Source of the DNA: Acidovorax sp. SRB_14
Lineage (GTDB): Bacteria; Pseudomonadota; Gammaproteobacteria; Burkholderiales; Burkholderiaceae_C
Direction of reading: 5' to 3'
Assembly (NCBI RefSeq): GCF_012932145.1
Contig: NZ_MWOK01000003.1
Coordinates: 62,001 to 126,000 of the forward strand
DNA: 64,000 bases
Positions 1 through 64,000 of the stretch are shown piece by piece. A model generated the notes under the pieces. It searched no databases. It was not told the DNA's origin and saw only the letters and a program-made list of their open reading frames with translations. The position numbers and the translations under genes are program-made. The stretch's first letter is position 1; each line of letters opens with the position of its first letter.

Positions 1-12
1 CCTTAAAACTCC

Positions 13-58
13 TATTTCGATAGCTTGAAACGCTTGCTCCATCAGCGCTTGGTGCCTC
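13..58. repeat. Palindromic intergenic repeat, copy 1
   Basis: AT-richer element with the arms GATAGCTT and AACGCTT facing AGCGCTTGG and GCCT across a short loop. The same layout recurs at least six more times in this window, mostly between genes. It lies about 120 bp upstream of the tRNA-Ser gene. Confidence 0.6.
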
Positions 59-160
59 AACCGTTCGAAACAGGCATTTCCGGCGGTATGCCCATGGGCC
101 CGCGCCTCCCGCCTCCTTGCAGCCCGTGTCCGGGCGGCGCCAGGCACTGCGGCGACCCGC

Positions 161-166
161 TAGAAT
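161..166 (+). promoter_or_regulatory. Possible -10 box for tRNA-Ser
   Basis: TAGAAT lies 15 bp upstream of the mature tRNA 5' end in GC-rich surroundings, which fits a -10 element for the tRNA gene. No convincing -35 box is visible, so this is an inference from position and sequence. Confidence 0.35.
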
Positions 167-181
167 ACGCGGCTCCTTCCA

Positions 182-269
182 GGAGACTTGGGTGAGTGGT
201 TTAAACCAGCAGTCTTGAAAACTGCCGACGGGCAACCGTCCGTGAGTTCGAATCTCACAGTCTCCGCCA
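182..269 (+). tRNA. tRNA-Ser (anticodon TGA)
   Basis: Class II tRNA of 88 nt. The acceptor stem GGAGACT (182-188) pairs with AGTCTCC (259-265), followed by discriminator G and an encoded CCA. The anticodon loop reads CTTGAAA, giving anticodon TGA. A long variable arm and the T loop TTCGAAT are present. It decodes UCA and related serine codons. A truncated regulator gene lies directly downstream. Confidence 0.95.
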
Positions 270-499
270 AAACGTCCTAAGATTTTGATTTAAAAGAGAT
301 TTTTTCTTGGACCAGACGAGCTCGATGTTGCATCCGATCAACGTCCAACTTTTGCTCAATTGATGTCCAAGAGCGCGTCTGCTCTCGATGGGCATGCGGA
401 CTCCCATGCCAACGCCCTGATCGTGCTCCCCGCGGGTGTCGGTGCCGACCGGAACAAGCTCGTGCCTTCGAAGCAGCCAAAGCAGGCCTTTGGTGCTCG

Positions 500-883
500 A
501 TGCAGAACCTGGCGCAGCACATGTGCGTGCTGCGCCGCCCCGCCGGCGTTCACCGTGACAGTTTTACGCTGTGGCGCAACGATCAGCACATGGATGAACA
601 GCCAGCGCATGACATTCAAGTGCACGCCGCCATCACCATCAACCAGACTGCCAGCATCCTGCAAATGGTTCTGGACGGTGCAGGCATTGCCACGTTCACC
701 ATGGATTCGGCACGCCCATTCTTGAACCAAGGTGCACTCGAACACGTTCTGCCAGGTTGGATTACAGGACGCTATTGCGTATTGGCAGCGCTGCCGAGCC
801 GCAAACACTTGCCTGAGCGGGCCAAGGCATTTCTTGACTTTGTATTTGCAGCACACAAAGCGCAACTCATCGATCGCTGCTGA
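500..883 (+). pseudogene. C-terminal relic of a LysR-type regulator
   Basis: About 127 codons resemble the distal half of a LysR substrate-binding domain: a start like LAQHMCVLRRP, a central stretch ending QMVLDGAGIATF, then a segment with GALEHVLPGW and a final LPERAKAFLDFV. That order matches the end of CrgA-like LysR proteins. No helix-turn-helix region or proximal effector domain is found upstream in any frame, so about 60% of a normal 300-residue protein is missing. It ends 34 bp before the convergent pyk stop. It is probably non-functional and may be left from an old rearrangement next to the tRNA gene. Confidence 0.6.
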
Positions 884-917
884 GAGGAGACCGTGAACCC
901 TCGCCCAAGCCGCCGGC

Positions 918-2336
918 CTACACCGTGGCGATGCGCAGCAGGTTGGTGGCGCCCGGCGTGCCAAAGGGCATGCCGGCAATGGTGACGATGAACTGTCCGG
1001 GCCCGGCAAAGCGCTCGCGCTGTGCTGTTTGGCGTGCCACCTCGGTCATTTCCTCGGCGCTGGAGACGTCCTGGGTGTGCACCGAGTGCACGCCCCACAC
1101 CAGTGCCAGGCGGCGCGCGGTGGCGAGGTTCGGCGTCAGGCTCAGCACGGGCGACTCGGGCCGCTCGCGCGCCGCGCGCAGGCTGGTCTGGCCCGAGCCC
1201 GTGTAGCAGACGATGGTAGAGGCGTGCAGCAGCGACACCACGCGGCGCATGGCGCAGCACACGGCCTCGGCCACGTCGCCCCCGGCGCGGGCCGACGTGT
1301 GCGAGGCCTCGATCAGCTGGCGGTACAGCGGGTCGCCCTCGACCTCTTCGATGATGCGGTTCATCATCTTCACCGCCTCGATCGGGTGCTTGCCCGAGGC
1401 CGACTCGGCCGACAGCATCACGGCATCGGCACCGTCGTAGATGGCGGTGGCGACGTCGGACGCCTCGGCCCGCGTGGGCACCGGGCTGTCGATCATCGAT
1501 TCGAGCATCTGCGTGGCCACGATCACGGGCTTGCCCAGGCGGCGGCAGCTGCGCACGATGCGCTTCTGGATGGCGGGCACGCGCTCGGCGGGCATCTCGA
1601 CGCCCAGGTCGCCGCGCGCCACCATGATGGCGTCGGACAGTTCCACGATGGCGTCCAGCTGCTCGATGGCCGACGGCTTCTCGAGCTTGGAGACGATGGC
1701 CGCGCGGTCGCCGATCAGGGCGCGCGCTTCGGACACGTCTTCGGGGCGCTGCACGAACGACAGCGCAATCCAGTCCGCCCCCAGCTCCAGCGCCAGGTCC
1801 AGGTCACGCCGGTCCTTGGCCGTGAGGGCCGTGATGGGCAGCACGATGCCGGGCACGTTGACGCCTTTGCGCTCGGACAGGCGCCCGCCGACGGCCACGC
1901 GGGTGTCGGCAAAGTCGGCGCCGCAGCGCTCGACGACCAGGCGCAGCTTGCCGTCGTCGAGCAGCAGGTCGGCGCCCGGCACCAAAGCGGCAAAGATTTC
2001 CGGGTGGGGCAGGCTTGCGCGCTCTGCCGTGCCCGGCGTGGCGTCGAGGTCGAGGCGAAACGCCGCGCCTTCGGCCAGCTGCACCGGGCCGTTGGCGAAC
2101 GTGCCCACGCGCAGCTTGGGGCCTTGCAGGTCGGCCAGGATGCCGATCGGGCGGCCGGTTTCCTCTTCGAGCGCGCGCAGCACGGCAAAGCGGGCGCGGT
2201 GGTCGTCGGCGCTGCCGTGGCTGAAGTTGAGGCGGAACACATCGACACCGGCCAGAAAAAGCTGGCGCACGGTGTCCGGGTCGGAGCTGGCAGGGCCCAG
2301 CGTGGCGACGATCTTGGCATTTCGGGTTCTGCGCAT
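918..2336 (-). CDS. pyk: Pyruvate kinase
   Basis: Cytosolic glycolytic enzyme that transfers phosphate from phosphoenolpyruvate to ADP. The 472-residue length is normal. The N-terminus has KIVATLGPAS and the substrate-site RLNFSHG (about residues 35-41). The metal-site stretch MVARGDLGVE lies near residue 240, followed by ATQMLESM and the conserved TRAEASDVA segment near 275-290. The start lies 3 bp after the ttuD stop, so the two are co-transcribed. In related bacteria a pyk copy often ends the glyoxylate-to-glycerate operon, feeding 2-phosphoglycerate into pyruvate. That role is inferred from context. Confidence 0.95.
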   Translation of the reverse strand: MRRTRNAKIVATLGPASSDPDTVRQLFLAGVDVFRLNFSHGSADDHRARFAVLRALEEETGRPIGILADLQGPKLRVGTFANGPVQLAEGAAFRLDLDATPGTAERASLPHPEIFAALVPGADLLLDDGKLRLVVERCGADFADTRVAVGGRLSERKGVNVPGIVLPITALTAKDRRDLDLALELGADWIALSFVQRPEDVSEARALIGDRAAIVSKLEKPSAIEQLDAIVELSDAIMVARGDLGVEMPAERVPAIQKRIVRSCRRLGKPVIVATQMLESMIDSPVPTRAEASDVATAIYDGADAVMLSAESASGKHPIEAVKMMNRIIEEVEGDPLYRQLIEASHTSARAGGDVAEAVCCAMRRVVSLLHASTIVCYTGSGQTSLRAARERPESPVLSLTPNLATARRLALVWGVHSVHTQDVSSAEEMTEVARQTAQRERFAGPGQFIVTIAGMPFGTPGATNLLRIATV

Positions 2337-2339
2337 GGT

Positions 2340-3662
<1,323 letters not shown>

Positions 3663-3696
3663 GGCTCGCTGGTCGCGGGTGGGTGAGTTGCTGAGC

Positions 3697-3936
3697 TTAT
3701 TCGACCTTGTGGCCGATTTCGAAGCTGGACATTGTCCCCACTGCACGCACCATGCCCAAGTGGCCCCAGGCCTTGGCGCGCTCGGCCACGCCGCGGGTGT
3801 TCAAGCACTGGGTGGCGTCGCTCTCGGCAATCAACTTGGGCGGTTTGCCGTGGCCGTAGACGAACACCTGGTGACGGGGGAAGAGATCATGTCTTCGTCC
3901 TGTGAATAAGTGGTGCCAGTGGGGCGCGATGGACCG
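3697..3936 (-). pseudogene. Unrecognised C-terminal gene relic
   Basis: An 80-codon minus-strand frame, open from an upstream stop at 3937-3939 to a TAA at 3697, reads like a real protein end (VFVYGHGKPPKLIAESDA, later AERAKAWGHLG and SSFEIGHKVE). Its codon use matches neighbouring genes. It has no ATG before the conserved-looking part; a GTG at 3867 is the only obvious start. It fills the hyi-ttuD gap, where related operons often carry tartronate semialdehyde reductase (glxR), but it does not look like GlxR. I do not recognise the family. It is probably the stump of a larger gene. Confidence 0.4.
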
Positions 3937-3972
3937 TCAAAGAAGGAGGCGCGCGTTTGTGCAGGGCGGCCC

Positions 3973-4752
3973 TCAGGCGGCCAGCCGCTGGCGCCAGCCC
4001 AGGCCCGCTTCGGTGGTGGTGGCGGGCCGGTACTCGCAGCCGATCGTGCCGGTGTAGCCAATGCGGTCGATCAGCGCGAACAGGAACGGGTAGTTGATCT
4101 CGCCCGTGCCCGGCTCGTGGCGGCCGGGGTTGTCGGCCAGCTGGATGTGGCCGATGCGCGCCAGGTTCTTCTGCAGCGTGCTCGCCAGCTCGCCCTCCAT
4201 GCGCTGCGCGTGGTAGAGGTCGTACTGCACGAACAGGTTGTCGGCGCCGACTTCGTCGATCAGCGCCAGCGCCTGCGGCGTGCGGTTGAGGACAAAACCG
4301 GGGATGTCGAAGGTGTTGATCGGCTCGATCAGCAGACGCAGGCCCGCTGCCTTCAACTCGGCGGCGGCAAAGCGCAGGTTCTCGACCAGCGTCTGGTGCA
4401 CGGCGTGCGCGTCCACGCCGGCGGGCGCCTTGCCGGCCAGGCAGTTGAGCTGCGGCACGCCCAGGACCTTGGCGTATTCGATGCCCCGGGCCACGCCGGA
4501 GCGGAATTCCTGCACGCGGTCGGGGTGGCAGGCGATGCCGCGCTCGCCCCCCTTCCAGTCGCCGGCAGGCAGGTTGTGCAGCACCGGCATGAGGCGGTGG
4601 GCGTCCAGCCGCGCCCTGAGAGCGGCGGCCGGGAAGGCGTAAGGAAACTGGAACTCCACGGCCTGGAAGCCCGCCCGCGCGGCGGCGCCGAAGCGCTCCA
4701 GAAAAGGCACTTCGTTGAACAACGTGGTCAGGTTGGCGGCAAATTGCGGCAT
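3973..4752 (-). CDS. hyi: Hydroxypyruvate isomerase
   Basis: A 259-residue TIM-barrel protein of the Hyi/xylose-isomerase-like family, which interconverts hydroxypyruvate and tartronate semialdehyde. The start MPQFAANLTTLFNEVPFLERF is typical. Metal-site segments are visible: LIEPINTFDIPGF near residue 150, VQYDLYHAQRMEG near 185, HIQLADNPGRHEPGTGEINY near 205-225, and a final IGCEYRP. An AGGAAAGAGA ribosome site precedes the ATG. Its usual partners gcl and glxR are absent or reduced to relics on either side, while ttuD and pyk remain downstream. Confidence 0.92.
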   Translation of the reverse strand: MPQFAANLTTLFNEVPFLERFGAAARAGFQAVEFQFPYAFPAAALRARLDAHRLMPVLHNLPAGDWKGGERGIACHPDRVQEFRSGVARGIEYAKVLGVPQLNCLAGKAPAGVDAHAVHQTLVENLRFAAAELKAAGLRLLIEPINTFDIPGFVLNRTPQALALIDEVGADNLFVQYDLYHAQRMEGELASTLQKNLARIGHIQLADNPGRHEPGTGEINYPFLFALIDRIGYTGTIGCEYRPATTTEAGLGWRQRLAA

Positions 4753-4799
4753 GTCTCTTTCCTTCGGCTTGGGCGTTCGGTCCAGCATACCCACGGCAA

Positions 4800-4995
4800 C
4801 GGGTATGTCGGCCCTGCGTGCCGCCCCGTCTCGCACCCGACCACGTGGCGATTCCGGTGCGACGCCCAGGGCGATGCGGGTGACGGGTTCGCGCAGGACT
4901 TCCATGACCCCGGGAGCGCGGAGCCCGTGCATCCAGGCACGGGCCTGGGCGCTGGCCGGGGCGACCCGTTCCAAGCGGGCCATCCGCAGGGGCCC
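4800..4995 (-). pseudogene. gcl: Relic of glyoxylate carboligase (TPP enzyme) C-terminus
   Basis: In the minus strand just upstream of hyi, a stretch reads ARLERVAPASAQARAWM, then APGVMEVLREPVTRIALG. This resembles the end of Gcl, where a run like PVVVEVILERVTNISMG closes the TPP-binding domain. No other part of a 590-residue Gcl is found upstream, and there is no start. The position directly before hyi is exactly where gcl lies in intact operons. The alignment is by eye over about 45 residues, so it is suggestive only. Confidence 0.42.
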
Positions 4996-5071
4996 TGCAG
5001 GCTGGTGCCCGACCGGGCCCGCGGGCGGCCACGTCGCGGCAGCTCGGTGGAGCACGATCGGCCTGTAACCC

Positions 5072-5106
5072 GAGTGTAATAAGCGCAAGCAGCTATTTTT
5101 TCCATA
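5072..5106. repeat. Palindromic intergenic repeat, degraded copy
   Basis: Contains an AAGCGC-like arm, then CAGCTATTTTT and CATAGC, matching one side of the repeat family with the other arm poorly preserved. The rest of the 548 bp between hyi and the small lipoprotein gene holds only the gcl-like relic; I see no other gene. Confidence 0.35.
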
Positions 5107-5300
5107 GCACCCTGCGCAAGCCATGCGCCGGCGTGCGCGGCCCGCGGCACGCCCCGCGCGCCCGGCGCTTCCCGGAACGGCCGCCGCGCCAGCCCCGGGG
5201 CGCGCGTGCCAGGCGCCAGCGCAGCGCCCGCTTGCCACGCGGTATGGTGTCGGGCCCGGCGCCCTGCGCTGCCTTTTTGCACTTCACAAGGAAACCCGAC

Positions 5301-5630
5301 ATGCGCCCTTCCAACACCCTGTCCCTGCTGTCCGCCGCCCTCTGCGCAGCCCTGCTGGCCGGCTGCGCCGGTCTGCCCAGCCCCCAGCCGGCGGCGCCCC
5401 AGTGGCAGACGCCGGGCCCGCGCGGCGGCACCTGCGACGCCGCGCCAGCGCAGAAAGTCCTGGGCAAACAGAGCACGGCGTCGGTGACCGAGCAGGCACG
5501 CGTTGCCTCGGGCGCGGCCATGGCGCGCGTGCTGCAGCCCAACCAGCCGGTGACGCGGGACTTCAACCCCGAGCGGCTGAACCTGGTGGTGGACGGCAGC
5601 GGCCGCATCACGGCCGCGCGCTGCGGCTGA
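5301..5630 (+). CDS. Lipoprotein of the peptidase inhibitor I78 family
   Basis: A 109-residue secreted lipoprotein. The N-terminus is a short signal peptide with a lipobox LLAGC (Cys at about residue 22), so it is probably anchored in a membrane after processing. The mature part shows I78 (elastase-inhibitor-like) features: GTCDAAPAQKVLGKQ, then PNQPVTRDFNPERLNLVVD and a closing ITAARCG, with two cysteines that could pair. Such proteins are thought to inhibit serine proteases; the target here is unknown. It stands alone, with an AAGGAAA site before the ATG. Confidence 0.82.
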   Translation: MRPSNTLSLLSAALCAALLAGCAGLPSPQPAAPQWQTPGPRGGTCDAAPAQKVLGKQSTASVTEQARVASGAAMARVLQPNQPVTRDFNPERLNLVVDGSGRITAARCG

Positions 5631-5653
5631 GGGCGCGCCCAATTCACTACCGC

Positions 5654-5702
5654 ATTGATAGCTTCCAACGCTTATCCCATAAGCGTTTGATGCCTTTTTG
5701 AC
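5654..5702. repeat. Palindromic intergenic repeat, copy 2
   Basis: Reads GATAGCTTCCAACGCTTATC followed by ATAAGCGTTTGATGCC and TTTTTGAC. The AACGCTTAT/ATAAGCGTT arms are perfectly complementary around a three-base CCC loop. It lies between the convergent I78 lipoprotein gene and hemW, where a hairpin could also stop transcription. Confidence 0.75.
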
Positions 5703-5729
5703 TTGAAAATAGGGCCCACCGCGCCGCGC

Positions 5730-6971
5730 TCAGTCGGCCAGGAACAGCGCCTGCAGGTCACTCAGGAAATCGAAGCCGCACTCGGTCGGGCGCACATGCA
5801 CCATGTCGCGCTCGATCAGTCCCTTGCGCTCGGCCTCGTCGAGCGCCTGGGCAATGGCGGTCACCGGCAGGCCGGTGCGCTCGACAAAGTCCTGCAGCGC
5901 AAAGCCGCCGCGCAGGCGCAGCGCGTTGAGCATGTACTCGAACGGCAGGTCGGCGCGGCGCACGTCTTCGTCCTGCGCCACGGCGCGGCCAGCCAGCGCA
6001 TGCTCCATGTAGCGCACCGGGTCGCGAAAGCGCGTCTGGCGCACCACGCGGTGCGCAAAGCTCAGCTTGCTGTGCGCCCCCGCGCCAATGCCCAGGTAAT
6101 CGCCGAACTGCCAGTAGTTGGTGTTGTGGAAGCACGCGTGCCCGGGCTGCGCATAGGCCGATATTTCATAGCGCTCCATGCCCGCCTGGCCCGTCAGCTC
6201 GGTGATGCGGTCGAGCATGGCGTAGGCGTCGTCGTCTGCCGGAATGGCTGGCGGAAACTTGGCGAAATAGGTGTTGGGCTCGATCGTCAGGTGGTAGATC
6301 GAGATGTGCGGCGGCGCCAGGGCCAGCGCCTGGTGCAGGTCGGCGTCGAGCTCGGCCATGGTCTGGCCGGGCAGCGCGTACATGATGTCGAGGTTGAAAG
6401 TATCGAAGGCCTGCGCGGCCTCTTCGACCGCGGCCAGCGCCTGCGCGCGGTCGTGCACACGGCCCAGCGCCTGCAGGTGCCTGTCGTTGAAGCTCTGCAC
6501 GCCGACCGACAGCCGCGTCACGCCGGCCGCACGGAACGCGCGAAAGCGGTCCTTCTCGAAGGTGCCGGGGTTGGCTTCGAGCGTGATTTCGCAGTCGGCC
6601 GCCAGCGGCAGGCGTGCGCGGATGTCGCCCAGCAGCCGGTCGATGGCCTGGGGCGAGAACAGGCTGGGCGTGCCGCCGCCGATGAACACGCTGTGCACCG
6701 GCCGGCCCCAGACCAGCGGCAGCGCGGCCTCCAGGTCGGCCACCAGGGCGTCGAGGTAGCGCTGCTCGGGAATGCCGGCCGCGCCGCCTGCGCCCTGCCA
6801 TTCGTGCGAGTTGAAGTCGCAGTACGGGCATTTCTTCAGGCACCAGGGTAGATGCACGTACAGCGACAGCGGCGGCAGGCTGGCAAGCTGCAGCAGGCCG
6901 GGGCGCATGTAGTGCTGGACGTCGCGCAGCGGCGCCGGCGCATCGCCGGCCGGAGTGATGGGAATGGCCAT
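5730..6971 (-). CDS. hemW: HemW-type radical SAM heme chaperone
   Basis: A 413-residue radical SAM protein of the HemN/HemW family. The cluster motif WCLKKCPYC (C-x3-C-x2-C) follows YVHLP near residue 40, and GGGTPS lies about 60 residues later. HemW lacks the extra N-terminal segment of true coproporphyrinogen oxidase HemN, and this protein starts almost directly at the barrel, so heme chaperone is the likelier role. The ATG at 6971 was chosen because it sits 1 bp after the rdgB stop. The rdgB-hemW pairing is common in proteobacteria. Confidence 0.9.
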   Translation of the reverse strand: MAIPITPAGDAPAPLRDVQHYMRPGLLQLASLPPLSLYVHLPWCLKKCPYCDFNSHEWQGAGGAAGIPEQRYLDALVADLEAALPLVWGRPVHSVFIGGGTPSLFSPQAIDRLLGDIRARLPLAADCEITLEANPGTFEKDRFRAFRAAGVTRLSVGVQSFNDRHLQALGRVHDRAQALAAVEEAAQAFDTFNLDIMYALPGQTMAELDADLHQALALAPPHISIYHLTIEPNTYFAKFPPAIPADDDAYAMLDRITELTGQAGMERYEISAYAQPGHACFHNTNYWQFGDYLGIGAGAHSKLSFAHRVVRQTRFRDPVRYMEHALAGRAVAQDEDVRRADLPFEYMLNALRLRGGFALQDFVERTGLPVTAIAQALDEAERKGLIERDMVHVRPTECGFDFLSDLQALFLAD

Positions 6972-6972
6972 G

Positions 6973-7572
6973 CTAGATCCAGCGCTCGCGCAGCAGCGCC
7001 AGCATCTGCTGGGACGCGCGGCCGCGGTGGCTGTGGGCGTTCTTGACCTCGACCGGCAGCTCGGCAAAGGTTTTGCCGAATTCGGGCAGGAACATCACCG
7101 GATCGAACCCGAAGCCGTTGCTGCCGCGCCGCTCGCGCGCGATCTCGCCGACCACGCGGCCCACCGCGATCAGGGGCTCGGGGTCCTGTGGGCTGCGCAC
7201 CGCGACCAGGGTGCTGACCATGGCGGCGCGGCGGTGGTCCTGGCCCTGCAGTTGTTCGAGCAGCGCGCGCACGTTGTTGTCGTCGCTTTTCTCGTAGCCG
7301 AACTGGGTGCAGTAGTAGGCCGTGTCCACGCCCGGCAGGCCGCCGAAGGCCTCGACGCACAGGCCGGCGTCGTCGGCCAGCGCCGGCAGGCCCGTGTGGG
7401 CGGCGGCAAAGCGCGCCTTGGCCAGGGCGTTTTCGACGAAGGTGCGGTGCGGCTCCTCGGCCTCGCCGACGCCCAGGTCGGCCTGTCGGACCAGCTCCAC
7501 GCCCAGCGGCGCCAGCATGGCCTGCAGTTCGGCGAGCTTGCCGCGGTTGTTCGATGCCAAAACAATTTTCAT
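6973..7572 (-). CDS. rdgB: XTP/dITP diphosphatase (Ham1/RdgB)
   Basis: A 199-residue house-cleaning pyrophosphatase that hydrolyses non-canonical purine triphosphates (dITP, XTP) and keeps them out of DNA. The family start KIVLASNNRGKLAEL is present, as are LADDAGLCVEAFGGLPGV and the late FGFDPVMFLPEFGKTFAEL. The ATG at 7572 is preferred over an in-frame TTG two codons upstream. It lies between rph and hemW in one transcription direction, with a palindromic repeat filling the rph-rdgB gap. Confidence 0.95.
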   Translation of the reverse strand: MKIVLASNNRGKLAELQAMLAPLGVELVRQADLGVGEAEEPHRTFVENALAKARFAAAHTGLPALADDAGLCVEAFGGLPGVDTAYYCTQFGYEKSDDNNVRALLEQLQGQDHRRAAMVSTLVAVRSPQDPEPLIAVGRVVGEIARERRGSNGFGFDPVMFLPEFGKTFAELPVEVKNAHSHRGRASQQMLALLRERWI

Positions 7573-7574
7573 GG

Positions 7575-7619
7575 TCAAAAGTGCCTGTAACGCTTACCAG
7601 ATCTACGCTGATAGCTATT
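7575..7619. repeat. Palindromic intergenic repeat, copy 3 (rph/rdgB junction)
   Basis: Contains GTCAAAAGTGCC, AACGCTTACC, then ACGCTGATAGCTAT, matching the family in inverse order. It occupies the whole gap between the rph stop and the rdgB start. On the minus strand its ATAGCTAT end supplies the TAG stop codon of rph (7615-7617). Confidence 0.65.
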
Positions 7620-8346
7620 CATTCGATAGTGATTGCTGCTGCAGCTGCACCAGCTCGGCGATGCCCTTGTCGGCCAGCGCGAGCAGCTGGTCCATCTGCG
7701 CGCGCGTGAAGGCGGCGCCCTCGGCCGTGCCCTGCACTTCCACGAAGTGTCCCGCGCCGGTCATGACCACGTTCATGTCGGTGTCGCAACCAGCGTCTTC
7801 GGCATAGTCGAGGTCGAGCACCGGCTGGCCCTGCACCAGGCCCACCGAGATGGCGGCCACGGGCCCGCGGATCGGCGAGGCCGCCAGCGCGCCGCTGGCC
7901 AGCAGCGTGGCCACGGCGTCGCTGGCCGCGACCCAGGCGCCGGTGATGGCCGCGGTGCGCGTGCCGCCGTCGGCCTGGATCACGTCGCAGTCGAGCACGA
8001 GCGTGCGCTCGCCGAGCAGCGACAGGTCGAACACCGCGCGCAGGCTGCGCCCGATGAGGCGCTGGATCTCCTGCGTGCGCCCGCTTTGCTTGCCCTTGGC
8101 CGCCTCGCGGTCGCTGCGCTGGTGCGTGGCGCGCGGCAGCATGCCGTATTCGGCCGTGACCCAGCCGCGGCCCGTGCCGCGCTGGTGCGGCGGCACGTTC
8201 TCTTGCACCGAGGCGGTGCACAGCACGCGCGTGGCGCCGAACTCGATCAGCACCGCGCCTTCGGCGTGTTGCGTGTAGTGGCGAGTGATGCGCACCGGGC
8301 GCAACTGGTCTGCGGCGCGGTTGCCGCTGCGGATGGGGGTGGTCAT
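7615..8346 (-). CDS. rph: Ribonuclease PH
   Basis: A 243-residue phosphorolytic 3'-5' exoribonuclease that trims tRNA precursors. Family signatures include the start [31 protein letters not shown], the phosphate/RNA-binding stretch [35 protein letters not shown], and [20 protein letters not shown]. The length is normal. The ATG at 8346 was chosen because family similarity begins there; the frame stays open upstream as a shadow. The stop codon lies inside a palindromic repeat, so the last few residues may differ from relatives. Confidence 0.95.
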
Positions 8347-8492
8347 GGAAAAAGTGCGGGTCCGTTCAGGTCGAAGTGGCCATGCAGCTGGCGGCCAGTG
8401 TGCGGGCGTGCAGCGGCAAGGAGGAAAGAAAACGGCTGTCGCTGCGTGCGCCTTCGGCGCGTGGCAGCGGGCCGGGGCATGCGGTGCTCGCG

Positions 8493-9392
8493 CTACGCCT
8501 TGCGCGCAGCCGAGCGGCGAATGGCTTCGTTGATCTCCGCGATCGAGCGCTCGATGGCCTCGTCGTCCAGGTCGTCCACCAGCCCATCGAGCGGGCCGGC
8601 CTGGATCGTCGAGGCGAACACGTCGCCACCGATGCTGTCGGTCGACACCCCTTGCGTGGACTCGAACGCATCGGGCGTCTCCCATTCCAGCGCCACCACG
8701 GTGACGTTGTCGCTGCCCCGGCCAGCCTTGCGCAGCGCCTCTTCCACCAGCTCGGGCACGGACTGCGACACCGGCAGGCGCGCCATCTGCTGCGCGATCT
8801 CGCCGTCGCTGAGCGTGCCCCAGAGCCCGTCCGAGCACAGCATCAGGCGGTCGCCCTGCTCCAGGGGCACGGGGCCGGCCAGGTCGTAGATCGGCTTGGT
8901 GGGCGAGCCCAGGCAGGTGAACAGGACGTTGCGGTTGATGCGCTCGAGCCCCGGCGGGACGCTGCGCAGCTCGCTGTACGAATGGTCGCGCGTGCGCGTG
9001 AGCAGCTCGCCCGCGCGCACCATGTACAGGCGCGAGTCGCCACAGTGCACCCAGGTGGCGCTGCCGCCCTGCAGCACCGCCGCCACCAGCGTGGTGCGGG
9101 GCGAGTCGAGCATGCCTTTGTCACTGGCGTAGCGCAGGATCTGGTGGTGCGCCGCCAGCAGGGCCGACGACAGGAACTCCTGCACATCCCGGAGCACGGG
9201 CTTGGCCTGGCGCTGGAACAGGGCCGAGACGGTCTGCAGCGCAATCTGCGCCGCCACTTCGCCCTCGGGGTGGCCGCCCATGCCGTCGGCCAGCACAAAC
9301 AGGCTGGCCTCGCGCGTGTAGCAGTAGCCCATGCGGTCTTCGTTTTGCTCGCGACCACCGCAGCGGCTGATCTGAAAGACGGAGAACTTCAT
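8493..9392 (-). CDS. PP2C-family serine/threonine protein phosphatase
   Basis: A 299-residue soluble metal-dependent phosphatase. PP2C motifs appear in order: [12 protein letters not shown] near residue 12, [16 protein letters not shown] (metal-binding Asp) near 35, the glycine-rich [10 protein letters not shown] near 118, [14 protein letters not shown] near 185, and [10 protein letters not shown] near 230. A tail of about 60 residues after the catalytic domain is acidic ([13 protein letters not shown]) and may be regulatory. Its ATG overlaps the TGA of the kinase gene by 4 bp, so the two are translated together and probably act on the same substrates. Confidence 0.88.
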
Positions 9393-10405
9393 TTGGATTT
9401 GGCGGCCAGGCCGGCGGCAGCGCCGACCTTGTGCACGTTCTTGCGCGTGTCGGACACCAGGGTGTCGAGTTGCAGGCGCATCTTTTCTGCCACCGTGAGC
9501 TTGGTGTAGCGGCGCTCTCCTTCGCGCGCGAGTTCCTTCTGCAGCGCAAACACCGACTGCGGGCGCGACATGGGATCGAGCGCCATGCACCACTCAACCA
9601 CTTCGATGAGGTTGTCCGAATACACGCCGCGCAGCTTGGCCAGCGCCAGCGAGAGCCGGTCCTTGTCGTGGCGCTGCGGCGCCTCGTTGGGCGGAAAACC
9701 CTGCATGCAGGCGTAGATGCAGGCACCGATCGCGTAGATATCGGTCCACGGTCCCATCGACGAGTCGCGCCGGTACATCTCGGGCGCGGCAAACCCGGGC
9801 GTGTACATCGGACGGATGAAGTTGCCCTCTTTGGAGAGCACTTCGCGTGCGGCGCCAAAGTCGATCATCACGGCCTTGTCGCTGTCGGTGATGAAGATGT
9901 TGGCGGGCTTGATGTCCAGGTGCAGCATCTTGTGCTGGTGCACGATGCGCAGTCCGCGCAGCACCTCGTCGAACAGCGAGCGGATGGTGGACTCGCGGAA
10001 CACCTTGGGCGTCTTGAGGTCGCGCGCGGTGATGATGAAGTCCTGCAGGGTCGCGCCCTCCAGGTAGTTCATCACCATGTAGACGGTCTCGTTCTCGCGG
10101 AAGAAGTTGAGCACGCTCACCACCGAGGCATGCGAGATCTGCGCCAGCGCGCGGCCTTCTTCAAAAAAACTCTTGAGTCCGAGCCGGTAGAGCGAGAGCT
10201 TTTCGGGCGGTACGCAGGGCAGCAACTCGCCCGCAGCGCGCGCCGCCAGCGACGACGGCAGGTATTCCTTGATGGCGACCTGCTGGCCTTCGCCATCTTC
10301 GGCCAGGTACACCACGCCAAAGCCACCGGAGGATAACCGGCGGATCACTCGGTAACCGCCAATGGCGGTATCGGGCGGCAACGGCGCCGGTTTGATTTTG
10401 GACAT
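9389..10405 (-). CDS. Hanks-type serine/threonine protein kinase
   Basis: A 338-residue cytoplasmic kinase with no membrane segment. The glycine loop LSSGGFGVVYLA (about 25-34), the ATP-site Lys46 in VAIKEYLP, the catalytic loop HLDIKPANIF (162-171), the metal-binding DFG (182-184) and APE (207-209) are all present. The catalytic loop reads HLD instead of HRD, making it a non-RD kinase that may not need activation-loop phosphorylation. It is coupled to the PP2C gene and lies 74 bp from the divergent yicC. Its targets are unknown. Confidence 0.88.
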   Translation of the reverse strand: MSKIKPAPLPPDTAIGGYRVIRRLSSGGFGVVYLAEDGEGQQVAIKEYLPSSLAARAAGELLPCVPPEKLSLYRLGLKSFFEEGRALAQISHASVVSVLNFFRENETVYMVMNYLEGATLQDFIITARDLKTPKVFRESTIRSLFDEVLRGLRIVHQHKMLHLDIKPANIFITDSDKAVMIDFGAAREVLSKEGNFIRPMYTPGFAAPEMYRRDSSMGPWTDIYAIGACIYACMQGFPPNEAPQRHDKDRLSLALAKLRGVYSDNLIEVVEWCMALDPMSRPQSVFALQKELAREGERRYTKLTVAEKMRLQLDTLVSDTRKNVHKVGAAAGLAAKSK

Positions 10406-10479
10406 ATTTCGCAGGGAGAATTCGAGCGTGAACCAGAACCCGGATAATCGCCGGATTGCAAGCAACCATCAAAAGTCCA

Positions 10480-11397
10480 ATGCCAGTTTACAGCATGACC
10501 GGATACGCCAGCGCCCAGCATGGCGCATCCAGCGGGGGCGAAGCGGCCGACGCGCGCAGCCCCTCGGCACGCCGGCTCGGGCTGGAAATCCGCTCCGTCA
10601 ACAGCCGTTTTCTCGACCTGTCGTTTCGCCTCCCCGACGAGCTGCGCGCCATGGAACCCGTGCTGCGCAGCCTGGTCACGCGCAAGATCAAGCGCGGCAA
10701 GGTGGAAGTGCGCGCCGCCATCGACAGCAACGATGCCGGCGGACTGCCCGAGCTCGCTCCGCGCCTGCTGCAGCGCCTGGGGACTCTGCAGGACGGCGTC
10801 CAGTCGTGGCTGCCCCAGGCCGCTGCCCTGACGGTGGCCGACGTCCTTCGCCTGTGCGCCAACAACCAGACCACGCACGAAGACTGGAGCGAAGCCGTTC
10901 CTGCGCTTGCCGAGAAGGCCGTCAAGGCCCTGCTGGCCGCGCGCAAGCAAGAAGGTGAGCGCCTGGCCACCATGCTGCACGAGCGCGTGGGCCAGCTTCG
11001 CACCCTGACCCTGCAGGCCGTGCCGCTCGTACCCCGGCTGGTCGAACAACAGCGCCAGCGCTTCATGGAACGCTGGAAGGAAGCCATGGGCCTGGCAGAA
11101 GGCAGCGCCACGCCCGAAGCCGCGCAAGACCGCGCGCTGTCCGAGGCCACCGCATTTGCCATCCGCATCGACGTGGCGGAAGAAGTCACGCGGCTGCAGT
11201 CGCACCTCGACGAGATCGAGCGCCTGCTCGATCAAGGCGGCGAGATCGGCAAGCGCCTGGACTTCCTCATCCAGGAGCTGCACCGCGAGGCCAACACTCT
11301 GGGCTCCAAGTCGGCGGCACTGGACCTCACGCGCATCAGCGTGGACATGAAGGTGCTGATCGAGCAAATGCGCGAGCAGGTGCAGAACATCGAATAA
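10480..11397 (+). CDS. yicC: YicC family protein (RNA-processing-associated)
   Basis: A 305-residue YicC/YloC protein. It opens with the signature MPVYSMTGYASAQ; IRSVNSRFLDLSFRLPDELR follows near residue 45. The conserved C-terminal half includes RIDVAEEVTRLQSHLDEIERLL, GKRLDFLIQELHREANTLGSKS and the final VLIEQMREQVQNIE. Family members are reported to act in RNA turnover or as endoribonucleases. The ATG at 10480 was chosen over an upstream TTG. The gene is followed by gmk in the same direction, a common bacterial pairing. Confidence 0.92.
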   Translation: MPVYSMTGYASAQHGASSGGEAADARSPSARRLGLEIRSVNSRFLDLSFRLPDELRAMEPVLRSLVTRKIKRGKVEVRAAIDSNDAGGLPELAPRLLQRLGTLQDGVQSWLPQAAALTVADVLRLCANNQTTHEDWSEAVPALAEKAVKALLAARKQEGERLATMLHERVGQLRTLTLQAVPLVPRLVEQQRQRFMERWKEAMGLAEGSATPEAAQDRALSEATAFAIRIDVAEEVTRLQSHLDEIERLLDQGGEIGKRLDFLIQELHREANTLGSKSAALDLTRISVDMKVLIEQMREQVQNIE

Positions 11398-11433
11398 AAC
11401 CCCTCATTTCATAGCGCACTGCACATATCCCTT

Positions 11434-12054
11434 ATGGACTACCCCGGAAATCTATACGTAGTCGCAGCACCCAGCGGTGCTGGCAAGTCCAGCCTTGTCA
11501 AGGCCCTGCTGGAGCTCGACTCCCACATCTACCTGTCCGTCTCGCACACGACGCGCGCACCGCGCGGACAGGAAAAGCACGGCCGCGACTACTTCTTTGT
11601 CTCGGAATCGGAGTTCGACGCCATGGTGGCGTCCAACGCCTTCGTCGAGTGGGCCCATGTCCATGGTCAGCGCTACGGCACGTCCAAGAAGACCATCGAA
11701 GAGCGCATTGCACAGGGCAGCGACGTGATCCTGGAAATCGACTTCCAGGGGGCACTGCAGATCAGGCAGACCTTTGCCAACGCGGTGCTGATCTTCATCC
11801 TGCCGCCGAGCTGGGAGGAACTGCGCTCGCGCCTGGAGCGCCGCGGCGAAGACTCGGCCGAGGTGATCGAGGTGCGGCTCAAGAATGCCGCCACCGAGAT
11901 GGCCCAGGCCCACCAATTCGACTTCGTTATAATCAATGAGTTGTTTGAGCGCGCGCTTTTCGATCTGAAAGCCATTGCACACGCCCAGCGGCTCAAATAC
12001 GCGGCCCAGCGCCGTGCACGTGCCGCGACCTTCGAGTCGCTCAACATCCCTTGA
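11434..12054 (+). CDS. gmk: Guanylate kinase
   Basis: A 206-residue enzyme phosphorylating GMP to GDP with ATP. The P-loop APSGAGKSS lies near residue 12, followed by [22 protein letters not shown] (GMP binding) and [14 protein letters not shown]. Length and motif order match the family. It lies between yicC and rpoZ, 16 bp before the latter, and probably forms one transcript with both. GDP/GTP supply also links it to spoT further downstream. Confidence 0.97.
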
Positions 12055-12070
12055 ATTCCCCGGAGTACCC

Positions 12071-12274
12071 ATGGCCCGCATTACCGTCGAAGACTGCCTG
12101 GAGCAGATCCCCAACCGCTTTCAACTGGTGCTGGCGGCTACCTACCGCGCGCGCATGCTCAGCCAGGGTCACGCCCCCCGCATCGAAAGCCGCAACAAGC
12201 CCGCCGTGACCGCCTTGCGCGAGATCGCGGCCGGCAAGGTCGGCATCGAGATGCTCAAGAAGGTTCCCGGCTGA
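12071..12274 (+). CDS. rpoZ: RNA polymerase omega subunit
   Basis: A 67-residue protein starting [30 protein letters not shown], with the conserved [15 protein letters not shown] core. Omega binds the beta-prime subunit, helps polymerase assembly, and forms part of a ppGpp site on polymerase. A terminator hairpin follows, yet spoT starts only 95 bp downstream, the classical rpoZ-spoT arrangement. Confidence 0.96.
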
Positions 12275-12299
12275 TCCGCAGCTGCACAGCCGCATGGAA

Positions 12300-12327
12300 A
12301 AAGCACCGCCCAGCGGTGCTTTTTTTA
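12300..12327 (+). terminator. Rho-independent terminator after rpoZ
   Basis: AAGCACCGC and GCGGTGCTT form a stem with a tight CCA loop, followed by a T run. It closes the yicC-gmk-rpoZ unit and would partly insulate spoT. Confidence 0.85.
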
Positions 12328-12368
12328 TGCCGCACGCCCTCCCATTGCAGGCGCGCTACATTTAAGGC

Positions 12369-14630
12369 ATGACTGCGGTGCTGAACGCTTCCTCTTCTTC
12401 CACTGACCCTCGCCTGCTTCCAAGCTCCGCCACGGCGGCGGCCAATGCTGCGGCGGCAAGCTTTGCTGCACTCATGGAGAGACTGGACTACCTGGACGCC
12501 GCCAGCGTGGAGCTGGTACGCCAGGCCTACCGGTACGCCGACACGGCGCACCTGGGGCAACTGCGCAACAGCGGCGAACCCTACATCACTCACCCGATCG
12601 CGGTGGCGGCGCAATGTGCGAACTGGAAGCTCGATGCCCAGGCCCTGATGGCAGCGCTGCTGCACGACGCCATGGAAGACTGTGGTGTCACCAAAGCGGA
12701 CCTGATCGACCGCTTCGGCGCGCCCGTGGCCGAACTGGTCGACGGTCTCACCAAACTCGACAAGCTGCAGTTCGATACGCGCGAAGAAAACCAGGCCGAG
12801 TCGTTTCGCAAAATGCTGCTGGCCATGGCGCGCGACGTGCGGGTCATTCTCATCAAGCTGGCTGACCGCACACACAACATGCGCACGCTGTCGGACATGC
12901 CGCGCAGCAAATGGGGGCGCATTTCGTCTGAAACCCTCGAGATCTACGCCCCGATTGCCCACCGGCTCGGACTCAACCAGACCTACCGCGAACTGCAGGA
13001 CCTGGCATTCAGGCATCTGCACCCCTGGCGCTACACGACCTTGAGCAAGGCCGTCAGCAAGTCGCGCAACCGCCGCCGCGACCTGGTGCAAAAGGTGCAG
13101 GCCGACGTGGATGCGGTGTTTGCGCGCATGGGCATGGCTGCGCGGCTCGCCGGGCGCGAAAAAACGCTCTACGCCATCTACCAGAAGATGGTCCTGAAAC
13201 ACCTGAGCTTTGCCCAGGTCACCGACCTTTATGGCTTTCGTGTCATCGTCCCCACGGTGACCGACTGCTATACCGCGCTCGGCGTGCTGCACCAGATGTA
13301 CAAGCCTGTGCCGGGCAAGTTCAAGGACCATATCGCCATTGCCAAGCTCAATGGCTACCAGTCTCTGCACACCACGCTGGTCGGCCCTTCGGGCGTGAAC
13401 ATCGAGTTCCAGATGCGCACCGAAGAAATGCACGTCATTGCCGAAGCCGGCGTTGCCGCACACTGGCTCTACAAAGCCCAGGACACGGAGGACAAGGCGG
13501 CAGAGCGCCTGGGCACCAAATGGCTCCAGTCGCTGCTCGACATCCAGAACGAAACACGCGATGCCGCAGAGTTCTGGGACCATGTCAAAGTTGACCTGTT
13601 TCCCGATGCGGTCTATGTGTTCACGCCCAAGAGCCAGATCATGGCCCTGCCGCGTGGCGCTACGGTCGTCGACTTTGCCTACGCCATCCACAGCAACATC
13701 GGCAACCGCACGGCCGCCGCCAAAATCAACAACGAGCAGGTGCCGTTGCGCACCGAGCTCAAGAATGGCGATGTGGTGGAAATCATCACCACGCCCCACG
13801 CTTCTCCAAACCCTGCTTGGCTCGGCTTTGTGCGCACCGGACGCGCACGGTCCAAAATCCGCAACTACCTCAAAACACTGGCCCACAGCGAATCCGAAGG
13901 CTTGGGTGAGAAGCTGCTGGCGCAGGCCTTGCGCGCCGAAGGGCTGCAGCAGTTGCCCCCGGTGGTCGAAGAGACGCAGGCAATCTGGGACAAACTGCTG
14001 CGCTTCACCGGCAGCCGCTCGCGCAGCGAACTCATGACCGACCTCGGGCTGGGCAAACGCATCGCCAGCATCGTGGCCAAGCGCCTCATGGTGCTGATGG
14101 CCGAGCACGGCCACAGGCCTGACGCGCTGCTGCTGACGCGCGAACGCTACAGCTCGCACGAAACCGTTTCCCAGGGCGGCGTCACGCTGGACGGCAGCGA
14201 AAATGCCTCTGTCCAATATGCCCCGTGCTGCAGGCCCATTCCAGGCGATGCCATCGTGGGCTATCTGGGGCGCGGCGAAGGCCTGGTGGTGCATGCAGCG
14301 CAATGCCCGGTCGCCAAAAAACTGCAGAACAAAGACAGCGAACGTTTCATCGCCGTGGACTGGGCAGACGAGCCCACGCGCATGTTTGAAACGGGTGTCA
14401 TCGTCACGGTGCGAAACGGCAAGGGCGTACTGGCGCGGATCGCTGCGGAACTGGCCCATTCCGAGGCCGACATCACCCATGTCGACATGGACGATGAAGT
14501 TGCCCTGGATACGGTAGACCTGCGGTTTGTCGTCGCGGTGCGCGACCACATGCACCTGGATGCCGCCCTGCGCAACCTGCGCCGCGTCCCAGCGGTCTTG
14601 CGTGCCACGCGCACAGTGCCGCCTGAGTGA
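12369..14630 (+). CDS. spoT: Bifunctional (p)ppGpp synthetase/hydrolase
   Basis: A 753-residue Rel/Spo homologue controlling the stringent-response alarmone. The N-terminal HD hydrolase domain is intact: His75 in GEPYITHPIAVA, and the HD pair in LLHDAMED (99-100). The synthetase domain shows GREKTLYAIYQKM and VTDLYGFRVIVPT (about 255-290). TGS (VYVFTPKSQIMALPRGATVVDFAYAIHS), zinc-finger-like (YAPCCRPIPGD) and C-terminal ACT regions follow. Intact HD residues and the rpoZ neighbour favour SpoT over monofunctional RelA. It converges on greB with only 7 bp between stops. Confidence 0.94.
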   Translation: MTAVLNASSSSTDPRLLPSSATAAANAAAASFAALMERLDYLDAASVELVRQAYRYADTAHLGQLRNSGEPYITHPIAVAAQCANWKLDAQALMAALLHDAMEDCGVTKADLIDRFGAPVAELVDGLTKLDKLQFDTREENQAESFRKMLLAMARDVRVILIKLADRTHNMRTLSDMPRSKWGRISSETLEIYAPIAHRLGLNQTYRELQDLAFRHLHPWRYTTLSKAVSKSRNRRRDLVQKVQADVDAVFARMGMAARLAGREKTLYAIYQKMVLKHLSFAQVTDLYGFRVIVPTVTDCYTALGVLHQMYKPVPGKFKDHIAIAKLNGYQSLHTTLVGPSGVNIEFQMRTEEMHVIAEAGVAAHWLYKAQDTEDKAAERLGTKWLQSLLDIQNETRDAAEFWDHVKVDLFPDAVYVFTPKSQIMALPRGATVVDFAYAIHSNIGNRTAAAKINNEQVPLRTELKNGDVVEIITTPHASPNPAWLGFVRTGRARSKIRNYLKTLAHSESEGLGEKLLAQALRAEGLQQLPPVVEETQAIWDKLLRFTGSRSRSELMTDLGLGKRIASIVAKRLMVLMAEHGHRPDALLLTRERYSSHETVSQGGVTLDGSENASVQYAPCCRPIPGDAIVGYLGRGEGLVVHAAQCPVAKKLQNKDSERFIAVDWADEPTRMFETGVIVTVRNGKGVLARIAAELAHSEADITHVDMDDEVALDTVDLRFVVAVRDHMHLDAALRNLRRVPAVLRATRTVPPE

Positions 14631-14637
14631 AGGACAC

Positions 14638-15195
14638 TTAGGCGCGTGGACCAGGTGGGTAGCGCACCTTCAGGATCGTCAGCAGCCGCGTCCCTGTCGG
14701 CGTCGCCAGGGCAACCTCATCGCCCTCTCGGGCTTTGATCAATGCGCGCGCCACGGGAGACACCCAACTCACCTCGGCCTGGGTCGTATCCGCCTCGTCG
14801 ATGCCTATGATGGTGATGGTTCTCTGGACATCCAGATCATCCACGTACGTGACGGACGCGCCAAAAAAAACCTGGTCGCTGCCTGCATGCACCGATGGAT
14901 CAACGATTTCTGCAATCTCTAAGCGCTTGGTCAAAAAGCGGATACGACGGTCTATTTCTCGCAGGCGTTTCTTGCCATAGAGATAGTCTCCGTTTTCAGA
15001 CCGGTCGCCATTGCTGGCGGCCCAGTGAACGATGTCGACCACTTGAGGCCGCTCGTTGTCAATGAGGGTCAGCAATTCCGCGTGCAAGCGGGCATAACCC
15101 TGGGGAGTGATGTAGTTTTTTCCACCGACAGGCACAGAAGGCGGCACGATGTCTTCATCTTCCGTGTTCGTTTCTTTGGTGAACGCTTTGCTCAT
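14638..15195 (-). CDS. greB: Transcription elongation factor GreB
   Basis: A 185-residue Gre factor that rescues backtracked RNA polymerase by stimulating transcript cleavage. The N-terminal coiled coil begins at NYITPQGYARLHAELLTL, and its tip carries the acidic SNGDRSENGDYLYGKKRLREIDRRIRFL. The C-terminal FKBP-like domain includes VTYVDD and the closing VSWVSPVARALIKAREGDEV. The YLYGKKRLREID pattern is GreB-type. An acidic N-terminal extension of about 25 residues precedes the coiled coil. It is convergent with spoT. Confidence 0.94.
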   Translation of the reverse strand: MSKAFTKETNTEDEDIVPPSVPVGGKNYITPQGYARLHAELLTLIDNERPQVVDIVHWAASNGDRSENGDYLYGKKRLREIDRRIRFLTKRLEIAEIVDPSVHAGSDQVFFGASVTYVDDLDVQRTITIIGIDEADTTQAEVSWVSPVARALIKAREGDEVALATPTGTRLLTILKVRYPPGPRA

Positions 15196-15231
15196 AGCCC
15201 ATCATCCAACGAATACGCAATTATGCAAATG

Positions 15232-15266
15232 AAAAAGCCCTGCAATCCTAAGATTGCAGGGCTTTT
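15232..15266 (-). terminator. Terminator downstream of tRNA-Arg
   Basis: A perfect 15-bp stem (15233-15247 with 15252-15266) around a CTAA loop ends in a T run when read on the minus strand. It begins 5 bp after the tRNA-Arg 3' end. The stem is symmetric, so it could also act on plus-strand transcripts. Confidence 0.88.
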
Positions 15267-15270
15267 CAAT

Positions 15271-15347
15271 TGGTGCGGCTGGCAGGAATTGAACCCACGA
15301 CCCCTTGGTTCGTAGCCAAGTACTCTATCCAACTGAGCTACAGCCGC
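15271..15347 (-). tRNA. tRNA-Arg (anticodon ACG)
   Basis: A 77-nt tRNA. GCGGCTG (5' end at 15347) pairs with CAGCCGC, discriminator A and encoded CCA follow. The anticodon loop reads CTACGAA, giving ACG, whose A34 is normally edited to inosine to read CGU, CGC and CGA. It lies downstream of another tRNA gene on the same strand. Confidence 0.96.
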
Positions 15348-15607
15348 TAAGCTTTAAATTATATCATGAATTTTAAGCTGCCTCAAAATTCATGTACTTA
15401 CCGTCGTGCATCTCTGCACTTACAACAGGCAAGCCTGAGCAAGGGTGCAATTGTATATCAGTCATCCCTGCGCTGATTTCAAATTTCGCAATTTTTCTGC
15501 ATCTTGCGCAGGCCCAACGCAAGTGGCTCACTTTCATCCCTGCATCGGCGATTCTTCTTCAACCCCAAGGATGGTTGGGGCATTGCAAGGCCACCGACTG
15601 TCGAGCT
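15348..15607. other. Spacer between two tRNA genes
   Basis: About 260 bp, noticeably more AT-rich than its surroundings near its left end. I see no coding region here. A short hairpin with CCCCAA/TTGGGG arms (15563-15580) lies after the upstream tRNA on the minus strand but lacks a clear T run. Confidence 0.4.
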
Positions 15608-15684
15608 TGGTAGGGCGTGTTGGACTTGAACCAACGACCAAAGGATTATGAGTCCTCTGCTCTAACCAACTGAGCTAACGCCCC
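15608..15684 (-). tRNA. tRNA with CAT anticodon (Ile2 more likely than elongator Met)
   Basis: A 77-nt tRNA with 5' GGGGCGT and 3' ACGCCCT (a G-U first pair), discriminator A and encoded CCA. The anticodon loop is CTCATAA. The anticodon-stem and T-arm pattern (GACTCATAATCC, then TTGGTC and TTCAAGTCC) resembles tRNA-Ile2, whose C34 becomes lysidine to read AUA, more than elongator tRNA-Met. Identity depends on TilS recognition and is not settled by sequence alone. It sits 49 bp downstream of hrcA. Confidence 0.85.
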
Positions 15685-15733
15685 ATGCTTTCTCGCCCAG
15701 CGACAAAGCCGGCAGGCCCAGTATTGTAGGGGC

Positions 15734-16738
15734 TTACTTATGGTGACTGAGCGCGTTCGACACCAGCTTGGAAGTGATATCTACGATCTGAATCATTCTG
15801 TCGTACGGCATTCGCATAGGTCCGATCACCCCCAATGTGCCCACTACCTGGCCGTTGACCTCGTAGGGAGCACTGACCACCGAAAGCTCCTCGAAGGGTA
15901 CAACCTGACTTTCACCGCCAATGAATATGCGCATCCCCTCGGCTTGGCTGGACACATCTAGCAAGCGCAAGATCTGTGTCTTCTGTTCAAACAGATCAAA
16001 AGCACGCCGCAGATTGCCCATATCTTTAGAGAAGTCACTGACGGCCAGCAGGTTTCGCTCTCCTGAAATCACGACCTCGTCTTGCGCCTGGGTGAGGGCC
16101 TCGGAACTGATGTTGACTGCGGCCTGCATGAGAGCCGCAATCTCGCTGCGCAACATTTCCACCTCGCTTTTGAGCCTCTCGCGCACCTGCTCCATCTCCA
16201 TGCCCGCATAGTGCGTATTGAGAAAATTTGCCGTCTCGATCAACTGACTTTGTGTGAAATCCGTTTCCGAAAAGATCACCCGGTTCTGAACATCCCCATC
16301 CGGAGAGACGATGATGACCAGGAAGCGCCGTTCGGACAAGCGCAGGAACTCAATGTGGCGGAAAACCGATGTACGGCGGGGTGCCATGACGACACCCACG
16401 AACTGCGAAAGGCTGGACAGCAGATGGGCCGCGTTGGCAATCACCTTCTGTGGCTGCTCTGGCAGCAGTGAAGACGTCACAAACCGCTCACGGTGCACAG
16501 TCATCATGGTGTCCACGAACAACCGATAGCCTTTGGCAGTAGGTATGCGCCCTGCAGAGGTATGCGGACTGGTGATCAACCCGAGCTCTTCCAGATCTGC
16601 CATGACATTTCGGATAGTTGCCGGCGACAGCTCCAGACCCGATGCGCGCGATAGTGTGCGCGATCCGACGGGTAGCCCATCCTCGATATAACGCTCTATC
16701 AGCGCTTTGAGCAACAGCTTGGCACGATCATCGAGCAT
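15734..16738 (-). CDS. hrcA: Heat-inducible transcription repressor HrcA
   Basis: A 334-residue repressor of chaperone genes. The N-terminal winged-helix part contains [48 protein letters not shown], and the [20 protein letters not shown] stretch is a family signature. The central and C-terminal dimerisation domain includes [11 protein letters not shown] and the closing [24 protein letters not shown]. HrcA usually binds the CIRCE inverted repeat; I see none in the 28 bp between hrcA and the divergent nadK, so autoregulation through CIRCE is not evident here. Confidence 0.95.
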
Positions 16739-16766
16739 GTAATGATTTTAATGATGTAATTTCCAT

Positions 16767-17663
16767 ATGAAGCCCCATTTCCGCCACGTTGCATTGATAG
16801 GCAAATACCAAACTCCTGTGACTGGCGCTGCGGCCGAGAGCTCTCGGCAAGTTCTTGAGAACATTGCCTTATTCCTTGTATCTCAGGGGTGCAAAGTCAC
16901 ATTGGAAGCGGATACCGCCGCTGCTGCACGGTTGCCGCAGTATGACGCTCTTGACGCTGATGCTATCGGAGAGCAATGCGATGTTGGCCTGGTGGTAGGA
17001 GGTGATGGCACCATGCTCAGCATTGGGCGCAAGTTAGCGCGGCATGGCACCCCTCTCATTGGAATCAACCAGGGGCGTCTGGGCTTCATCACCGACATTC
17101 CGCTTGGCAACTACCGCACCACGCTCCCTCCCATGCTGCGAGGTGAGTACGAGGAAGACCACCGACCACTGATGCATGCTCGCGTGATCCGCGAAGGAAC
17201 CTGCGTATTTGATGCCTTCGCCATGAATGACGTCGTCGTCAACCGTGGTGCAACCTCCGGCATGGTCGAGTTGCGTGTGGAGGTCGGGGGTCACTTCGTC
17301 TCCAACCAGAGAGCAGATGGGCTCATCATCGCCTCTCCCACCGGCTCTACCGCATACGCCTTGTCGGCGGGCGGACCGATGCTCCATCCATCGATTCCGG
17401 GATGGGTCTTGGTTCCGATTGCTCCACACACGCTGTCCAACCGCCCCATCGTTTTAGCGGACGCAACAGAAATTGCCATAGAGGTTGTGGGCGGAAGAGA
17501 CATCAGCGCGAACTTCGACATGCAATCCTTGGCGTCACTTTTGCACGGCGACCGCATTCTCGTAACCCGGTCAGAATATTGCGTTCGTTTTCTGCACCCA
17601 AGGGGCTGGAGCTACTTTGACACCTTGCGCAAAAAACTGCGCTGGAACGAAGGAGGCTCTTGA
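16767..17663 (+). CDS. nadK: NAD kinase
   Basis: A 298-residue enzyme making NADP from NAD and ATP or polyphosphate. The GGDGT motif is in [15 protein letters not shown] near residue 75. The NAD-site NDVVVNRG and the [19 protein letters not shown] segment are present. It starts 28 bp from the divergent hrcA and ends just before recN, with nadK, recN and rapZ in one unit. The nadK-recN pair is widespread in bacteria. Confidence 0.96.
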
Positions 17664-17665
17664 AC

Positions 17666-19333
17666 ATGGCCCTTAGGCGCATTGCCCTGCGTGATTTTGT
17701 CATCGTCCAAGCACTGGACCTCGACCTTCACGAAGGATTCACGGCCCTGACCGGAGAAACCGGGGCAGGAAAGTCCATTCTGATCGATGCAGTGCAGCTC
17801 TCATTGGGCGCCCGTGCCGAAGCGGGCGCCGTGCGCGAAGGCGCCGAGAGGACGGACGTCTGCACAGAATTTGACTGCCCTCCCGCACTCTACCCGTGGC
17901 TGGAGGAAGCTGGCTTTGAGTGCGACGACACGCTGCTGCTGCGGCGCAGTATCGACGCACAAGGCAAGAGCCGCGCATGGATCAACGGCAGCCCGGCCAC
18001 TGCATCGCAGCTGCGTATCGTCGGCCAACAGCTGCTTGACATCCATGGGCAGCACGCCTGGCAAAGTCTCACCAAACCGGATGCGGTGCGCGGGCTGCTC
18101 GACGCGTATGCAGGCGTGTCTGACCAAGAGGTAGCGTCCCAGTGGGGACAGTGGCGCGCCGTACAAAAAAAGCTGGCCCATGCACGCTCCGCACAGAGCA
18201 CGCTGCAGCGCGAGCGCGAGCGCTTGCAGTGGCAAATCTCGGAGGTGGAAAAATTGGCGCCGGCAGAGGGCGAATGGGAGACGCTGAATGCACAACACAC
18301 ACGTCTTGCGCACGCTCAAGCCCTCCTGGACGCGGCACAAGGCGCTTTTTCCGCCTTGGCCGAGGACGACGCCAGCGCGAGCACCCATTTGGCACGCGCG
18401 CACCATTTGCTCACAGAGCAAGCGCACCTGGAGCCAGAATTCACCGCTCTCACGGACATCCTGGCATCAAGCATCGCCCAAGCCACCGAAGCTGCGCGCT
18501 CCTTGCAGTCGTATCTGCGGCGTACCGAACTGGACCCCCAACGCCTGGAAGAACTCGATGCCCGCGTCTCGCAATGGCTTACCCTCGCGCGCCGCTACAA
18601 ACGCCAGCCTGCAGAGCTCTCTGCCCTGTTGCACTCTTGGAAAGTGGAAGTGCAGCAACTCGATGCCGCAACCGATCTGGCAGGGCTAGAAGCCACGGAG
18701 CACGTTCTGTCCGAAGCCTACAGCGATGCGGCCCGCCAATTGTCACTTGCGCGCACGAAAGCCGCTCCGGGTTTGTCGCGTGCTATCAGCAAAGCCATGC
18801 AGGAACTTGGTATGGGAGGTGGCAAATTTGAAGTGGTGGTTGCGAAAGCCGATGCGTCTGCCAGCCACGGCCTGGACGATGTCATCTTTCTGGTGGCTGG
18901 GCATGCCGGAATGACGCCACGCCCCGTTGCAAAAGTGGCTTCTGGTGGAGAGCTGTCGCGCATTTCCCTGGCCATTGCCGTCGCAACCAGTGCTTTGGGC
19001 ACGGCTTCCACCTTGATTTTCGACGAAGTGGACTCGGGGGTGGGCGGAGCGGTGGCCGAGACCGTGGGCCGCTTGATGCGCCAACTGGGCCGGGACCGCC
19101 AGGTCTTGGCGGTGACGCATTTACCTCAGGTGGCAGCCTGCGCCGACCACCATTTGGTGGTCTCCAAGGGCCGAGGAATCGCTGGCCCATCGAGCACAGT
19201 CACCCCCATTGCGCAAGAGCAGCGTATCTCGGAAGTGGCGCGCATGCTGGGCGGAGAGCGCATCTCTCCCACCACTTTGGCCCATGCACGTGAGATGCTT
19301 GGCCTCCGTGACCTGAGACATGTGGAGAAATAG
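17666..19333 (+). CDS. recN: DNA repair protein RecN
   Basis: A 555-residue SMC-like ATPase for double-strand-break repair. The Walker A motif GETGAGKSIL lies near residue 30, followed by LGARAEAGAVREGAERTDV. A long central coiled coil precedes the signature VASGGELSRISLAIA and Walker B TLIFDEVDSGVGG, then VLAVTHLPQVAACADHH. The ATG at 17666 was chosen because AGGAGG at 17651-17656 is well spaced for it and too close for the upstream TTG. No LexA box was seen. Confidence 0.95.
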   Translation: MALRRIALRDFVIVQALDLDLHEGFTALTGETGAGKSILIDAVQLSLGARAEAGAVREGAERTDVCTEFDCPPALYPWLEEAGFECDDTLLLRRSIDAQGKSRAWINGSPATASQLRIVGQQLLDIHGQHAWQSLTKPDAVRGLLDAYAGVSDQEVASQWGQWRAVQKKLAHARSAQSTLQRERERLQWQISEVEKLAPAEGEWETLNAQHTRLAHAQALLDAAQGAFSALAEDDASASTHLARAHHLLTEQAHLEPEFTALTDILASSIAQATEAARSLQSYLRRTELDPQRLEELDARVSQWLTLARRYKRQPAELSALLHSWKVEVQQLDAATDLAGLEATEHVLSEAYSDAARQLSLARTKAAPGLSRAISKAMQELGMGGGKFEVVVAKADASASHGLDDVIFLVAGHAGMTPRPVAKVASGGELSRISLAIAVATSALGTASTLIFDEVDSGVGGAVAETVGRLMRQLGRDRQVLAVTHLPQVAACADHHLVVSKGRGIAGPSSTVTPIAQEQRISEVARMLGGERISPTTLAHAREMLGLRDLRHVEK

Positions 19334-19336
19334 ACG

Positions 19337-20200
19337 ATGGCCCTGGAAATTGTATTGATCACCGGAATGTCGGGGTCGGGAAAATCCGTCGCCTTGCGTG
19401 CATTGGAAGATGCCGGCTACTACTGCGTTGACAACCTGCCTCCCGAGCTGCTTTCCTCCTTTGTAGCACTGGAACCGCAGCACCATGGCAACCGCGTTGC
19501 CATCGCCATGGATGTGCGCAGCGCCACTTCACTGCCACAAGTCCCACAAGAGTTGGCTCGCCTGCGCAGCCAGGGCGTCAAAGTTCATTCCCTGTTTCTG
19601 GATGCCACCACGGACACTCTGGTGCGGCGTTTTTCAGAAACACGGCGCCGCCACCCGCTATCCCATGATGAGCTCAAGAACGCGCCCCGCGCCCTGATGC
19701 AGGTGATTGACGAAGAGCGGGAGTTGCTCGCGGACCTGCGGGAGCAGGCGCATGTGATTGACACCAGCACGATCCGCGCCTCCCAATTGCAGGGCTATGT
19801 CAAGGACCTTATTTCCACGCCACCCGAGCAGCTCACGTTGGTATTTCAGTCGTTCGCTTTTAAACGTGGCATTCCTGTGGATGCGGATTATGTCTTTGAC
19901 GTGCGCATGCTTCCCAACCCACATTACGAGCCTGCGCTGAGAGAACTGACTGGCCTGGACAAACCGGTGGCGGACTTTCTAAGCCAGCAGCCTGCAGTGG
20001 CAGAGATGCGCCTGCACATAGAAAACTTCCTTGGGCACTGGTTGGACTTTTTGGCGAAAAACCACCGCAGCTATGTCACAGTCGCCATTGGCTGCACGGG
20101 GGGCCAGCACCGGTCTGTTTATTTGGTGGAGCGCCTGGCGGAAACCTTCAAGGCACAGTGGACGACCTTGCAGCGCCACCGTGAGCTCGATGCGCGCTGA
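19337..20200 (+). CDS. rapZ: RNase adapter protein RapZ (YvcJ family)
   Basis: A 287-residue P-loop nucleotide-binding protein. Walker A is [11 protein letters not shown] at the N-terminus, followed by [13 protein letters not shown]. The conserved C-terminal part includes [39 protein letters not shown] and [21 protein letters not shown]. In enterobacteria RapZ guides RNase E to small RNAs for glucosamine-6-phosphate control; in other groups the role is less clear. It starts 3 bp after recN ends. Confidence 0.93.
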
Positions 20201-20235
20201 CACCACGGCAAACACACACCCATCACCGCTTCCTC

Positions 20236-21279
20236 TCAGATGCGCTCCAGCAGCTTGCGAATAGGAGCTGGCAATCCCAGATCCTTCCACTGCGCAGGGT
20301 TGAACCATGCGCCTTCACTGCCCTGCCAGTCTGAAGCCGCAGGATGCACCTGCACTGTATGCAGATGCAAATCCCTGTGGGTCAGCACATGCACAAACAC
20401 AGGCCACTCAGAGACGGAGACTGCGGCACCAAACGCAGGATGCTCCATCAAAGCGGCACTTTGTTCGTACACCGGCAAGCAATGCAGTCCAGCCCAGATT
20501 CCGGTCGGGGGGCGCCTCTGCAAATGCACGCGTCCCACGCCATCACGCAGCAACAGCAACCACCAAGACACAGACTTGCGCACTAGTTTGCGGGACTTCA
20601 CTGGATAACGTGCGGGATCACCCTGCCTAAAAGCAATGCATTGCTGTGCAAGTGGACACTGCGTGCACAAGGGTCTGCGCGGTAGGCACACCGTGGCCCC
20701 CAAATCCATCAAGCCCTGTGTGTAACGCGGCATGGTGACAGGCAAATCGGTGCGCGGCAGCAAGATTTCCGCTTGGCCCCACAAGGCGCGTTCGTTGGCG
20801 GCCACCGCCAGATCGGCCTCGAAACCGAGAATGCGCGTCAGCACGCGGCGCACATTCGCATCCAAGATTGGCACACGTTCTGCAAAGCAAAACGCGGCAA
20901 TCGCTCCAGCCGTAGAGCGCCCAATCCCAGGCAGCGTTTGCAGCAACTGCGCGCTGCCAGGAAAAACGCCGCCATGCAGCGCCATCACTTGCTGGGCACA
21001 GCGATGCAAATTGCGGGCTCGGCTGTAGTACCCCAATCCACTCCAGAGCGACAGCACCTCATCTTCAGAAGCCATGGCAAGCGCACGCACATCCGGGAAC
21101 CGTTCCAAAAAACGGGCGTAGTAGTCCAATACCGTGCTCACCTGGGTTTGCTGCAGCATGACTTCCGACAGCCACACCCGGTAAGGATCGCGCGTTTGCT
21201 GCCACGGCAAATGGTTGCGCCCGTGGTCTTCCTGCCAGCGCACCGTCAGCGCGGCTATCGTCTGTGGCATGTCCCTCAT
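20236..21279 (-). CDS. mutY: A/G-specific adenine glycosylase MutY
   Basis: A 347-residue base-excision enzyme removing adenine opposite 8-oxoguanine. The catalytic N-terminus includes LPWQQTRDPYRVWLSEVMLQQTQV with the active-site Glu; the helix-hairpin-helix LPGIGRSTAGAIAAF and catalytic Asp in VPILDANVRRVLTRILG follow. The [4Fe-4S] ligands are in CLPRRPLCTQCPLAQQC. The C-terminal NUDIX-like domain that recognises 8-oxoG is present. The ATG overlaps the TGA of the dynamin-like gene by 4 bp, coupling its translation to that GTPase. Confidence 0.95.
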   Translation of the reverse strand: MRDMPQTIAALTVRWQEDHGRNHLPWQQTRDPYRVWLSEVMLQQTQVSTVLDYYARFLERFPDVRALAMASEDEVLSLWSGLGYYSRARNLHRCAQQVMALHGGVFPGSAQLLQTLPGIGRSTAGAIAAFCFAERVPILDANVRRVLTRILGFEADLAVAANERALWGQAEILLPRTDLPVTMPRYTQGLMDLGATVCLPRRPLCTQCPLAQQCIAFRQGDPARYPVKSRKLVRKSVSWWLLLLRDGVGRVHLQRRPPTGIWAGLHCLPVYEQSAALMEHPAFGAAVSVSEWPVFVHVLTHRDLHLHTVQVHPAASDWQGSEGAWFNPAQWKDLGLPAPIRKLLERI

Positions 21280-23345
21280 ACCGCTTGCAATCCCAACGCC
21301 GGGGTAGCGCCGTGCCCGGCAGACAAGCGCATCAATTCGCCAGTAAGTTCTTCGAGTCGCTGCTCGATCTGCACCAATGCCAATTCATTGCCCTCAATCT
21401 CTGTAATGCGTTCCACCAAGCCACTGGCGGCATGCTGTATGCGGTCCACAGCTTCGATGCGTCGCACGAAACTGCGCTGGCGCTCACGCAGCTGCACATT
21501 CAGAGGGGCCGTGGCCGAGTTGCTCCAGAGTTCCAATTCGTTGGCGACCGATTCCAACAATGCTCGCAGGCGCAGCGCCAATGCGCGCCCCAAGCGCGCC
21601 GAAAACTCGGGCCGAGCCATCTTGAGCGCATTGCCCATGCTCAGGTACTGCATATGGCTGTGTTCGACGCGCGCCAGATCCGCGACAAACTGTGCAAATT
21701 GCGGCGCAGCAGCCACCTGCAGAGAAAAACCAAACTCCGCATTGAGTTGCCGAAATGTCCCGCCGAGCATGGCCTGAATTTCCGCCGCAGCTGCCTCTGC
21801 CGCAGTGAGGGTGCCACGCAAACGCTCAAACAACTGTGTGTAATGTGTGCGAATACCCAGCTTTAATCCACTGTGCTGCAACGATGCATTCAGCTCTTGC
21901 ATATGCACCTTCAAGGTTTTTGCGCCGAGGTTGTCAAAAACGGCACCCAGCAGTTTCAGGTGCACGGCCCGAACCGCATGGATCTTGGTGGCACTCAACT
22001 CGAATTCGCGTTGCTCCTGCTCAATGCGCTGGCGCATCGACGCAATCACCGAAGCGTTCTTGCCACGCAGGCTGCGCAACTCCAGCATCTGGTCATCCAG
22101 ATCACGCCTGCGAATATGGACTGCACGCGCAGCTTGATTGCGCAAACCTGCCACCCCATCGGCGATGGCGGCGCGCAAAATCGCTTGACGCCCACCCACA
22201 ATGCCGTCGGCCAACGCAGCTTCCAGGACCGGCAAACCACTCGCAGCCAACAAAGCGCTATCGCCAGAGATCTTGGCCACCAGACCTTTTTGCGCAGAGA
22301 CCGACACAACCTGTTCTGGATGCACACCCAGCAATTGCGCAGATGTGGCGCACTGGCGCTCCAGTTGCGACTGCACCTGCTCAGACGAACTGAGCGTGTC
22401 CCAGAGGGTGTCAATTTTGTTGAGCACCACCAGGCGCGATTCTTTGCCGCCATGCGCAGAAGTCAGATGTTCCCGCCAGATGGACAGATCCGAACGCGTG
22501 ACCCCGGTGTCCGCTCCCAGAATAAAAACCACCGCCTGTGCCTGCGGTATGAGGTTGACTGTGAGCTCGGGCTCCGCGCCCACGGCATTGAGCCCAGGTG
22601 TGTCCAGAATCACCAGGCCTTGTTTGAGCAGGGGGTGCGGCATGTTGATGAGAGCATGCCGCCACATCGGCACTTCAACATATCCCTGGGCGTCCACCAC
22701 AGGATTTTCGCCGGGCAACTCGTCGTGCCAGAACCCCAGAGCCCGTGCCTCATCCACACTGACGTGGCGCACCTGGGCCACTTTCGCCATCGCCTGTGCA
22801 AGTTGATCGGCATCGTGGATGTCCAGCGGAAAATCGACCCATTGCTCGGATCGCATTCGCCACTCCGTCAGGCCTTGCTCCTGCAAACGGGTATCAATCG
22901 GCAGCAAACGCAAACTTGGCGCCAGCGCAGAGTCATAGCCCAGCTCGGTCGGGCACATGGTGGTTCTGCCGGCACTGGCTGGCATGATGCGGCGGCCAAA
23001 ATCCGCAAAAAAAAGGGCGTTGATCAGTTCTGACTTGCCACGCGAGACCTCGGCGACAAAAGCCACCGTGATCTTGTCGGTTCGCACCTGGTCTTGCAGC
23101 CGTTGCAAACGCTCACGCATCGCGGACTCCATGAGGTCGTGCGACGTCATCCATTCGGCCAGCCGCGTCAATTGCTGGGCAAATTCGCGCCGCCAAGATC
23201 CATGCTGCTCGAACTGTTCGTTGAATGAGGATCCCACGCTGCTCCCGGAATTCAGTGTCTGGTCCAGGGACCGACTGCCTAAAAATACACCACCGTGGTC
23301 TCGGCGCCATGCGTCCGCGGCTGGCGCAACGCGGTGGCCTTTCAT
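21276..23345 (-). CDS. Dynamin-like large GTPase
   Basis: A 689-residue bacterial dynamin-family protein. GTPase motifs: P-loop AEVSRGKSE (98-106, with Ala replacing the usual first Gly), switch threonines in [12 protein letters not shown] near 128, DTPG (248-251) and NKID (309-312). A helical C-terminal half with coiled-coil-like runs follows. No transmembrane segment is evident. The ATG at 23345 was chosen because it overlaps the mutM stop by 4 bp; its own stop overlaps the mutY start likewise. Related GTPases are linked to membrane remodelling or chromosome maintenance; the role here is unknown. Confidence 0.82.
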
Positions 23346-24157
23346 GCGCGCTGGCATTTCGGACAATAGAAACTGCTGCGCTGTCCCTGGCGCAGCATGC
23401 GCACGGGCGTCGTGCAAGTATGACAGGGCATTCCTTCACGGGCATAGACACGCGCCTGCAACTGGAAATGGCCCGTCTGACCATCGGCGCTGGAAAAATC
23501 TCGCAAGGTACTGCCCCCTGCGTCCACCGCGGCGTGCAGGACTTGCCGAATGGCGTCGTACAACCTTTGCGCTCTCTTCGGGCCAATGTGCATTGCCGAG
23601 GTCGTCGGGCGAATTCCCGCCATGAACAGCACTTCGGAAGCATAGATATTGCCCACGCCCACTACCAGCTTTCCTGCCAGCAAAACCTGCTTGACAGGAG
23701 CGCGAGCGGCTTTCAAACCCGCCTTGAAACGTTCCAGCGAAAATCCATCCGAGAGTGGCTCCATGCCCAGCCCACTCAGCAGTTTGATGACCACCGCATC
23801 CTGCTCGCTTCCGGCATACACCACTGCGCCAAACCTGCGTGGATCGTGCAATCGAAGCACGCCATGCGTGGTGAACAGTTCAAAGTGGTCATGCACGCCC
23901 CGCGCGGGCAAGGTCTGGGCGAATCCGAGACTGCCAGACATGCCCAGATGGAGCAACAGCATGCCCTCGTCAAGGTCCAGAAGCAAATACTTGCCTCGCC
24001 TGCGCACGCCCATCACCCGGCGTCCCTGCAACCGCTGGGCGTCAATTCCCAGGGGCCAGCGCAGCGGCTTTCCCGTCTCGACCGAGAGGATTCGCCCCCC
24101 CGCGATGGCGGCGGCAAAACTGCGGCGTGTCACTTCCACTTCTGGCAGTTCAGGCAT
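23342..24157 (-). CDS. mutM: Formamidopyrimidine-DNA glycosylase MutM (Fpg)
   Basis: A 271-residue bifunctional glycosylase/AP lyase removing 8-oxoguanine opposite cytosine. The N-terminal catalytic [11 protein letters not shown] is intact after Met removal. The helix-two-turn-helix region contains [19 protein letters not shown], and the C-terminal zinc finger has CHTC with YCPKC. The start is the ATG giving MPELPE, two codons below a first Met. It heads an operon with the dynamin-like GTPase and mutY, so both arms of the GO repair system are co-expressed. Confidence 0.96.
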
Positions 24158-24188
24158 CAACAATCACTTCAAAACAAGGGGCATATGC

Positions 24189-25982
24189 ATGGATTATTAT
24201 GGCTTGATGGTCCATACACATCGCCTTCTGATGGCCGCCTTGGCCGCCGCTCTGTTGACCGGAACAATGGCAGTGGTGGCGCAACCCGTTGCCGCCAAAG
24301 GCAACGCCCAGCGCGGCGCCACGGCCGCCAAAACCGCTGAAACAGAGTCCAACGCAGCCCTCGATGCCGAACTTTTCTACGAAGTGCTGCTGGGCGAGAT
24401 GACAATCCAGTCTGGCGACCCTGGATCTGGCTACGCCCTCATGCTGGAAGCAGCCCGCCGCAGCAACGACGAAAAACTCTACAGGCGGGCGGCCGATATT
24501 GCCTTGCAAGCGCGTTCTGGCGATGCCGCATTGCAGGCTGCCAATGCCTGGAAGGAGGCTCGGCCGCAATCGCGCGATGCCAACCGGTATGTGCTGCAGA
24601 TTCTGGTTGCTCTCAACCGAGTTGCCGACAGTGCCGGCCCTCTGAAGCAGGAACTGGCGCAAACCGCGGTGCAAGCCAAGGCTGCCAGCTTTCAGGCACT
24701 GCCACAAATATACCGCCGTGTCAGCGACAAGACACTCGCTGCCGCCGTGGTGGAACAGGCGCTCGCGGAAGATCTGGCCAGCCCCACCACGGGAGCTGCA
24801 GCCTGGACCGCTGTGGGACGCATGCGCTTGCTGGCGAACGACAAAGCGGGCGCACTCGATGCGGCGCAACGCGCGCAGCAGCTTGACCCCATCAGCGACG
24901 GCCCGGCGCTCCTGGCGCTGGAGCTTTTGGACGCACGCACTGCGCAAGCCGATGCTGTCGCAGCGCGCTACTTTGCCGGCAAGCCTTCGCCCGCTCTGCG
25001 TGCGGCTTACGCACGCGTACTGGTCAACCAGCAACGCAACGAAGACTCTCTCCAGCAATTGCAGGCAGCGACAAGCGAGAAGCCAGACTTTGCCGAAGCT
25101 TGGCTCATGCAGGCTGCGCTGCAGTTCCAGCTGAAGCAACTGGCGCAGGCACAAAAATCCTTGGAGCAGTTTGAAGCCCTGGCCCAGGCAGTCCCCGAGG
25201 GCGACGCACGCCGCGCCGGTTTGTCCCAGGCCTATTTGCTGCATGCGCAGATTGCTGAGCGGCGCGGTGACTACGAAGCGGCAGACGCCTGGCTCAACCG
25301 CATCGACAGTCCACAGGATATGTTCAGCGCGCAGAGTCAGCGCGCTTTTCTGCTGGGACGCCAAGGCAAACTGGCCCAGGCCCGGGCGCTCCTTCAAAGC
25401 CTGCCCGTCGCCGGGCCTGACGACGAACGCATGAAACTGCTGGCCGAAGTGCAGTTGCTGCGAGACGCCGGCCAATACCGCGAAGCCTATGCCTTGCAAG
25501 GCAAAGCGGTTGCACAGTTTCCTGACGACAACGAACTGCTCTACGACCATGCCATGCTGGCGGACAAAGCCGGCCAACCAGAAGCCATGGAGCGCCTGCT
25601 GCGCCAGCTGATGGCCCGCCAGCCCGATTACCACCACGCCTACAACGCGCTGGGTTACTCGTTGGCCGAGCGCGGAATCCGGCTCGAAGAAGCCAAGGAG
25701 CTGATCCAGAAAGCGTTGGAATTTGCACCCCAAGATCCTTTCATTACGGACAGCCTGGGCTGGGTGGAATTCCGCCTTGGAAACCGCACCGAGGCCGCCC
25801 GGTTGCTGAACCTGGCTTTCAAGAGTCGCCCCGATGCAGAAATTGCCGCCCATCTTGGCGAAGTCTTGTGGAGCCTGGGCGACAAAGAGCAGGCACGTTC
25901 GATCTGGAAGCAGGGCCAGCAGCTCAACGCCGACAACGACACACTGCGTGAAACCCTCAAGCGCCTGGGCGCTGGGCTGTGA
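24189..25982 (+). CDS. TPR-repeat protein with signal peptide
   Basis: A protein of about 597 residues with an N-terminal hydrophobic segment (LLMAALAAALLTGTMAVVAQ) that looks like a signal peptide, followed by helical tetratricopeptide repeats to the end. Late repeats are clear: NALGYSLAERGIRLEEAKELIQKALEFAPQDPFITDSLGWVEFRLGN. It is probably periplasmic or outer-membrane-associated. It is followed by lolB (overlapping TGATG), which suggests an envelope role. The start is uncertain: 24189 leaves 31 bp to mutM, and ATGs at 24207 or 24225 also fit the signal peptide. Confidence 0.8.
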   Translation: MDYYGLMVHTHRLLMAALAAALLTGTMAVVAQPVAAKGNAQRGATAAKTAETESNAALDAELFYEVLLGEMTIQSGDPGSGYALMLEAARRSNDEKLYRRAADIALQARSGDAALQAANAWKEARPQSRDANRYVLQILVALNRVADSAGPLKQELAQTAVQAKAASFQALPQIYRRVSDKTLAAAVVEQALAEDLASPTTGAAAWTAVGRMRLLANDKAGALDAAQRAQQLDPISDGPALLALELLDARTAQADAVAARYFAGKPSPALRAAYARVLVNQQRNEDSLQQLQAATSEKPDFAEAWLMQAALQFQLKQLAQAQKSLEQFEALAQAVPEGDARRAGLSQAYLLHAQIAERRGDYEAADAWLNRIDSPQDMFSAQSQRAFLLGRQGKLAQARALLQSLPVAGPDDERMKLLAEVQLLRDAGQYREAYALQGKAVAQFPDDNELLYDHAMLADKAGQPEAMERLLRQLMARQPDYHHAYNALGYSLAERGIRLEEAKELIQKALEFAPQDPFITDSLGWVEFRLGNRTEAARLLNLAFKSRPDAEIAAHLGEVLWSLGDKEQARSIWKQGQQLNADNDTLRETLKRLGAGL

Positions 25983-26521
25983 TGCACGCTTTGTTCTGTC
26001 CTTTTCCGCATCTTGCCAACTTCTGCCGTCCGGCCCTCCACCGGATTTTCTGGGCTGCGATGGTGCTGTGCCTGATGGCCGGCTGCGCACAGCGCCCAAC
26101 CGCACCGGGTGGCGCCTTGGCGCAGAGAAGCCACTGGAGTGGCCGGCTGGCCCTTGCCCTGGAAGACCAGTCCTCGCAATCGTTTGCCGCTGCATTCGAA
26201 CTCGAAGGCGATGCCACGCATGGCGCTCTGACCCTGCTGAGCCCCTTGGGCAGCGTGCTGGCCCAACTCGAGTGGACTCCAGGGCATGCACGCCTGCAGT
26301 CGAACGGGCCGCCCCGCGAATCGGCGTCATTGGACGAACTGTTGCTGCAGGCCACCGGCACGGTCATCCCCGTGCGTGCGCTGTTCAGCTGGCTCGGAGG
26401 GATGCAAGCCACGGCCCCCGGATGGCAAGCCGACTTGAGCACGATCGAACAGGGGCGGCTGCTGGCAGTACGCCATGAACCCCCTCCACGCGCCACCCTG
26501 CGCGTCACCTTTGAGCGCTGA
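25982..26521 (+). CDS. lolB: Outer-membrane lipoprotein localisation protein LolB
   Basis: A 179-residue lipoprotein. The signal peptide ends in a lipobox LMAGC near residue 36. The mature part has SHWSGRLALALE, GALTLLSPLGSVLAQLEWTPGHARL, and VPVRALFSWLGG-like features (here IPVRALFSWLGGM), typical of LolB, which receives lipoproteins from LolA and inserts them in the outer membrane. The start overlaps the TPR gene stop by 1 bp, and ispE begins 9 bp later: the lolB-ispE-prs order is common in beta- and gammaproteobacteria. Confidence 0.88.
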   Translation: MHALFCPFPHLANFCRPALHRIFWAAMVLCLMAGCAQRPTAPGGALAQRSHWSGRLALALEDQSSQSFAAAFELEGDATHGALTLLSPLGSVLAQLEWTPGHARLQSNGPPRESASLDELLLQATGTVIPVRALFSWLGGMQATAPGWQADLSTIEQGRLLAVRHEPPPRATLRVTFER

Positions 26522-26530
26522 ATTCCGGCC

Positions 26531-27376
26531 ATGCAAGCGATTTACGATGTTCCGGCGCCCGCCAAGCTGAATCTTTTCCTGCACGTCACGGGCCGCCGCC
26601 CGGACGGCTACCACCTACTGCAGTCGGTTTTCATGCTGATCGACTGGTGCGACACCCTGCATTTCGAGCGCCGCGCGCATGCGCGGCTGAGCCGGGAAGA
26701 TATTTCCGTGCCCCTGCCCGCGGACGACCTGACGCTGCGCGCGGCACGCGCGCTGCAAGCTGCAACAGGTTGCCAACACGGCGCGCACATCAGCGTGCAC
26801 AAGCGCATTCCAGCGCAGGCCGGCATGGGCGGCGGCTCGTCGGACGCCGCATCTGCGCTGCTGGCACTCAACCGGCTGTGGGACCTGCACCTCGACTTGC
26901 CCGCGCTGCGGCAGATCGGCCTGGGGCTGGGTGCGGACGTGCCCTTTTTTTTATGCGGCGGAAACGCCTGGGTCGAAGGAATTGGTGAGACAATAGCGCC
27001 GCTTGAGAACGCGCACCGCCTTCCGAAAGCGCGCTTTGTGGTCGTCAAACCCGAAGCAGGATTGGATACGAAAGAAATTTTTTCATCTCCCTTCCTCAAA
27101 CGCGATTCAGACAGTGCTACAATCTCAGGCTTTGCTGCAGCACACTACGACTTTGGTCGTAACGACTTACAGAGCGTTGCTCAGGCACTCTGCCCCGAAG
27201 TCACCCAAGCCCTACAGTGGCTTGCGACCCAGGGGTTGAATGCCAGAATGACAGGCTCGGGAAGTGCGGTGTTTGCGCAAATTCCACAGGCGATGGACCT
27301 GCCAGACGCACCGCGCGGATGGCAAGTCAAAGCATGTGAAAACCTGATGTCTCACCCTCTGGCAGGGTGGGCATAG
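26531..27376 (+). CDS. ispE: 4-diphosphocytidyl-2-C-methyl-D-erythritol kinase
   Basis: A 281-residue GHMP kinase of the non-mevalonate isoprenoid pathway, phosphorylating CDP-ME. It opens with DVPAPAKLNLFLHVTGRRPDGYHLLQSVF; the ATP-binding GHMP motif IPAQAGMGGGSSDAASALLALN lies near residue 95, and a late glycine motif reads ARMTGSGSAVFA. Its length is normal. It follows lolB and precedes a tRNA-Gln gene and prs. Confidence 0.95.
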   Translation: MQAIYDVPAPAKLNLFLHVTGRRPDGYHLLQSVFMLIDWCDTLHFERRAHARLSREDISVPLPADDLTLRAARALQAATGCQHGAHISVHKRIPAQAGMGGGSSDAASALLALNRLWDLHLDLPALRQIGLGLGADVPFFLCGGNAWVEGIGETIAPLENAHRLPKARFVVVKPEAGLDTKEIFSSPFLKRDSDSATISGFAAAHYDFGRNDLQSVAQALCPEVTQALQWLATQGLNARMTGSGSAVFAQIPQAMDLPDAPRGWQVKACENLMSHPLAGWA

Positions 27377-27419
27377 GATAAAGTTTTAGGTTGATTGCCA
27401 TTCGGCAATTGACCTGTGT

Positions 27420-27496
27420 AGGGGAGTCGCCAAGCTGGTTAAGGCACTGGATTTTGATTCCAGCATGCAAAGGTTCGAATCCTTTCTCCCCTGCCA
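27420..27496 (+). tRNA. tRNA-Gln (anticodon TTG)
   Basis: A 77-nt tRNA. AGGGGAG (27420-27426) pairs with CTCCCCT, then discriminator G and encoded CCA. The anticodon loop TTTTGAT gives TTG. D and T arms are normal (TTCGAAT). It lies between ispE and prs, as in many betaproteobacteria, and is probably part of that transcript or followed by it. Confidence 0.96.
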
Positions 27497-27542
27497 AATT
27501 CTTGTCGCGTACAGGCATTCAATTCAAATCGCTGAGACGCTC

Positions 27543-28517
27543 ATGCAAGCCAATCACCCTGACTTCATGGTTTTCACTGGCAATGCCAATCCTGGCATGG
27601 CCTCGGAAATCGCGCAGCACCTCGGAATTTCGCTCGGAGCTGCACATGTCGGCCGCTTCTCCGACGGCGAAGTCACCGTGGAAATCAACCAGAACGTTCG
27701 CGCCCGCGACGTTTTCGTGGTCCAGTCCACCTGCGCACCGACCAATGAAAACCTGATGGAATTGCTGATCATGGTCGATGCGCTCAAGCGCGCTTCGGCC
27801 GAACGCATCAGCGCCGTCATCCCCTATTTCGGCTATGCGCGGCAAGACCGCCGCCCCCGCTCGACGCGCGTGCCCATCACCGCCAAGGTGGTGGCCAACA
27901 TGCTGCAGGCCGTGGGCGTGGCCCGCGTGTTGACCATGGACCTGCATGCCGACCAGATCCAGGGCTTCTTCGACATTCCGGTCGACAACATCTACGCCTC
28001 GCCGGTGCTGCTGGGCGACCTGCGCCAGAAGAACTACGAAGACCTGATCGTGGTCTCGCCCGACGTGGGCGGTGTGGTGCGCGCCCGGGCGCTGGCCAAG
28101 CAGCTGGGCTGCGACCTGGCCATCATCGACAAGCGCCGGCCCAAGGCCAACGTCTCCGAAGTGATGCACGTGATCGGCGAGATCGACGGCCGCAACTGCG
28201 TGATCATGGACGACATGATCGACACCGCGGGCACGCTCGTGAAGGCGGCCGAGGTCCTCAAGGAGCGCGGCGCCAAGAAGGTCTACGCATACTGCACCCA
28301 CCCGATCTTTTCGGGCCCGGCCATCGAGCGCATTGCTAAAGGCAGCTCGCTCGACGAAGTCGTGGTGACCAACACCATCCCCTTGAGCGACGCCGCACGC
28401 GGCTGCGCCAAGATCCGCCAGCTCTCCGTCGCGCCATTGATCGCCGAAACGATCCAGCGCATAGCCCGCGGGGACTCGGTGATGAGTTTGTTCTCAGACC
28501 AGGAAAATCTTTTCTAG
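27543..28517 (+). CDS. prs: Ribose-phosphate pyrophosphokinase (PRPP synthetase)
   Basis: A 324-residue enzyme making PRPP from ribose-5-phosphate and ATP for nucleotide, His and Trp synthesis. It has [18 protein letters not shown] at the start, the catalytic flexible-loop region [40 protein letters not shown], and the PRPP motif [14 protein letters not shown]. The ATG at 27543 was chosen; the frame remains open upstream through the tRNA gene, which is not coding. A terminator follows. Confidence 0.97.
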
Positions 28518-28535
28518 GTCGGAACAAAAAAGTGC

Positions 28536-28560
28536 GGCCTCCAGCATCGGAGGCCCTTTT
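28536..28560 (+). terminator. Rho-independent terminator after prs
   Basis: GGCCTCC (28536-28542) pairs with GGAGGCC (28549-28555) around an AGCATC loop, followed by CTTTT. It lies 18 bp after the prs stop and 50 bp before rplY. Confidence 0.82.
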
Positions 28561-28610
28561 GACAACCGAAAGTGACACTGGTCGCGGTGCACTTCTCATG
28601 GAGAATTTTT

Positions 28611-29237
28611 ATGAACTTCGTCGCTTTTGAGCGCGCCAAGCAAGGTACGGGTGCGAGCCGCCGTCTGCGCAATTCGGGCCGCACGCCCGGTATCGTCTAT
28701 GGTGGTTCGGCAGAACCCCAAGCCATTGAAGTGGACCACAACGCCCTGTGGCACGCCCTGAAGAAGGAAGCCTTCCATTCCAGCGTGCTCGACATGGAAG
28801 TGGCCGGCCAGACCAGCAAGGTTCTGCTGCGCGACGTGCAATACCACCCCTACAAGCAGCTGGTGCTGCACGTGGACTTCCAACGCGTGGACGCCAAGAC
28901 CAAGCTGCACATGAAGGTGCCCGTGCACTACGTTGGCGCGGAAGAGTCCGTCGCGGTCAAGACCGAAAACTGCACGATCAACACGGTCGTGAACGAACTC
29001 GACGTGACGTGCATGCCCTCGGACCTGCCCGAGTTCATCACCGTCGACCTGAGCGGCCTGAAGAAGGGCATGGCAGTGCACCTCAAGGACGTGAAGTTCC
29101 CCCGTGGCGTCAGCGCTGTCACGCGCGGCAGCCAGAACAACCCGACGCTGGTGTCCGTGGTGCCTCCACTGGTTATCGTCGAAGCGGCCGCAGTGGCGCC
29201 CGTCGCCGAGGCCAAGGGCAAGGGCAAGAAGAAGTAA
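28611..29237 (+). CDS. rplY: 50S ribosomal protein L25/general stress protein Ctc
   Basis: A 208-residue long-form L25 (TL5/Ctc) that binds 5S rRNA. The N-terminal L25 domain shows [23 protein letters not shown] and [24 protein letters not shown]; the C-terminal beta domain has [17 protein letters not shown] and [16 protein letters not shown] lysine-rich tail (KGKGKKK) ends the protein. The start has GGAG a few bases upstream. prs-rplY-pth is a conserved order. Confidence 0.95.
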
Positions 29238-29280
29238 TTCTTCCTGCCGTGCCGCCGCGCCGCGGCGGCCTTGCCCGACA

Positions 29281-29310
29281 ACGGCCCACCCAGTGTGGGC
29301 CGTTTCTTTT
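29281..29310 (+). terminator. Rho-independent terminator after rplY
   Basis: ACGGCCCAC (29281-29289) pairs with GTGGGCCGT (29295-29303), then TTCTTTT. It lies between rplY and pth, suggesting pth is expressed partly by readthrough or from its own promoter. Confidence 0.85.
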
Positions 29311-29332
29311 GGTGCCACGGATAATCGCCCGC

Positions 29333-29941
29333 ATGATCAAATTGTTTGTGGGCCTGGGCAATCCCGGGCCCGAGTACGAAGCCACGCGCCACAACGCGGG
29401 CTTCTGGTGGATAGACGCGCTGGCGCGCGAACTCAAGCTCACCCTGCAGCCCGAGCGCAGCTACTGGGGACTGGCCGCGCGCACCGCCGTGCAGGGGCAG
29501 AGCGTGTGGCTGCTGCAGCCGCAGACCTTCATGAACCTGTCGGGCAAGTCGGTGGCCGCCCTGGCGCGTTTTTTCAAGATCCCACCCGACGAGATCCTGG
29601 TGGTGCACGACGAGCTCGACATGGTGCCCGGCCAGGCCAAGCTCAAGCGCGGCGGTGGCCACGCGGGGCACAACGGCCTGCGCGATATCCACGCCCAGCT
29701 CGGCTCGCCCGACTACTGGCGCCTGCGAATCGGCATCGGCCACCCCGGTGACCGCGCCGACGTGGCGAACTGGGTGCTCAAGAAGCCGTCGCCCGAACAG
29801 CGCACGCTGATTGAGGACAGCATTGCCCACTCGCTCAAGGCCTGGCCGCTGCTGCAGGCGGGCGACATGGACAAAGCGACGCTGCAGATCCACACCACCA
29901 AACCGCCACGGCCCAAGCCGCCCCGGCCCGCGGTGGCGTGA
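29333..29941 (+). CDS. pth: Peptidyl-tRNA hydrolase
   Basis: A 202-residue enzyme releasing tRNA from prematurely dropped peptidyl-tRNA. The start [23 protein letters not shown] contains the catalytic His of [47 protein letters not shown] and [11 protein letters not shown] follow. A proline/lysine-rich C-terminal extension ([10 protein letters not shown]) is present beyond the usual fold. The ATG at 29333 follows the rplY terminator. Confidence 0.96.
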
Positions 29942-29956
29942 TCCTTACTGACTTCA

Positions 29957-30003
29957 CTTTTTATAGCTTCCAGCGCTTGTCCTGTAAGGGCTAGAGCCTG
30001 AAA
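29957..30003. repeat. Palindromic intergenic repeat, copy 4
   Basis: Reads TTTTTATAGCTTCCAGCGCT, then TGTAAGGGCTAGAGCCTGAA. The second arm is degraded (AAGGGCTAGAGCC instead of AAGCGCTGGAGCC). It lies between the convergent pth and ferredoxin genes. Confidence 0.72.
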
Positions 30004-30017
30004 TCACCTGAAAACGG

Positions 30018-30407
<390 letters not shown>

Positions 30408-30468
30408 CTATGCTGCGGGCGCCACCCTCGCCCTGCGCTGCCGCCTCGCCAGACCCCGCTTTCCCTGC

Positions 30469-31431
30469 ATGAGTCTTTTCCTCCTCAAACGCTTCGCCAC
30501 CTTCCTCGCCACGCTGCTCGGCACCTCCGCCGTGGTGTTCCTGGTGCTGGAGGTCCTTCCGGGCAACGCCGCGCAGGTGCTGATGGGCCCCGACGCGGCG
30601 CCCGAAGCCGTCGCCGCCCTGGCCGCGCAGCTGGGGCTCGACCAGCCGGCCTGGCAGCGCTATGGCCACTGGCTGGGCGGCCTGCTCACCGGCGACCTGG
30701 GTAACAGCCACGCCTACGGCTCGCCCGTGCTGGACCTGGTGCTCGAGCGCCTGGCGTTGACCGTGCCGCTGGCCCTGCTGGCGATGGCGATCACCACCGT
30801 GCTGGCCCTGGCCGCGGGCGTCTATGCGGCCGCGCGGCACAACCGGCTGGGCGACGTGGGGGTGATGACCCTGGCGCAGATCGGCATCGCCATTCCCAAC
30901 TTCTGGTTCGCCATCCTGCTGATCCTGCTGTTTTCGGTGCGGCTGCAGTGGTTCTCGGCCGGCGGATTTCCGGGCTGGACCGAGGACAGCGGCGGTGGCC
31001 TGGTGCCGGCGCTCAAGGCCTTGCTGCTGCCGGCCATTGCGCTGGCCGTGGTGCAGGCCGCCATCCTGGCGCGCATCACGCGCTCGGCGGTGCTCGAAGT
31101 GCTGCGCGAGGATTTCGTGCGCACCGCGCGCGCCAAGGGCCTGTCGCGGCGCGCGACGCTGTGGGGCCATGTGCTGCGCAACGCCATGATTCCGGTCATC
31201 ACGGTGATGGGCCTGCAGTTCGCGAATCTGCTGGCAGGCACCATCGTGGTCGAGAACGTCTTCTACCTGCCGGGCCTCGGGCGCCTGATCTTCCAGTCCA
31301 TCGCCAACCGCGACCTGGTCGTGGTGCGCAACTGCGTGATGCTGCTGGCGGCCATGGTGGTCGCGGTCAACTTCGTGGTCGACCTCCTCTATGCCGCGAT
31401 CGACCCGCGCGTGCAGGCGAGCGACATATGA
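30469..31431 (+). CDS. Peptide ABC transporter permease (DppB-like)
   Basis: A 320-residue inner-membrane protein of the oligopeptide/dipeptide permease B type, with a signal-anchor first helix (FLLKRFATFLATLLGTSAVVFLVLEVLPG), a large periplasmic loop and five further hydrophobic helices. The ATPase-contacting EAA loop is DFVRTARAKGLSRRATLWGHVLRNAMIPVI. First gene of a six-gene operon (permease B, permease C, two ATPases, binding protein, amidase). The stop overlaps the next ATG by 3 bp. Confidence 0.9.
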   Translation: MSLFLLKRFATFLATLLGTSAVVFLVLEVLPGNAAQVLMGPDAAPEAVAALAAQLGLDQPAWQRYGHWLGGLLTGDLGNSHAYGSPVLDLVLERLALTVPLALLAMAITTVLALAAGVYAAARHNRLGDVGVMTLAQIGIAIPNFWFAILLILLFSVRLQWFSAGGFPGWTEDSGGGLVPALKALLLPAIALAVVQAAILARITRSAVLEVLREDFVRTARAKGLSRRATLWGHVLRNAMIPVITVMGLQFANLLAGTIVVENVFYLPGLGRLIFQSIANRDLVVVRNCVMLLAAMVVAVNFVVDLLYAAIDPRVQASDI

Positions 31432-32312
31432 ACCCCTCTTCCGCCTTCCCCCCCTCCCCGCCTGCCGCCGCACGGCCCGCGCGCGGCTGGCAGCGCGCGC
31501 TGCGCCACCCCAGCTTCGCGCTGGGCGCGCTGCTGGTGCTGCTGCTGCTGGCCGCGGCCGGCCTGTCCTTCGTCTGGACGCCCTGGTCGCCCTACGAGAT
31601 GGACCTGCCCGGCAAGCTGCAGGCGCCGACGGCGCAGCACTGGCTGGGCACGGATGCGTTCGGCCGCGACGTGGCCTCGCTGCTGCTCGTGGGTGCGCGC
31701 AATTCGATTCTGGTCGGCCTGATCGCCGTCGGCATCGGCCTGTCGGTCGGCACGGCGCTGGGGCTGCTGGCGGCGGCGCGGCGCGGCTGGGTCGAGGAGC
31801 TGGTGATGCGCCTGGCCGACTTCACCTTCGCCTTCCCGGCGATCCTCTCGGCCATCATGCTGACGGCGGTGTTTGGCGCCGGCATCGTCAACGCCATCGT
31901 CGCCATCGGCATCTTCAACATCCCGACCTTCGCGCGCGTCACGCGCGCCTCGGCCAACGCCGTCTGGTCGCGCGAATTCATCCTGGCCGCGCGCGCCTGC
32001 GGCAAGGGCCGCTGGCGCATCACGCTCGAGCATGTGCTACCCAACATCGCCTCGGTGCTGATCGTGCAGGCGACCATCCAGTTCGCCATCGCCATCCTGG
32101 CCGAGGCCGCGCTGTCGTACCTCGGCCTGGGCACGCAGCCGCCCCAGCCCTCGTGGGGCCGCATGCTCGCCGAGGCGCAGACCCTCATGTTCCAGGCGCC
32201 GCTGCTGGCCGTGTGGCCCGGCGTGGCCATCGCGCTGGCCGTGCTCGGGCTGAACCTGCTGGGCGATGGGCTGCGCGACCTGCTGGACCCGCGCCTCGCG
32301 CGCCAACGCTGA
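31428..32312 (+). CDS. Peptide ABC transporter permease (DppC-like)
   Basis: A 294-residue inner-membrane permease of the C type, with a proline-rich N-terminal tail, a first helix near residues 30-50, then HWLGTDAFGRDVASLLLVGARNSILVG, which is typical of DppC/OppC proteins. The EAA loop is REFILAARACGKGRWRITLEHVLPNIASVLIV, and SYLGLGTQPPQPSWGRML is a family hallmark. It pairs with the upstream permease to form the channel. Confidence 0.92.
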   Translation: MNPSSAFPPSPPAAARPARGWQRALRHPSFALGALLVLLLLAAAGLSFVWTPWSPYEMDLPGKLQAPTAQHWLGTDAFGRDVASLLLVGARNSILVGLIAVGIGLSVGTALGLLAAARRGWVEELVMRLADFTFAFPAILSAIMLTAVFGAGIVNAIVAIGIFNIPTFARVTRASANAVWSREFILAARACGKGRWRITLEHVLPNIASVLIVQATIQFAIAILAEAALSYLGLGTQPPQPSWGRMLAEAQTLMFQAPLLAVWPGVAIALAVLGLNLLGDGLRDLLDPRLARQR

Positions 32313-32322
32313 ACCCGAAACC

Positions 32323-33318
32323 ATGGCCTTGCTCGAAGTCTCCGACCTGCACGTGCAGCTGCAAACGCCCCGCGGCCCGGCCGAGGCCGTGCGCGGCGTC
32401 GGCTTCACGCTCGAGCGCGGCGACACGCTGGGCCTGGTGGGCGAGTCGGGCTGCGGCAAGTCGATGACCGCCCTGGCGCTGCTGGGCCTGCTGCCCGACC
32501 GTGCCGTGGTGCGCGGCAGCATCCGCCTGCACGGCCAGGAGCTCGTGGGCCAGGGCGACACCGCGCTGTGCCAGGTCCGCGGCAACCGCATCGGCATGGT
32601 GTTCCAGGAACCCATGGCGGCGCTCAACCCGGTGCACCGCATCGGCCACCAGGTGGCCGAGCCGCTGCGCCTGCACCGCGGCCTGGGCGCGCGCGCGGCG
32701 CGCCAGGAGGCCATCGCCTTGCTGGACCGCGTGGGCATTCCCGACGCCGCGCGGCGCATCGACGCGTACCCGCACCAGTTCTCGGGCGGCCAGCGCCAGC
32801 GCATCACCATCGCCATGGCGCTGGCCTGCGGGCCCGACCTGCTGATCGCCGACGAGCCGACCACGGCGCTGGACGTGACCGTCCAGCGGCAGATCCTCGA
32901 CCTGATCGCCGAGCTGGTCGCCGAGCGCCAGATGGCGCTGATCCTGATCTCGCACGACCTCGGCGTGATCGCGCAGAACGTGCGCCGCATGCTCGTGATG
33001 TACGGCGGCAGCGTGGTCGAGAGCGGCCCCACGGCAGAGGTGTTTGCCGCCATGGCGCACCCCTATACGCGTGGCCTGTTCGCCGCGCGCCCGCGCCTGG
33101 CGGCTGTGCGCCAGCCCGGCAAGCGCCTGGCCACCATCGCCGGCACCGTGCCCGAGCTGGTGGAGCTGCCCGCCGGCTGTCCGTTCGCCGGACGCTGCGC
33201 ATTCACCATCGGCGCCTGCCACACCACCGTGCCGCCGCCGACGCTGCTGGCGAACGGGCATGTCGTGCGCTGCATCCGGCTCGATGCGGTGGCGGCCGCG
33301 CAGGAGGCCACCGCATGA
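32323..33318 (+). CDS. Peptide ABC transporter ATP-binding protein (DppD-like)
   Basis: A 331-residue ATPase. Walker A is GESGCGKSMT, the Q-loop region MVFQEPMAALNPVHRIG, the signature FSGGQRQRITIAMAL, Walker B LLIADEPTTALD, and the switch His in LISHDLGVIAQ. The C-terminal oligopeptide-transporter domain with cysteines (LPAGCPFAGRCAFTIGAC) is present; in this subfamily it can hold an Fe-S cluster. The ATG at 32323 was chosen 10 bp after the upstream stop. Confidence 0.93.
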   Translation: MALLEVSDLHVQLQTPRGPAEAVRGVGFTLERGDTLGLVGESGCGKSMTALALLGLLPDRAVVRGSIRLHGQELVGQGDTALCQVRGNRIGMVFQEPMAALNPVHRIGHQVAEPLRLHRGLGARAARQEAIALLDRVGIPDAARRIDAYPHQFSGGQRQRITIAMALACGPDLLIADEPTTALDVTVQRQILDLIAELVAERQMALILISHDLGVIAQNVRRMLVMYGGSVVESGPTAEVFAAMAHPYTRGLFAARPRLAAVRQPGKRLATIAGTVPELVELPAGCPFAGRCAFTIGACHTTVPPPTLLANGHVVRCIRLDAVAAAQEATA

Positions 33319-34214
33319 ATCTCGCAGCAACTACCGATTTGATAGCTGCCAGCCCAGGCGGGGCAAGCGCTGGAGCCTCATTTGACCCTCGGAACCCGCC
33401 GCTGCTGCAGGTCACCGACCTGGTGCGCCACTACGCCCTGCCGCGCGAGCGGCTGTTTGCGCCGCCGCCCAAAGTGCAGGCACTCAACGGCGTGGGCTTC
33501 CGCATCACGGCCGGGCGCAGCCTGGGCATCGTCGGCGAGTCGGGCTCGGGCAAGTCGACGCTGGCGCGCCTGGTGATGGCGCTGGACACGCCCACCTCGG
33601 GCACGGTCGAGCTGCTCGGGCGCAACCTGCACACGCTGCCGCAGGCCGAGCTGCGCCGTGCGCGGCGCGACTTCCAGATGGTGTTCCAGGACCCGTACGG
33701 ATCGCTCGATCCGCGCCAGACCGTCGAGCGCATCGTCACCGAGCCGCTGCAGGCCCAGGGGCAGGCGGGCCGCGCCGCGCAGCAGGCGCAGGCCGCCGCC
33801 GTGCTCGACCAGGTGGGGCTGCGCCGCAGCGACCTGGCCAAGTACCCGCATGAGTTTTCTGGCGGTCAGCGCCAGCGCATCGCGATTGCACGCGCGCTCA
33901 TCACGCGCCCGCGCCTGATCGTGGCCGACGAACCGGTGAGCGCGCTCGACGTGTCGGTGCAGGCGCAGGTGCTCAACCTCATGGCGGACCTGCAGCGGGA
34001 GTTCGGCGTCACCTACCTGCTCATCAGCCACGACCTGGCGGTGGTGAACCACCTGTGCGACGAGGTGGCCGTGCTCTACCAGGGCCGCATCGTCGAGCAG
34101 GGCGCGCCCGGCGCGCTGTTCACTGCGCCAAACCACCCGTACACGCGCGCGCTGCTCGAGGCCGTGCCCCCGATGCAGCCGGCGCCGGCGCGCGCGCTGC
34201 GCGCAATGGTGTAA
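33315..34214 (+). CDS. Peptide ABC transporter ATP-binding protein (DppF-like)
   Basis: A 299-residue ATPase partner. Walker A is GESGSGKSTLARLV, signature FSGGQRQRIAIARAL, Walker B LIVADEPVSALDVS, switch His LISHDLAVV. Family similarity starts near residue 28 (PPLLQVTDLVRHYALP). Residues 8-24 (DLIAASPGGASAGASFD) are the translation of an intergenic-type palindromic repeat, so this N-terminal extension is probably not ancestral. The ATG overlaps the previous TGA by 4 bp; the C-terminal cysteine domain seen in DppD is missing or very short. Confidence 0.92.
   Translation: MNLAATTDLIAASPGGASAGASFDPRNPPLLQVTDLVRHYALPRERLFAPPPKVQALNGVGFRITAGRSLGIVGESGSGKSTLARLVMALDTPTSGTVELLGRNLHTLPQAELRRARRDFQMVFQDPYGSLDPRQTVERIVTEPLQAQGQAGRAAQQAQAAAVLDQVGLRRSDLAKYPHEFSGGQRQRIAIARALITRPRLIVADEPVSALDVSVQAQVLNLMADLQREFGVTYLLISHDLAVVNHLCDEVAVLYQGRIVEQGAPGALFTAPNHPYTRALLEAVPPMQPAPARALRAMV
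33337..33385. repeat. Palindromic repeat copy 5, inside a coding sequence
   Basis: Contains GATTTGATAGCTGCCAGC, then GGGCAAGCGCTGGAGCC and TCATTTGAC: a well-preserved family member. It lies in frame in the first 25 codons of the DppF-like gene and is translated without a stop. Confidence 0.75.
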
Positions 34215-34305
34215 AAAGACAGGCTACCTGGCTCGCTGCGCAGCCCCGGGGAGGCCGCCCAGCGAGCGTTCTCGCTTGCCACGTATTCATTCGGAGATCT
34301 TGTCC

Positions 34306-35796
34306 ATGCTCAACCGCCGCACCGTCCTTGCCACAGGCGCCCTGGCTGCCGCCCCGCTGGCCCTGCCGCTAGCGGCCCTCGCCCAGAGCAAGAAGGACAC
34401 CGTGGTCCTGGCCCTGACCCTGGAGCCGCCAGGGCTGGACCCGACGGCGGGCGCGGCCTCGTCGATCGCCGAGATCGTCCACTACAACGTCTTTGAAACG
34501 CTGACCAAAATCAACCCCGACGGCAGCGTCTCGCCGCTGCTGGCCGAGGGCTGGGAGGTCTCGCCCGACCTCAAGACCACCACCTTCCGGCTGCGCAAGG
34601 GCGTGAAATTCCAGAACGGCGAGCCGTTCAACGCCGCCGCCGTGAAGTTCTCGTTCGATCGCGCCGGCAGCGACAAGAGCACCAACAAGGACAAGCGCAA
34701 CTTCGCCAACCTCAGCACGCAGGTGGTGGACGAGCACACGGTGGTGGTCATCAACAAGGACATCGACCCCGACTTCCTGTTCGTGCTCGGCCAGGCCACG
34801 GCCATCATCGTCGAGCCCAAGAGCGCCGCCACCAACGCCACCCAGCCCGTGGGCACCGGCCCCTACAAGCTCGATGCCTGGAGCAAGGGCTCGTCGATCA
34901 CGCTCGGCCGCTGGGACGGGTTCCGCAACCCTGGCGCCATCCGCATCCGCCGCGCCACCTTCCGTTTCATCTCCGACCCGGCCGCCCAGGTGGCGGCGCT
35001 GCTGGCCGGCGACGTGGACGCCTTCCCGCGTGTGACGCCGCGCAGCGTGGCGCAGTTCAAGGCCAACCCGCGCTTCCAGGTGGTGGTGAGCGGCTCGCGC
35101 GCCAAGACCATCCTGGCCATCAACAATGCCAAGAAGCCCCTCAACGACGTGCGCGTGCGCCGCGCGATCGCGGCCGCCATCGACCGCAAGGCCGTGATCG
35201 AGGGCGGGGCCGACGGCTATGGCGCCCCGATCGGCAGCCACTATGTGCCCGGCGCCTTCGGCTACGTGGACACCACGGGCATCAACCCCTACGACGTGGA
35301 GAAGGCCAAGAAGCTGCTGGCCGAGGCCGGCATCAAAACGCCGCTCGAACTCACCATGACGCTGCCGCCCGCGCCCTACGCGCGCCAGGGCGGCGAGGTG
35401 ATCGCGGCGCAGCTGGCCAAGATCGGCATCGTCGCCAAGCTGCAGAACGTGGAGTGGGCGCAGTGGCTCAGCGGCACCTATGGCGCCAAGAACTACGACC
35501 TGACGCTGATTTCGCACGTCGAGCCCTTCGACCTGGGCAACTTCGCCAAGCCCGACTACTACTGGGGCTACCAGTCGCCCCAGTTCAACGAGCTCTACGA
35601 AAAGATCCAGACCTCGGCACGCCCGGCCGACCGCGCCCGCCTCCTGGGCGACGCGCAGCGCCTGCTGGCGCAGGACTGCGTGCACGCCTTCCTGTACCAG
35701 CCGCAGTGGGTGACGGTGGCACACAAGAACCTCAAGGGCCTGTGGAAAGACATGCCCGTGTTCGTCAACGACCTCTCGGCGCTGTCGTGGACCTGA
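34306..35796 (+). CDS. Peptide ABC transporter substrate-binding protein
   Basis: A 496-residue periplasmic SBP (family 5, DppA/OppA-like). The N-terminus NRRTVLATGALAAAPLALPLAALAQ is a signal peptide with a twin-arginine pair, so Tat export is possible. The mature part has LEPPGLDPTAGAASSIAEIVHYNVFETLTKINPDGSVSPLLAEGW, VGTGPYKLDAW, and NDVRVRRAIAAAIDRKAV, all family hallmarks. The ATG at 34306 was chosen over an in-frame upstream ATG. Ligand specificity cannot be read from sequence; the linked amidase suggests amide-containing or peptide-like ligands. Confidence 0.92.
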   Translation: MLNRRTVLATGALAAAPLALPLAALAQSKKDTVVLALTLEPPGLDPTAGAASSIAEIVHYNVFETLTKINPDGSVSPLLAEGWEVSPDLKTTTFRLRKGVKFQNGEPFNAAAVKFSFDRAGSDKSTNKDKRNFANLSTQVVDEHTVVVINKDIDPDFLFVLGQATAIIVEPKSAATNATQPVGTGPYKLDAWSKGSSITLGRWDGFRNPGAIRIRRATFRFISDPAAQVAALLAGDVDAFPRVTPRSVAQFKANPRFQVVVSGSRAKTILAINNAKKPLNDVRVRRAIAAAIDRKAVIEGGADGYGAPIGSHYVPGAFGYVDTTGINPYDVEKAKKLLAEAGIKTPLELTMTLPPAPYARQGGEVIAAQLAKIGIVAKLQNVEWAQWLSGTYGAKNYDLTLISHVEPFDLGNFAKPDYYWGYQSPQFNELYEKIQTSARPADRARLLGDAQRLLAQDCVHAFLYQPQWVTVAHKNLKGLWKDMPVFVNDLSALSWT

Positions 35797-37217
35797 GCGC
35801 CCCCGCCACCGGCGGCGCGCTACATGCGCTGCCCGCCCACGCCCTGCTCGCCGCCTACCGCGCGCGCACGCTCTCGCCCGTGGAGGTGACGCGGGCCGTG
35901 CTCGACCACATCGAACGCTGGGAGCCGCACCTGCACGCCACCTGGCTGCTGCGCCCCGAGGCCGCGCTGGCCCAGGCACGCGCCTCCGAGGCCCGCTGGC
36001 AGCGCGGCGCGCCCCAGGGCCTGCTCGATGGCGTGCCGGCCACCCTCAAGGACAACATCGCCACGCGCGGCGATCCGACGCCGCTGGGCACCGCGGCCGC
36101 CGACCTGGTGCCCGCCAGTGCCGACGCCCCGCCGGCCGCCCGCCTGCGCGAGGCCGGTGCCGTGCTCGTGGCCAAGACCACCATGCCCGACTACGGCATG
36201 CTTTCGTCGGGGCTGTCGAGCTTCCATGCGCTGGCGCGCAACCCCTGGGACCTGTCCAAGGGACCGGGCGGCTCCAGCGCCGGCGCGGGCGCCGCCGCCG
36301 CTGCGGGCTACGGCCCGCTGCACGTGGGCACCGACATCGGCGGCTCGCTGCGCCTGCCGGCGAGCTGGTGCGGCATCTTCAGCCTCAAGCCCAGCCTGGG
36401 GCGCATTCCCATCGACCCACCCTACACCGGCCGCGCCGCCGGCCCGATGACCCGCAGCGTCGCCGACGCCGCGCTCATGATGCAGGTGCTGAGCCAAAGC
36501 GACGCGCGCGACAGCATGAGCCTGCCCGCGCAAGACATTGCCTGGGCCGATTTCGACCACGGCGCGGGGCACCTGCGCGGCCTGCGCATCGGGCTGCTGC
36601 TCGAAGCGGGCTGCGGCCTGGCCCTGGAGCCCGAGGTGCGCGCCGCCGTCGAGCACGCCGCGCGCCTGCTGGAGCGCGCAGGCGCCTCCGTCGTGCCCAT
36701 GCAGCCGTTCATGACGCAGGCCATGCTCGACGGCATGGACCATTTCTGGCGCATGCGCTCGCACCTGGACATGGCCAGCCTGGCGCCCGCGCGCAAGGCC
36801 CGGGTGCTGCCCTACATCCGCGCGTGGGCCGACAGCGCGGCCACCATGACCGGTGCCGAGGTGTACCGCGCGAGCCAGCAGTTCCACCTCGTGCGCGTCG
36901 CCACCGTCCAGGCCTGCAGCGCCTTCGACTACGTGGTCTCGCCCGTGGCCCCGATGGCGGCCTTCCCGGCCGAACTGCCATCGCCCACCAACGACCCGCT
37001 GCGCCCGCTGGAGCACATCGGCTTCACGGTGCCGTTCAACATGTCGGAGCAGCCGGCCGCCTCGGTCAACTGCGGCTACACCGCCGGCGGCCTGCCGATC
37101 GGCCTGCAGATCGCCGGGGCGCGCTTTGACGACCTCGGCGTGCTGCGCGTGGCGCGAGCGTTCGAGCTGATCCGCGACCCCCAGCGGCCCTGGCCGCAGC
37201 CGCCGGCCAGCGCCTGA
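35787..37217 (+). CDS. Amidase signature family hydrolase
   Basis: A 476-residue amidase with a Ser-cisSer-Lys triad: the Lys in VPATLKDNIATRG near residue 85, the glycine/serine-rich GPGGSSAGAGAAAAAGYGPL near 160, and GTDIGGSLRLPASWCGIFSLKP carrying the nucleophile. No signal peptide, so cytoplasmic. The best start is a GTG at 35787, overlapping the binding-protein gene by 10 bp. Being last in the transporter operon, it probably cleaves the imported substrate. The exact substrate is unknown. Confidence 0.88.
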   Translation: MDLSAPATGGALHALPAHALLAAYRARTLSPVEVTRAVLDHIERWEPHLHATWLLRPEAALAQARASEARWQRGAPQGLLDGVPATLKDNIATRGDPTPLGTAAADLVPASADAPPAARLREAGAVLVAKTTMPDYGMLSSGLSSFHALARNPWDLSKGPGGSSAGAGAAAAAGYGPLHVGTDIGGSLRLPASWCGIFSLKPSLGRIPIDPPYTGRAAGPMTRSVADAALMMQVLSQSDARDSMSLPAQDIAWADFDHGAGHLRGLRIGLLLEAGCGLALEPEVRAAVEHAARLLERAGASVVPMQPFMTQAMLDGMDHFWRMRSHLDMASLAPARKARVLPYIRAWADSAATMTGAEVYRASQQFHLVRVATVQACSAFDYVVSPVAPMAAFPAELPSPTNDPLRPLEHIGFTVPFNMSEQPAASVNCGYTAGGLPIGLQIAGARFDDLGVLRVARAFELIRDPQRPWPQPPASA

Positions 37218-37380
37218 GCGGCGGCCGCCCGGGCGCCCTGGCGCACGGTGCCGGCAGGGCTTCTCAATGCGCCACCGCGCCGCAGGCGCCGGCGTTGCCG
37301 CTGCGCCGGTGGTTCTGTTCCTGGCCGACCCAGGGCCCGGCCCATCCCAGGCCCGCGCCCGCCTCCGAGGGTCGGACCGC

Positions 37381-38277
37381 TCACCACAGCTCGGCCGTGG
37401 CCTGCAGGACAAGCCCGCCTTCGTGGTCGCTGGCCCACAGCCGCACCTCCTGTACGTCGGCCGACGGCGCGCCATGGAGGCCGAACGGGTGCAGGTCGAA
37501 CACCGGCCGCACGGCCTTGAAGCGGAAACCTTTGAGCCGTGCCCCCGGCCGCTGGCGGCGCACCAGATCGACCAGCAGCGTGGCGATCAACGGGCCGTGC
37601 ACGACGAGGCCGGGATAGCCTTCGACCTCGGTCACATAGCGGCGGTCGTAGTGGATGCGGTGGCCGTTGAAGGTCAGCGCCGAATAGCGGAACAGCAGCA
37701 CATCGTCGGGCACGATGTCGCGCTGCCAGGCGGCGCCTTGATCGGCCGGCATGGGAGGTGGCGCCGGGTCATCGGCCCGCGCGGCCGCGCGGTAGACGAT
37801 GTCGTGCTCCTCCGTGAGTGCCAGGCCCCGCGCGTTGTGCACTGCGTGCTGCACCTGCACGAACAGCAGGTCGCCCGTGCGCCCCGCCCTGTGCGTGACC
37901 GAGGCGATGCGCGAGGTGCGCCGCACGGCATCGCCCACCACCAGGGGGTTGCCCGGCTGCCACTGCAGGCGGCCCCCGGCCCACATGCGGCGCGGCAGCG
38001 GCACCGGCGGCAGGAAGCCGCCGCGCCGGGCGTGGCCGTCCGGGCCCAGCGCGCTCTGGCGCGGGTGTGGCAAGAAATACAGCCAGTGCCACAGCGGCGG
38101 CAGCGGCGTGCCGGTCCGGGGAGGCGGATCGTCGCGGTCCAAGGTCGCGCTGAGGGCTTGCACGGGGGCGGCGGTGACGGTGTCGTCCAGCGTTTCGGTG
38201 GTGCCGACCCAGGTTTTCAGGTGCGCCAGCGAGGCGCTGTCCAGGGTGCGTGCCGCAGGGTCGAGAGAATGGTCCAT
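37381..38277 (-). CDS. FAS1-like/MaoC dehydratase, 3-methylfumaryl-CoA (mesaconyl-C4-CoA) hydratase-like
   Basis: A 298-residue hot-dog-fold protein with an N-terminal FAS1-like dehydratase part (WHWLYFLPHPRQSALGPDGHARRGGFLPPVPLPRRMWAGG) and a C-terminal MaoC-like part (FRYSALTFNGHRIHYDRRYVTEVEGYPGLVVHGPLIA, with Asn/His/Asp residues of the hydratase motif). Relatives hydrate mesaconyl-C4-CoA or similar CoA esters. No CoA transferase is adjacent, so the pathway here is unknown. The ATG at 38277 was chosen because similarity begins there. Confidence 0.8.
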   Translation of the reverse strand: MDHSLDPAARTLDSASLAHLKTWVGTTETLDDTVTAAPVQALSATLDRDDPPPRTGTPLPPLWHWLYFLPHPRQSALGPDGHARRGGFLPPVPLPRRMWAGGRLQWQPGNPLVVGDAVRRTSRIASVTHRAGRTGDLLFVQVQHAVHNARGLALTEEHDIVYRAAARADDPAPPPMPADQGAAWQRDIVPDDVLLFRYSALTFNGHRIHYDRRYVTEVEGYPGLVVHGPLIATLLVDLVRRQRPGARLKGFRFKAVRPVFDLHPFGLHGAPSADVQEVRLWASDHEGGLVLQATAELW

Positions 38278-38390
38278 GGGAGCATCATGGTCGCCGCACT
38301 CGGGGGCGCGCGCAATCCCTCCCTGACAGGGTCGACAGCGCTGCTGCCGCAGGCCACCGCCACACGCCACCGGGCGATCGGCGATCCGGT

Positions 38391-39092
38391 TTACGCAGGC
38401 TTGAGGGCTGCGCCGGCCTCGGAGTCGGCCTGCGCCTTCGCCTGGTCGTACACCGGCTGCGCGGGCAAACCCTCCAGGTGCCGCGTGTCGGCCCAGCGCA
38501 GGATGTCGATGGCATCGCCGTGCATGCGCACGCGGTTGAAGGCGGCGTTGGGAATGTCGCTCTGGCGCGGACCCGCCAATCCCAGGCCATGCGCGGTGCG
38601 CCACACCATGTCGAGCACGCCGCCGTGCGTCACCACCACCAGCGTCTGGCCCGCGTGTGCCTGCGCCAGGCGCCGCAGCGCGTCCATCACACGCGCATGG
38701 AACTGGCGCGTGGTTTCGCCCCCGGGCATGCCCGAATCGGCCTGGAAGCGCAGCCACTGCGCCCAGGCGCCGGCATGCTGGGCCTGGATGTCGGCCACGC
38801 GCATGCCATCGACCACGCCAAAACTCTGCTCGCGCAACGCACGGTCGACCAGCGCCTCCAGGCGCAGCTGCGGCAGCAGCGCGCCCAGCACGGGCTGCGC
38901 GGTTTGCTGCGTGCGCAGCAGGTCGCTGCTGACCAAGTGGTCGGCCCGCACGCCTTCGCGCGCCAGCCGCTGCGCCAGGCGCTGCGCCTGCGCATGGCCG
39001 GTGGCGTTGAGCGGCACGTCCACCTGGCCCTGGAAGCGCAACTCGCGGTTCCAGTCGGTTTCGCCATGGCGGATGAGGATGAGTTCGGTCAT
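38391..39092 (-). CDS. Histidine phosphatase family protein (phosphoglycerate mutase-like)
   Basis: A 233-residue cytoplasmic phosphatase of the branch-1 histidine phosphatase family. The catalytic RHGETDWNRELRFQGQVDVPLNATG lies at the N-terminus, with SSDLLRTQQTA, the acid-donor region LREQSFGVVDGM, and the second catalytic His in VVVTHGGVLDMVWR. It resembles GpmB/CobC-type enzymes; the substrate is unknown, and a general phosphatase or alpha-ribazole phosphatase are alternatives. Confidence 0.87.
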   Translation of the reverse strand: MTELILIRHGETDWNRELRFQGQVDVPLNATGHAQAQRLAQRLAREGVRADHLVSSDLLRTQQTAQPVLGALLPQLRLEALVDRALREQSFGVVDGMRVADIQAQHAGAWAQWLRFQADSGMPGGETTRQFHARVMDALRRLAQAHAGQTLVVVTHGGVLDMVWRTAHGLGLAGPRQSDIPNAAFNRVRMHGDAIDILRWADTRHLEGLPAQPVYDQAKAQADSEAGAALKPA

Positions 39093-39128
39093 GGAGGCGT
39101 CGTCCTGCGCGGTGTCATTTTTTGGGTA

Positions 39129-39175
39129 TTTTTAGCCTCAAACGCTTGGCTGGAAAGCGCTTACAGCTATATTTT
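39129..39175. repeat. Palindromic intergenic repeat, copy 6
   Basis: Reads TTTTTAGCCTCAAACGCTTG, then GAAAGCGCTTACAGCTATAT: the family in inverse order, with a second CATAGC just after. It fills the gap between the LysE-type and histidine phosphatase genes, both on the minus strand. Confidence 0.72.
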
Positions 39176-39187
39176 ACATAGCACACT

Positions 39188-39865
39188 TTACCGCGTCACC
39201 GTGACCAGGCGCACCGCCAGCCCGAGAAAGACCAGCCCCGCCACCCGGTTGAGCCAGCGCTGCGCGCGCGCCGAGCGCTGCAGCAGCACGCCGAAGGCCC
39301 CCGAAAAGCAGGCGATGGCACCGAACACCAGCAAGGTCGCCAGCATGAAGACCACGCCCAGCACCATGAGCTGCGGCGCCACGCTGCCGCGCGCCGGGTC
39401 GGCGAACTGCGGCAGGAACGCCAGGAAAAAGATCAGCACCTTGGGGTTGGTGAGGTTCATCACCATGCCGCGCCCCACCATGCGCGCCAGGCCCGGGGTT
39501 GCTGCAGCGCCGCGCGCGCCTGCGGCCCCCTCTGGAGCGGCGGCGCCTTCGGCCGCTGCCGCCCCATCGACCACCGCCACGGGCGCGCGCAGGCTGTGCC
39601 ACGCCAGCCACGCCAGGTAAGCGGCGCCGCAGAACTTGAGCACGGTGAACGCCAGCGCCGAGGCCGCGAACACCGCCGCCAGCCCCAGCGCCACGGCCGC
39701 CGTGTGCACCACGAGCCCCGCACACAGGCCCAGCACCACGGCCATGCCAGCGCGCCAGCCGCGCTGGGCCGACTGCAGCAGCACGAAGAGGTTGTCGGGG
39801 CCGGGCGTCAGGCCCAGCAGGACGGCGACACCAAAAAACGCCACCAGGGTTTCAAGAGAAGGCAT
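39188..39865 (-). CDS. LysE/RhtB family amino acid exporter
   Basis: A 225-residue inner-membrane protein with about six hydrophobic segments. It begins METL-like (SLETLVAFFGVAVLLGLTPGPDNLFVLLQSAQRG), where TPGPDNL is the RhtB/LysE hallmark. A poly-Ala/Gly loop near residues 95-125 is unusually long. MVMNLTNPKVLIFFLAFLPQF is a second family signature. It probably exports amino acids such as threonine or homoserine lactone; the substrate is not determined by sequence. Confidence 0.88.
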   Translation of the reverse strand: MPSLETLVAFFGVAVLLGLTPGPDNLFVLLQSAQRGWRAGMAVVLGLCAGLVVHTAAVALGLAAVFAASALAFTVLKFCGAAYLAWLAWHSLRAPVAVVDGAAAAEGAAAPEGAAGARGAAATPGLARMVGRGMVMNLTNPKVLIFFLAFLPQFADPARGSVAPQLMVLGVVFMLATLLVFGAIACFSGAFGVLLQRSARAQRWLNRVAGLVFLGLAVRLVTVTR

Positions 39866-39944
39866 GGAAATGCGGCTCCAGAGAACGGAAAGGACACAGC
39901 CTGCCATTGTGCGCCCGGGCCTGCGGGCCATGGCCGCCGCCGCC

Positions 39945-40802
39945 TCACGCCGTGACGATCCAGCCTTCGAGCGGGTCCATGCCGGGCGGCAGGCCGTAGA
40001 GCGGATCGCCCGCCGCGTGCGCGCGCTCGGCCCAGGCGGCCTGCAGCAGGCACAGCACGGCGTCCAGGCTGTCGCCGCTGGCGTCGTCGACCAGGGCATC
40101 GCGCTGCGCATGGCTGAGCTTGAGCTGCAGCTCCAGCCGGGTCTGGCCGTGTTCCAGCGCGGTGACCAGGTCCTTGCGCGCGAGCAGGCGCTCGGCCGTC
40201 TGCTGGGCGCGGGCGTCGCTCTTGTAGCTGCGCCGCCCCAGCACCTCGCGCGCCAGCAGACCCGGGTAGGCCTCCACGGCCACGCGCCGCGCCCCGTCCC
40301 GGTCCTCGCCCGCGTGCAGGCCGGGCAGGTACACGCCCGCATCGAGCAGCAGTGGCACGCCGGCATGCAGCATGTAGGCCACGGGCGGGTTGACCCATTT
40401 CATGCTCGGGCTGGAGCCCGCCGGGCCATCGGTGGCGCGGTGCGCAAACTTGCCGCCTGCGGGGCGCCCGGCGCAAAAGGCGGCAAAGGCGTCGCGCGCC
40501 TGCGCACGCGTGAGCGACCGGTAGTGGCGCATGCAGGCCTGCCACTGCAGCGGCCAGCCCAGGGTCTGCAGCAGGTCGCGCGGCAGGCCGAACGGCAGGT
40601 CAAAGCCGCCCACCCAGGGGCGCGGCTCGGCCAGCCAGCGGCCAAAATCTTCGAGCGTGGCAAAACGCTGCAGGCCGGCCAGCACGACGCGGCCGCCGCG
40701 CCGCTCGCCCAGCGCCAGCACGATGGGCTTGCGCCGGCTCGGGCGGCTGGAGAAGTCGCAGCCCAGCAGCGGGGTGGCTATGGCCGCAGCGGGCGTGGCC
40801 AT
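39945..40802 (-). CDS. DUF429 family protein
   Basis: A 285-residue protein opening with LLGCDFSSRPSRRKPIVLAL, then WVGGFDLPFGLPRDLL and, near the end, ASGDSLDAVLCLLQAAWA with acidic residues that could bind metal. This pattern fits DUF429, proposed to have an RNase H-like nuclease fold. VEAYPGLLAREVLGRRSYKSD is also typical. The function is unknown. It lies 6 bp after the EamA gene on the same strand and probably shares its transcript. Confidence 0.78.
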   Translation of the reverse strand: MATPAAAIATPLLGCDFSSRPSRRKPIVLALGERRGGRVVLAGLQRFATLEDFGRWLAEPRPWVGGFDLPFGLPRDLLQTLGWPLQWQACMRHYRSLTRAQARDAFAAFCAGRPAGGKFAHRATDGPAGSSPSMKWVNPPVAYMLHAGVPLLLDAGVYLPGLHAGEDRDGARRVAVEAYPGLLAREVLGRRSYKSDARAQQTAERLLARKDLVTALEHGQTRLELQLKLSHAQRDALVDDASGDSLDAVLCLLQAAWAERAHAAGDPLYGLPPGMDPLEGWIVTA

Positions 40803-40808
40803 GCGCGT

Positions 40809-41690
40809 TCAGCCCAGCGCCAGCGCCGCCACGCCGGCGGCGATGCACAGCGCGCCCAGCACGCGTGCCGCGCGGTCGCCCTCGCCCAGCAGGTGGCCGC
40901 CGATGAGGGCGGCGAACAGCATGGAGACCTCGCGCGCCGGCGCCACGTGCGACAGCGGCGCCTGCTGCATGGCGTAGAGCACCAACACATAGGCCACCGG
41001 GCTGACCACGGCTACCAGCAGCGCAAAGCGCCACTGCGCGCGCCACAGCACGGCGGCGGTGGGCAGGTCGCGCAGCACGGCCGGCGCCAGCAAGGCCACG
41101 CGCACGAAATTGCCCATGTAGTCGATGAGGATGGGCGACATCAGCACGACCTTGACCGCGTAGCCATCGACCACGGTGTAGCTGGCGATGAAGACCCCTG
41201 TCAGCACGCCGTAGGCCAGCCCCAAGTGCACGCGCGCACGCGCCTGCGGGTCGTGCGCGGCGCGCAGCAGCCCCGGGCCGCCTGCGATCAGGAACACGCC
41301 GCCGACCACGCCCGCAATGCCCAGCAGGCCGAGGGCCGTAATCTGCTCGCCCAGCAGCGCAATCGCCACCAGCGACGACAGCAGCGGCCCCGAGCCGCGC
41401 GCCAGCGGATAGACCACGGTGAGGTCGGCCTTGCGGTAGCCGCGCAGCAGGATGACGTAATAAAACACATGCAGCACGCCACTGGCGCCCACGAAGGCCC
41501 ACTCCCGCAGGCCCCACAGCGGCACGGCGTCGCGCCCCACCCACCAGCCCAGCGGCCCCCAGAACAGCATCATCAGCACGGCCGTGAAGAACGCGAAACG
41601 CGCATCGCCCCCCGCTTTCTTGGCGGCGATGTTCCAGCAGGCATGGATCAGGCCGGCGAGAAGGATGAGGGCAAAGGCGGTGAGGGTCAT
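40809..41690 (-). CDS. EamA-family (DMT superfamily) transporter
   Basis: A 293-residue inner-membrane protein with about ten hydrophobic helices and the two-repeat layout of EamA proteins. The first repeat includes LLAGLIHACWNIAAKKAGGD and GYRKADLTVVYPLARGSGPLLSSLVAIALLGEQ; the second ends with APAREVSMLFAALIGGHLLGEGD. These pumps export varied metabolites; the substrate is unknown. The ATG at 41690 was chosen at the onset of the first helix. Confidence 0.85.
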   Translation of the reverse strand: MTLTAFALILLAGLIHACWNIAAKKAGGDARFAFFTAVLMMLFWGPLGWWVGRDAVPLWGLREWAFVGASGVLHVFYYVILLRGYRKADLTVVYPLARGSGPLLSSLVAIALLGEQITALGLLGIAGVVGGVFLIAGGPGLLRAAHDPQARARVHLGLAYGVLTGVFIASYTVVDGYAVKVVLMSPILIDYMGNFVRVALLAPAVLRDLPTAAVLWRAQWRFALLVAVVSPVAYVLVLYAMQQAPLSHVAPAREVSMLFAALIGGHLLGEGDRAARVLGALCIAAGVAALALG

Positions 41691-41849
41691 GAAAAACAAA
41701 TGGCCACAGCCCTTCAGGACTGCGGCCGTGCCATGGCGCGGCAGAAAATCAGTGATCGACTGCGCTGTGCTCCATCCGGTGCGACTGAGACCGGCGCGGC
41801 CCAGGCCAGCGGCCACCGTGCAAAGGCCGCCCCCCTGCACCGGTGGCGT

Positions 41850-41886
41850 CCCCCTGCCCGCATCGCGCAGCGATGCGCGAGCGGGG
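41850..41886. repeat. GC-rich imperfect palindrome (second repeat type)
   Basis: CCCCC and GCATCGC on one side face GCGATGC and GGGGG on the other around a GCA loop. It lies in the 229-bp gap between the EamA and BLUF genes. The flanks (CACCGGTGGCGTCC on one side, AGGGCGGTGTTCAC on the other) look like a second dispersed intergenic element known to me from related genomes; only one copy is seen here. No gene is visible in this gap. Confidence 0.5.
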
Positions 41887-41919
41887 GGAAGGAGCGACGC
41901 GACGCAGGGCGGTGTTCAC

Positions 41920-42342
41920 TTATGCCCTGCCGATGATGGAGGCCGTCGCCATCAGCTCTTCGAGCAGCGCAAACGACACCTTGCCCGACACGGAGTACGG
42001 GTCGAGCTCGGGCTTTTCAGAGTACTTGAGCAAGATGGAGTGGTTGACCTTGGACAGGTTGGCCTGGCCCATGGTCCAGCCGCCAAAGCGCCGTTCGGTG
42101 ATCTCTTCGTAGTGCAGCAGCTCGACATTCTTGTGGCGTGGGTCGCGCTGGATGTGGCCGTAGAGCTCATTGACCGCGGAGCGTCCGCCTTCGATGGCCT
42201 GCAGGAAGATGCCCCCGCCGTAGCAGAGGATGCCGGTGATGCCGCAGCCCGGGTTGTGCTGGCGCGACTGGGTCAGGATGGCTTCGATGGCGTCGGGCGA
42301 GGTATCGACCGCACGGCTCGCATAGAGCAGGCGTACCAACAT
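41920..42342 (-). CDS. BLUF-domain blue-light sensor protein
   Basis: A 140-residue single-domain BLUF protein, binding FAD and sensing blue light. Key residues are present: Tyr7 (LLYASR), Asn30, Gln48 in GIFLQAIEG, Trp89 and Met91 in GGWTMG. NPGCGITGILCYGGGIFLQAIEG is the flavin-site signature. No output domain is fused, so it must signal through a partner. It starts 1 bp after the folE stop, suggesting co-expression with GTP cyclohydrolase I, whose product pathway gives pterins. Confidence 0.92.
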   Translation of the reverse strand: MLVRLLYASRAVDTSPDAIEAILTQSRQHNPGCGITGILCYGGGIFLQAIEGGRSAVNELYGHIQRDPRHKNVELLHYEEITERRFGGWTMGQANLSKVNHSILLKYSEKPELDPYSVSGKVSFALLEELMATASIIGRA

Positions 42343-42343
42343 G

Positions 42344-43069
42344 TCAATTCCTTCCGGGAATGAGGGACAAAAATTCGCGCCGCAGCGACGGGTCTTTGAG
42401 GAAGACGCCGCGCATGACGGAGTTGAGCATCTTGCTGTCCATCTCGCGCACGCCGCGCCAGGACATGCAGAAATGGGATGCCTCCATGACGATGGCCAGG
42501 CCGTCGGGCTGGGTCTTTTCCATGATCAGGTCCGCCAGCTGCACCACGGCCTCTTCCTGGATCTGCGGGCGGCCCATGACCCAGTCGACCAGGCGCGCGT
42601 ACTTCGACAGGCCGATCACGTTGGTGTGCTCGTTGGGCAGCACGCCGATCCAGATCTTGCCGATGACGGGGCAGAAATGGTGGCTGCAGGCACTGCGCAC
42701 GGTGATCGGGCCGACGATCATCAGCTCGTTGAGGTGCTCGGCGTTCGGGAACTCGGTGATCGGCGGCTGCGCGACGTAGCGGCCCTTGAACACCTCGTTG
42801 AGGTACATCTTGGCCACGCGGCGCGCGGTGTTGTGGGTGTTGTGGTCGCCCGCGGTGTTGATGACCAGGCTGTCGAGCACGCCCTGCATCTTGGCTTCGA
42901 CCTCGTCGAGCAGCAGCTCGAGTTCGCCGGGCTCGATGAACTCGGCGATGTTGTCGTTGGCATGAAAGCGCTTGCGCGCAGCGCCCAGCCGCTCGCGGAT
43001 CTTGACGGAGACCGGCGTGCCTTCGTCGGGGTTGGCAGGATTCATGTCGGCGGCGGTTTGTCTGAACAT
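42344..43069 (-). CDS. folE: GTP cyclohydrolase I
   Basis: A 241-residue enzyme making dihydroneopterin triphosphate from GTP, the first step of folate synthesis. The zinc/catalytic region SACSHHFCPVIGKIWIGVLPN and the C-terminal ASHFCMSWRGVRE are intact (C-x2-H and second Cys ligands). VINTAGDHNTHNTARRVAKMYLNEVFKG matches the family. The first ATG at 43069 was used; an ATG 8 codons downstream is an alternative. It is directly followed by the BLUF gene. Confidence 0.95.
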   Translation of the reverse strand: MFRQTAADMNPANPDEGTPVSVKIRERLGAARKRFHANDNIAEFIEPGELELLLDEVEAKMQGVLDSLVINTAGDHNTHNTARRVAKMYLNEVFKGRYVAQPPITEFPNAEHLNELMIVGPITVRSACSHHFCPVIGKIWIGVLPNEHTNVIGLSKYARLVDWVMGRPQIQEEAVVQLADLIMEKTQPDGLAIVMEASHFCMSWRGVREMDSKMLNSVMRGVFLKDPSLRREFLSLIPGRN

Positions 43070-43112
43070 GCCGGCATGGTAACAGCGAACCGCGCGGGCA
43101 ATACTCCAAGGG

Positions 43113-43159
43113 TTTTTGCCGTTCAGCGCAATACCAGCAAGCGCAGAAAGCTATAAAAA
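43113..43159. repeat. Palindromic intergenic repeat, copy 7
   Basis: Contains TTTTTGCC, CAGCGC, then AGCAAGCGCAGAAAGCTATAA, matching the family in inverse order with a short loop. It lies between folE and clsB, both on the minus strand. Confidence 0.6.
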
Positions 43160-43179
43160 CAATAGCATTCAGAGAACCC

Positions 43180-44406
43180 TCAATAGCTCTTGCCCGAGAC
43201 CCAGAGCGCCGTGCGCATGAGCGCGAAAGCCACGCCGTCGAGCGCGCGCTCGCGCCAGGGCCGGGCGGCGTACTGGGCGGGGTCGAGCAGGTGGCCCGCG
43301 TGCTCCATGGCGTGCACCAGGCGCGCGCGCAGGCCCTCGGCGAAGGCCGCGTCTTCGACGACCACGTTGGCCTCGCGCGCCAGCAGCAGCGACAGCGGAT
43401 CGAGGTTGGACGAGCCCACCGTGGCCCAGGGGCGCGGCCACAGCGCATCGATCACCGCGACCTTGGCGTGCAGGAAGCTTGGCGAATACTCGTGGATCTC
43501 GACGCCCGCCGCCAGCAGCGCGCCGTACACCGGCCGGGCCGCGTGGTACTGCATGAAATATTCATAGCGCCCCTGCAGCAGCAGGCGCACGCGCACGCCG
43601 CGCTCGGCCGCGTGCACCAGCGCGCGGCGCAGCTTGCGCCCGGGCACGAAGTAGGCGTTGGCGATGATGATTTCCTCGCGCGCGAAACCGATGGCGCGCA
43701 GGTAGGCCTTTTCGATGCGGCTGCGGTTGCGCACGTTGTCGCGCAGCACCAGCGCGGCGCGCATGCGCGGGCCCGGCAGCGCCGCTTCCGCGGCCTCCTC
43801 GCCGAGGGAGGCGACATGGGCCGCGCGCAGCGCACGCACGGCCTGTGGCAGGCGGTGGGCCCGCACGTCGCGCACCGCCTGCATGCGCTGCCAGAGCTTT
43901 TCCATCGCGTCGCTGGCTTGGACCACGAGGCGGCCCGTGGCCTGGACGGCGAAGTCCAGGCGCGGCGCGTCCAGCGCACCGTAATTGGGGTCGTGGAAGT
44001 CGTCGAGCACGTTGATGCCGCCACAAAACAGCATGCGCCCATCGACCACGCAGAGCTTGCGGTGCAGCCGGCGCCAGCGGTGGGGCAGCAGCAGGCCCAG
44101 CGGCCCCAGCGGGGAATAGACGCGAAACTGCACGCCCGCCGCGGCAAAGCGCTGCTGCCACTGCGGCGGCAGCGGGCCGGTGCCCACGCCATCGACCACC
44201 AGTTGCGTGCGCACCCCGCGCTGGGCGGCGCGCTCCAGCGCCTCGGCCACACCGACGCTGGCACCCGTGAAGTCGAAGATGTAGGTTTCGAACTGGATGT
44301 CGACCACGGCCGCATCCATGGCGCGCACCAGGGCCGGAAACAGCTCGGCGGCACCTTGCAGCAGCTGCACGCGGTGCCCGTCGCCGAGGACCAGGCCATT
44401 TTTCAC
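43180..44406 (-). CDS. clsB: Cardiolipin synthase B (phospholipase D family)
   Basis: A protein of about 408 residues with two HKD motifs: HRKLCVVDGRMLFCGGINVLDD (first) and SFLHAKVAVIDALWPRPWATVGSSNLD (second). It lacks N-terminal membrane helices, as ClsB/YbhO does. It condenses phosphatidylglycerol with another phospholipid to form cardiolipin. Two GTG starts are possible, at 44421 and 44406; GGAGGG at 44414-44419 is better spaced for 44406. It follows the YbhP-like gene, as in enterobacteria where ybhP and clsB are adjacent. Confidence 0.9.
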   Translation of the reverse strand: MKNGLVLGDGHRVQLLQGAAELFPALVRAMDAAVVDIQFETYIFDFTGASVGVAEALERAAQRGVRTQLVVDGVGTGPLPPQWQQRFAAAGVQFRVYSPLGPLGLLLPHRWRRLHRKLCVVDGRMLFCGGINVLDDFHDPNYGALDAPRLDFAVQATGRLVVQASDAMEKLWQRMQAVRDVRAHRLPQAVRALRAAHVASLGEEAAEAALPGPRMRAALVLRDNVRNRSRIEKAYLRAIGFAREEIIIANAYFVPGRKLRRALVHAAERGVRVRLLLQGRYEYFMQYHAARPVYGALLAAGVEIHEYSPSFLHAKVAVIDALWPRPWATVGSSNLDPLSLLLAREANVVVEDAAFAEGLRARLVHAMEHAGHLLDPAQYAARPWRERALDGVAFALMRTALWVSGKSY

Positions 44407-44487
44407 ACCGCGGCCCTCCACGGCGCACCGTGCGGACGCCCGGCCTCAGGGCGGCGGTGGTGTGGTGCAAGGGGGGTGGCCAAGCGG

Positions 44488-45240
44488 CTACACCCGGAAC
44501 TCGGCGATCAGCGGCAGGTGGTCGGACATGCGCCACCAGATGCGCCCCCGCGGCACCTTCAGGCCCAATGGCGTGAGCCCGCGCACATAGATATGGTCCA
44601 GCTGCACGATGGGCAACCGCGCCGGATAGGTCAGGGCCTGCGTGGCATCGAACTCGATCAGCCCGAAGCGCGCGAGCGTGTGCTTGACCTGCAGGCCCCA
44701 GTCGTTGAAATCGCCCGCCACGACCAGCGGCGCATGCGAGGGCACTTCGCGTTCGATGAACTGGCGCAGCCGCTGCACCTGGCGCACGCGGCTGCCCGGA
44801 ACCAGGCCCAGGTGCACGACGATCACGTGCACATGCTGGCCCTGGATGTCGACCTCGACATGCAGCAGGCCGCGCTGCTCGAAGCGGTGGTCGGAAATGT
44901 CCTCGTGCTGGTGGCCGATCACGGGCCAGCGCGTGAGCAGCGCATTGCCATGCTCGCCATGGCGCGTGAACGCGTTGGTGCGGTAGACCGACTCGTAGCC
45001 CTCGGGCGCCAGGAATTCGGCCTGCGATACGTCGGGCCAGCGTTCAAAGTACTGCGCCTCGCGGCGGTGCATCTTGCGCACCTCCTGCAGGCAAACGATG
45101 TCGGCATCGAGCTGCTCGACCGCGTGCCCGAGGTTGTGGATCTCCAACCGGCGCGCGGGGCCTATGCCCTGCACGCCTTTGTGGATGTTGTAGGTGGCAA
45201 CCCGCAGGATGCCGGCAGAGTCGTCGGAATGCGTGATCAT
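44488..45240 (-). CDS. Endonuclease/exonuclease/phosphatase family protein (YbhP-like)
   Basis: A 250-residue EEP-superfamily hydrolase. It has LRVATYNIHKGVQG, IVCLQEVRKMHR (metal-binding Glu), HLGLVPGSRVRQ, VVAGDFNDWG, VQLDHIYVRGL and MSDHLPLIAEF, all catalytic or metal-site motifs of the fold. The closest functional guess is the YbhP partner of ClsB, perhaps acting on lipids. The ATG overlaps the nudB stop by 4 bp. Confidence 0.88.
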   Translation of the reverse strand: MITHSDDSAGILRVATYNIHKGVQGIGPARRLEIHNLGHAVEQLDADIVCLQEVRKMHRREAQYFERWPDVSQAEFLAPEGYESVYRTNAFTRHGEHGNALLTRWPVIGHQHEDISDHRFEQRGLLHVEVDIQGQHVHVIVVHLGLVPGSRVRQVQRLRQFIEREVPSHAPLVVAGDFNDWGLQVKHTLARFGLIEFDATQALTYPARLPIVQLDHIYVRGLTPLGLKVPRGRIWWRMSDHLPLIAEFRV

Positions 45241-45698
45241 GGTCGGCAAAATTGTGGCAACAAGAGGATGGCCTCGGCGTTGGAGGGAGAGAAGCAGCGC
45301 TCGGCCGCCTCGCGCCAGGGCAGCCATGCACATGCGGTGTGCTCGCGCGGATTCAAGGCGACTGGCGTGCCGGCCGGAACCTGCAGGCCAAAGAGGTGCT
45401 CGGTGTTCTGGCGCACGCCGGGCGCATAGCGGTGCAGCCACTGCGGGTAGATGCTGTAGACGTTCTGCAGCTGCCAGTCGACCAGGGCGCACGCGCCGGT
45501 GCCGGCGTCGATACCGGTCTCTTCCTGCACTTCGCGCAGCGCCGTGTCGCGCCAGCTCTCGGCCAGGCTGTCTTTGCTGCCGGTCACCGACTGCCAGAAA
45601 TCAGCGTCCGTGTCGGCACGGCGGAGCAGCAGCACATCGAGCGCGGCGGTGTGGATGACCACCAGCACCGACTGGGGGATTTTGGGGTTGGACGTCAT
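45237..45698 (-). CDS. nudB: Dihydroneopterin triphosphate diphosphatase (Nudix)
   Basis: A 153-residue Nudix hydrolase. It opens KIPQSVLVVIHTAALDVLLLRRADTDADFWQSVTGSKDSLAESW, a NudB hallmark, and the Nudix box is completed by ALREVQEETGI. It removes pyrophosphate from dihydroneopterin triphosphate in folate synthesis, the step after FolE; folE lies 2.2 kb downstream on the same strand. It is followed by the YbhP-like gene. Confidence 0.9.
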   Translation of the reverse strand: MTSNPKIPQSVLVVIHTAALDVLLLRRADTDADFWQSVTGSKDSLAESWRDTALREVQEETGIDAGTGACALVDWQLQNVYSIYPQWLHRYAPGVRQNTEHLFGLQVPAGTPVALNPREHTACAWLPWREAAERCFSPSNAEAILLLPQFCRP

Positions 45699-45804
45699 CG
45701 TGTCTGTGGTTGGGAAGCCCAGAATACACCCCGAAGCACGGCACCGCTGTACGACAAGATCCCTAACGCAGCGCCGCCTTTACGGCACGCAGCTTGCCCA
45801 GGCC

Positions 45805-45840
45805 AAAAAAAAGCGGCCCGGGCCCCAGGCCCTGCCGCTT
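45805..45840 (-). terminator. Rho-independent terminator after aspS
   Basis: On the minus strand AAGCGGC pairs with GCCGCTT across an inner GC-rich stem, followed by a run of eight T. It lies 42 bp after the aspS stop and separates aspS from nudB. Confidence 0.85.
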
Positions 45841-45881
45841 CTTGGATTGCGTCAACCGGCGGACAGCGCCGCAACCGGGCT

Positions 45882-47696
45882 TCAGCCCGCCTTCACGGCA
45901 TCCACATTGCGCAGGCGAATGTGCAGTTCGCGCAACTGCTTTTCGTCCACCGGGCTGGGCGCCTGCGTGAGCAGGCACTGGGCGCGCTGCGTCTTGGGGA
46001 AGGCGATCACGTCGCGGATCGATTCGGCGCCGGTCATCATCGCCACGATGCGGTCCAGGCCAAAGGCCAGGCCGCCGTGCGGCGGCGCACCGTACTGCAG
46101 CGCGTCGAGCAGGAAGCCGAACTTCTGCTGCGCCTCTTCGGGCGTGATCTTGAGCGCGTCAAACACCTTCTGCTGCACGTCGGCACGGTGGATGCGCACG
46201 GACCCGCCGCCCATCTCCCAGCCGTTGAGCACCATGTCGTAACCCTTGGAGATGCACTTCTCGGGGGCGGTGACCATGTAGTCCTCGTGGCCGTCCTTGG
46301 GCGCGGTGAAGGGGTGGTGCACGGCGACCCAGCGGTCGTTTTCCTCGTCGTGCTCGAACATCGGGAAGTCCACCACCCACAGCGGCGCCCAGCGGTCCTC
46401 GAACAGGCCGTTCTTCTTGCCGAACTCGCTGTGGCCGATCTTGATGCGCAGCGCGCCAATGGCGTCGTTGACGACCTTTTCCTTGTCGGCACCGAAGAAC
46501 AGCAGGTCGCCGTCCTGCGCGCCGGTGCGCTGCAGGATCTCGGCGATGGCCGCGTCATGGATGTTCTTGACGATGGGCGATTGCAGGCCGTCGCGTCCCT
46601 TAGCCAGATCGTTGACCTTGATGTAGGCCAGGCCCTTGGCGCCGTAGATCTTGACGAACTCGGTGTAACCGTCGATCTCGCCGCGCGAGAGGCCACCGGC
46701 TTCGCGTGCGCCGCCGGGCACGCGCAGGGCCACCACGCGGCCTTTCTTCATGTTGGCGGCACCCGAGAACACCTTGAAGTCCACGTCCTTCATCACGTCG
46801 GTGAGTTCGGTGAATTCGAGCTTGACGCGCAGATCGGGCTTGTCCGAGCCAAAGCGGTAGGCTGCGTCTTGGTAGGTCATGACCGGAAATTCGCCCAGAT
46901 CCACGCCCAGCGTGTTCTGGAACACGGTCTTGACCATGCCCTGGAACATGTCACGGATGTCCTGCTCTTCCATGAACGAGGTTTCGATATCGATCTGCGT
47001 GAACTCGGGCTGGCGGTCGGCGCGCAGGTCTTCGTCGCGGAAGCACTTGGTGATCTGGTAGTAGCGGTCGAAGCCCGCCACCATCAGGAGCTGCTTGAAC
47101 AGCTGGGGCGACTGCGGCAGCGCGAAGAAGTGGCCGTCGTGCACGCGGCTGGGCACGAGGTAGTCGCGCGCGCCTTCGGGCGTGCTCTTGGTGAGCATGG
47201 GCGTTTCGATGTCGACGAAGCCATGGGCGTCGAGGAACTTGCGCACTTCCATCGTCACGCGGTAGCGCAGCATCAGGTTGTTCTGCATGTAGGGGCGGCG
47301 CAGGTCGAGCACGCGGTGCGTGAGCCGGGTGGTCTCCGACAGGTTCTCTTCGTCGAGCTGGAACGGCGGCGTCACCGAGGGATTGAGCACGTTCAGTTCG
47401 TGGCACAGCACCTCGATCTTGCCGCTCTTCAAGCTGTCGTTGGTCGTTCCCTCGGGGCGCGCGCGCACCAAGCCCTTGACCTGCACGCAGAACTCGTTGC
47501 GCACGCCTTCGGCGGTCTTGAACATTTCGGCACGGTCGGGGTCGCACACCACCTGCACATAGCCTTCGCGGTCGCGCAGGTCGATGAAGATCACGCCGCC
47601 ATGGTCGCGGCGGCGGTTCACCCAGCCTGCGAGGGTGACGGTTTGGCCCAACAGGGCTTCGGTGACAAGACCGCAATAGTGGGAACGCATGGCCAT
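45882..47696 (-). CDS. aspS: Aspartate-tRNA ligase
   Basis: A 604-residue class II bacterial-type AspRS. The N-terminal OB fold binds the anticodon ([31 protein letters not shown]). Motif 2 appears in [27 protein letters not shown], the GAD insertion domain follows in the middle, and motif 3 is [27 protein letters not shown]. An ATG two codons downstream is an alternative start. It lies in a minus-strand run after DUF502 and ends with a terminator. Confidence 0.96.
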
Positions 47697-47738
47697 GGCA
47701 AGACTTCCGGCGCCGGCAAGGGCGCGTTGGTAAAAGGT

Positions 47739-48359
47739 TTATTTGGGGTTTGCAAGAGCGGGGTCGCTGGGTGCCACCACGCCCATGGAAACGATGTAGC
47801 GCAGGGCGGCATCCACGCTCATGTCGAGCTCGATGCAGTCGCTCTTGCGCACCATCACGAAATAGCCGCCCGTGGGGTTGGGCGTGGTCGGCACGTAGAC
47901 GCTGAGGAATTCATCGCGCAGGTAGGCCGCGACCTCGCCGCTGGGCGCACCCGTGACGAAGGCCACGGTCCAGACGCCTTCGCGCGGCCACTGCACCAGC
48001 ACGGCGGTGCGAAATGCGTTGCCACTCTCGGAAAAGAGCGTGTCCGACACCTGCTTGACGCTGGAGTAGATGGAGCGCACCACCGGAATGCGGCTGACGA
48101 GGGCGTCCCCCCATTGCACCAGTTTGCGACCGGCGAAGTTGCTCGCGGTGGCCCCCACCGCCAGCAGGATCACCAGCGTGAGCACCACGCCGAAACCCGG
48201 AATATGGAGGCCCAGCAATTTGTCCGGATGCCAGGCCCCGGGCAGGATGAGCAGGGTCTGGTCGAGCAGGCCGACGATCCAGTTGAGCACCGCGATGGTG
48301 ATCGCTCCCGGAACGATCACCAAAAGGCCCGTGAACAGCCATTTGCGCAAGGGTGCCAT
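47739..48359 (-). CDS. DUF502 family membrane protein
   Basis: A 206-residue inner-membrane protein with two hydrophobic segments (LFTGLLVIVPGAITIAVLNWIVGLL and FGVVLTLVILLAVGATASNFAG), then IPVVRSIYSSVKQVSDTLFSESGNAFRTAVLVQWPREG and VYVPTTPNPTGGYFVMV, all DUF502 hallmarks. The function is unknown. It is usually found just upstream of aspS in betaproteobacteria, as here. The ATG at 48359 is preferred over an adjacent TTG. Confidence 0.9.
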   Translation of the reverse strand: MAPLRKWLFTGLLVIVPGAITIAVLNWIVGLLDQTLLILPGAWHPDKLLGLHIPGFGVVLTLVILLAVGATASNFAGRKLVQWGDALVSRIPVVRSIYSSVKQVSDTLFSESGNAFRTAVLVQWPREGVWTVAFVTGAPSGEVAAYLRDEFLSVYVPTTPNPTGGYFVMVRKSDCIELDMSVDAALRYIVSMGVVAPSDPALANPK

Positions 48360-48368
48360 CAACTGCGC

Positions 48369-48680
48369 TCAGTTCGTGGTCGGGGTGGCAGCCGGGGCGC
48401 TGGCAGGTGCGGCAGCGGCGTCAGCCTTGGCCGCAGGGGCCGTGCCGGCATCGCCCGCCGCGGCCGGCGTGGCGGGTGCTGCACTGGCGCCAGAATTGCC
48501 GCCGCGAAAATCGGTGACATACCAGCCCGAGCCCTTGAGCTGGAAACCGGCCGCAGTCACCTGCTTGGTGAACGCCGCGGCGCCACAGGCCGGGCAAACC
48601 GTCAGGGGATCGGCAGAAATTTTCTGCAGCACATCCTTGGCATGGCCACAGGAGCCGCATTTGTAGGCATAGATAGGCAT
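48369..48680 (-). CDS. FmdB-family zinc-ribbon protein
   Basis: A 103-residue protein with the zinc ribbon MPIYAYKCGSCGHAKDVLQK followed by CPACG, then KQVTAAGFQLKGSGWYVTDFRG, typical of the FmdB/putative regulatory family. The C-terminal 45 residues are low-complexity Ala/Pro. It was named for regulation of formamidase, but most members are uncharacterised. It lies 9 bp before DUF502 and probably shares its transcript. Confidence 0.9.
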   Translation of the reverse strand: MPIYAYKCGSCGHAKDVLQKISADPLTVCPACGAAAFTKQVTAAGFQLKGSGWYVTDFRGGNSGASAAPATPAAAGDAGTAPAAKADAAAAPASAPAATPTTN

Positions 48681-48783
48681 GGCAATAAGAAGGCTGGAAG
48701 TGCAAAACCTTCAATTATAGGCGGCCTGCCCCTGTTCAAGCGCGCAGCCGGACCGCGCGCTTGGACTCCAGCGTGCGCTCGGC

Positions 48784-50238
48784 TCAGACCGGCGTGCCCT
48801 GGTAGTGGCGCACGTGGCCCTTGTGGTCTGCGGTCCATTGCGGCGCCAGCGACCCCGCCACCATGCCCGCCAGTGCGGCCAGCACGCCGGCGAGTTGCTG
48901 CGGGAACGCTGACGACAGCACCGGCGTGGCCACGAACAGGAGCCAGACCCCCAGGCCCAGCGCCACGGCGCAGAGCGCTCCCTGCGTGGTGGCACGCTTC
49001 CAGTAGAGGCCAAACACCAAAGGCACAAAAGCCCCCACCAGAGGCACCTGGTAGGCGCCCGACACCATTTCATAGATCGAGGTGCCCTGCATGGTGATGG
49101 CATAGGCGAGCACCACCAGCGTGAACACCAGCACCGAGACGCGCATCGCCTTGAGGGTGGCGGCATCGCTCATGCCGGGGCGCAGGTTGCGCAGGATGTT
49201 CTCGACAAACGTGGTCGCGGGCGCCAGCAGGGTCGCAGAGGCCGTGGACATGATGGCCGAGAGCAGCGCGCCAAAAAAGGCCACCTGCAACGCCAGCGGC
49301 ATGCGCTCCATCACCAGCGTGGGCAGCACCTTCTGCGGATCGTCCTTGAGCAGGGCCTGCGCCGTCTCGGGCATGATCAGCACCGCAGCGGTGACCACGA
49401 ACATGGGAATGAAGGCGAACAGCAAATACAGGATGCCGCCGATGATCGGGCCGTTGCGCGCCGTGCGGGCGCTGTTCGACGACATGACGCGCTGGAACAC
49501 GTCCTGCTGCGGAATCGAGCCCAGCATCATGGTGATGGCCGCGGCAAAAAAGAACGTCCACTGCTTGAAGCCGCCGTCCCGCGGAAAGAACTGGAATTTG
49601 CCTTCGCGCGCCGCAAAGTCGATGACCTTGCCCGCGCCACCGGCCAGGTCGGCCGCATAAAAGGCGATGGCGATCAACCCGAGGGCGATCACGATCATCT
49701 GGACAAAGTCGGTCAGCGCCACCGACCACATGCCGCCGTACAGCGTGTAGATCAAGACCACCGCCGTTCCCAGCACCATGCCGGTGGTAATCGAGAGCGC
49801 GCCCTGCGTGAGCAGGTTGAACACCAGGCCCAACGCCGTGACCTGCGCGGCCACCCAGCCCAGGTAGCTGAACAAGATGATGCACGAACACACCACCTCA
49901 ATGGTGCGGCCGTAGCGCTGGCGGTAGTAATCGCCCAGCGTGATCAGGTTCTTCTGGTAAAGCCGGTACGCAAAGAACAGGCCGACGAGCACCAGGCACA
50001 TGGAAGCACCAAACGGGTCTTCCACCACCTCGCCCAGCCCGCCATCGATGAAGCGCGCCGAGACCCCGAGCACGGTTTCCGAGCCAAACCAGGTCGCGAA
50101 CGTGGTCGCAATGATCACGGCCAGCGGCAGGCTGCGGCCGGCCACCGCGTAGTCTGCGGTGTTGTGCACCCGCGTGGCGGCAAACAGACCGATCGCCATG
50201 GAGGCCAGCAGGTAAAAAACAATGAAAGTCACCAGCAT
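48784..50238 (-). CDS. Sodium:solute symporter family protein
   Basis: A 484-residue inner-membrane transporter with about 13 hydrophobic helices, of the SSS superfamily (PutP/PanF-like). Helix 1 is FIVFYLLASMAIGLF; the family stretch DYAVAGRSLPLAVIIATTFATWFGSETVLG and SIPQQDVFQRVMSSNSARTARNG are clear. The ATG at 50238 is preferred over a TTG four codons upstream. The solute (an amino acid, acid or vitamin) cannot be told. It lies between ubiB and the FmdB-type gene on the same strand. Confidence 0.88.
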   Translation of the reverse strand: MLVTFIVFYLLASMAIGLFAATRVHNTADYAVAGRSLPLAVIIATTFATWFGSETVLGVSARFIDGGLGEVVEDPFGASMCLVLVGLFFAYRLYQKNLITLGDYYRQRYGRTIEVVCSCIILFSYLGWVAAQVTALGLVFNLLTQGALSITTGMVLGTAVVLIYTLYGGMWSVALTDFVQMIVIALGLIAIAFYAADLAGGAGKVIDFAAREGKFQFFPRDGGFKQWTFFFAAAITMMLGSIPQQDVFQRVMSSNSARTARNGPIIGGILYLLFAFIPMFVVTAAVLIMPETAQALLKDDPQKVLPTLVMERMPLALQVAFFGALLSAIMSTASATLLAPATTFVENILRNLRPGMSDAATLKAMRVSVLVFTLVVLAYAITMQGTSIYEMVSGAYQVPLVGAFVPLVFGLYWKRATTQGALCAVALGLGVWLLFVATPVLSSAFPQQLAGVLAALAGMVAGSLAPQWTADHKGHVRHYQGTPV

Positions 50239-50362
50239 GCGCCGCTCCAAAGCTCAAAGGGGTTGCAACAAAACGCCGCGCATTATCAGCGCAAAACCCC
50301 GCAAACCCGGCCCTTCATGTCGCTTGTGGGCGACAGCGGGCGCGCCTTCAGACCACGCCCGT

Positions 50363-51937
50363 TCAGAAGATGCGTACGCGCACCAGCCACTGCATCGCCA
50401 GGAGCCCGAGCAAAAACCCGACCCCGCCATAGACCAGGCTTTGCAGCAGGCGGTTGGTGCGTTTTTGCTCGCGCAGGAGCTCCAGCAGCTCGCGCTGGCC
50501 GCGTTGCTGGCGCGGCGTGCCGCGGCGCAGGTAATCGTGCAGCAGGCGCGGCAATTCGGGCAGCAGCTGTGCGTAATGCGGGGCCTGGGCACGGAGTTCG
50601 CGCCACATCCGCTGCGGTCCCATCTGGTCGAGCATCCACTTTTCCAGGAAAGGCTTGGCCGTGCTCCAGAGGTCGAGGTCGGGATCGAGCTGGCGCCCCA
50701 GGCCCTCGATGTTGAGCAGCGTCTTTTGCAGCAGCACGAGCTGCGGCTGGATCTCGACCTGGAAGCGCCGCGAGGTCTGGAACAGGCGCATCAGCACCAT
50801 GCCAAGCGAAATCTCCTTGAGCGGCCTGTCAAAGTACGGCTCGCAGACAGTTCGGATGGCCGACTCGAGCTCGTTGACCCGCGTCTCGGGCGGCACCCAG
50901 CCGCTTTCAATGTGCAGTTCAGCCACGCGCTTGTAGTCGCGCCGGAAGAAGGCCACGAAGTTTTGCGCCAGGTACTCCTTGTCGGACTCGGTCAGCGTGC
51001 CGACGATGCCGAAGTCCAGCGAGATGTAGCGCCCGAACGTGGCCGGCTCCAGGCTGACCTGGATGTTGCCCGGGTGCATGTCGGCGTGGAAGAAGCCGTC
51101 GCGGAACACCTGCGTAAAGAAGATCGTGACACCGTCGCGCGCCAGTTTGGGAATGTCCACGCCGGCCGCCCGCAAGCGCTCGACCTGGCTGATGGGCACG
51201 CCGTTCATGCGCTCCATCACCATCACCTCCGCGTGGCAGAAGTCCCAGTGGATGATGGGGATTTCCACCAGGCCCAGGCCTTCCATGTTGCGCCGCAACT
51301 GCGCCGCATTGGCCGCCTCGCGCACCAGGTCCAGCTCGTCGTGCAGGTAGTTGTCAAACTCCGCCACCACCTCGCGCGGCTTGAGGCGCTTGCCATCGGC
51401 GGACAGGCCTTCGAGCCAGCCGGCCATCGTGCGCATGAGCCCCAAATCCTTCTCGATCACCGGCAGCATGCCCGGGCGCAGCACCTTCACCGCGACCTGG
51501 TGCAGCAGGCCGCGGCGGTCGCGCAGGGTGGCAAAGTGGACCTGTGCGATCGAGGCGCTGGCGACCGGATCGTGCTCGAAGGTTTCGAACACCTCGGCCA
51601 GGGGTCGGCGGAACGCGCGCTCGATCGTCGCCACGGCAATCGCAGAATCGAACGGCGGCACGCGGTCCTGCAACAGCGCCAGTTCATCGGCAATGTCGGG
51701 CGGCATAAGGTCGCGCCGGGTCGACAGCACCTGTCCGAACTTCACAAAGATCGGCCCCAGCCGCTCAAGCGCCTCGCGCAGGCGCTGGCCGCGCGGTGCC
51801 TGCAGGTTGCGCCCCACCGACACCACACGGGCGAGCAGGCGCAACCAAGGCTTTTGAAAGCTGGTCAAAACCAGCTCGTCCAGGCCGTAGCGCAGCGCCA
51901 CCCAGACAATGGTGGCGCCGCGGAAGAAGCGCTTCAT
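50363..51937 (-). CDS. ubiB: Ubiquinone biosynthesis protein kinase-like UbiB
   Basis: A 524-residue ADCK/UbiB-family protein. It has the family-specific KxGQ motif in [23 protein letters not shown], the alanine-containing nucleotide loop [10 protein letters not shown], a catalytic region [10 protein letters not shown] and [11 protein letters not shown]. Two hydrophobic segments near the C-terminus ([19 protein letters not shown]) anchor it in the inner membrane. It is an ATPase needed for ubiquinone synthesis. The start overlaps the ubiJ stop by 4 bp, as in other proteobacteria. Confidence 0.95.
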
Positions 51938-52527
51938 GGTGCGGCCCGGTCGCCGCTGTCGGCCGCGGGGGCAGCGGCGGGGTGGCTGGCAGGGGCTGGC
52001 GCGAGGGCGATGCGCGCCCCCACGAACTGGCGCAACGCCTCCACCGACCGCCGTGCCATGCCGGCGAGCATGTGCGCAGGCACATCGCCCACTAGGCGCG
52101 CCAGGTCTTCTTCAGCGTCCCAGCGCACGTTATCCGCCAGCCACTGCAGATCGGCGGCGAGCTGCACGTCGCCCTCGATGCGCACGGCCGGCTTGTCGCC
52201 GCGCAGGGCAGACTGCGCAAGGTCGAGTGGCGAGGTTTGCGTGGCCTCCAGGCGCAGATGGGGCTCTTGCGTGGGCGGGGCCAGATCGAACAGTCCCGCG
52301 GGGGTGACCTGCAGCGCCATGGAATAGCCGCGCCACTGGAGGCGAGCCACCCGGCCGCTTTGGCGCGCCAGGCGCTCGGTGGCCGCGCGCTCCTGCATCA
52401 GCACATGGTTGAGGAACAGCACGGCGCGGTGCTGCACTTCGTGTGCTAGCCACTCGGGCGGCTGCGGGCCGGCGGCAAGGCGCTCGAACACGCTGCCAAG
52501 AAAAGAAAAAGGGGACTGTGTTGCCAT
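51934..52527 (-). CDS. ubiJ: Ubiquinone biosynthesis accessory factor UbiJ
   Basis: A 197-residue SCP2-domain protein, the lipid-binding accessory factor of the Ubi complex. It has [29 protein letters not shown] near the start and [40 protein letters not shown], the UbiJ hallmark. The last 25 residues are Ala/Pro-rich. It lies between the Tim44-like gene and ubiB, overlapping the latter. Confidence 0.88.
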
Positions 52528-52572
52528 AGTCCCCGATTATTCCCTGAACTGCGCGCGGCGCGCCGCGCTGCG

Positions 52573-53574
52573 TTATTGCAGTGCCTGCACCCCGGCCACG
52601 AGCCAGCCGCTGGCGCCGCTCTTGGCCTTCGTCATGTTCCAGACTTCACGGAACGGGCTGGGGCCCGACGAGGGCTCCTCGCGGATCATGCCGGAGAACT
52701 CGACGCTGGCCATGTAGGCTTCGCCCAGGTCTTCGATGCCCAGCAACTGCGCCTCGATCATCACCACCTCGGTGTGGTTCGGCTGGGCGCCGCCGCGGTG
52801 CGACTCGCGCTCGGCCAGCTGGGCGCGGATTTCCTCGAGCATGCCGTCGGTCATCATGGAGCGCAGCGTGGCCACGTCCGAGCGGTCCCACGCCGCCTGC
52901 AGCGTGGAGAAGTTGCGTTTGGCCGCCTCGAGGAAACCAGCGGTGTCAAAGCCCTCGGGGATGCCCCAGTTCTGCGAACCCGACAGGGCCGAGCCGATCA
53001 TCGAGCCGCCGCCGGACTGTCGCGCAGTGTCCCCGGACGTGGCGCCGCGTTCCCAGGGACGGGCCGACGCGTCGTTGCCCACCTTGTCCGGGCTGTAGTC
53101 GCGCGGCACGGTGGCGGTCTCGGGCGAAGCGGAGCCCGCGCCCTGGAAGGCGAACGGTGCCCCGCCCTGCGCCGCGCCTGCGGGCTTGCGGGAGCGCATG
53201 ACCATCTTGAAGATGGCAAACGCCGCCATCGCCAGCAAAGCAATCATCAGGATCTGGCCAAAGCCTTCGCCCATGCCCAGCGAATGGGCGAGCCACGCCA
53301 GGCCGAGGCCGGCGGCCAGGCCGCCGAGCATGGCGCCCCAGGGTTTCTTGGGCGCGGCGGCGGCAGGCGCCGCCGGTGCCGGCTTGGCGGCGGCGTTGTT
53401 GACGTTTTGCGTCGGTGCGCCGGGCGCGTTGCTGGGGGGCGTTGCCTGGCGCTGCGTCACATTGCTGGACTGCCGGCCCATCGACCTGCCGCCGCCCATG
53501 CGCGCAGCCTCCGCGTCAGGAAGTGACGCCACCATCATGATCGCCACAAGCAGGGCGGGCCACAGTTTTTTCAT
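52573..53574 (-). CDS. Tim44-like domain protein
   Basis: A 333-residue protein with a signal peptide (ALLVAIMMVASLPDAEAARMGGGRSMGRQ), a Pro/Ala-rich stretch, one or two hydrophobic segments near 80-125 (MLGGLAAGLGLAWLAHSL, ILMIALLAMAAFAIFKMVM), and a C-terminal Tim44-like domain (FLEAAKRNFSTLQAAWDRSDVATLRSMMTDGMLEEI). It is probably membrane-bound, with an unknown role. It lies between ubiE and ubiJ; the ordering with ubi genes is often conserved in betaproteobacteria. Confidence 0.85.
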   Translation of the reverse strand: MKKLWPALLVAIMMVASLPDAEAARMGGGRSMGRQSSNVTQRQATPPSNAPGAPTQNVNNAAAKPAPAAPAAAAPKKPWGAMLGGLAAGLGLAWLAHSLGMGEGFGQILMIALLAMAAFAIFKMVMRSRKPAGAAQGGAPFAFQGAGSASPETATVPRDYSPDKVGNDASARPWERGATSGDTARQSGGGSMIGSALSGSQNWGIPEGFDTAGFLEAAKRNFSTLQAAWDRSDVATLRSMMTDGMLEEIRAQLAERESHRGGAQPNHTEVVMIEAQLLGIEDLGEAYMASVEFSGMIREEPSSGPSPFREVWNMTKAKSGASGWLVAGVQALQ

Positions 53575-53593
53575 GTCTTGGTTCTCCGTTCAG

Positions 53594-54325
53594 TCAACAC
53601 TTGATACCCACATGCAGCGCGACGATGCCGCCCGTCATGTTGTGATAGTCCACATGGCCAAAGCCGGCTTGGTGCATCAAGGCCTTGAGCTCTTCCTGGC
53701 CCGGGTGCATGCGGATCGACTCGGCCAGGTAGCGGTAACTTTCGGCATCGCCCGCGATCAGGCGGCCGATCTGCGGCAGCACATTGAAGGAATACCAGTC
53801 GTAGGCCTTGGCCAGCGGCTTGGCGATCTTGGAAAATTCGAGCACCAGCAGCTTGCCGCCGGGCTTGAGCACACGGCACATCTCGGCCAGCGCGGCATCC
53901 TTGTGCGTCATGTTGCGCAGGCCGAAGGCCACGCTGACCACGTCGAAGTGCGCGTCCGGGAAGGGCAGCTTCTCTGCGTCGCAGACCAGCGTCGGCAAGA
54001 CCACACCGGCGTCGATGAGCCGGTCGCGGCCGGTGCGCAGCATGGCCTCGTTGATGTCGGTGTGCACCACGCGGCCGCTGCGCCCGACCTTCTTGGAAAA
54101 CGCCAGCGACAGGTCGCCGGTGCCGCCCGCAATGTCGAGCACCTGGCTGCCTTCGCGCAGATTGGCGACCATCACGGTGTAGGCCTTCCAGGCGCGGTGC
54201 AGGCCACCCGACATGAGGTCGTTCATCACGTCGTATTTGGACGCCACGGAGTCGAACACGCCGCGCACGCGGCGTGCCTTGTCTTTTTCGTCTACCGACT
54301 CGAACCCGAAATGCGTGGTGCTCAT
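53594..54325 (-). CDS. ubiE: Ubiquinone/menaquinone methyltransferase UbiE
   Basis: A 243-residue SAM-dependent C-methyltransferase of the quinone pathway. It has [44 protein letters not shown], the SAM-binding [15 protein letters not shown], and [37 protein letters not shown], all UbiE hallmarks. It heads the ubiE, Tim44-like, ubiJ, ubiB run. Confidence 0.96.
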
Positions 54326-54385
54326 GGGCGTGATGCTAGCGTGTGTGGTGACAACCCCGCAGTTCTGTGGGGTATCGCCGTGGAA

Positions 54386-54438
54386 TTTTGATCCAATAGG
54401 GCTTCAGCGCTTATGGGCAAAGCGCCACCAGCTATGAA
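54386..54438. repeat. Palindromic intergenic repeat, copy 8
   Basis: Contains TTTTGATC, GGGCTTCAGCGCTTATGG, then CAAAGCGCCACCAGCTATGA. It lies between the DUF971 gene and ubiE, both on the minus strand, and fills much of that gap. Confidence 0.65.
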
Positions 54439-54470
54439 TTCCGAAGCAGCAGATCCGGCCGCTGCGGCGC

Positions 54471-54887
54471 TCAATGGCTTGCGCACCCGTGGCCGCCGCC
54501 CTTGGCGGGCATCGGGGCGTCGCGGTCGACGCCCGCCGCGGCCAGGCGCTGCAGATAGTCGTTCCACCGCTCCTGCTGGCGCTGGCCAAGGTCGTACAGG
54601 TAGTCCCACGAAAAAATGCCGCTGTCATGGCCGTCCGAAAACTGCGGCTGGATGGCGTAATTGCCGATCGGCGCCAGCGCGGTGACCGTGACCTCGCGCT
54701 TGCCGGTCTGCAGCACCTCCTGCCCCGGGCCATGGCCCATGACTTCGGCCGAGGGCGAATACACGCGCATCAGCTCGAAGGGGATGCGGAACTGCGCACC
54801 ATCGGAAAACACCACCTCGAGCACGCGCGATTTTTCATGCACCGTGATCGACTCGGGCGTGGGCGCGCCCGCTTTCAGACCTGCCAT
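54471..54887 (-). CDS. DUF971 (gamma-butyrobetaine hydroxylase-like N-terminal) protein
   Basis: A 138-residue single-domain protein. TPESITVHEKSRVLEVVFSDGAQFRIPFELMRVYSPSAEVMGHG and YAIQPQFSDGHDSGIFSWDYLYDLGQRQQERWNDYLQRL are the DUF971 signature, which also forms the N-terminus of gamma-butyrobetaine hydroxylases. Here it stands alone; stand-alone members are linked to iron-sulphur or iron handling only by hypothesis. The function is unknown. Confidence 0.88.
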   Translation of the reverse strand: MAGLKAGAPTPESITVHEKSRVLEVVFSDGAQFRIPFELMRVYSPSAEVMGHGPGQEVLQTGKREVTVTALAPIGNYAIQPQFSDGHDSGIFSWDYLYDLGQRQQERWNDYLQRLAAAGVDRDAPMPAKGGGHGCASH

Positions 54888-54950
54888 GGACGTACCTCGA
54901 AAACTGAAAAAGCAGCGGCCATTGTCCCACCCGCCGGCCGGGCCAGGCCG

Positions 54951-55403
54951 CTATAGCCGTGCCAACCCCAGGCCCATATGGGCCTCGGCGCGCGCGAGCT
55001 GGCTGCGCACCTGCTCTTCGCGCTCGGCAGCGCGCTCGCGCTGCGCCGCCGCCCACACCGGCGCGGGAAAGTGGCTGTCCCACCCAAAGCGTGCGATCAC
55101 GTGCCAGTGCAGGTGCGGCACCATGTTGCCCAGAGCGGCCAGGTTGATCTTGACCGGCTGCAGGTGCTCGCGCAGTGCCTGCTCGACCAGGGCCACCGCG
55201 TCCATGCAGTGCGCACGGTCGGTGGCGTTCAGGTCTGAAAACTCCGCCACATGGGCATGCCAGACGACGCGGTAGAAGGCCGGAAAGCCCGCCTCGTCGG
55301 CGCGGATGACGCGCAGTTTGGCGCCGCGCCAGACCAGCTGGCCGCCGTCCTGCGCGCACAGCGGGCAGGATGGCGCAGGCGCCACGGGCGTCGCAGCCGT
55401 CAC
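54951..55403 (-). CDS. HIT family hydrolase
   Basis: A 150-residue histidine-triad protein. The catalytic HLHWHVIAR lies near residue 100, and an N-terminal [13 protein letters not shown] zinc-like site is typical of this HIT branch. It probably cleaves nucleotide phosphoramidates or dinucleotides. The start is a GTG at 55403 overlapping the TGA of the upstream oxidoreductase gene, so translation is coupled to that large gene. Confidence 0.85.
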
Positions 55404-58400
55404 ACCAGCACCCGCTCGATGCCGCCGCTGTTGGCGCGCTGCACGAACTCGGGCAGCCAGTTCTCGCCCAGGATCTGGTTGGCCATCTCGATGACGATGT
55501 AGTCGGCTTCGAGCAGGCCGTTTTGCAGGTCGTCCTCGTAGCGCTTGAGGCCTTGCAGGCAGCTGGGGCAGCTGGTGAGGATCTTCACGTTGGCCTGCGC
55601 CGGCACGGTGCCGCTGGCGCGCAGCTGGGCTTCGCCCTTGCGGATCTCTTCCTCCTTGCGAAAGCGCACCTGGGTCGAGATGTCGGGGCGCGTGACGCCC
55701 AGCGTGCCCGACTCGCCGCAGCAGCGCTCGCTTTTGACCACGTTGTCGCCGACTAGCGCCTTGACGGTTTGCATCGCGTCGCCCTGCTTCATCGGGTTGT
55801 GGCAGGGCTCGTGGTACAGGTAGCCGCCCTGCCCGCCCGGCAGCGTGATGCCCTTTTCGAGCAGGTACTCGTGGATGTCGATGATGCGGCTGCCGGGGAA
55901 GATCTTGCCGAATTCGTAGCCCTGCAGCTGGTCGTAGCAGGTGCCGCAGCTGACCACCACCGTCTTGATGTCCAGGTAGTTCAGCGTGGTGGCCACGCGG
56001 TGGAACAGTACCCGGTTGTCGGTGATCATCTTGTCGGCCTTGTCGAACTGGCCCGAGCCGCGCTGCGGATAGCCACAGCACAGGTAGCCCGGCGGCAGCA
56101 CGGTCTGCACGCCCGCGTGCCAGAGCATGGCCTGCGTGGCCAGGCCCACCTGGCTGAACAGGCGCTCGGAGCCGCAGCCGGGGAAGTAGAACACCGCCTC
56201 GGTCTCGGCCGTCGTGGCCTGGGGGTTGCGAATGATCGGGACGTAGTCCTTGTCCTCGATGTCGAGCAGCGCGCGCGCCGTGCGCTTGGGCAGGCCGCCG
56301 GGCAGCTTCTTGTTGATGAAGTGGATCACCTGCTCTTTGACCGGCGCCGTGCCCACAGTGGCCGGCGGCTTGGCCGTCTGCCTGCGGCCCACCTTGCGCA
56401 GCACGTCCACCGCCATGCGCTGCGCCTTGAAGCCCACGCCGACCATGGCGCTGCGCAGCAGCTTGATGGTGTCGGGGTTGGTGGCGTTGAGCATGGCCAT
56501 GGCCAGCGCGTTGCCGGGCCGGAAGCTCTTCTTGCCCATCTTGCGCAGCAAGTTGCGCATGTTCATGGTGACGTCGCCAAAGTCGATGTCGACCGGGCAG
56601 GGCTTCTCGCACTTGTGGCAGACGGTGCAGTGGTCGGCCACGTCTTCAAACTCCTGCCAGTGCCGGATCGACACGCCGCGGCGCGTCTGTTCTTCGTACA
56701 GGAAAGCCTCGACCAGCAGCGAGGTCGCCAGGATCTTGTTGCGCGGGCTGTAGAGCAGGTTGGCGCGCGGCACGTGCGTGGCACAGACGGGCTTGCACTT
56801 GCCGCAGCGCAGGCAGTCCTTGACCGAGTCGGCGATCGCGCCGATGTCGCTCTGCTGCATGATCAGCGACTCGTGCCCCATCAGGCCGAAGCTCGGCGTG
56901 TAGGCGTTGGTCAGGTCGGCGTACATCAGCGACTTTCGGGTCGAATCGCCCTCTGAAGCTTGCTGCACCTGCGCCAGCCGCTCTTCTTTTCGAAGCAGCT
57001 TGCCTTTGTTGAAGCGCCCTTCGGGGTCGATGCGCTGCTTGTATTCGGCAAACGGGCGCAGCTCTTCGTCGGTCAAAAATTCCAGCTTGGTGATGCCGAT
57101 GCCGTGCTCGCCCGAGATCACGCCGCCCAGGCTGCGCGCCAGCACCATGATGCGCGCCACGGCCTCGTGCGCGGTCTGCAGCATTTCGTAGTCGTCGCTG
57201 TTGACCGGCAGGTTGGTGTGCACGTTGCCGTCGCCGGCGTGCATGTGCAGCGCCACCCAGACGCGGCCCTTGAGCACGCGCTGGTGGATGGCGGTGGCCT
57301 CGTCCAGGATGGGCGCAAACGCCGCGCCCGAGAAGATCGCCTGCAGCGGCGCGCGCAGCTGCGTCTTCCAGCTCGCGCGCAGCGTGTGATTTTGCAGCTG
57401 CGCAAACAAGGTGTCCATGCCTTGCAACCAGCCCGACCAGAGCGCGCGCACCTCGGCCACCAGGTCGATGGCACGCGCCACGCGGTCGCCCAGCACCTCG
57501 GCCGAGGGGATGGGGTTGGCCGCGTCGCCCTGCTTGCCCAGTGGCAGGTTGCCGCGCGCAAAGAAGTCGCCCAGCTCGTCGCACAGGCGGATCTTGTTGC
57601 GCAGGCTCAGCTCGATGTTGATGCGCTCGATGCCGTCGGTGTATTCGGCCATGCGCGGCAGCGGGATCACCACGTCTTCGTTGATCTTGAAGGCGTTGGT
57701 GTGGCGGCTGATGGCGGCCGTGCGCTTGCGGTCAAGCCAGAACTTCTTGCGCGCCTCGGGGCTGATGGCGACAAAGCCCTCGCCGCTGCGCGAATTGGCC
57801 AGGCGCACGACCTCGCTGGTGGCGCGCGCCACGGCATCGGCGTCGTCGCCCGCAATGTCGCCAAACAGCACCATCTTGGGCAGGCCGCCGTGCTTCTTGC
57901 TCTTGGTGGCATAGCCCACGGCCTTCAGATAGCGGTCGTCCAGGTGCTCCAGCCCGGCCAGCAGCACGCCCGAGCGCTTTTGCTCGGCGAACATGAAGTC
58001 CTTGATGTCGACGATGCTGGGCACGGCGTCCTTGGCGTTGCCGAAGAACTCCAGGCACACGGTGCGCGTGTGCGCGGGCATCTTGTGGACCACCCAGCGG
58101 CAGCTGGTGATGAGGCCGTCGCAGCCCTCTTTCTGGATGCCCGGCAGGCCCGAGAGGAACTTGTCGGTCACGTCCTTGCCCAGGCCCTCCTTGCGAAAGC
58201 TCTTGCCCGGGATGTCGAGGCGCTCGCTGCGCAGCGGCGTCTTGCCGTCGGCCGCGAAATACTGCAGCTCGAAGCTGGCCACCTCGGCGTCGTGGATCTT
58301 GCCCATGTTGTGGCCAATGCGCGTGACTTCGAGCCACTCTGCATCGGGCGTGACCATGCGCCAGCTGGCCAGGTTGTCGAGCGCCGTGCCCCACAGCACG

Positions 58401-59317
58401 GCCTTCTTGCCGCCCGCGTTCATGGCCACGTTGCCGCCAACGCACGAGGCTTCGGCGCTGGTCGGGTCGACCGCAAACACGTAGCCCGCGCGCTCGGCCG
58501 CGTCGGCCACGCGCTGCGTGACCACACCGGCCTCGGTCCAGACGGTGGCCACTTCGTGGTCCATGCCCGGCAGGCGGCGCATCTCGACCTCGGTCATGGC
58601 TTCGAGCTTTTCGGTGTTGATGACCGCGCTCTTCCAGCTCAGCGGAATCGCGCCGCCGGTGTAGCCCGTGCCGCCGCCGCGCGGAATGATGGTCAGGCCC
58701 AGCTCGATGCAGCCCTTGACCAGGCCGGCCATCTCGGCCTCGGTGTCGGGCGTGAGCACGACAAACGGGTATTCGACGCGCCAGTCGGTGGCGTCGGTCA
58801 CGTGGCTGACGCGCGAGAGCCCGTCGAACTTGATGTTGTCCTTGGCCGTCAGGCGCCCCAGGCGGCGCTGCACGCTGCGGCGCAGGGCCGTGGCCTCGAC
58901 AAAGGTCGCGTCGAACTCGGCCACCGCGCGGTGCGCGGCCTGCACCAGCGCGCCCACCAGGCGGTCGCGCTCGACGTCGACCTCGGGGGTGCGGCGCTTC
59001 TCGACCTCGGCCAGGCGGTGCACGAGCGCGTCCACCAGCTGCTTGCGCCGGCTGGGGTTGTCGAGCAGGTCGTCTTGCAGATAGGGGTTGCGCTGCACCA
59101 CCCAGATGTCGCCGAGCACTTCGTAGAGCATGCGGGCGGAGCGCCCCGTGCGGCGCTCGCTGCGCAGGCGGTTCAGCACGTCCCAGGAGGGCATGCCGAG
59201 CAGCCGAATCACGATCTCCCGGTCAGAGAACGAGGTGTAGTTGTAGGGGATTTCGCGCAGTCGGGCGGGCTCGGCAGCCTGCGCCTGCAGGGCGGCCAAC
59301 GCAATCGGAACATTCAT
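55400..59317 (-). CDS. DUF3683 FAD-linked oxidoreductase/Fe-S fusion (D-lactate dehydrogenase-like)
   Basis: A 1,305-residue cytoplasmic protein. Order: an N-terminal DUF3683 region ([19 protein letters not shown], about 1-150); a GlcD-like FAD-binding PCMH domain ([37 protein letters not shown]); an FAD-linked oxidase C-terminal domain with [14 protein letters not shown] and GEHGIG; two [4Fe-4S] motifs ([31 protein letters not shown]); then two CCG/GlcF-like domains ([30 protein letters not shown]). It likely oxidises a 2-hydroxy acid such as D-lactate into the respiratory chain. The ATG at 59317 was chosen over a TTG three codons upstream. Confidence 0.88.
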
Positions 59318-59472
59318 GGGGATCAACCTGGGGTGGGCGCCGCGCGCCCAGGAGCCTCGGGGCAGCGATTTTATGACAGGGGGCGGCCCCGTGCCCGATC
59401 AGGGCCAGGGCACCGGGGGCGCCAGGCGGTTCAAGCACGGCGCAGCCTGGCGGGGCCTGCCGCGCGGCGGGT

Positions 59473-60702
59473 TCAGAACAGCACGCGGCTGCGGATGGTG
59501 CCCGGCACCCGGGCCAGCTTGTCCAGCGCCAGGTCGGACGAGGCGGCATCCAGGTCGATCACCACATAGCCGACCGCCTCATTGGTCTGCAGGTACTGGG
59601 CGGCAATGTTGATGTGGTTGTCCGACAGGATGCGGTTGATGTGCGACAGCACGCCGGGCACGTTGCGGTGGATGTGCAGCAGGCGGTGCTTGCCGGGGTG
59701 CGACGGCAGCGCCACTTCCGGGAAGTTGACCGACGAGGTCGAGGTGCCGTTGTCGCTGTACTTGACGAGCTTCTCGGCCACTTCCAGGCCGATATTGGCC
59801 TGCGCCTCCATGGTCGAGCCGCCGATGTGGGGCGTGAGGATGACGTTGTCGAGCCCGCGCAGCGGCGACACAAACTCGTCCTTGTTGCTGCGCGGCTCGA
59901 CCGGGAACACGTCCACGGCCGCGCCCAGCAGCTTTTTCTGGCGCAGGGCCTCGGCCAGCGGCTCGATCTCGACCACCGTGCCGCGCGCGGCATTGATCAG
60001 GATGCCGCCCGGCTTCATGGCGGCGATCTCGGCGGCGCCGATCATCCACTGCGTGGACGGCAGCTCGGGCACATGCAGGCTGACGATGTCGCTCTGCCCC
60101 AGCAGCGCGTGCAGGCTGTTCACCTGGCGCGCATTGCCCAGCGGCAGCTTGTTGACCACATCGTAGAAGGCCACGTGCATGCCCAGGGACTCCGCCAGCA
60201 CCGAGAGTTGGGTGCCAATCGACCCATAGCCGACGATGCCCAGCGTCTTGCCGCGGATCTCGTAGGCGTTCTCGGCCGACTTCATCCAGCCGCCGCGGTG
60301 CGCTGCCGCGCTTTTCTCGGGGATGCCGCGCAACAGCAGGATGGCCTCGGCCAGCACCAGCTCGGCCACCGAGCGGGTGTTCGAATACGGCGCGTTGAAC
60401 ACGGCAATGCCGCGCTCGCGCGCGGCGTTCAGATCGACCTGGTTGGTGCCGATGCAAAAGCACCCCACGGCGACGAGCTTGTGCGCCTGCGCGAACACCT
60501 CGGCCGTCAGCTGGGTGCGCGACCGGATGCCGACGAAGTGCACGTCGGCAATCTTCTGCTTGAGCACCTCGTCGGGCAGCGCGCCCGCCAGGGATTCGAT
60601 TTGCGTATAGCCCGCCGATCGCAACACATCGAGCGCGGAAGGATGGACCCCCTCCAGCAACAGAAATTTGATTTTGCTTTTGTCCAGCGACGTGTGGGGC
60701 AT
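59473..60702 (-). CDS. serA: D-3-phosphoglycerate dehydrogenase
   Basis: A 409-residue enzyme starting serine synthesis from 3-phosphoglycerate. The NAD-binding GKTLGIVGYGSIGTQLSVLAESLGM, catalytic Arg/Glu/His regions (INAARGTVVEI, LTPHIGGSTMEAQ), and a C-terminal ACT domain (LLHIHRNVPGVLSHINRILSDNHINIAAQYLQTNEAVGYVVIDLD) match the E. coli-like SerA length and layout; the ACT domain usually gives serine feedback inhibition. The ATG at 60702 was chosen because the family start begins there. It is divergent from ugpB. Confidence 0.94.
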   Translation of the reverse strand: MPHTSLDKSKIKFLLLEGVHPSALDVLRSAGYTQIESLAGALPDEVLKQKIADVHFVGIRSRTQLTAEVFAQAHKLVAVGCFCIGTNQVDLNAARERGIAVFNAPYSNTRSVAELVLAEAILLLRGIPEKSAAAHRGGWMKSAENAYEIRGKTLGIVGYGSIGTQLSVLAESLGMHVAFYDVVNKLPLGNARQVNSLHALLGQSDIVSLHVPELPSTQWMIGAAEIAAMKPGGILINAARGTVVEIEPLAEALRQKKLLGAAVDVFPVEPRSNKDEFVSPLRGLDNVILTPHIGGSTMEAQANIGLEVAEKLVKYSDNGTSTSSVNFPEVALPSHPGKHRLLHIHRNVPGVLSHINRILSDNHINIAAQYLQTNEAVGYVVIDLDAASSDLALDKLARVPGTIRSRVLF

Positions 60703-60828
60703 GGGGATATCCAGTGTCGAAAAGGTGGAAACAAGGTTCAGGCGCTGCTCCAGCGCCCCGCCAAGAGCATGCTGCAACGCACAAAACCTTGGGGCGCAAG
60801 GTGCAATACCCTGCGCGGAGTCCGCAAA

Positions 60829-60861
60829 TCGTCACACAAATGTCACAAATTAGCGACAATC
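60829..60861 (+). promoter_or_regulatory. Pho-box-like direct repeats before ugpB
   Basis: Three 11-bp-spaced units appear: TCGTCACACAA, ATGTCACAAAT and TAGCGACAATC. The first two share GTCAC followed by AT-rich spacing, like the PhoB box (CTGTCAT plus four A/T, period 11). They lie about 140 bp before the ugpB ATG; ugp is a classical PhoB target. A GACAAT at 60855-60860 could act as -10. This is read by eye from periodicity and context. Confidence 0.55.
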
Positions 60862-60916
60862 GCCGGTCAAGCAACCCAGCCGAAAGCGGGTTTCCCCTGT
60901 TGGGCAGGTTTTCAGG

Positions 60917-60935
60917 GTGTGCGACAACGACACAC
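60917..60935. promoter_or_regulatory. Short inverted repeat upstream of ugpB
   Basis: GTGTG and CACAC arms flank a 9-bp centre. It lies 65 bp before the ugpB start, between the Pho-box-like array and the gene, and might be an operator or a hairpin. A TTGACA at 60938-60943 follows, without a well-placed -10 partner. Confidence 0.3.
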
Positions 60936-60999
60936 TTTTGACACATGGGCCGCCTAGCATGGCCCTTTCGTGCCTTTCGTCTTTCACCGAGGAGATTCC

Positions 61000-62319
61000 A
61001 TGAAGTTCAAACACCTGACCCTGAGCGCGGCCATCGCCGTTGCGGTGTGCGCTCCGGCGCATGCGCAAACCGAAATACAGTGGTGGCATTCGATGACCGC
61101 CGTGAACAACGAGTGGGTGAACGACCTGGCCAAGCAGTTCAACGAAAGCCAGAAGGAATACAAGATCGTGCCGACCTACAAGGGTTCGTACGACGAAAAC
61201 ATGACGGCCGCGATCGCCGCGTTCCGCTCGGGCAACGCGCCGCACATTCTGCAGGTGTTCGAAGTGGGCACGGCCACCATGATGGCGAGCAAGGGCGCCA
61301 CCGTGCCCGTGGGCAAGGTCATGACCGACGCCGGCCAGGCGTTCGACCCCAAGGGCTACATCCCTGCGGTGGCCGGTTACTACACGGCACCCAACGGCCA
61401 GATGCTGAGCTTTCCGTTCAACAGTTCGACCACGGTCTTCTACTACAACAAGGACGCCTTCAAGAAGGCCGGCCTGAACGCCGACAAAGCCCCTGCGACG
61501 TGGCCTGAAGTGTTCGAAGCGGCCAAGAAGCTCAAGGCCAGCGGCCACAGCTGCCCCATGACCCTGGCGTGGATGGGCTGGACCCAGCTCGAGAGCTTCT
61601 CGACTTGGCACAACGTCGAGTTCGCCACCCACCAGAACGGCTTGGGCAAGGACGGCATGGCCGCGCGCCTGAAGATCAACTCGCCACTGCACGTGCGCCA
61701 TATCGACAACCTCGCCAAAGCCGCCGCCGCTGGCGAGTTCGTCTACAAGGGCCGCGGCTCCACCGCCCAGGCCTCGTTCACGGCCGGCGAGTGCGCCATG
61801 ATCCAGACGTCTTCGGGCTTCTACGGCGATGTGGCCAAGAACGCGAAGTTCGCCTACGCCATCGCACCCCTGCCCTACTACCCAGACGTCAAGGGCGCGC
61901 CACAGAACACCGTGATCGGCGGCGCCAGCTTGTGGGTGATGGCCGGCAAGAAGGCCCCTGAGTACAAGGGCGTGGCCGAGTTCTTCACCTTCCTGTCGCA
62001 GACCAAGGTGCAGGCCGCCAGCCACCAGCGCACGGGCTACCTGCCGATCACCCTGGCCGCCTACGACCTGACCGAAAAGTCGGGCTTCTACCAGAAGAAC
62101 CCCGGCACCGACGTGGCCGTGCAGCAGATGATCCGCAAGGTGACCGACAACTCGCGCGGTATCCGCCTGGGCAACTACGTGCAGATCCGCACCATCGAGG
62201 ACGAAGAACTCGAGCAGGTGTGGTCGGGCAAGCAGACGGCCAAGGCCGCGCTGGACGCCATCGTCAAGCGTGGGGACGAGCTGCTGGTGCGCTTTGAGCG
62301 CGCCAACAAGGGCAAATAA
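61000..62319 (+). CDS. ugpB: sn-glycerol-3-phosphate ABC transporter substrate-binding protein
   Basis: A 439-residue periplasmic binding protein. The signal peptide KFKHLTLSAAIAVAVCAPAHAQ is followed by TEIQWWHSMTAVNNEWVNDLAKQFNESQKEYKIVPTYKGSYDENMTAAIAAFRSGNAPHILQVFEVGTATMM, the UgpB hallmark, and later STWHNVEFATHQNG and RGSTAQASFTAGECAM. It imports glycerol-3-phosphate or glycerophosphodiesters as a phosphate source. The ATG at 61000 has a GAGGAGA ribosome site. Two hairpins separate it from ugpA. Confidence 0.95.
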   Translation: MKFKHLTLSAAIAVAVCAPAHAQTEIQWWHSMTAVNNEWVNDLAKQFNESQKEYKIVPTYKGSYDENMTAAIAAFRSGNAPHILQVFEVGTATMMASKGATVPVGKVMTDAGQAFDPKGYIPAVAGYYTAPNGQMLSFPFNSSTTVFYYNKDAFKKAGLNADKAPATWPEVFEAAKKLKASGHSCPMTLAWMGWTQLESFSTWHNVEFATHQNGLGKDGMAARLKINSPLHVRHIDNLAKAAAAGEFVYKGRGSTAQASFTAGECAMIQTSSGFYGDVAKNAKFAYAIAPLPYYPDVKGAPQNTVIGGASLWVMAGKKAPEYKGVAEFFTFLSQTKVQAASHQRTGYLPITLAAYDLTEKSGFYQKNPGTDVAVQQMIRKVTDNSRGIRLGNYVQIRTIEDEELEQVWSGKQTAKAALDAIVKRGDELLVRFERANKGK

Positions 62320-62333
62320 TCGGCGCATGAACC

Positions 62334-62388
62334 CTGCCCTGCCCGGTACGGGACAGGGCAGCAGCCTGGGGCCGCAAAACCCCAGGCT
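62334..62388 (+). promoter_or_regulatory. Two tandem hairpins between ugpB and ugpA
   Basis: The first stem (CTGCCCTG at 62334 with CAGGGCAG at 62354) and the second (AGCCTGGGG at 62363 with CCCCAGGCT at 62380) lie back to back with no T run. Such hairpins after a binding-protein gene often protect its mRNA 3' end or cut down readthrough, giving more binding protein than permease. That role is inferred. Confidence 0.7.
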
Positions 62389-62526
62389 CTGCGCAAGGGC
62401 ACAATAGCGCCACTTCGTATGGCACCGCGCCATTTTTCTTGCATCGGGGGCCGCGCTTGCGCGCCGGCCCAGCACCATCCGCCGCGACCCGCAAGGGGCT
62501 CGGCGGTTGTTTTATTGTGAATCTCC

Positions 62527-63408
62527 ATGGAAAAACGCGTACTTTTCCGATCCCGGTGGCTCCCCTGGGCATTGATGTTGCCGCAGCTCGTCATCATCGG
62601 CGTCTTCTTCTTCTGGCCCGCCAGCCAGGCGCTCCTGCAGTCGATGCAGGTGCAGGACGCCTTTGGCCTGTCCTCCGAATGGGTGGGCCTCGATAACTTC
62701 CGCCAGCTGTGGAACGATCCCAACTACCTGGAGTCCTTCCAGACCACCGCCTGGTTCTCGGTGCTGGTCGCCGCTTTGGGCATCGGCATCTCGCTGGTGC
62801 TGGCCATTTTTGCCGACCGCATCGTGCGCGGCGCCATGGTCTACAAGACCTTGCTGATCATGCCGTACGCCGTGGCGCCGGTCATCGCCGGGGTGCTGTG
62901 GGTGTTCATCTTTTCGCCCTCCATCGGGGTTGCGACCTTTGGCCTGCGCGCCATCGGCGTGGAGTGGAATTACCTGATGGACGAAAGCCAGGCCATGGCG
63001 CTGATCATCATCGCCTCGGTCTGGAAGCAGATCTCCTACAACTTCCTGTTCTTCCTGGCGGGTCTGCAGTCGATTCCCAAGTCGCTGATCGAGGCCGCCT
63101 CGATCGACGGTGCGGGCCCGTGGCGCCGGTTCTGGAACATCCAGCTGCCGCTGCTCTCGCCCACCACGTTCTTCCTGCTGGTGATCAACATCGTCTACGC
63201 GTTCTTCGATACCTTCGGCATCATCGACGCCACCACCAGCGGCGGCCCCGGCCAGTCGACCTCGATCCTGGTCTACAAGGTCTACCAAGACGGGTTCAAG
63301 GCGCTGGACCTGGGCGGCTCGGCGGCGCAGTCGGTGATCCTGATGGTCATCGTGGTGGCGCTCACCATCGTGCAATTCCGCTACGTCGAGAAAAAGGTGC
63401 AGTACTGA
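62527..63408 (+). CDS. ugpA: sn-glycerol-3-phosphate ABC transporter permease UgpA
   Basis: A 293-residue inner-membrane permease with six hydrophobic segments. The first is [28 protein letters not shown], typical of UgpA/MalF-type proteins; [14 protein letters not shown]-like ([18 protein letters not shown]) and the EAA loop [32 protein letters not shown] are intact. It forms the channel with UgpE. It lies 207 bp after ugpB, a gap holding the tandem hairpins but no gene. Confidence 0.95.
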
Positions 63409-63459
63409 TGTCTGTCTCTTTCATTGCACCCGTCTGTTCCGTGAATCTGGAGTCCGCAC

Positions 63460-64000
63460 ATGGTTGACCGCCGTCCCTGGCTCACCGTCCTTTCGCACGC
63501 CGTGATGCTCCTCGGCGTGCTGGTGGTGGCCTTCCCCCTGTACCTGGCTTTCATTGCCTCGACTCACACCGCCCAGGCCATCGTGCAGGCGCCCATGCCG
63601 CTGCTGCCCGGCGCCAACCTGTGGGCCAGCTACGAGGCCGCGCTGCTGGGCTCGGGCAAGCTCGGCTCCAACACCACGGTGGCGCACATGATGTGGGTCA
63701 GTTTCGTGACCGCCATGGTGATCACCGTGGGCAAGATCGCGATCTCGCTGTTGTCGGCGTTCGCCATCGTGTACTTCCGCTTTCCCTTCAAGATGTTCTG
63801 CTTCTGGGCCATTTTTCTGACCCTGATGCTGCCGGTGGAAGTGCGCATCCTGCCCACCTACAAGGTCGTGGCCGACCTCGGCATGCTCAACAGCTACGCG
63901 GGCCTGACGCTGCCCTTGATCGCCTCGGCCACCGCCACCTTCCTGTTCCGCCAGTTCTTCCTGACGGTGCCCGACGAGCTGGTGGAGGCCGCGCGCATGG
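63460..64000 (+). CDS. ugpE: sn-glycerol-3-phosphate ABC transporter permease UgpE (partial)
   Basis: The first 180 residues of a permease, cut by the window end. It begins MVDRRPWLTVLSHAVMLLGVLVVAFPLYLAFIASTHT, with further hydrophobic helices and LPVEVRILPTYKVVADLGMLNSYAGLTLPLIASATATFLFRQFF, typical of UgpE/MalG proteins; the EAA loop begins at the edge (PDELVEAARM). The ATP-binding gene ugpC is expected beyond the window. Confidence 0.93.
   Translation, partial: MVDRRPWLTVLSHAVMLLGVLVVAFPLYLAFIASTHTAQAIVQAPMPLLPGANLWASYEAALLGSGKLGSNTTVAHMMWVSFVTAMVITVGKIAISLLSAFAIVYFRFPFKMFCFWAIFLTLMLPVEVRILPTYKVVADLGMLNSYAGLTLPLIASATATFLFRQFFLTVPDELVEAARM

Follow-up and report, generated by a model that had tools for sequence, protein, structure and literature searches.

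The dynamin-like GTPase encoded between mutM and mutY in the window, a 64,000-nucleotide stretch of the Acidovorax sp. SRB_14 genome, belongs to an old and widespread chromosomal line. We give about an even chance to the reading that it is a homo-oligomeric dynamin of envelope maintenance, tied to the two 8-oxoguanine glycosylase genes by history and regulation. Its place beside mutM would be ancestral, and it appears to be expressed with mutY from a promoter of its own.

Results

The three genes are contiguous on the minus strand, as the first-pass annotation had described: mutM (23342..24157; formamidopyrimidine-DNA glycosylase, 271 amino acids) lies upstream, the GTPase (21276..23237; 653 amino acids from a GTG start placed by comparison) in the middle and mutY (20236..21279; A/G-specific adenine glycosylase, 347 amino acids) downstream. 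Both glycosylase identities given there hold, each protein exceeding its NCBIfam equivalog cut-off (MutM, NF002211, 307 bits versus 212; MutY, TIGR01084, 329.6 versus 286.5). The dynamin-family label likewise stands, with a Dynamin_N (PF00350) match of 54.8 bits against a curated cut-off of 27. Because Era-like GTPases, too, can clear that cut-off through a brief P-loop match, the fold outweighs this score as evidence for a dynamin.

The annotation had also read ATGA overlaps at both junctions, and from the first of them a GTPase of 689 residues starting at ATG 23345. The string is present at both junctions, but the mutM/GTPase copy is very probably not the GTPase start codon. At 87 of 110 loci (locus counts, here and for the -10 element below, are not counts of independent genomes; L114 and L238 can be the same organism) an in-frame stop between this ATGA and the conserved start excludes an upstream start, and only three of the 110, the window included, have a start codon at -4. 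By contrast, at 108 of the 110 a start codon falls within the stretch that corresponds to residues 33-44 (689-residue numbering); its counterpart in the window is GTG 23237, with a Shine-Dalgarno-like GGGAG ahead of it (23242..23246, minus strand). Residues 1-36 of the longer form are unconserved and have low pLDDT in the predicted model. A start at the ATGA of the mutM stop was rejected on this comparison, and the conserved start gives 653 residues and an intergenic stretch of 104 bp (23238..23341, minus strand). The overlap of the GTPase stop with the mutY start (ATGA, 21276..21279, minus strand) is upheld, a start at -4 being found in 61 of 109 loci. A single three-gene translational unit was rejected, as only the second junction overlaps.

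In most relatives the gap between mutM and the GTPase gene contains a promoter-like extended -10 element, which we write as TGCTATATT. The string TGCTATA occurs in 82 of 126 such gaps, against a mean of 0.8 and a maximum of 3 in shuffled sequences, and the extended -10 is missing from all 37 GTPase-less loci. Matches to TG.TATA.T (n = 84) lie 12-91 nt from the GTPase start, apart from one at 264, and their flanks are unconserved. The window's gap is among the 44 of 126 without TGCTATA; it has a degenerate extended -10, TGGTGTATT (23284..23292, minus strand), where relatives have (C)GATGCTATATTG, the position having been matched by eye in the alignment. A consensus promoter scan of positions 20100-24600, in which a -35 hexamer is also required, gave no promoter. 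Because the element is conserved in the gap and absent from GTPase-less loci, the locus is probably arranged as mutM / promoter / GTPase-mutY, with the GTPase apparently under a promoter of its own. The earlier claim that all three genes are made in step is therefore unsupported, given the very probably false first overlap and this apparent promoter.

The nucleotide-binding motifs of the GTPase (minus strand; 689-residue numbering) are the G1/P-loop AEVSRGKS (residues 98-105, 23031..23054), G3 DTPG (248-251, 22593..22604) and G4 NKID (309-312, 22410..22421). Across 52 aligned sequences the P-loop always opens with Ala, DTPG is invariant, and so are N309, K310 and D312; the conserved pattern reads xxxxRGK[ST], T128/T129, DTPG and NKxD, with G1-G4 present and G1 a variant. 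Since these residues are invariant in 52/52 bar the Ala variant of G1, the protein is probably an active GTPase. The replacement of the first P-loop Gly by Ala, which had been singled out as unusual, is real, but it is a hallmark of the whole family and not a peculiarity of this gene: 141 of 146 sequences have Ala and four Gly, one not being read.

On profile and predicted fold, the GTPase is a dynamin of the BDLP/mitofusin type. The predicted model (m9be7661983b7; pLDDT 86.9) places a G domain ahead of one or more helical bundles in the BDLP/mitofusin arrangement. It matches BDLP of Nostoc punctiforme (PDB 2j68, 2j69 and 2w6d) over the full-length fold, with a Z score of 20.8 and an rmsd of 6.4 over 527 aligned residues for 2j68, and 2j69 as the best Foldseek match (E = 8.7e-19). 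The family profile retrieves BDLP at 5.2e-20; the alignment takes in the G domain and some of the trunk, BDLP residues 477-590 falling outside it. BDLP differs in sequence, with approximately 15% identity and a P-loop Gly where the family mostly has Ala. Also among the top structural matches are the mitofusins MFN1, MFN2 and Fzo1, with Z of about 20-22 (5gom, Z 21.4, rmsd 3.7 over 361 residues; 6jfk, Z 21.8, rmsd 12.8 over 378); these are eukaryotic organelle proteins, and they differ in that no transmembrane-like segment was seen in the GTPase. No transmembrane or strongly hydrophobic trunk segment was found in the 146 sequences (Kyte-Doolittle window maximum 1.59). A putative trunk tip between long helices of the predicted model (residues 539-578; 21612..21731, minus strand) holds an amphipathic stretch only, and may correspond to the membrane paddle of BDLP.

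Dynamin_N matches three proteins in the organism's own genome (100% complete, 63 contigs): the GTPase, an Era-like GTPase with MMR_HSR1 and KH domains, and MnmE. A second dynamin-like partner, as in the pair 5owv/5oxf, was not found in the 63 contigs, and a dynamin pair was rejected because the other two matches are the Era-like GTPase and MnmE; this points to a homo-oligomer.

The gene order is not confined to one strain. The GTPase is present in 112 of 150 genomes of the window's family, a count in which G202 and G245, each with the gene in two pieces, are entered as one span apiece and minor second matches of G261, G306, G332 and G278 are omitted. Of these 112 genomes, 106 have mutM as the immediate upstream neighbour and 109 have mutY immediately downstream; 103 have both, an association far beyond chance. 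In four family genomes mutM has moved away and the GTPase is still beside mutY.

Forty larger loci were chosen from the best-scoring matches (at most the best 30 per listing). A first 20 were best copies, drawn singly from 20 other families in the order, and a further 20 were second copies or matches with lower scores. The mutM-GTPase pair was found in 18 of the first 20 and two of the second 20. At the 18 pair loci from other families, mutM is preceded by a TPR gene in 11 cases, by a DUF4340/ABC cluster in five and by something else in two, whereas the GTPase is followed by a ferredoxin gene in eight, by mutY in three and by something else in seven. Loci in which mutY lies with the pair come from four families of the order (f1, f7, f9 and f31). 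A wider stretch (the TPR gene, lolB, ispE, prs, rapZ and recN) is common to many of the 20 one-per-family loci, and Pfam families were checked for the window's own copies. Neighbouring genes were called with a simple ORF picker, which missed some, and named from reading the sequence; the representatives most relied on were mostly Pfam-checked, while maf, nadD, rlmH, rpoH, ftsX, hrcA, rplY and others keep the names given on reading. The loci named individually are the best 80 of at least 591 confirmed, those with the genus in their title being close relatives of the window.

In the 38 family genomes that lack the GTPase, mutM is followed directly by mutY in 37, the two being on different contigs in one. 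Presence and absence between mutM and mutY require 13 changes on a MutM+MutY tree, at least seven of them forced by well-supported branches. We read these as mostly losses: the GTPase has apparently dropped out repeatedly from between mutM and mutY, which stayed. Apparent decay is seen in G202 and G245, where the gene is split over two frames, and in G243, where a C-terminal remnant is left.

A single change separates the mutM-linked line from an old paralogue beside yggT/proC, on a quick tree with 29 weak branches built from 83 of the 146 unique sequences (those over 68% identical were dropped). The paralogue line (yggS-proC-yggT(-yggU), in Gammaproteobacteria in the GTDB sense) belongs to the same family, with approximately 29-37% identity to the window protein and the same P-loop, but it has another chromosomal context and a trunk tip more conserved (FCrDxxNxMxEKhF...FY) than that of the mutM-linked line. 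Its yggT, yggU, proC and pilT-type neighbours were checked by Pfam in L096. At another yggT-linked locus (L167), a Ham1/RdgB-family nucleotide-pool gene lies four genes downstream of the paralogue on the same strand.

Discussion

The observation recorded in the first-pass annotation is thus partly confirmed and its interpretation partly supported. Profile, fold, synteny and tree together show an orthologous GTPase line whose inheritance beside mutM predates the divergence of the order's families; in the window's family mutY has come to lie behind it. The GTPase and mutY would form a two-gene unit, joined by the four-base overlap and probably read from the extended -10, and mutM would be a separate or only partly read-through unit. 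The promoter and ribosomes of the GTPase would then serve mutY, and the gene may therefore be hard to move yet cleanly deletable. By analogy with its family, the protein would most likely form homo-oligomers that act at the inner surface of the cytoplasmic membrane, where G-domain dimerization driven by GTP, together with an opening of the helical trunk, may tether or stabilize stressed membrane. Such an action may be likened to the proposal for DynA of Bacillus subtilis, a bacterial dynamin for which a role in membrane maintenance is put forward (PMC8844932); membership of the DynA group itself was rejected (NCBIfam DynmDynABac NF052648, 20.4 bits versus a cut-off of 1600). The repeated clean absences suggest that the GTPase is not a component of 8-oxoguanine repair, and, with its apparent own promoter and many losses, it probably adjoins the repair genes without belonging to their machinery.

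Some observations pull against the envelope-maintenance reading. History alone explains the adjacency in 18 of 20 families less well than would selection for co-expression or joint function, and the four genomes with the GTPase beside mutY and mutM elsewhere could be read as a functional tie between those two. The degenerate -10 of the window itself, and the gaps without TGCTATA, also count against it, as does the failure to find a transmembrane or strongly hydrophobic segment.

The functional tie to 8-oxoguanine repair suggested earlier is not supported, given the 13 presence/absence changes with both glycosylase genes staying and the existence of the paralogue beside yggT/proC. A tie may nevertheless exist, since the mutM link persists through changing flanks, which, with the one-change separation of the line on the tree and the recruitment of mutY to the pair in four families, would suit a GTPase that organizes replicated or damaged DNA, or repairs oxidant-hit membrane, and whose co-expression with MutM and MutY was selected. 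A precedent for such a nucleoid role is CrfC of Escherichia coli, a clamp-binding dynamin-like protein whose beta-clamp motif is 41-QLALP (PMC6374313) and which has no typical membrane motif, none having been recognized in the GTPase either; among the papers examined it was the one bacterial dynamin with a DNA link. However, no clamp motif (pattern Q[LIM]x[LIM][FLPV]) is conserved in the GTPase family, with at most four of 52 rows at any column, and the protein was rejected as a CrfC-type clamp binder. The Ham1/RdgB-family gene near the paralogue would also fit a damage link, but a metX-like gene, metW and a DUF4426 gene separate the two at L167. With the apparently unshared promoter as well, we regard this damage link as rather unlikely. 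We hold it unlikely, too, that an ancient dynamin was co-selected with base excision repair, membrane or nucleoid remodelling being part of the response to oxidized DNA and envelope, and the paralogue serving likewise at yggT/proC/(rdgB).

Another explanation is that a housekeeping GTPase has simply hitch-hiked, its position beside mutM being meaningless and the synteny a product of slow rearrangement. Low rearrangement is indeed the background, because the wider stretch recurs in many of the 20 one-per-family loci, but the pair stays together at the 18 loci of other families while their flanks vary, and the co-inheritance on the tree is deep; we consider pure hitch-hiking quite improbable. 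Least of all do we expect the gene to encode a phage-defence dynamin, akin to LeoABC or DynA, at a constant chromosomal site, a reading that we judge very unlikely: distant profile similarity to LeoA/LeoBC (weak PADLOC matches, LeoBC 4.7e-11 with 40.5 bits and LeoA 6.3e-8), the LeoA structure 4aur among the structural matches, the delay of lysis after phage infection by DynA (PMC8844932) and a patchy presence that would suit a defence gene are set against vertical inheritance in one housekeeping locus, a context unlike that of LeoA/LeoBC, drawn neighbourhoods with no recognized defence genes (part of the ORFs searched) and a NCBIfam LeoA (NF041922) score of 13.8 bits versus a cut-off of 325, on which LeoABC membership was rejected. 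A Pseudomonas AVO110 dynamin, described as a LeoA orthologue (PMC6344628), lies in another context.

Among the matches listed from the open-licence literature, none dealt with a dynamin linked to mutM or mutY, which is weak evidence of novelty; PMC11237479 leaves dynamin unmentioned. A more general point from this locus is that a single ATGA can mislead as a sign of translational coupling. A function is known for few bacterial dynamins, particularly among Gram-negative species. The line described here is found widely at a fixed chromosomal place, carries a signature P-loop, keeps mutM as a constant neighbour and has an identifiable promoter-like element, and 38 of the 150 family genomes naturally lack the gene. 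Together these features make its function directly testable.

Results

The first-pass annotation of a contiguous, co-directional mutM-GTPase-mutY triplet was borne out on the minus strand of the window, where mutM (24157-23342) and mutY (21279-20236) both pass NCBIfam equivalog cut-offs and flank a single-copy Dynamin_N protein (the GTPase; Pfam 54.8 bits, cut-off 27) that fell under every NCBIfam cut-off in a profile search. That annotation had also called for a survey of conservation. When mutM and mutY were mapped in the 150 family genomes searched for the GTPase, the three genes lay side by side in 103 of the 112 that carry it (mutM adjacent in 106, mutY in 109). The nine exceptions comprise three genomes with mutY on another contig, one with no mutM match and five with mutM elsewhere (another contig in four, 587 kb off in one). 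A contig break splits the GTPase in two of them (G278 and G306), each fragment lying next to the gene expected there; four others (G231, G297, G275 and G279) keep the GTPase with mutY and look like real moves of mutM. All three genes were present in 77 of the best 80 of at least 591 confirmed loci, the match in the other three reaching the record end on the missing gene's side, and mutM lay directly upstream on the same strand in 57 of the 58 top loci from the order-level and family-level searches. The GTPase was found in 102/200 genomes of the order, 63/232 of the class (profile search) and 19/199 of the phylum, all 19 belonging to the class.

An ATGA overlap had been proposed at both junctions; the string is present at both, and the GTPase/mutY overlap holds, with a start at -4 in 61/109 loci (ATG in 46 of these). 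In-frame starts were listed from the mutM stop to GTPase residue 50 (689-residue numbering) in 110 usable loci of 114 tried. A start at the mutM-stop ATGA was rejected: an in-frame stop rules out the long N-terminus of the window type in 87/110 loci, and a -4 start exists in three, the window among them. The first ATGA is thus very probably not a start codon. In 108/110 loci a start (mostly GTG but also TTG or ATG) is available at a position corresponding to residues 33-44, giving a median gap of 86 bp after mutM; in the window it is GTG 23237, with GGGAG immediately 5' and a gap of 104 bp. Residues 1-36 are not conserved in the alignment, and the AlphaFold2 model is of low confidence over residues 1-40 (pLDDT block means 36 to 53).

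The mutM-GTPase gaps of near relatives align around an AT-rich island within GC-rich DNA. Gaps from 126 of the 134 loci were used; 82 of them contain TGCTATA and 84 contain TG.TATA.T, compared with means of 0.8 (maximum 3) and 0.5 (maximum 2) in 60 rounds of dinucleotide shuffling. The sequence of the element, (C)GATGCTATATTG, corresponds to an extended -10 with unconserved flanks, and no conserved -35 was found in the aligned gaps. All 84 TG.TATA.T matches but one (at 264) sit 12-91 nt from the GTPase start, and neither pattern, nor TATATT, occurs between the mutM end and mutY residue 13 in any of 37 GTPase-less loci. The window has a degenerate version, TGGTGTATT (23292-23284, minus strand). 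For mutM-linked loci of other families, a raw count gave a looser TG.TA...T element in 10/20 readable gaps and TATATT in one more. On this comparative evidence the gap carries a promoter-like element, a putative promoter.

In the 38 family genomes without the GTPase, mutY directly follows mutM in 37 and the two are on different contigs in one. A MutM+MutY tree of 92 loci (55 with and 37 without the GTPase; two dropped for want of mutM) requires 13 changes of presence, at least seven of them forced by starred branches; the tree cannot separate gains from losses, and we read most changes as losses because the GTPase is also present in outlying rows and in other families. What looks like ongoing decay is seen in G202 (C1:4277088-4279054) and G245 (C1:301760-303684), where the gene is split over two frames, sequencing error being possible, and in G243 (C5:21675-22463), where only a C-terminal remnant lies between mutM and mutY. 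As mutY and mutM matches were found in 150/150 and 149/150 family genomes, both genes being kept where the GTPase is absent, the genomes indicate that MutM and MutY do not need it. Separately, locus L070 (G035:C33:17730-19592), a possible pseudogene, has a TAG inside the GTPase match and no P-loop found in the gene call.

From the order, outside the window's family, 40 larger loci were taken in two batches of 20, with Pfam checks on representative neighbours. In the first, the best copy of each of 20 families, mutM is upstream in 18 (exceptions L068 and L073); the gene before mutM is TPR in 11, a DUF4340/ABC cluster in five and another in two, and the gene after the GTPase is ferredoxin in eight, mutY in three and another in seven. 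In the second, of lower-scoring or second copies, mutM is upstream in two (L086, L091), 17 have pilT/pilU, yggS, proC, yggT and sometimes yggU before the GTPase, and L090 has neither context. Among 20 class-level loci, three have an upstream mutM match (L149, L152, L154), 11 yggT, yggU or proC, and six neither. On a GTPase tree of 83 of 146 unique proteins, a single change separates the mutM-linked from the yggT-linked label (seven rows of other context lie outside this count), which, with the distinct contexts, indicates that these lines are paralogues of ancient origin, each beside a different neighbour. Genome G415 of the class holds three copies (L149, L150 and L151), behind mutM, near a pilT/pilU locus and elsewhere. 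At L167 (8074-12013), the yggT-linked paralogue is followed on the same strand by metX-like (Abhydrolase_1), metW, DUF4426, Ham1/RdgB-family and HemN_C/radical-SAM genes.

The AlphaFold2 model (52 sequences; pLDDT 86.9, pTM 0.77) matches BDLP along its length (2j68, Z 20.8, 527 aligned, rmsd 6.4; Foldseek match to 2j69 at E 8.7e-19), and a search with the family profile recovers BDLP at 5.2e-20. Mitofusins also match (6jfk, Z 21.8, rmsd 12.8 over 378; 5gom, Z 21.4, rmsd 3.7 over 361). G103, K104, T128, T129, DTPG and N309/K310/D312 are invariant in 52/52 aligned rows. The P-loop begins with Ala in 141 of 146 sequences and with Gly in four, one not being read, and no transmembrane-like segment was found. 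A hetero-pair is unlikely in the window's own genome, as Dynamin_N has two further matches there, to an Era-like GTPase and to MnmE. Conservation of the presumed trunk tip is lower in the mutM-linked line (mean majority 0.42, 38 rows) than in the yggT-linked line (0.59, 14 rows), whose strongly conserved motif FCrDxxNxMxEKhF...FY is missing from the mutM-linked line (alignment A1, equivalent of residues 555-590), a candidate functional difference between the lines. Four further Dynamin_N matches cluster on one strand in a genome of the same genus (G754:C4:157000-160700), perhaps a LeoABC-type cluster.

Discussion

Comparison across genomes shows a GTPase family with an old linkage to mutM, a conserved start, a promoter-like element, an overlap with mutY and a repeated, clean absence. 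No description of a mutM/mutY-dynamin linkage was found in the open-licence literature, among the matches listed. One explanation would be that the GTPase is co-selected with repair and has a DNA or oxidant role, as the mutM link persists, mutY adjoins the mutM-GTPase pair in loci of four families of the order (f1, f7, f9 and f31) and at L167 the Ham1/RdgB-family gene is the fourth gene after the paralogue. However, the GTPase is dispensable, which argues against a DNA role, and the aligned rows have no conserved clamp motif of the kind described for CrfC (PMC6374313); we regard this explanation as improbable. To a role in envelope maintenance we give an even chance: by analogy with DynA (PMC8844932), the GTPase may act as a GTP-driven homo-oligomer on the inner membrane face that would serve to maintain the envelope.
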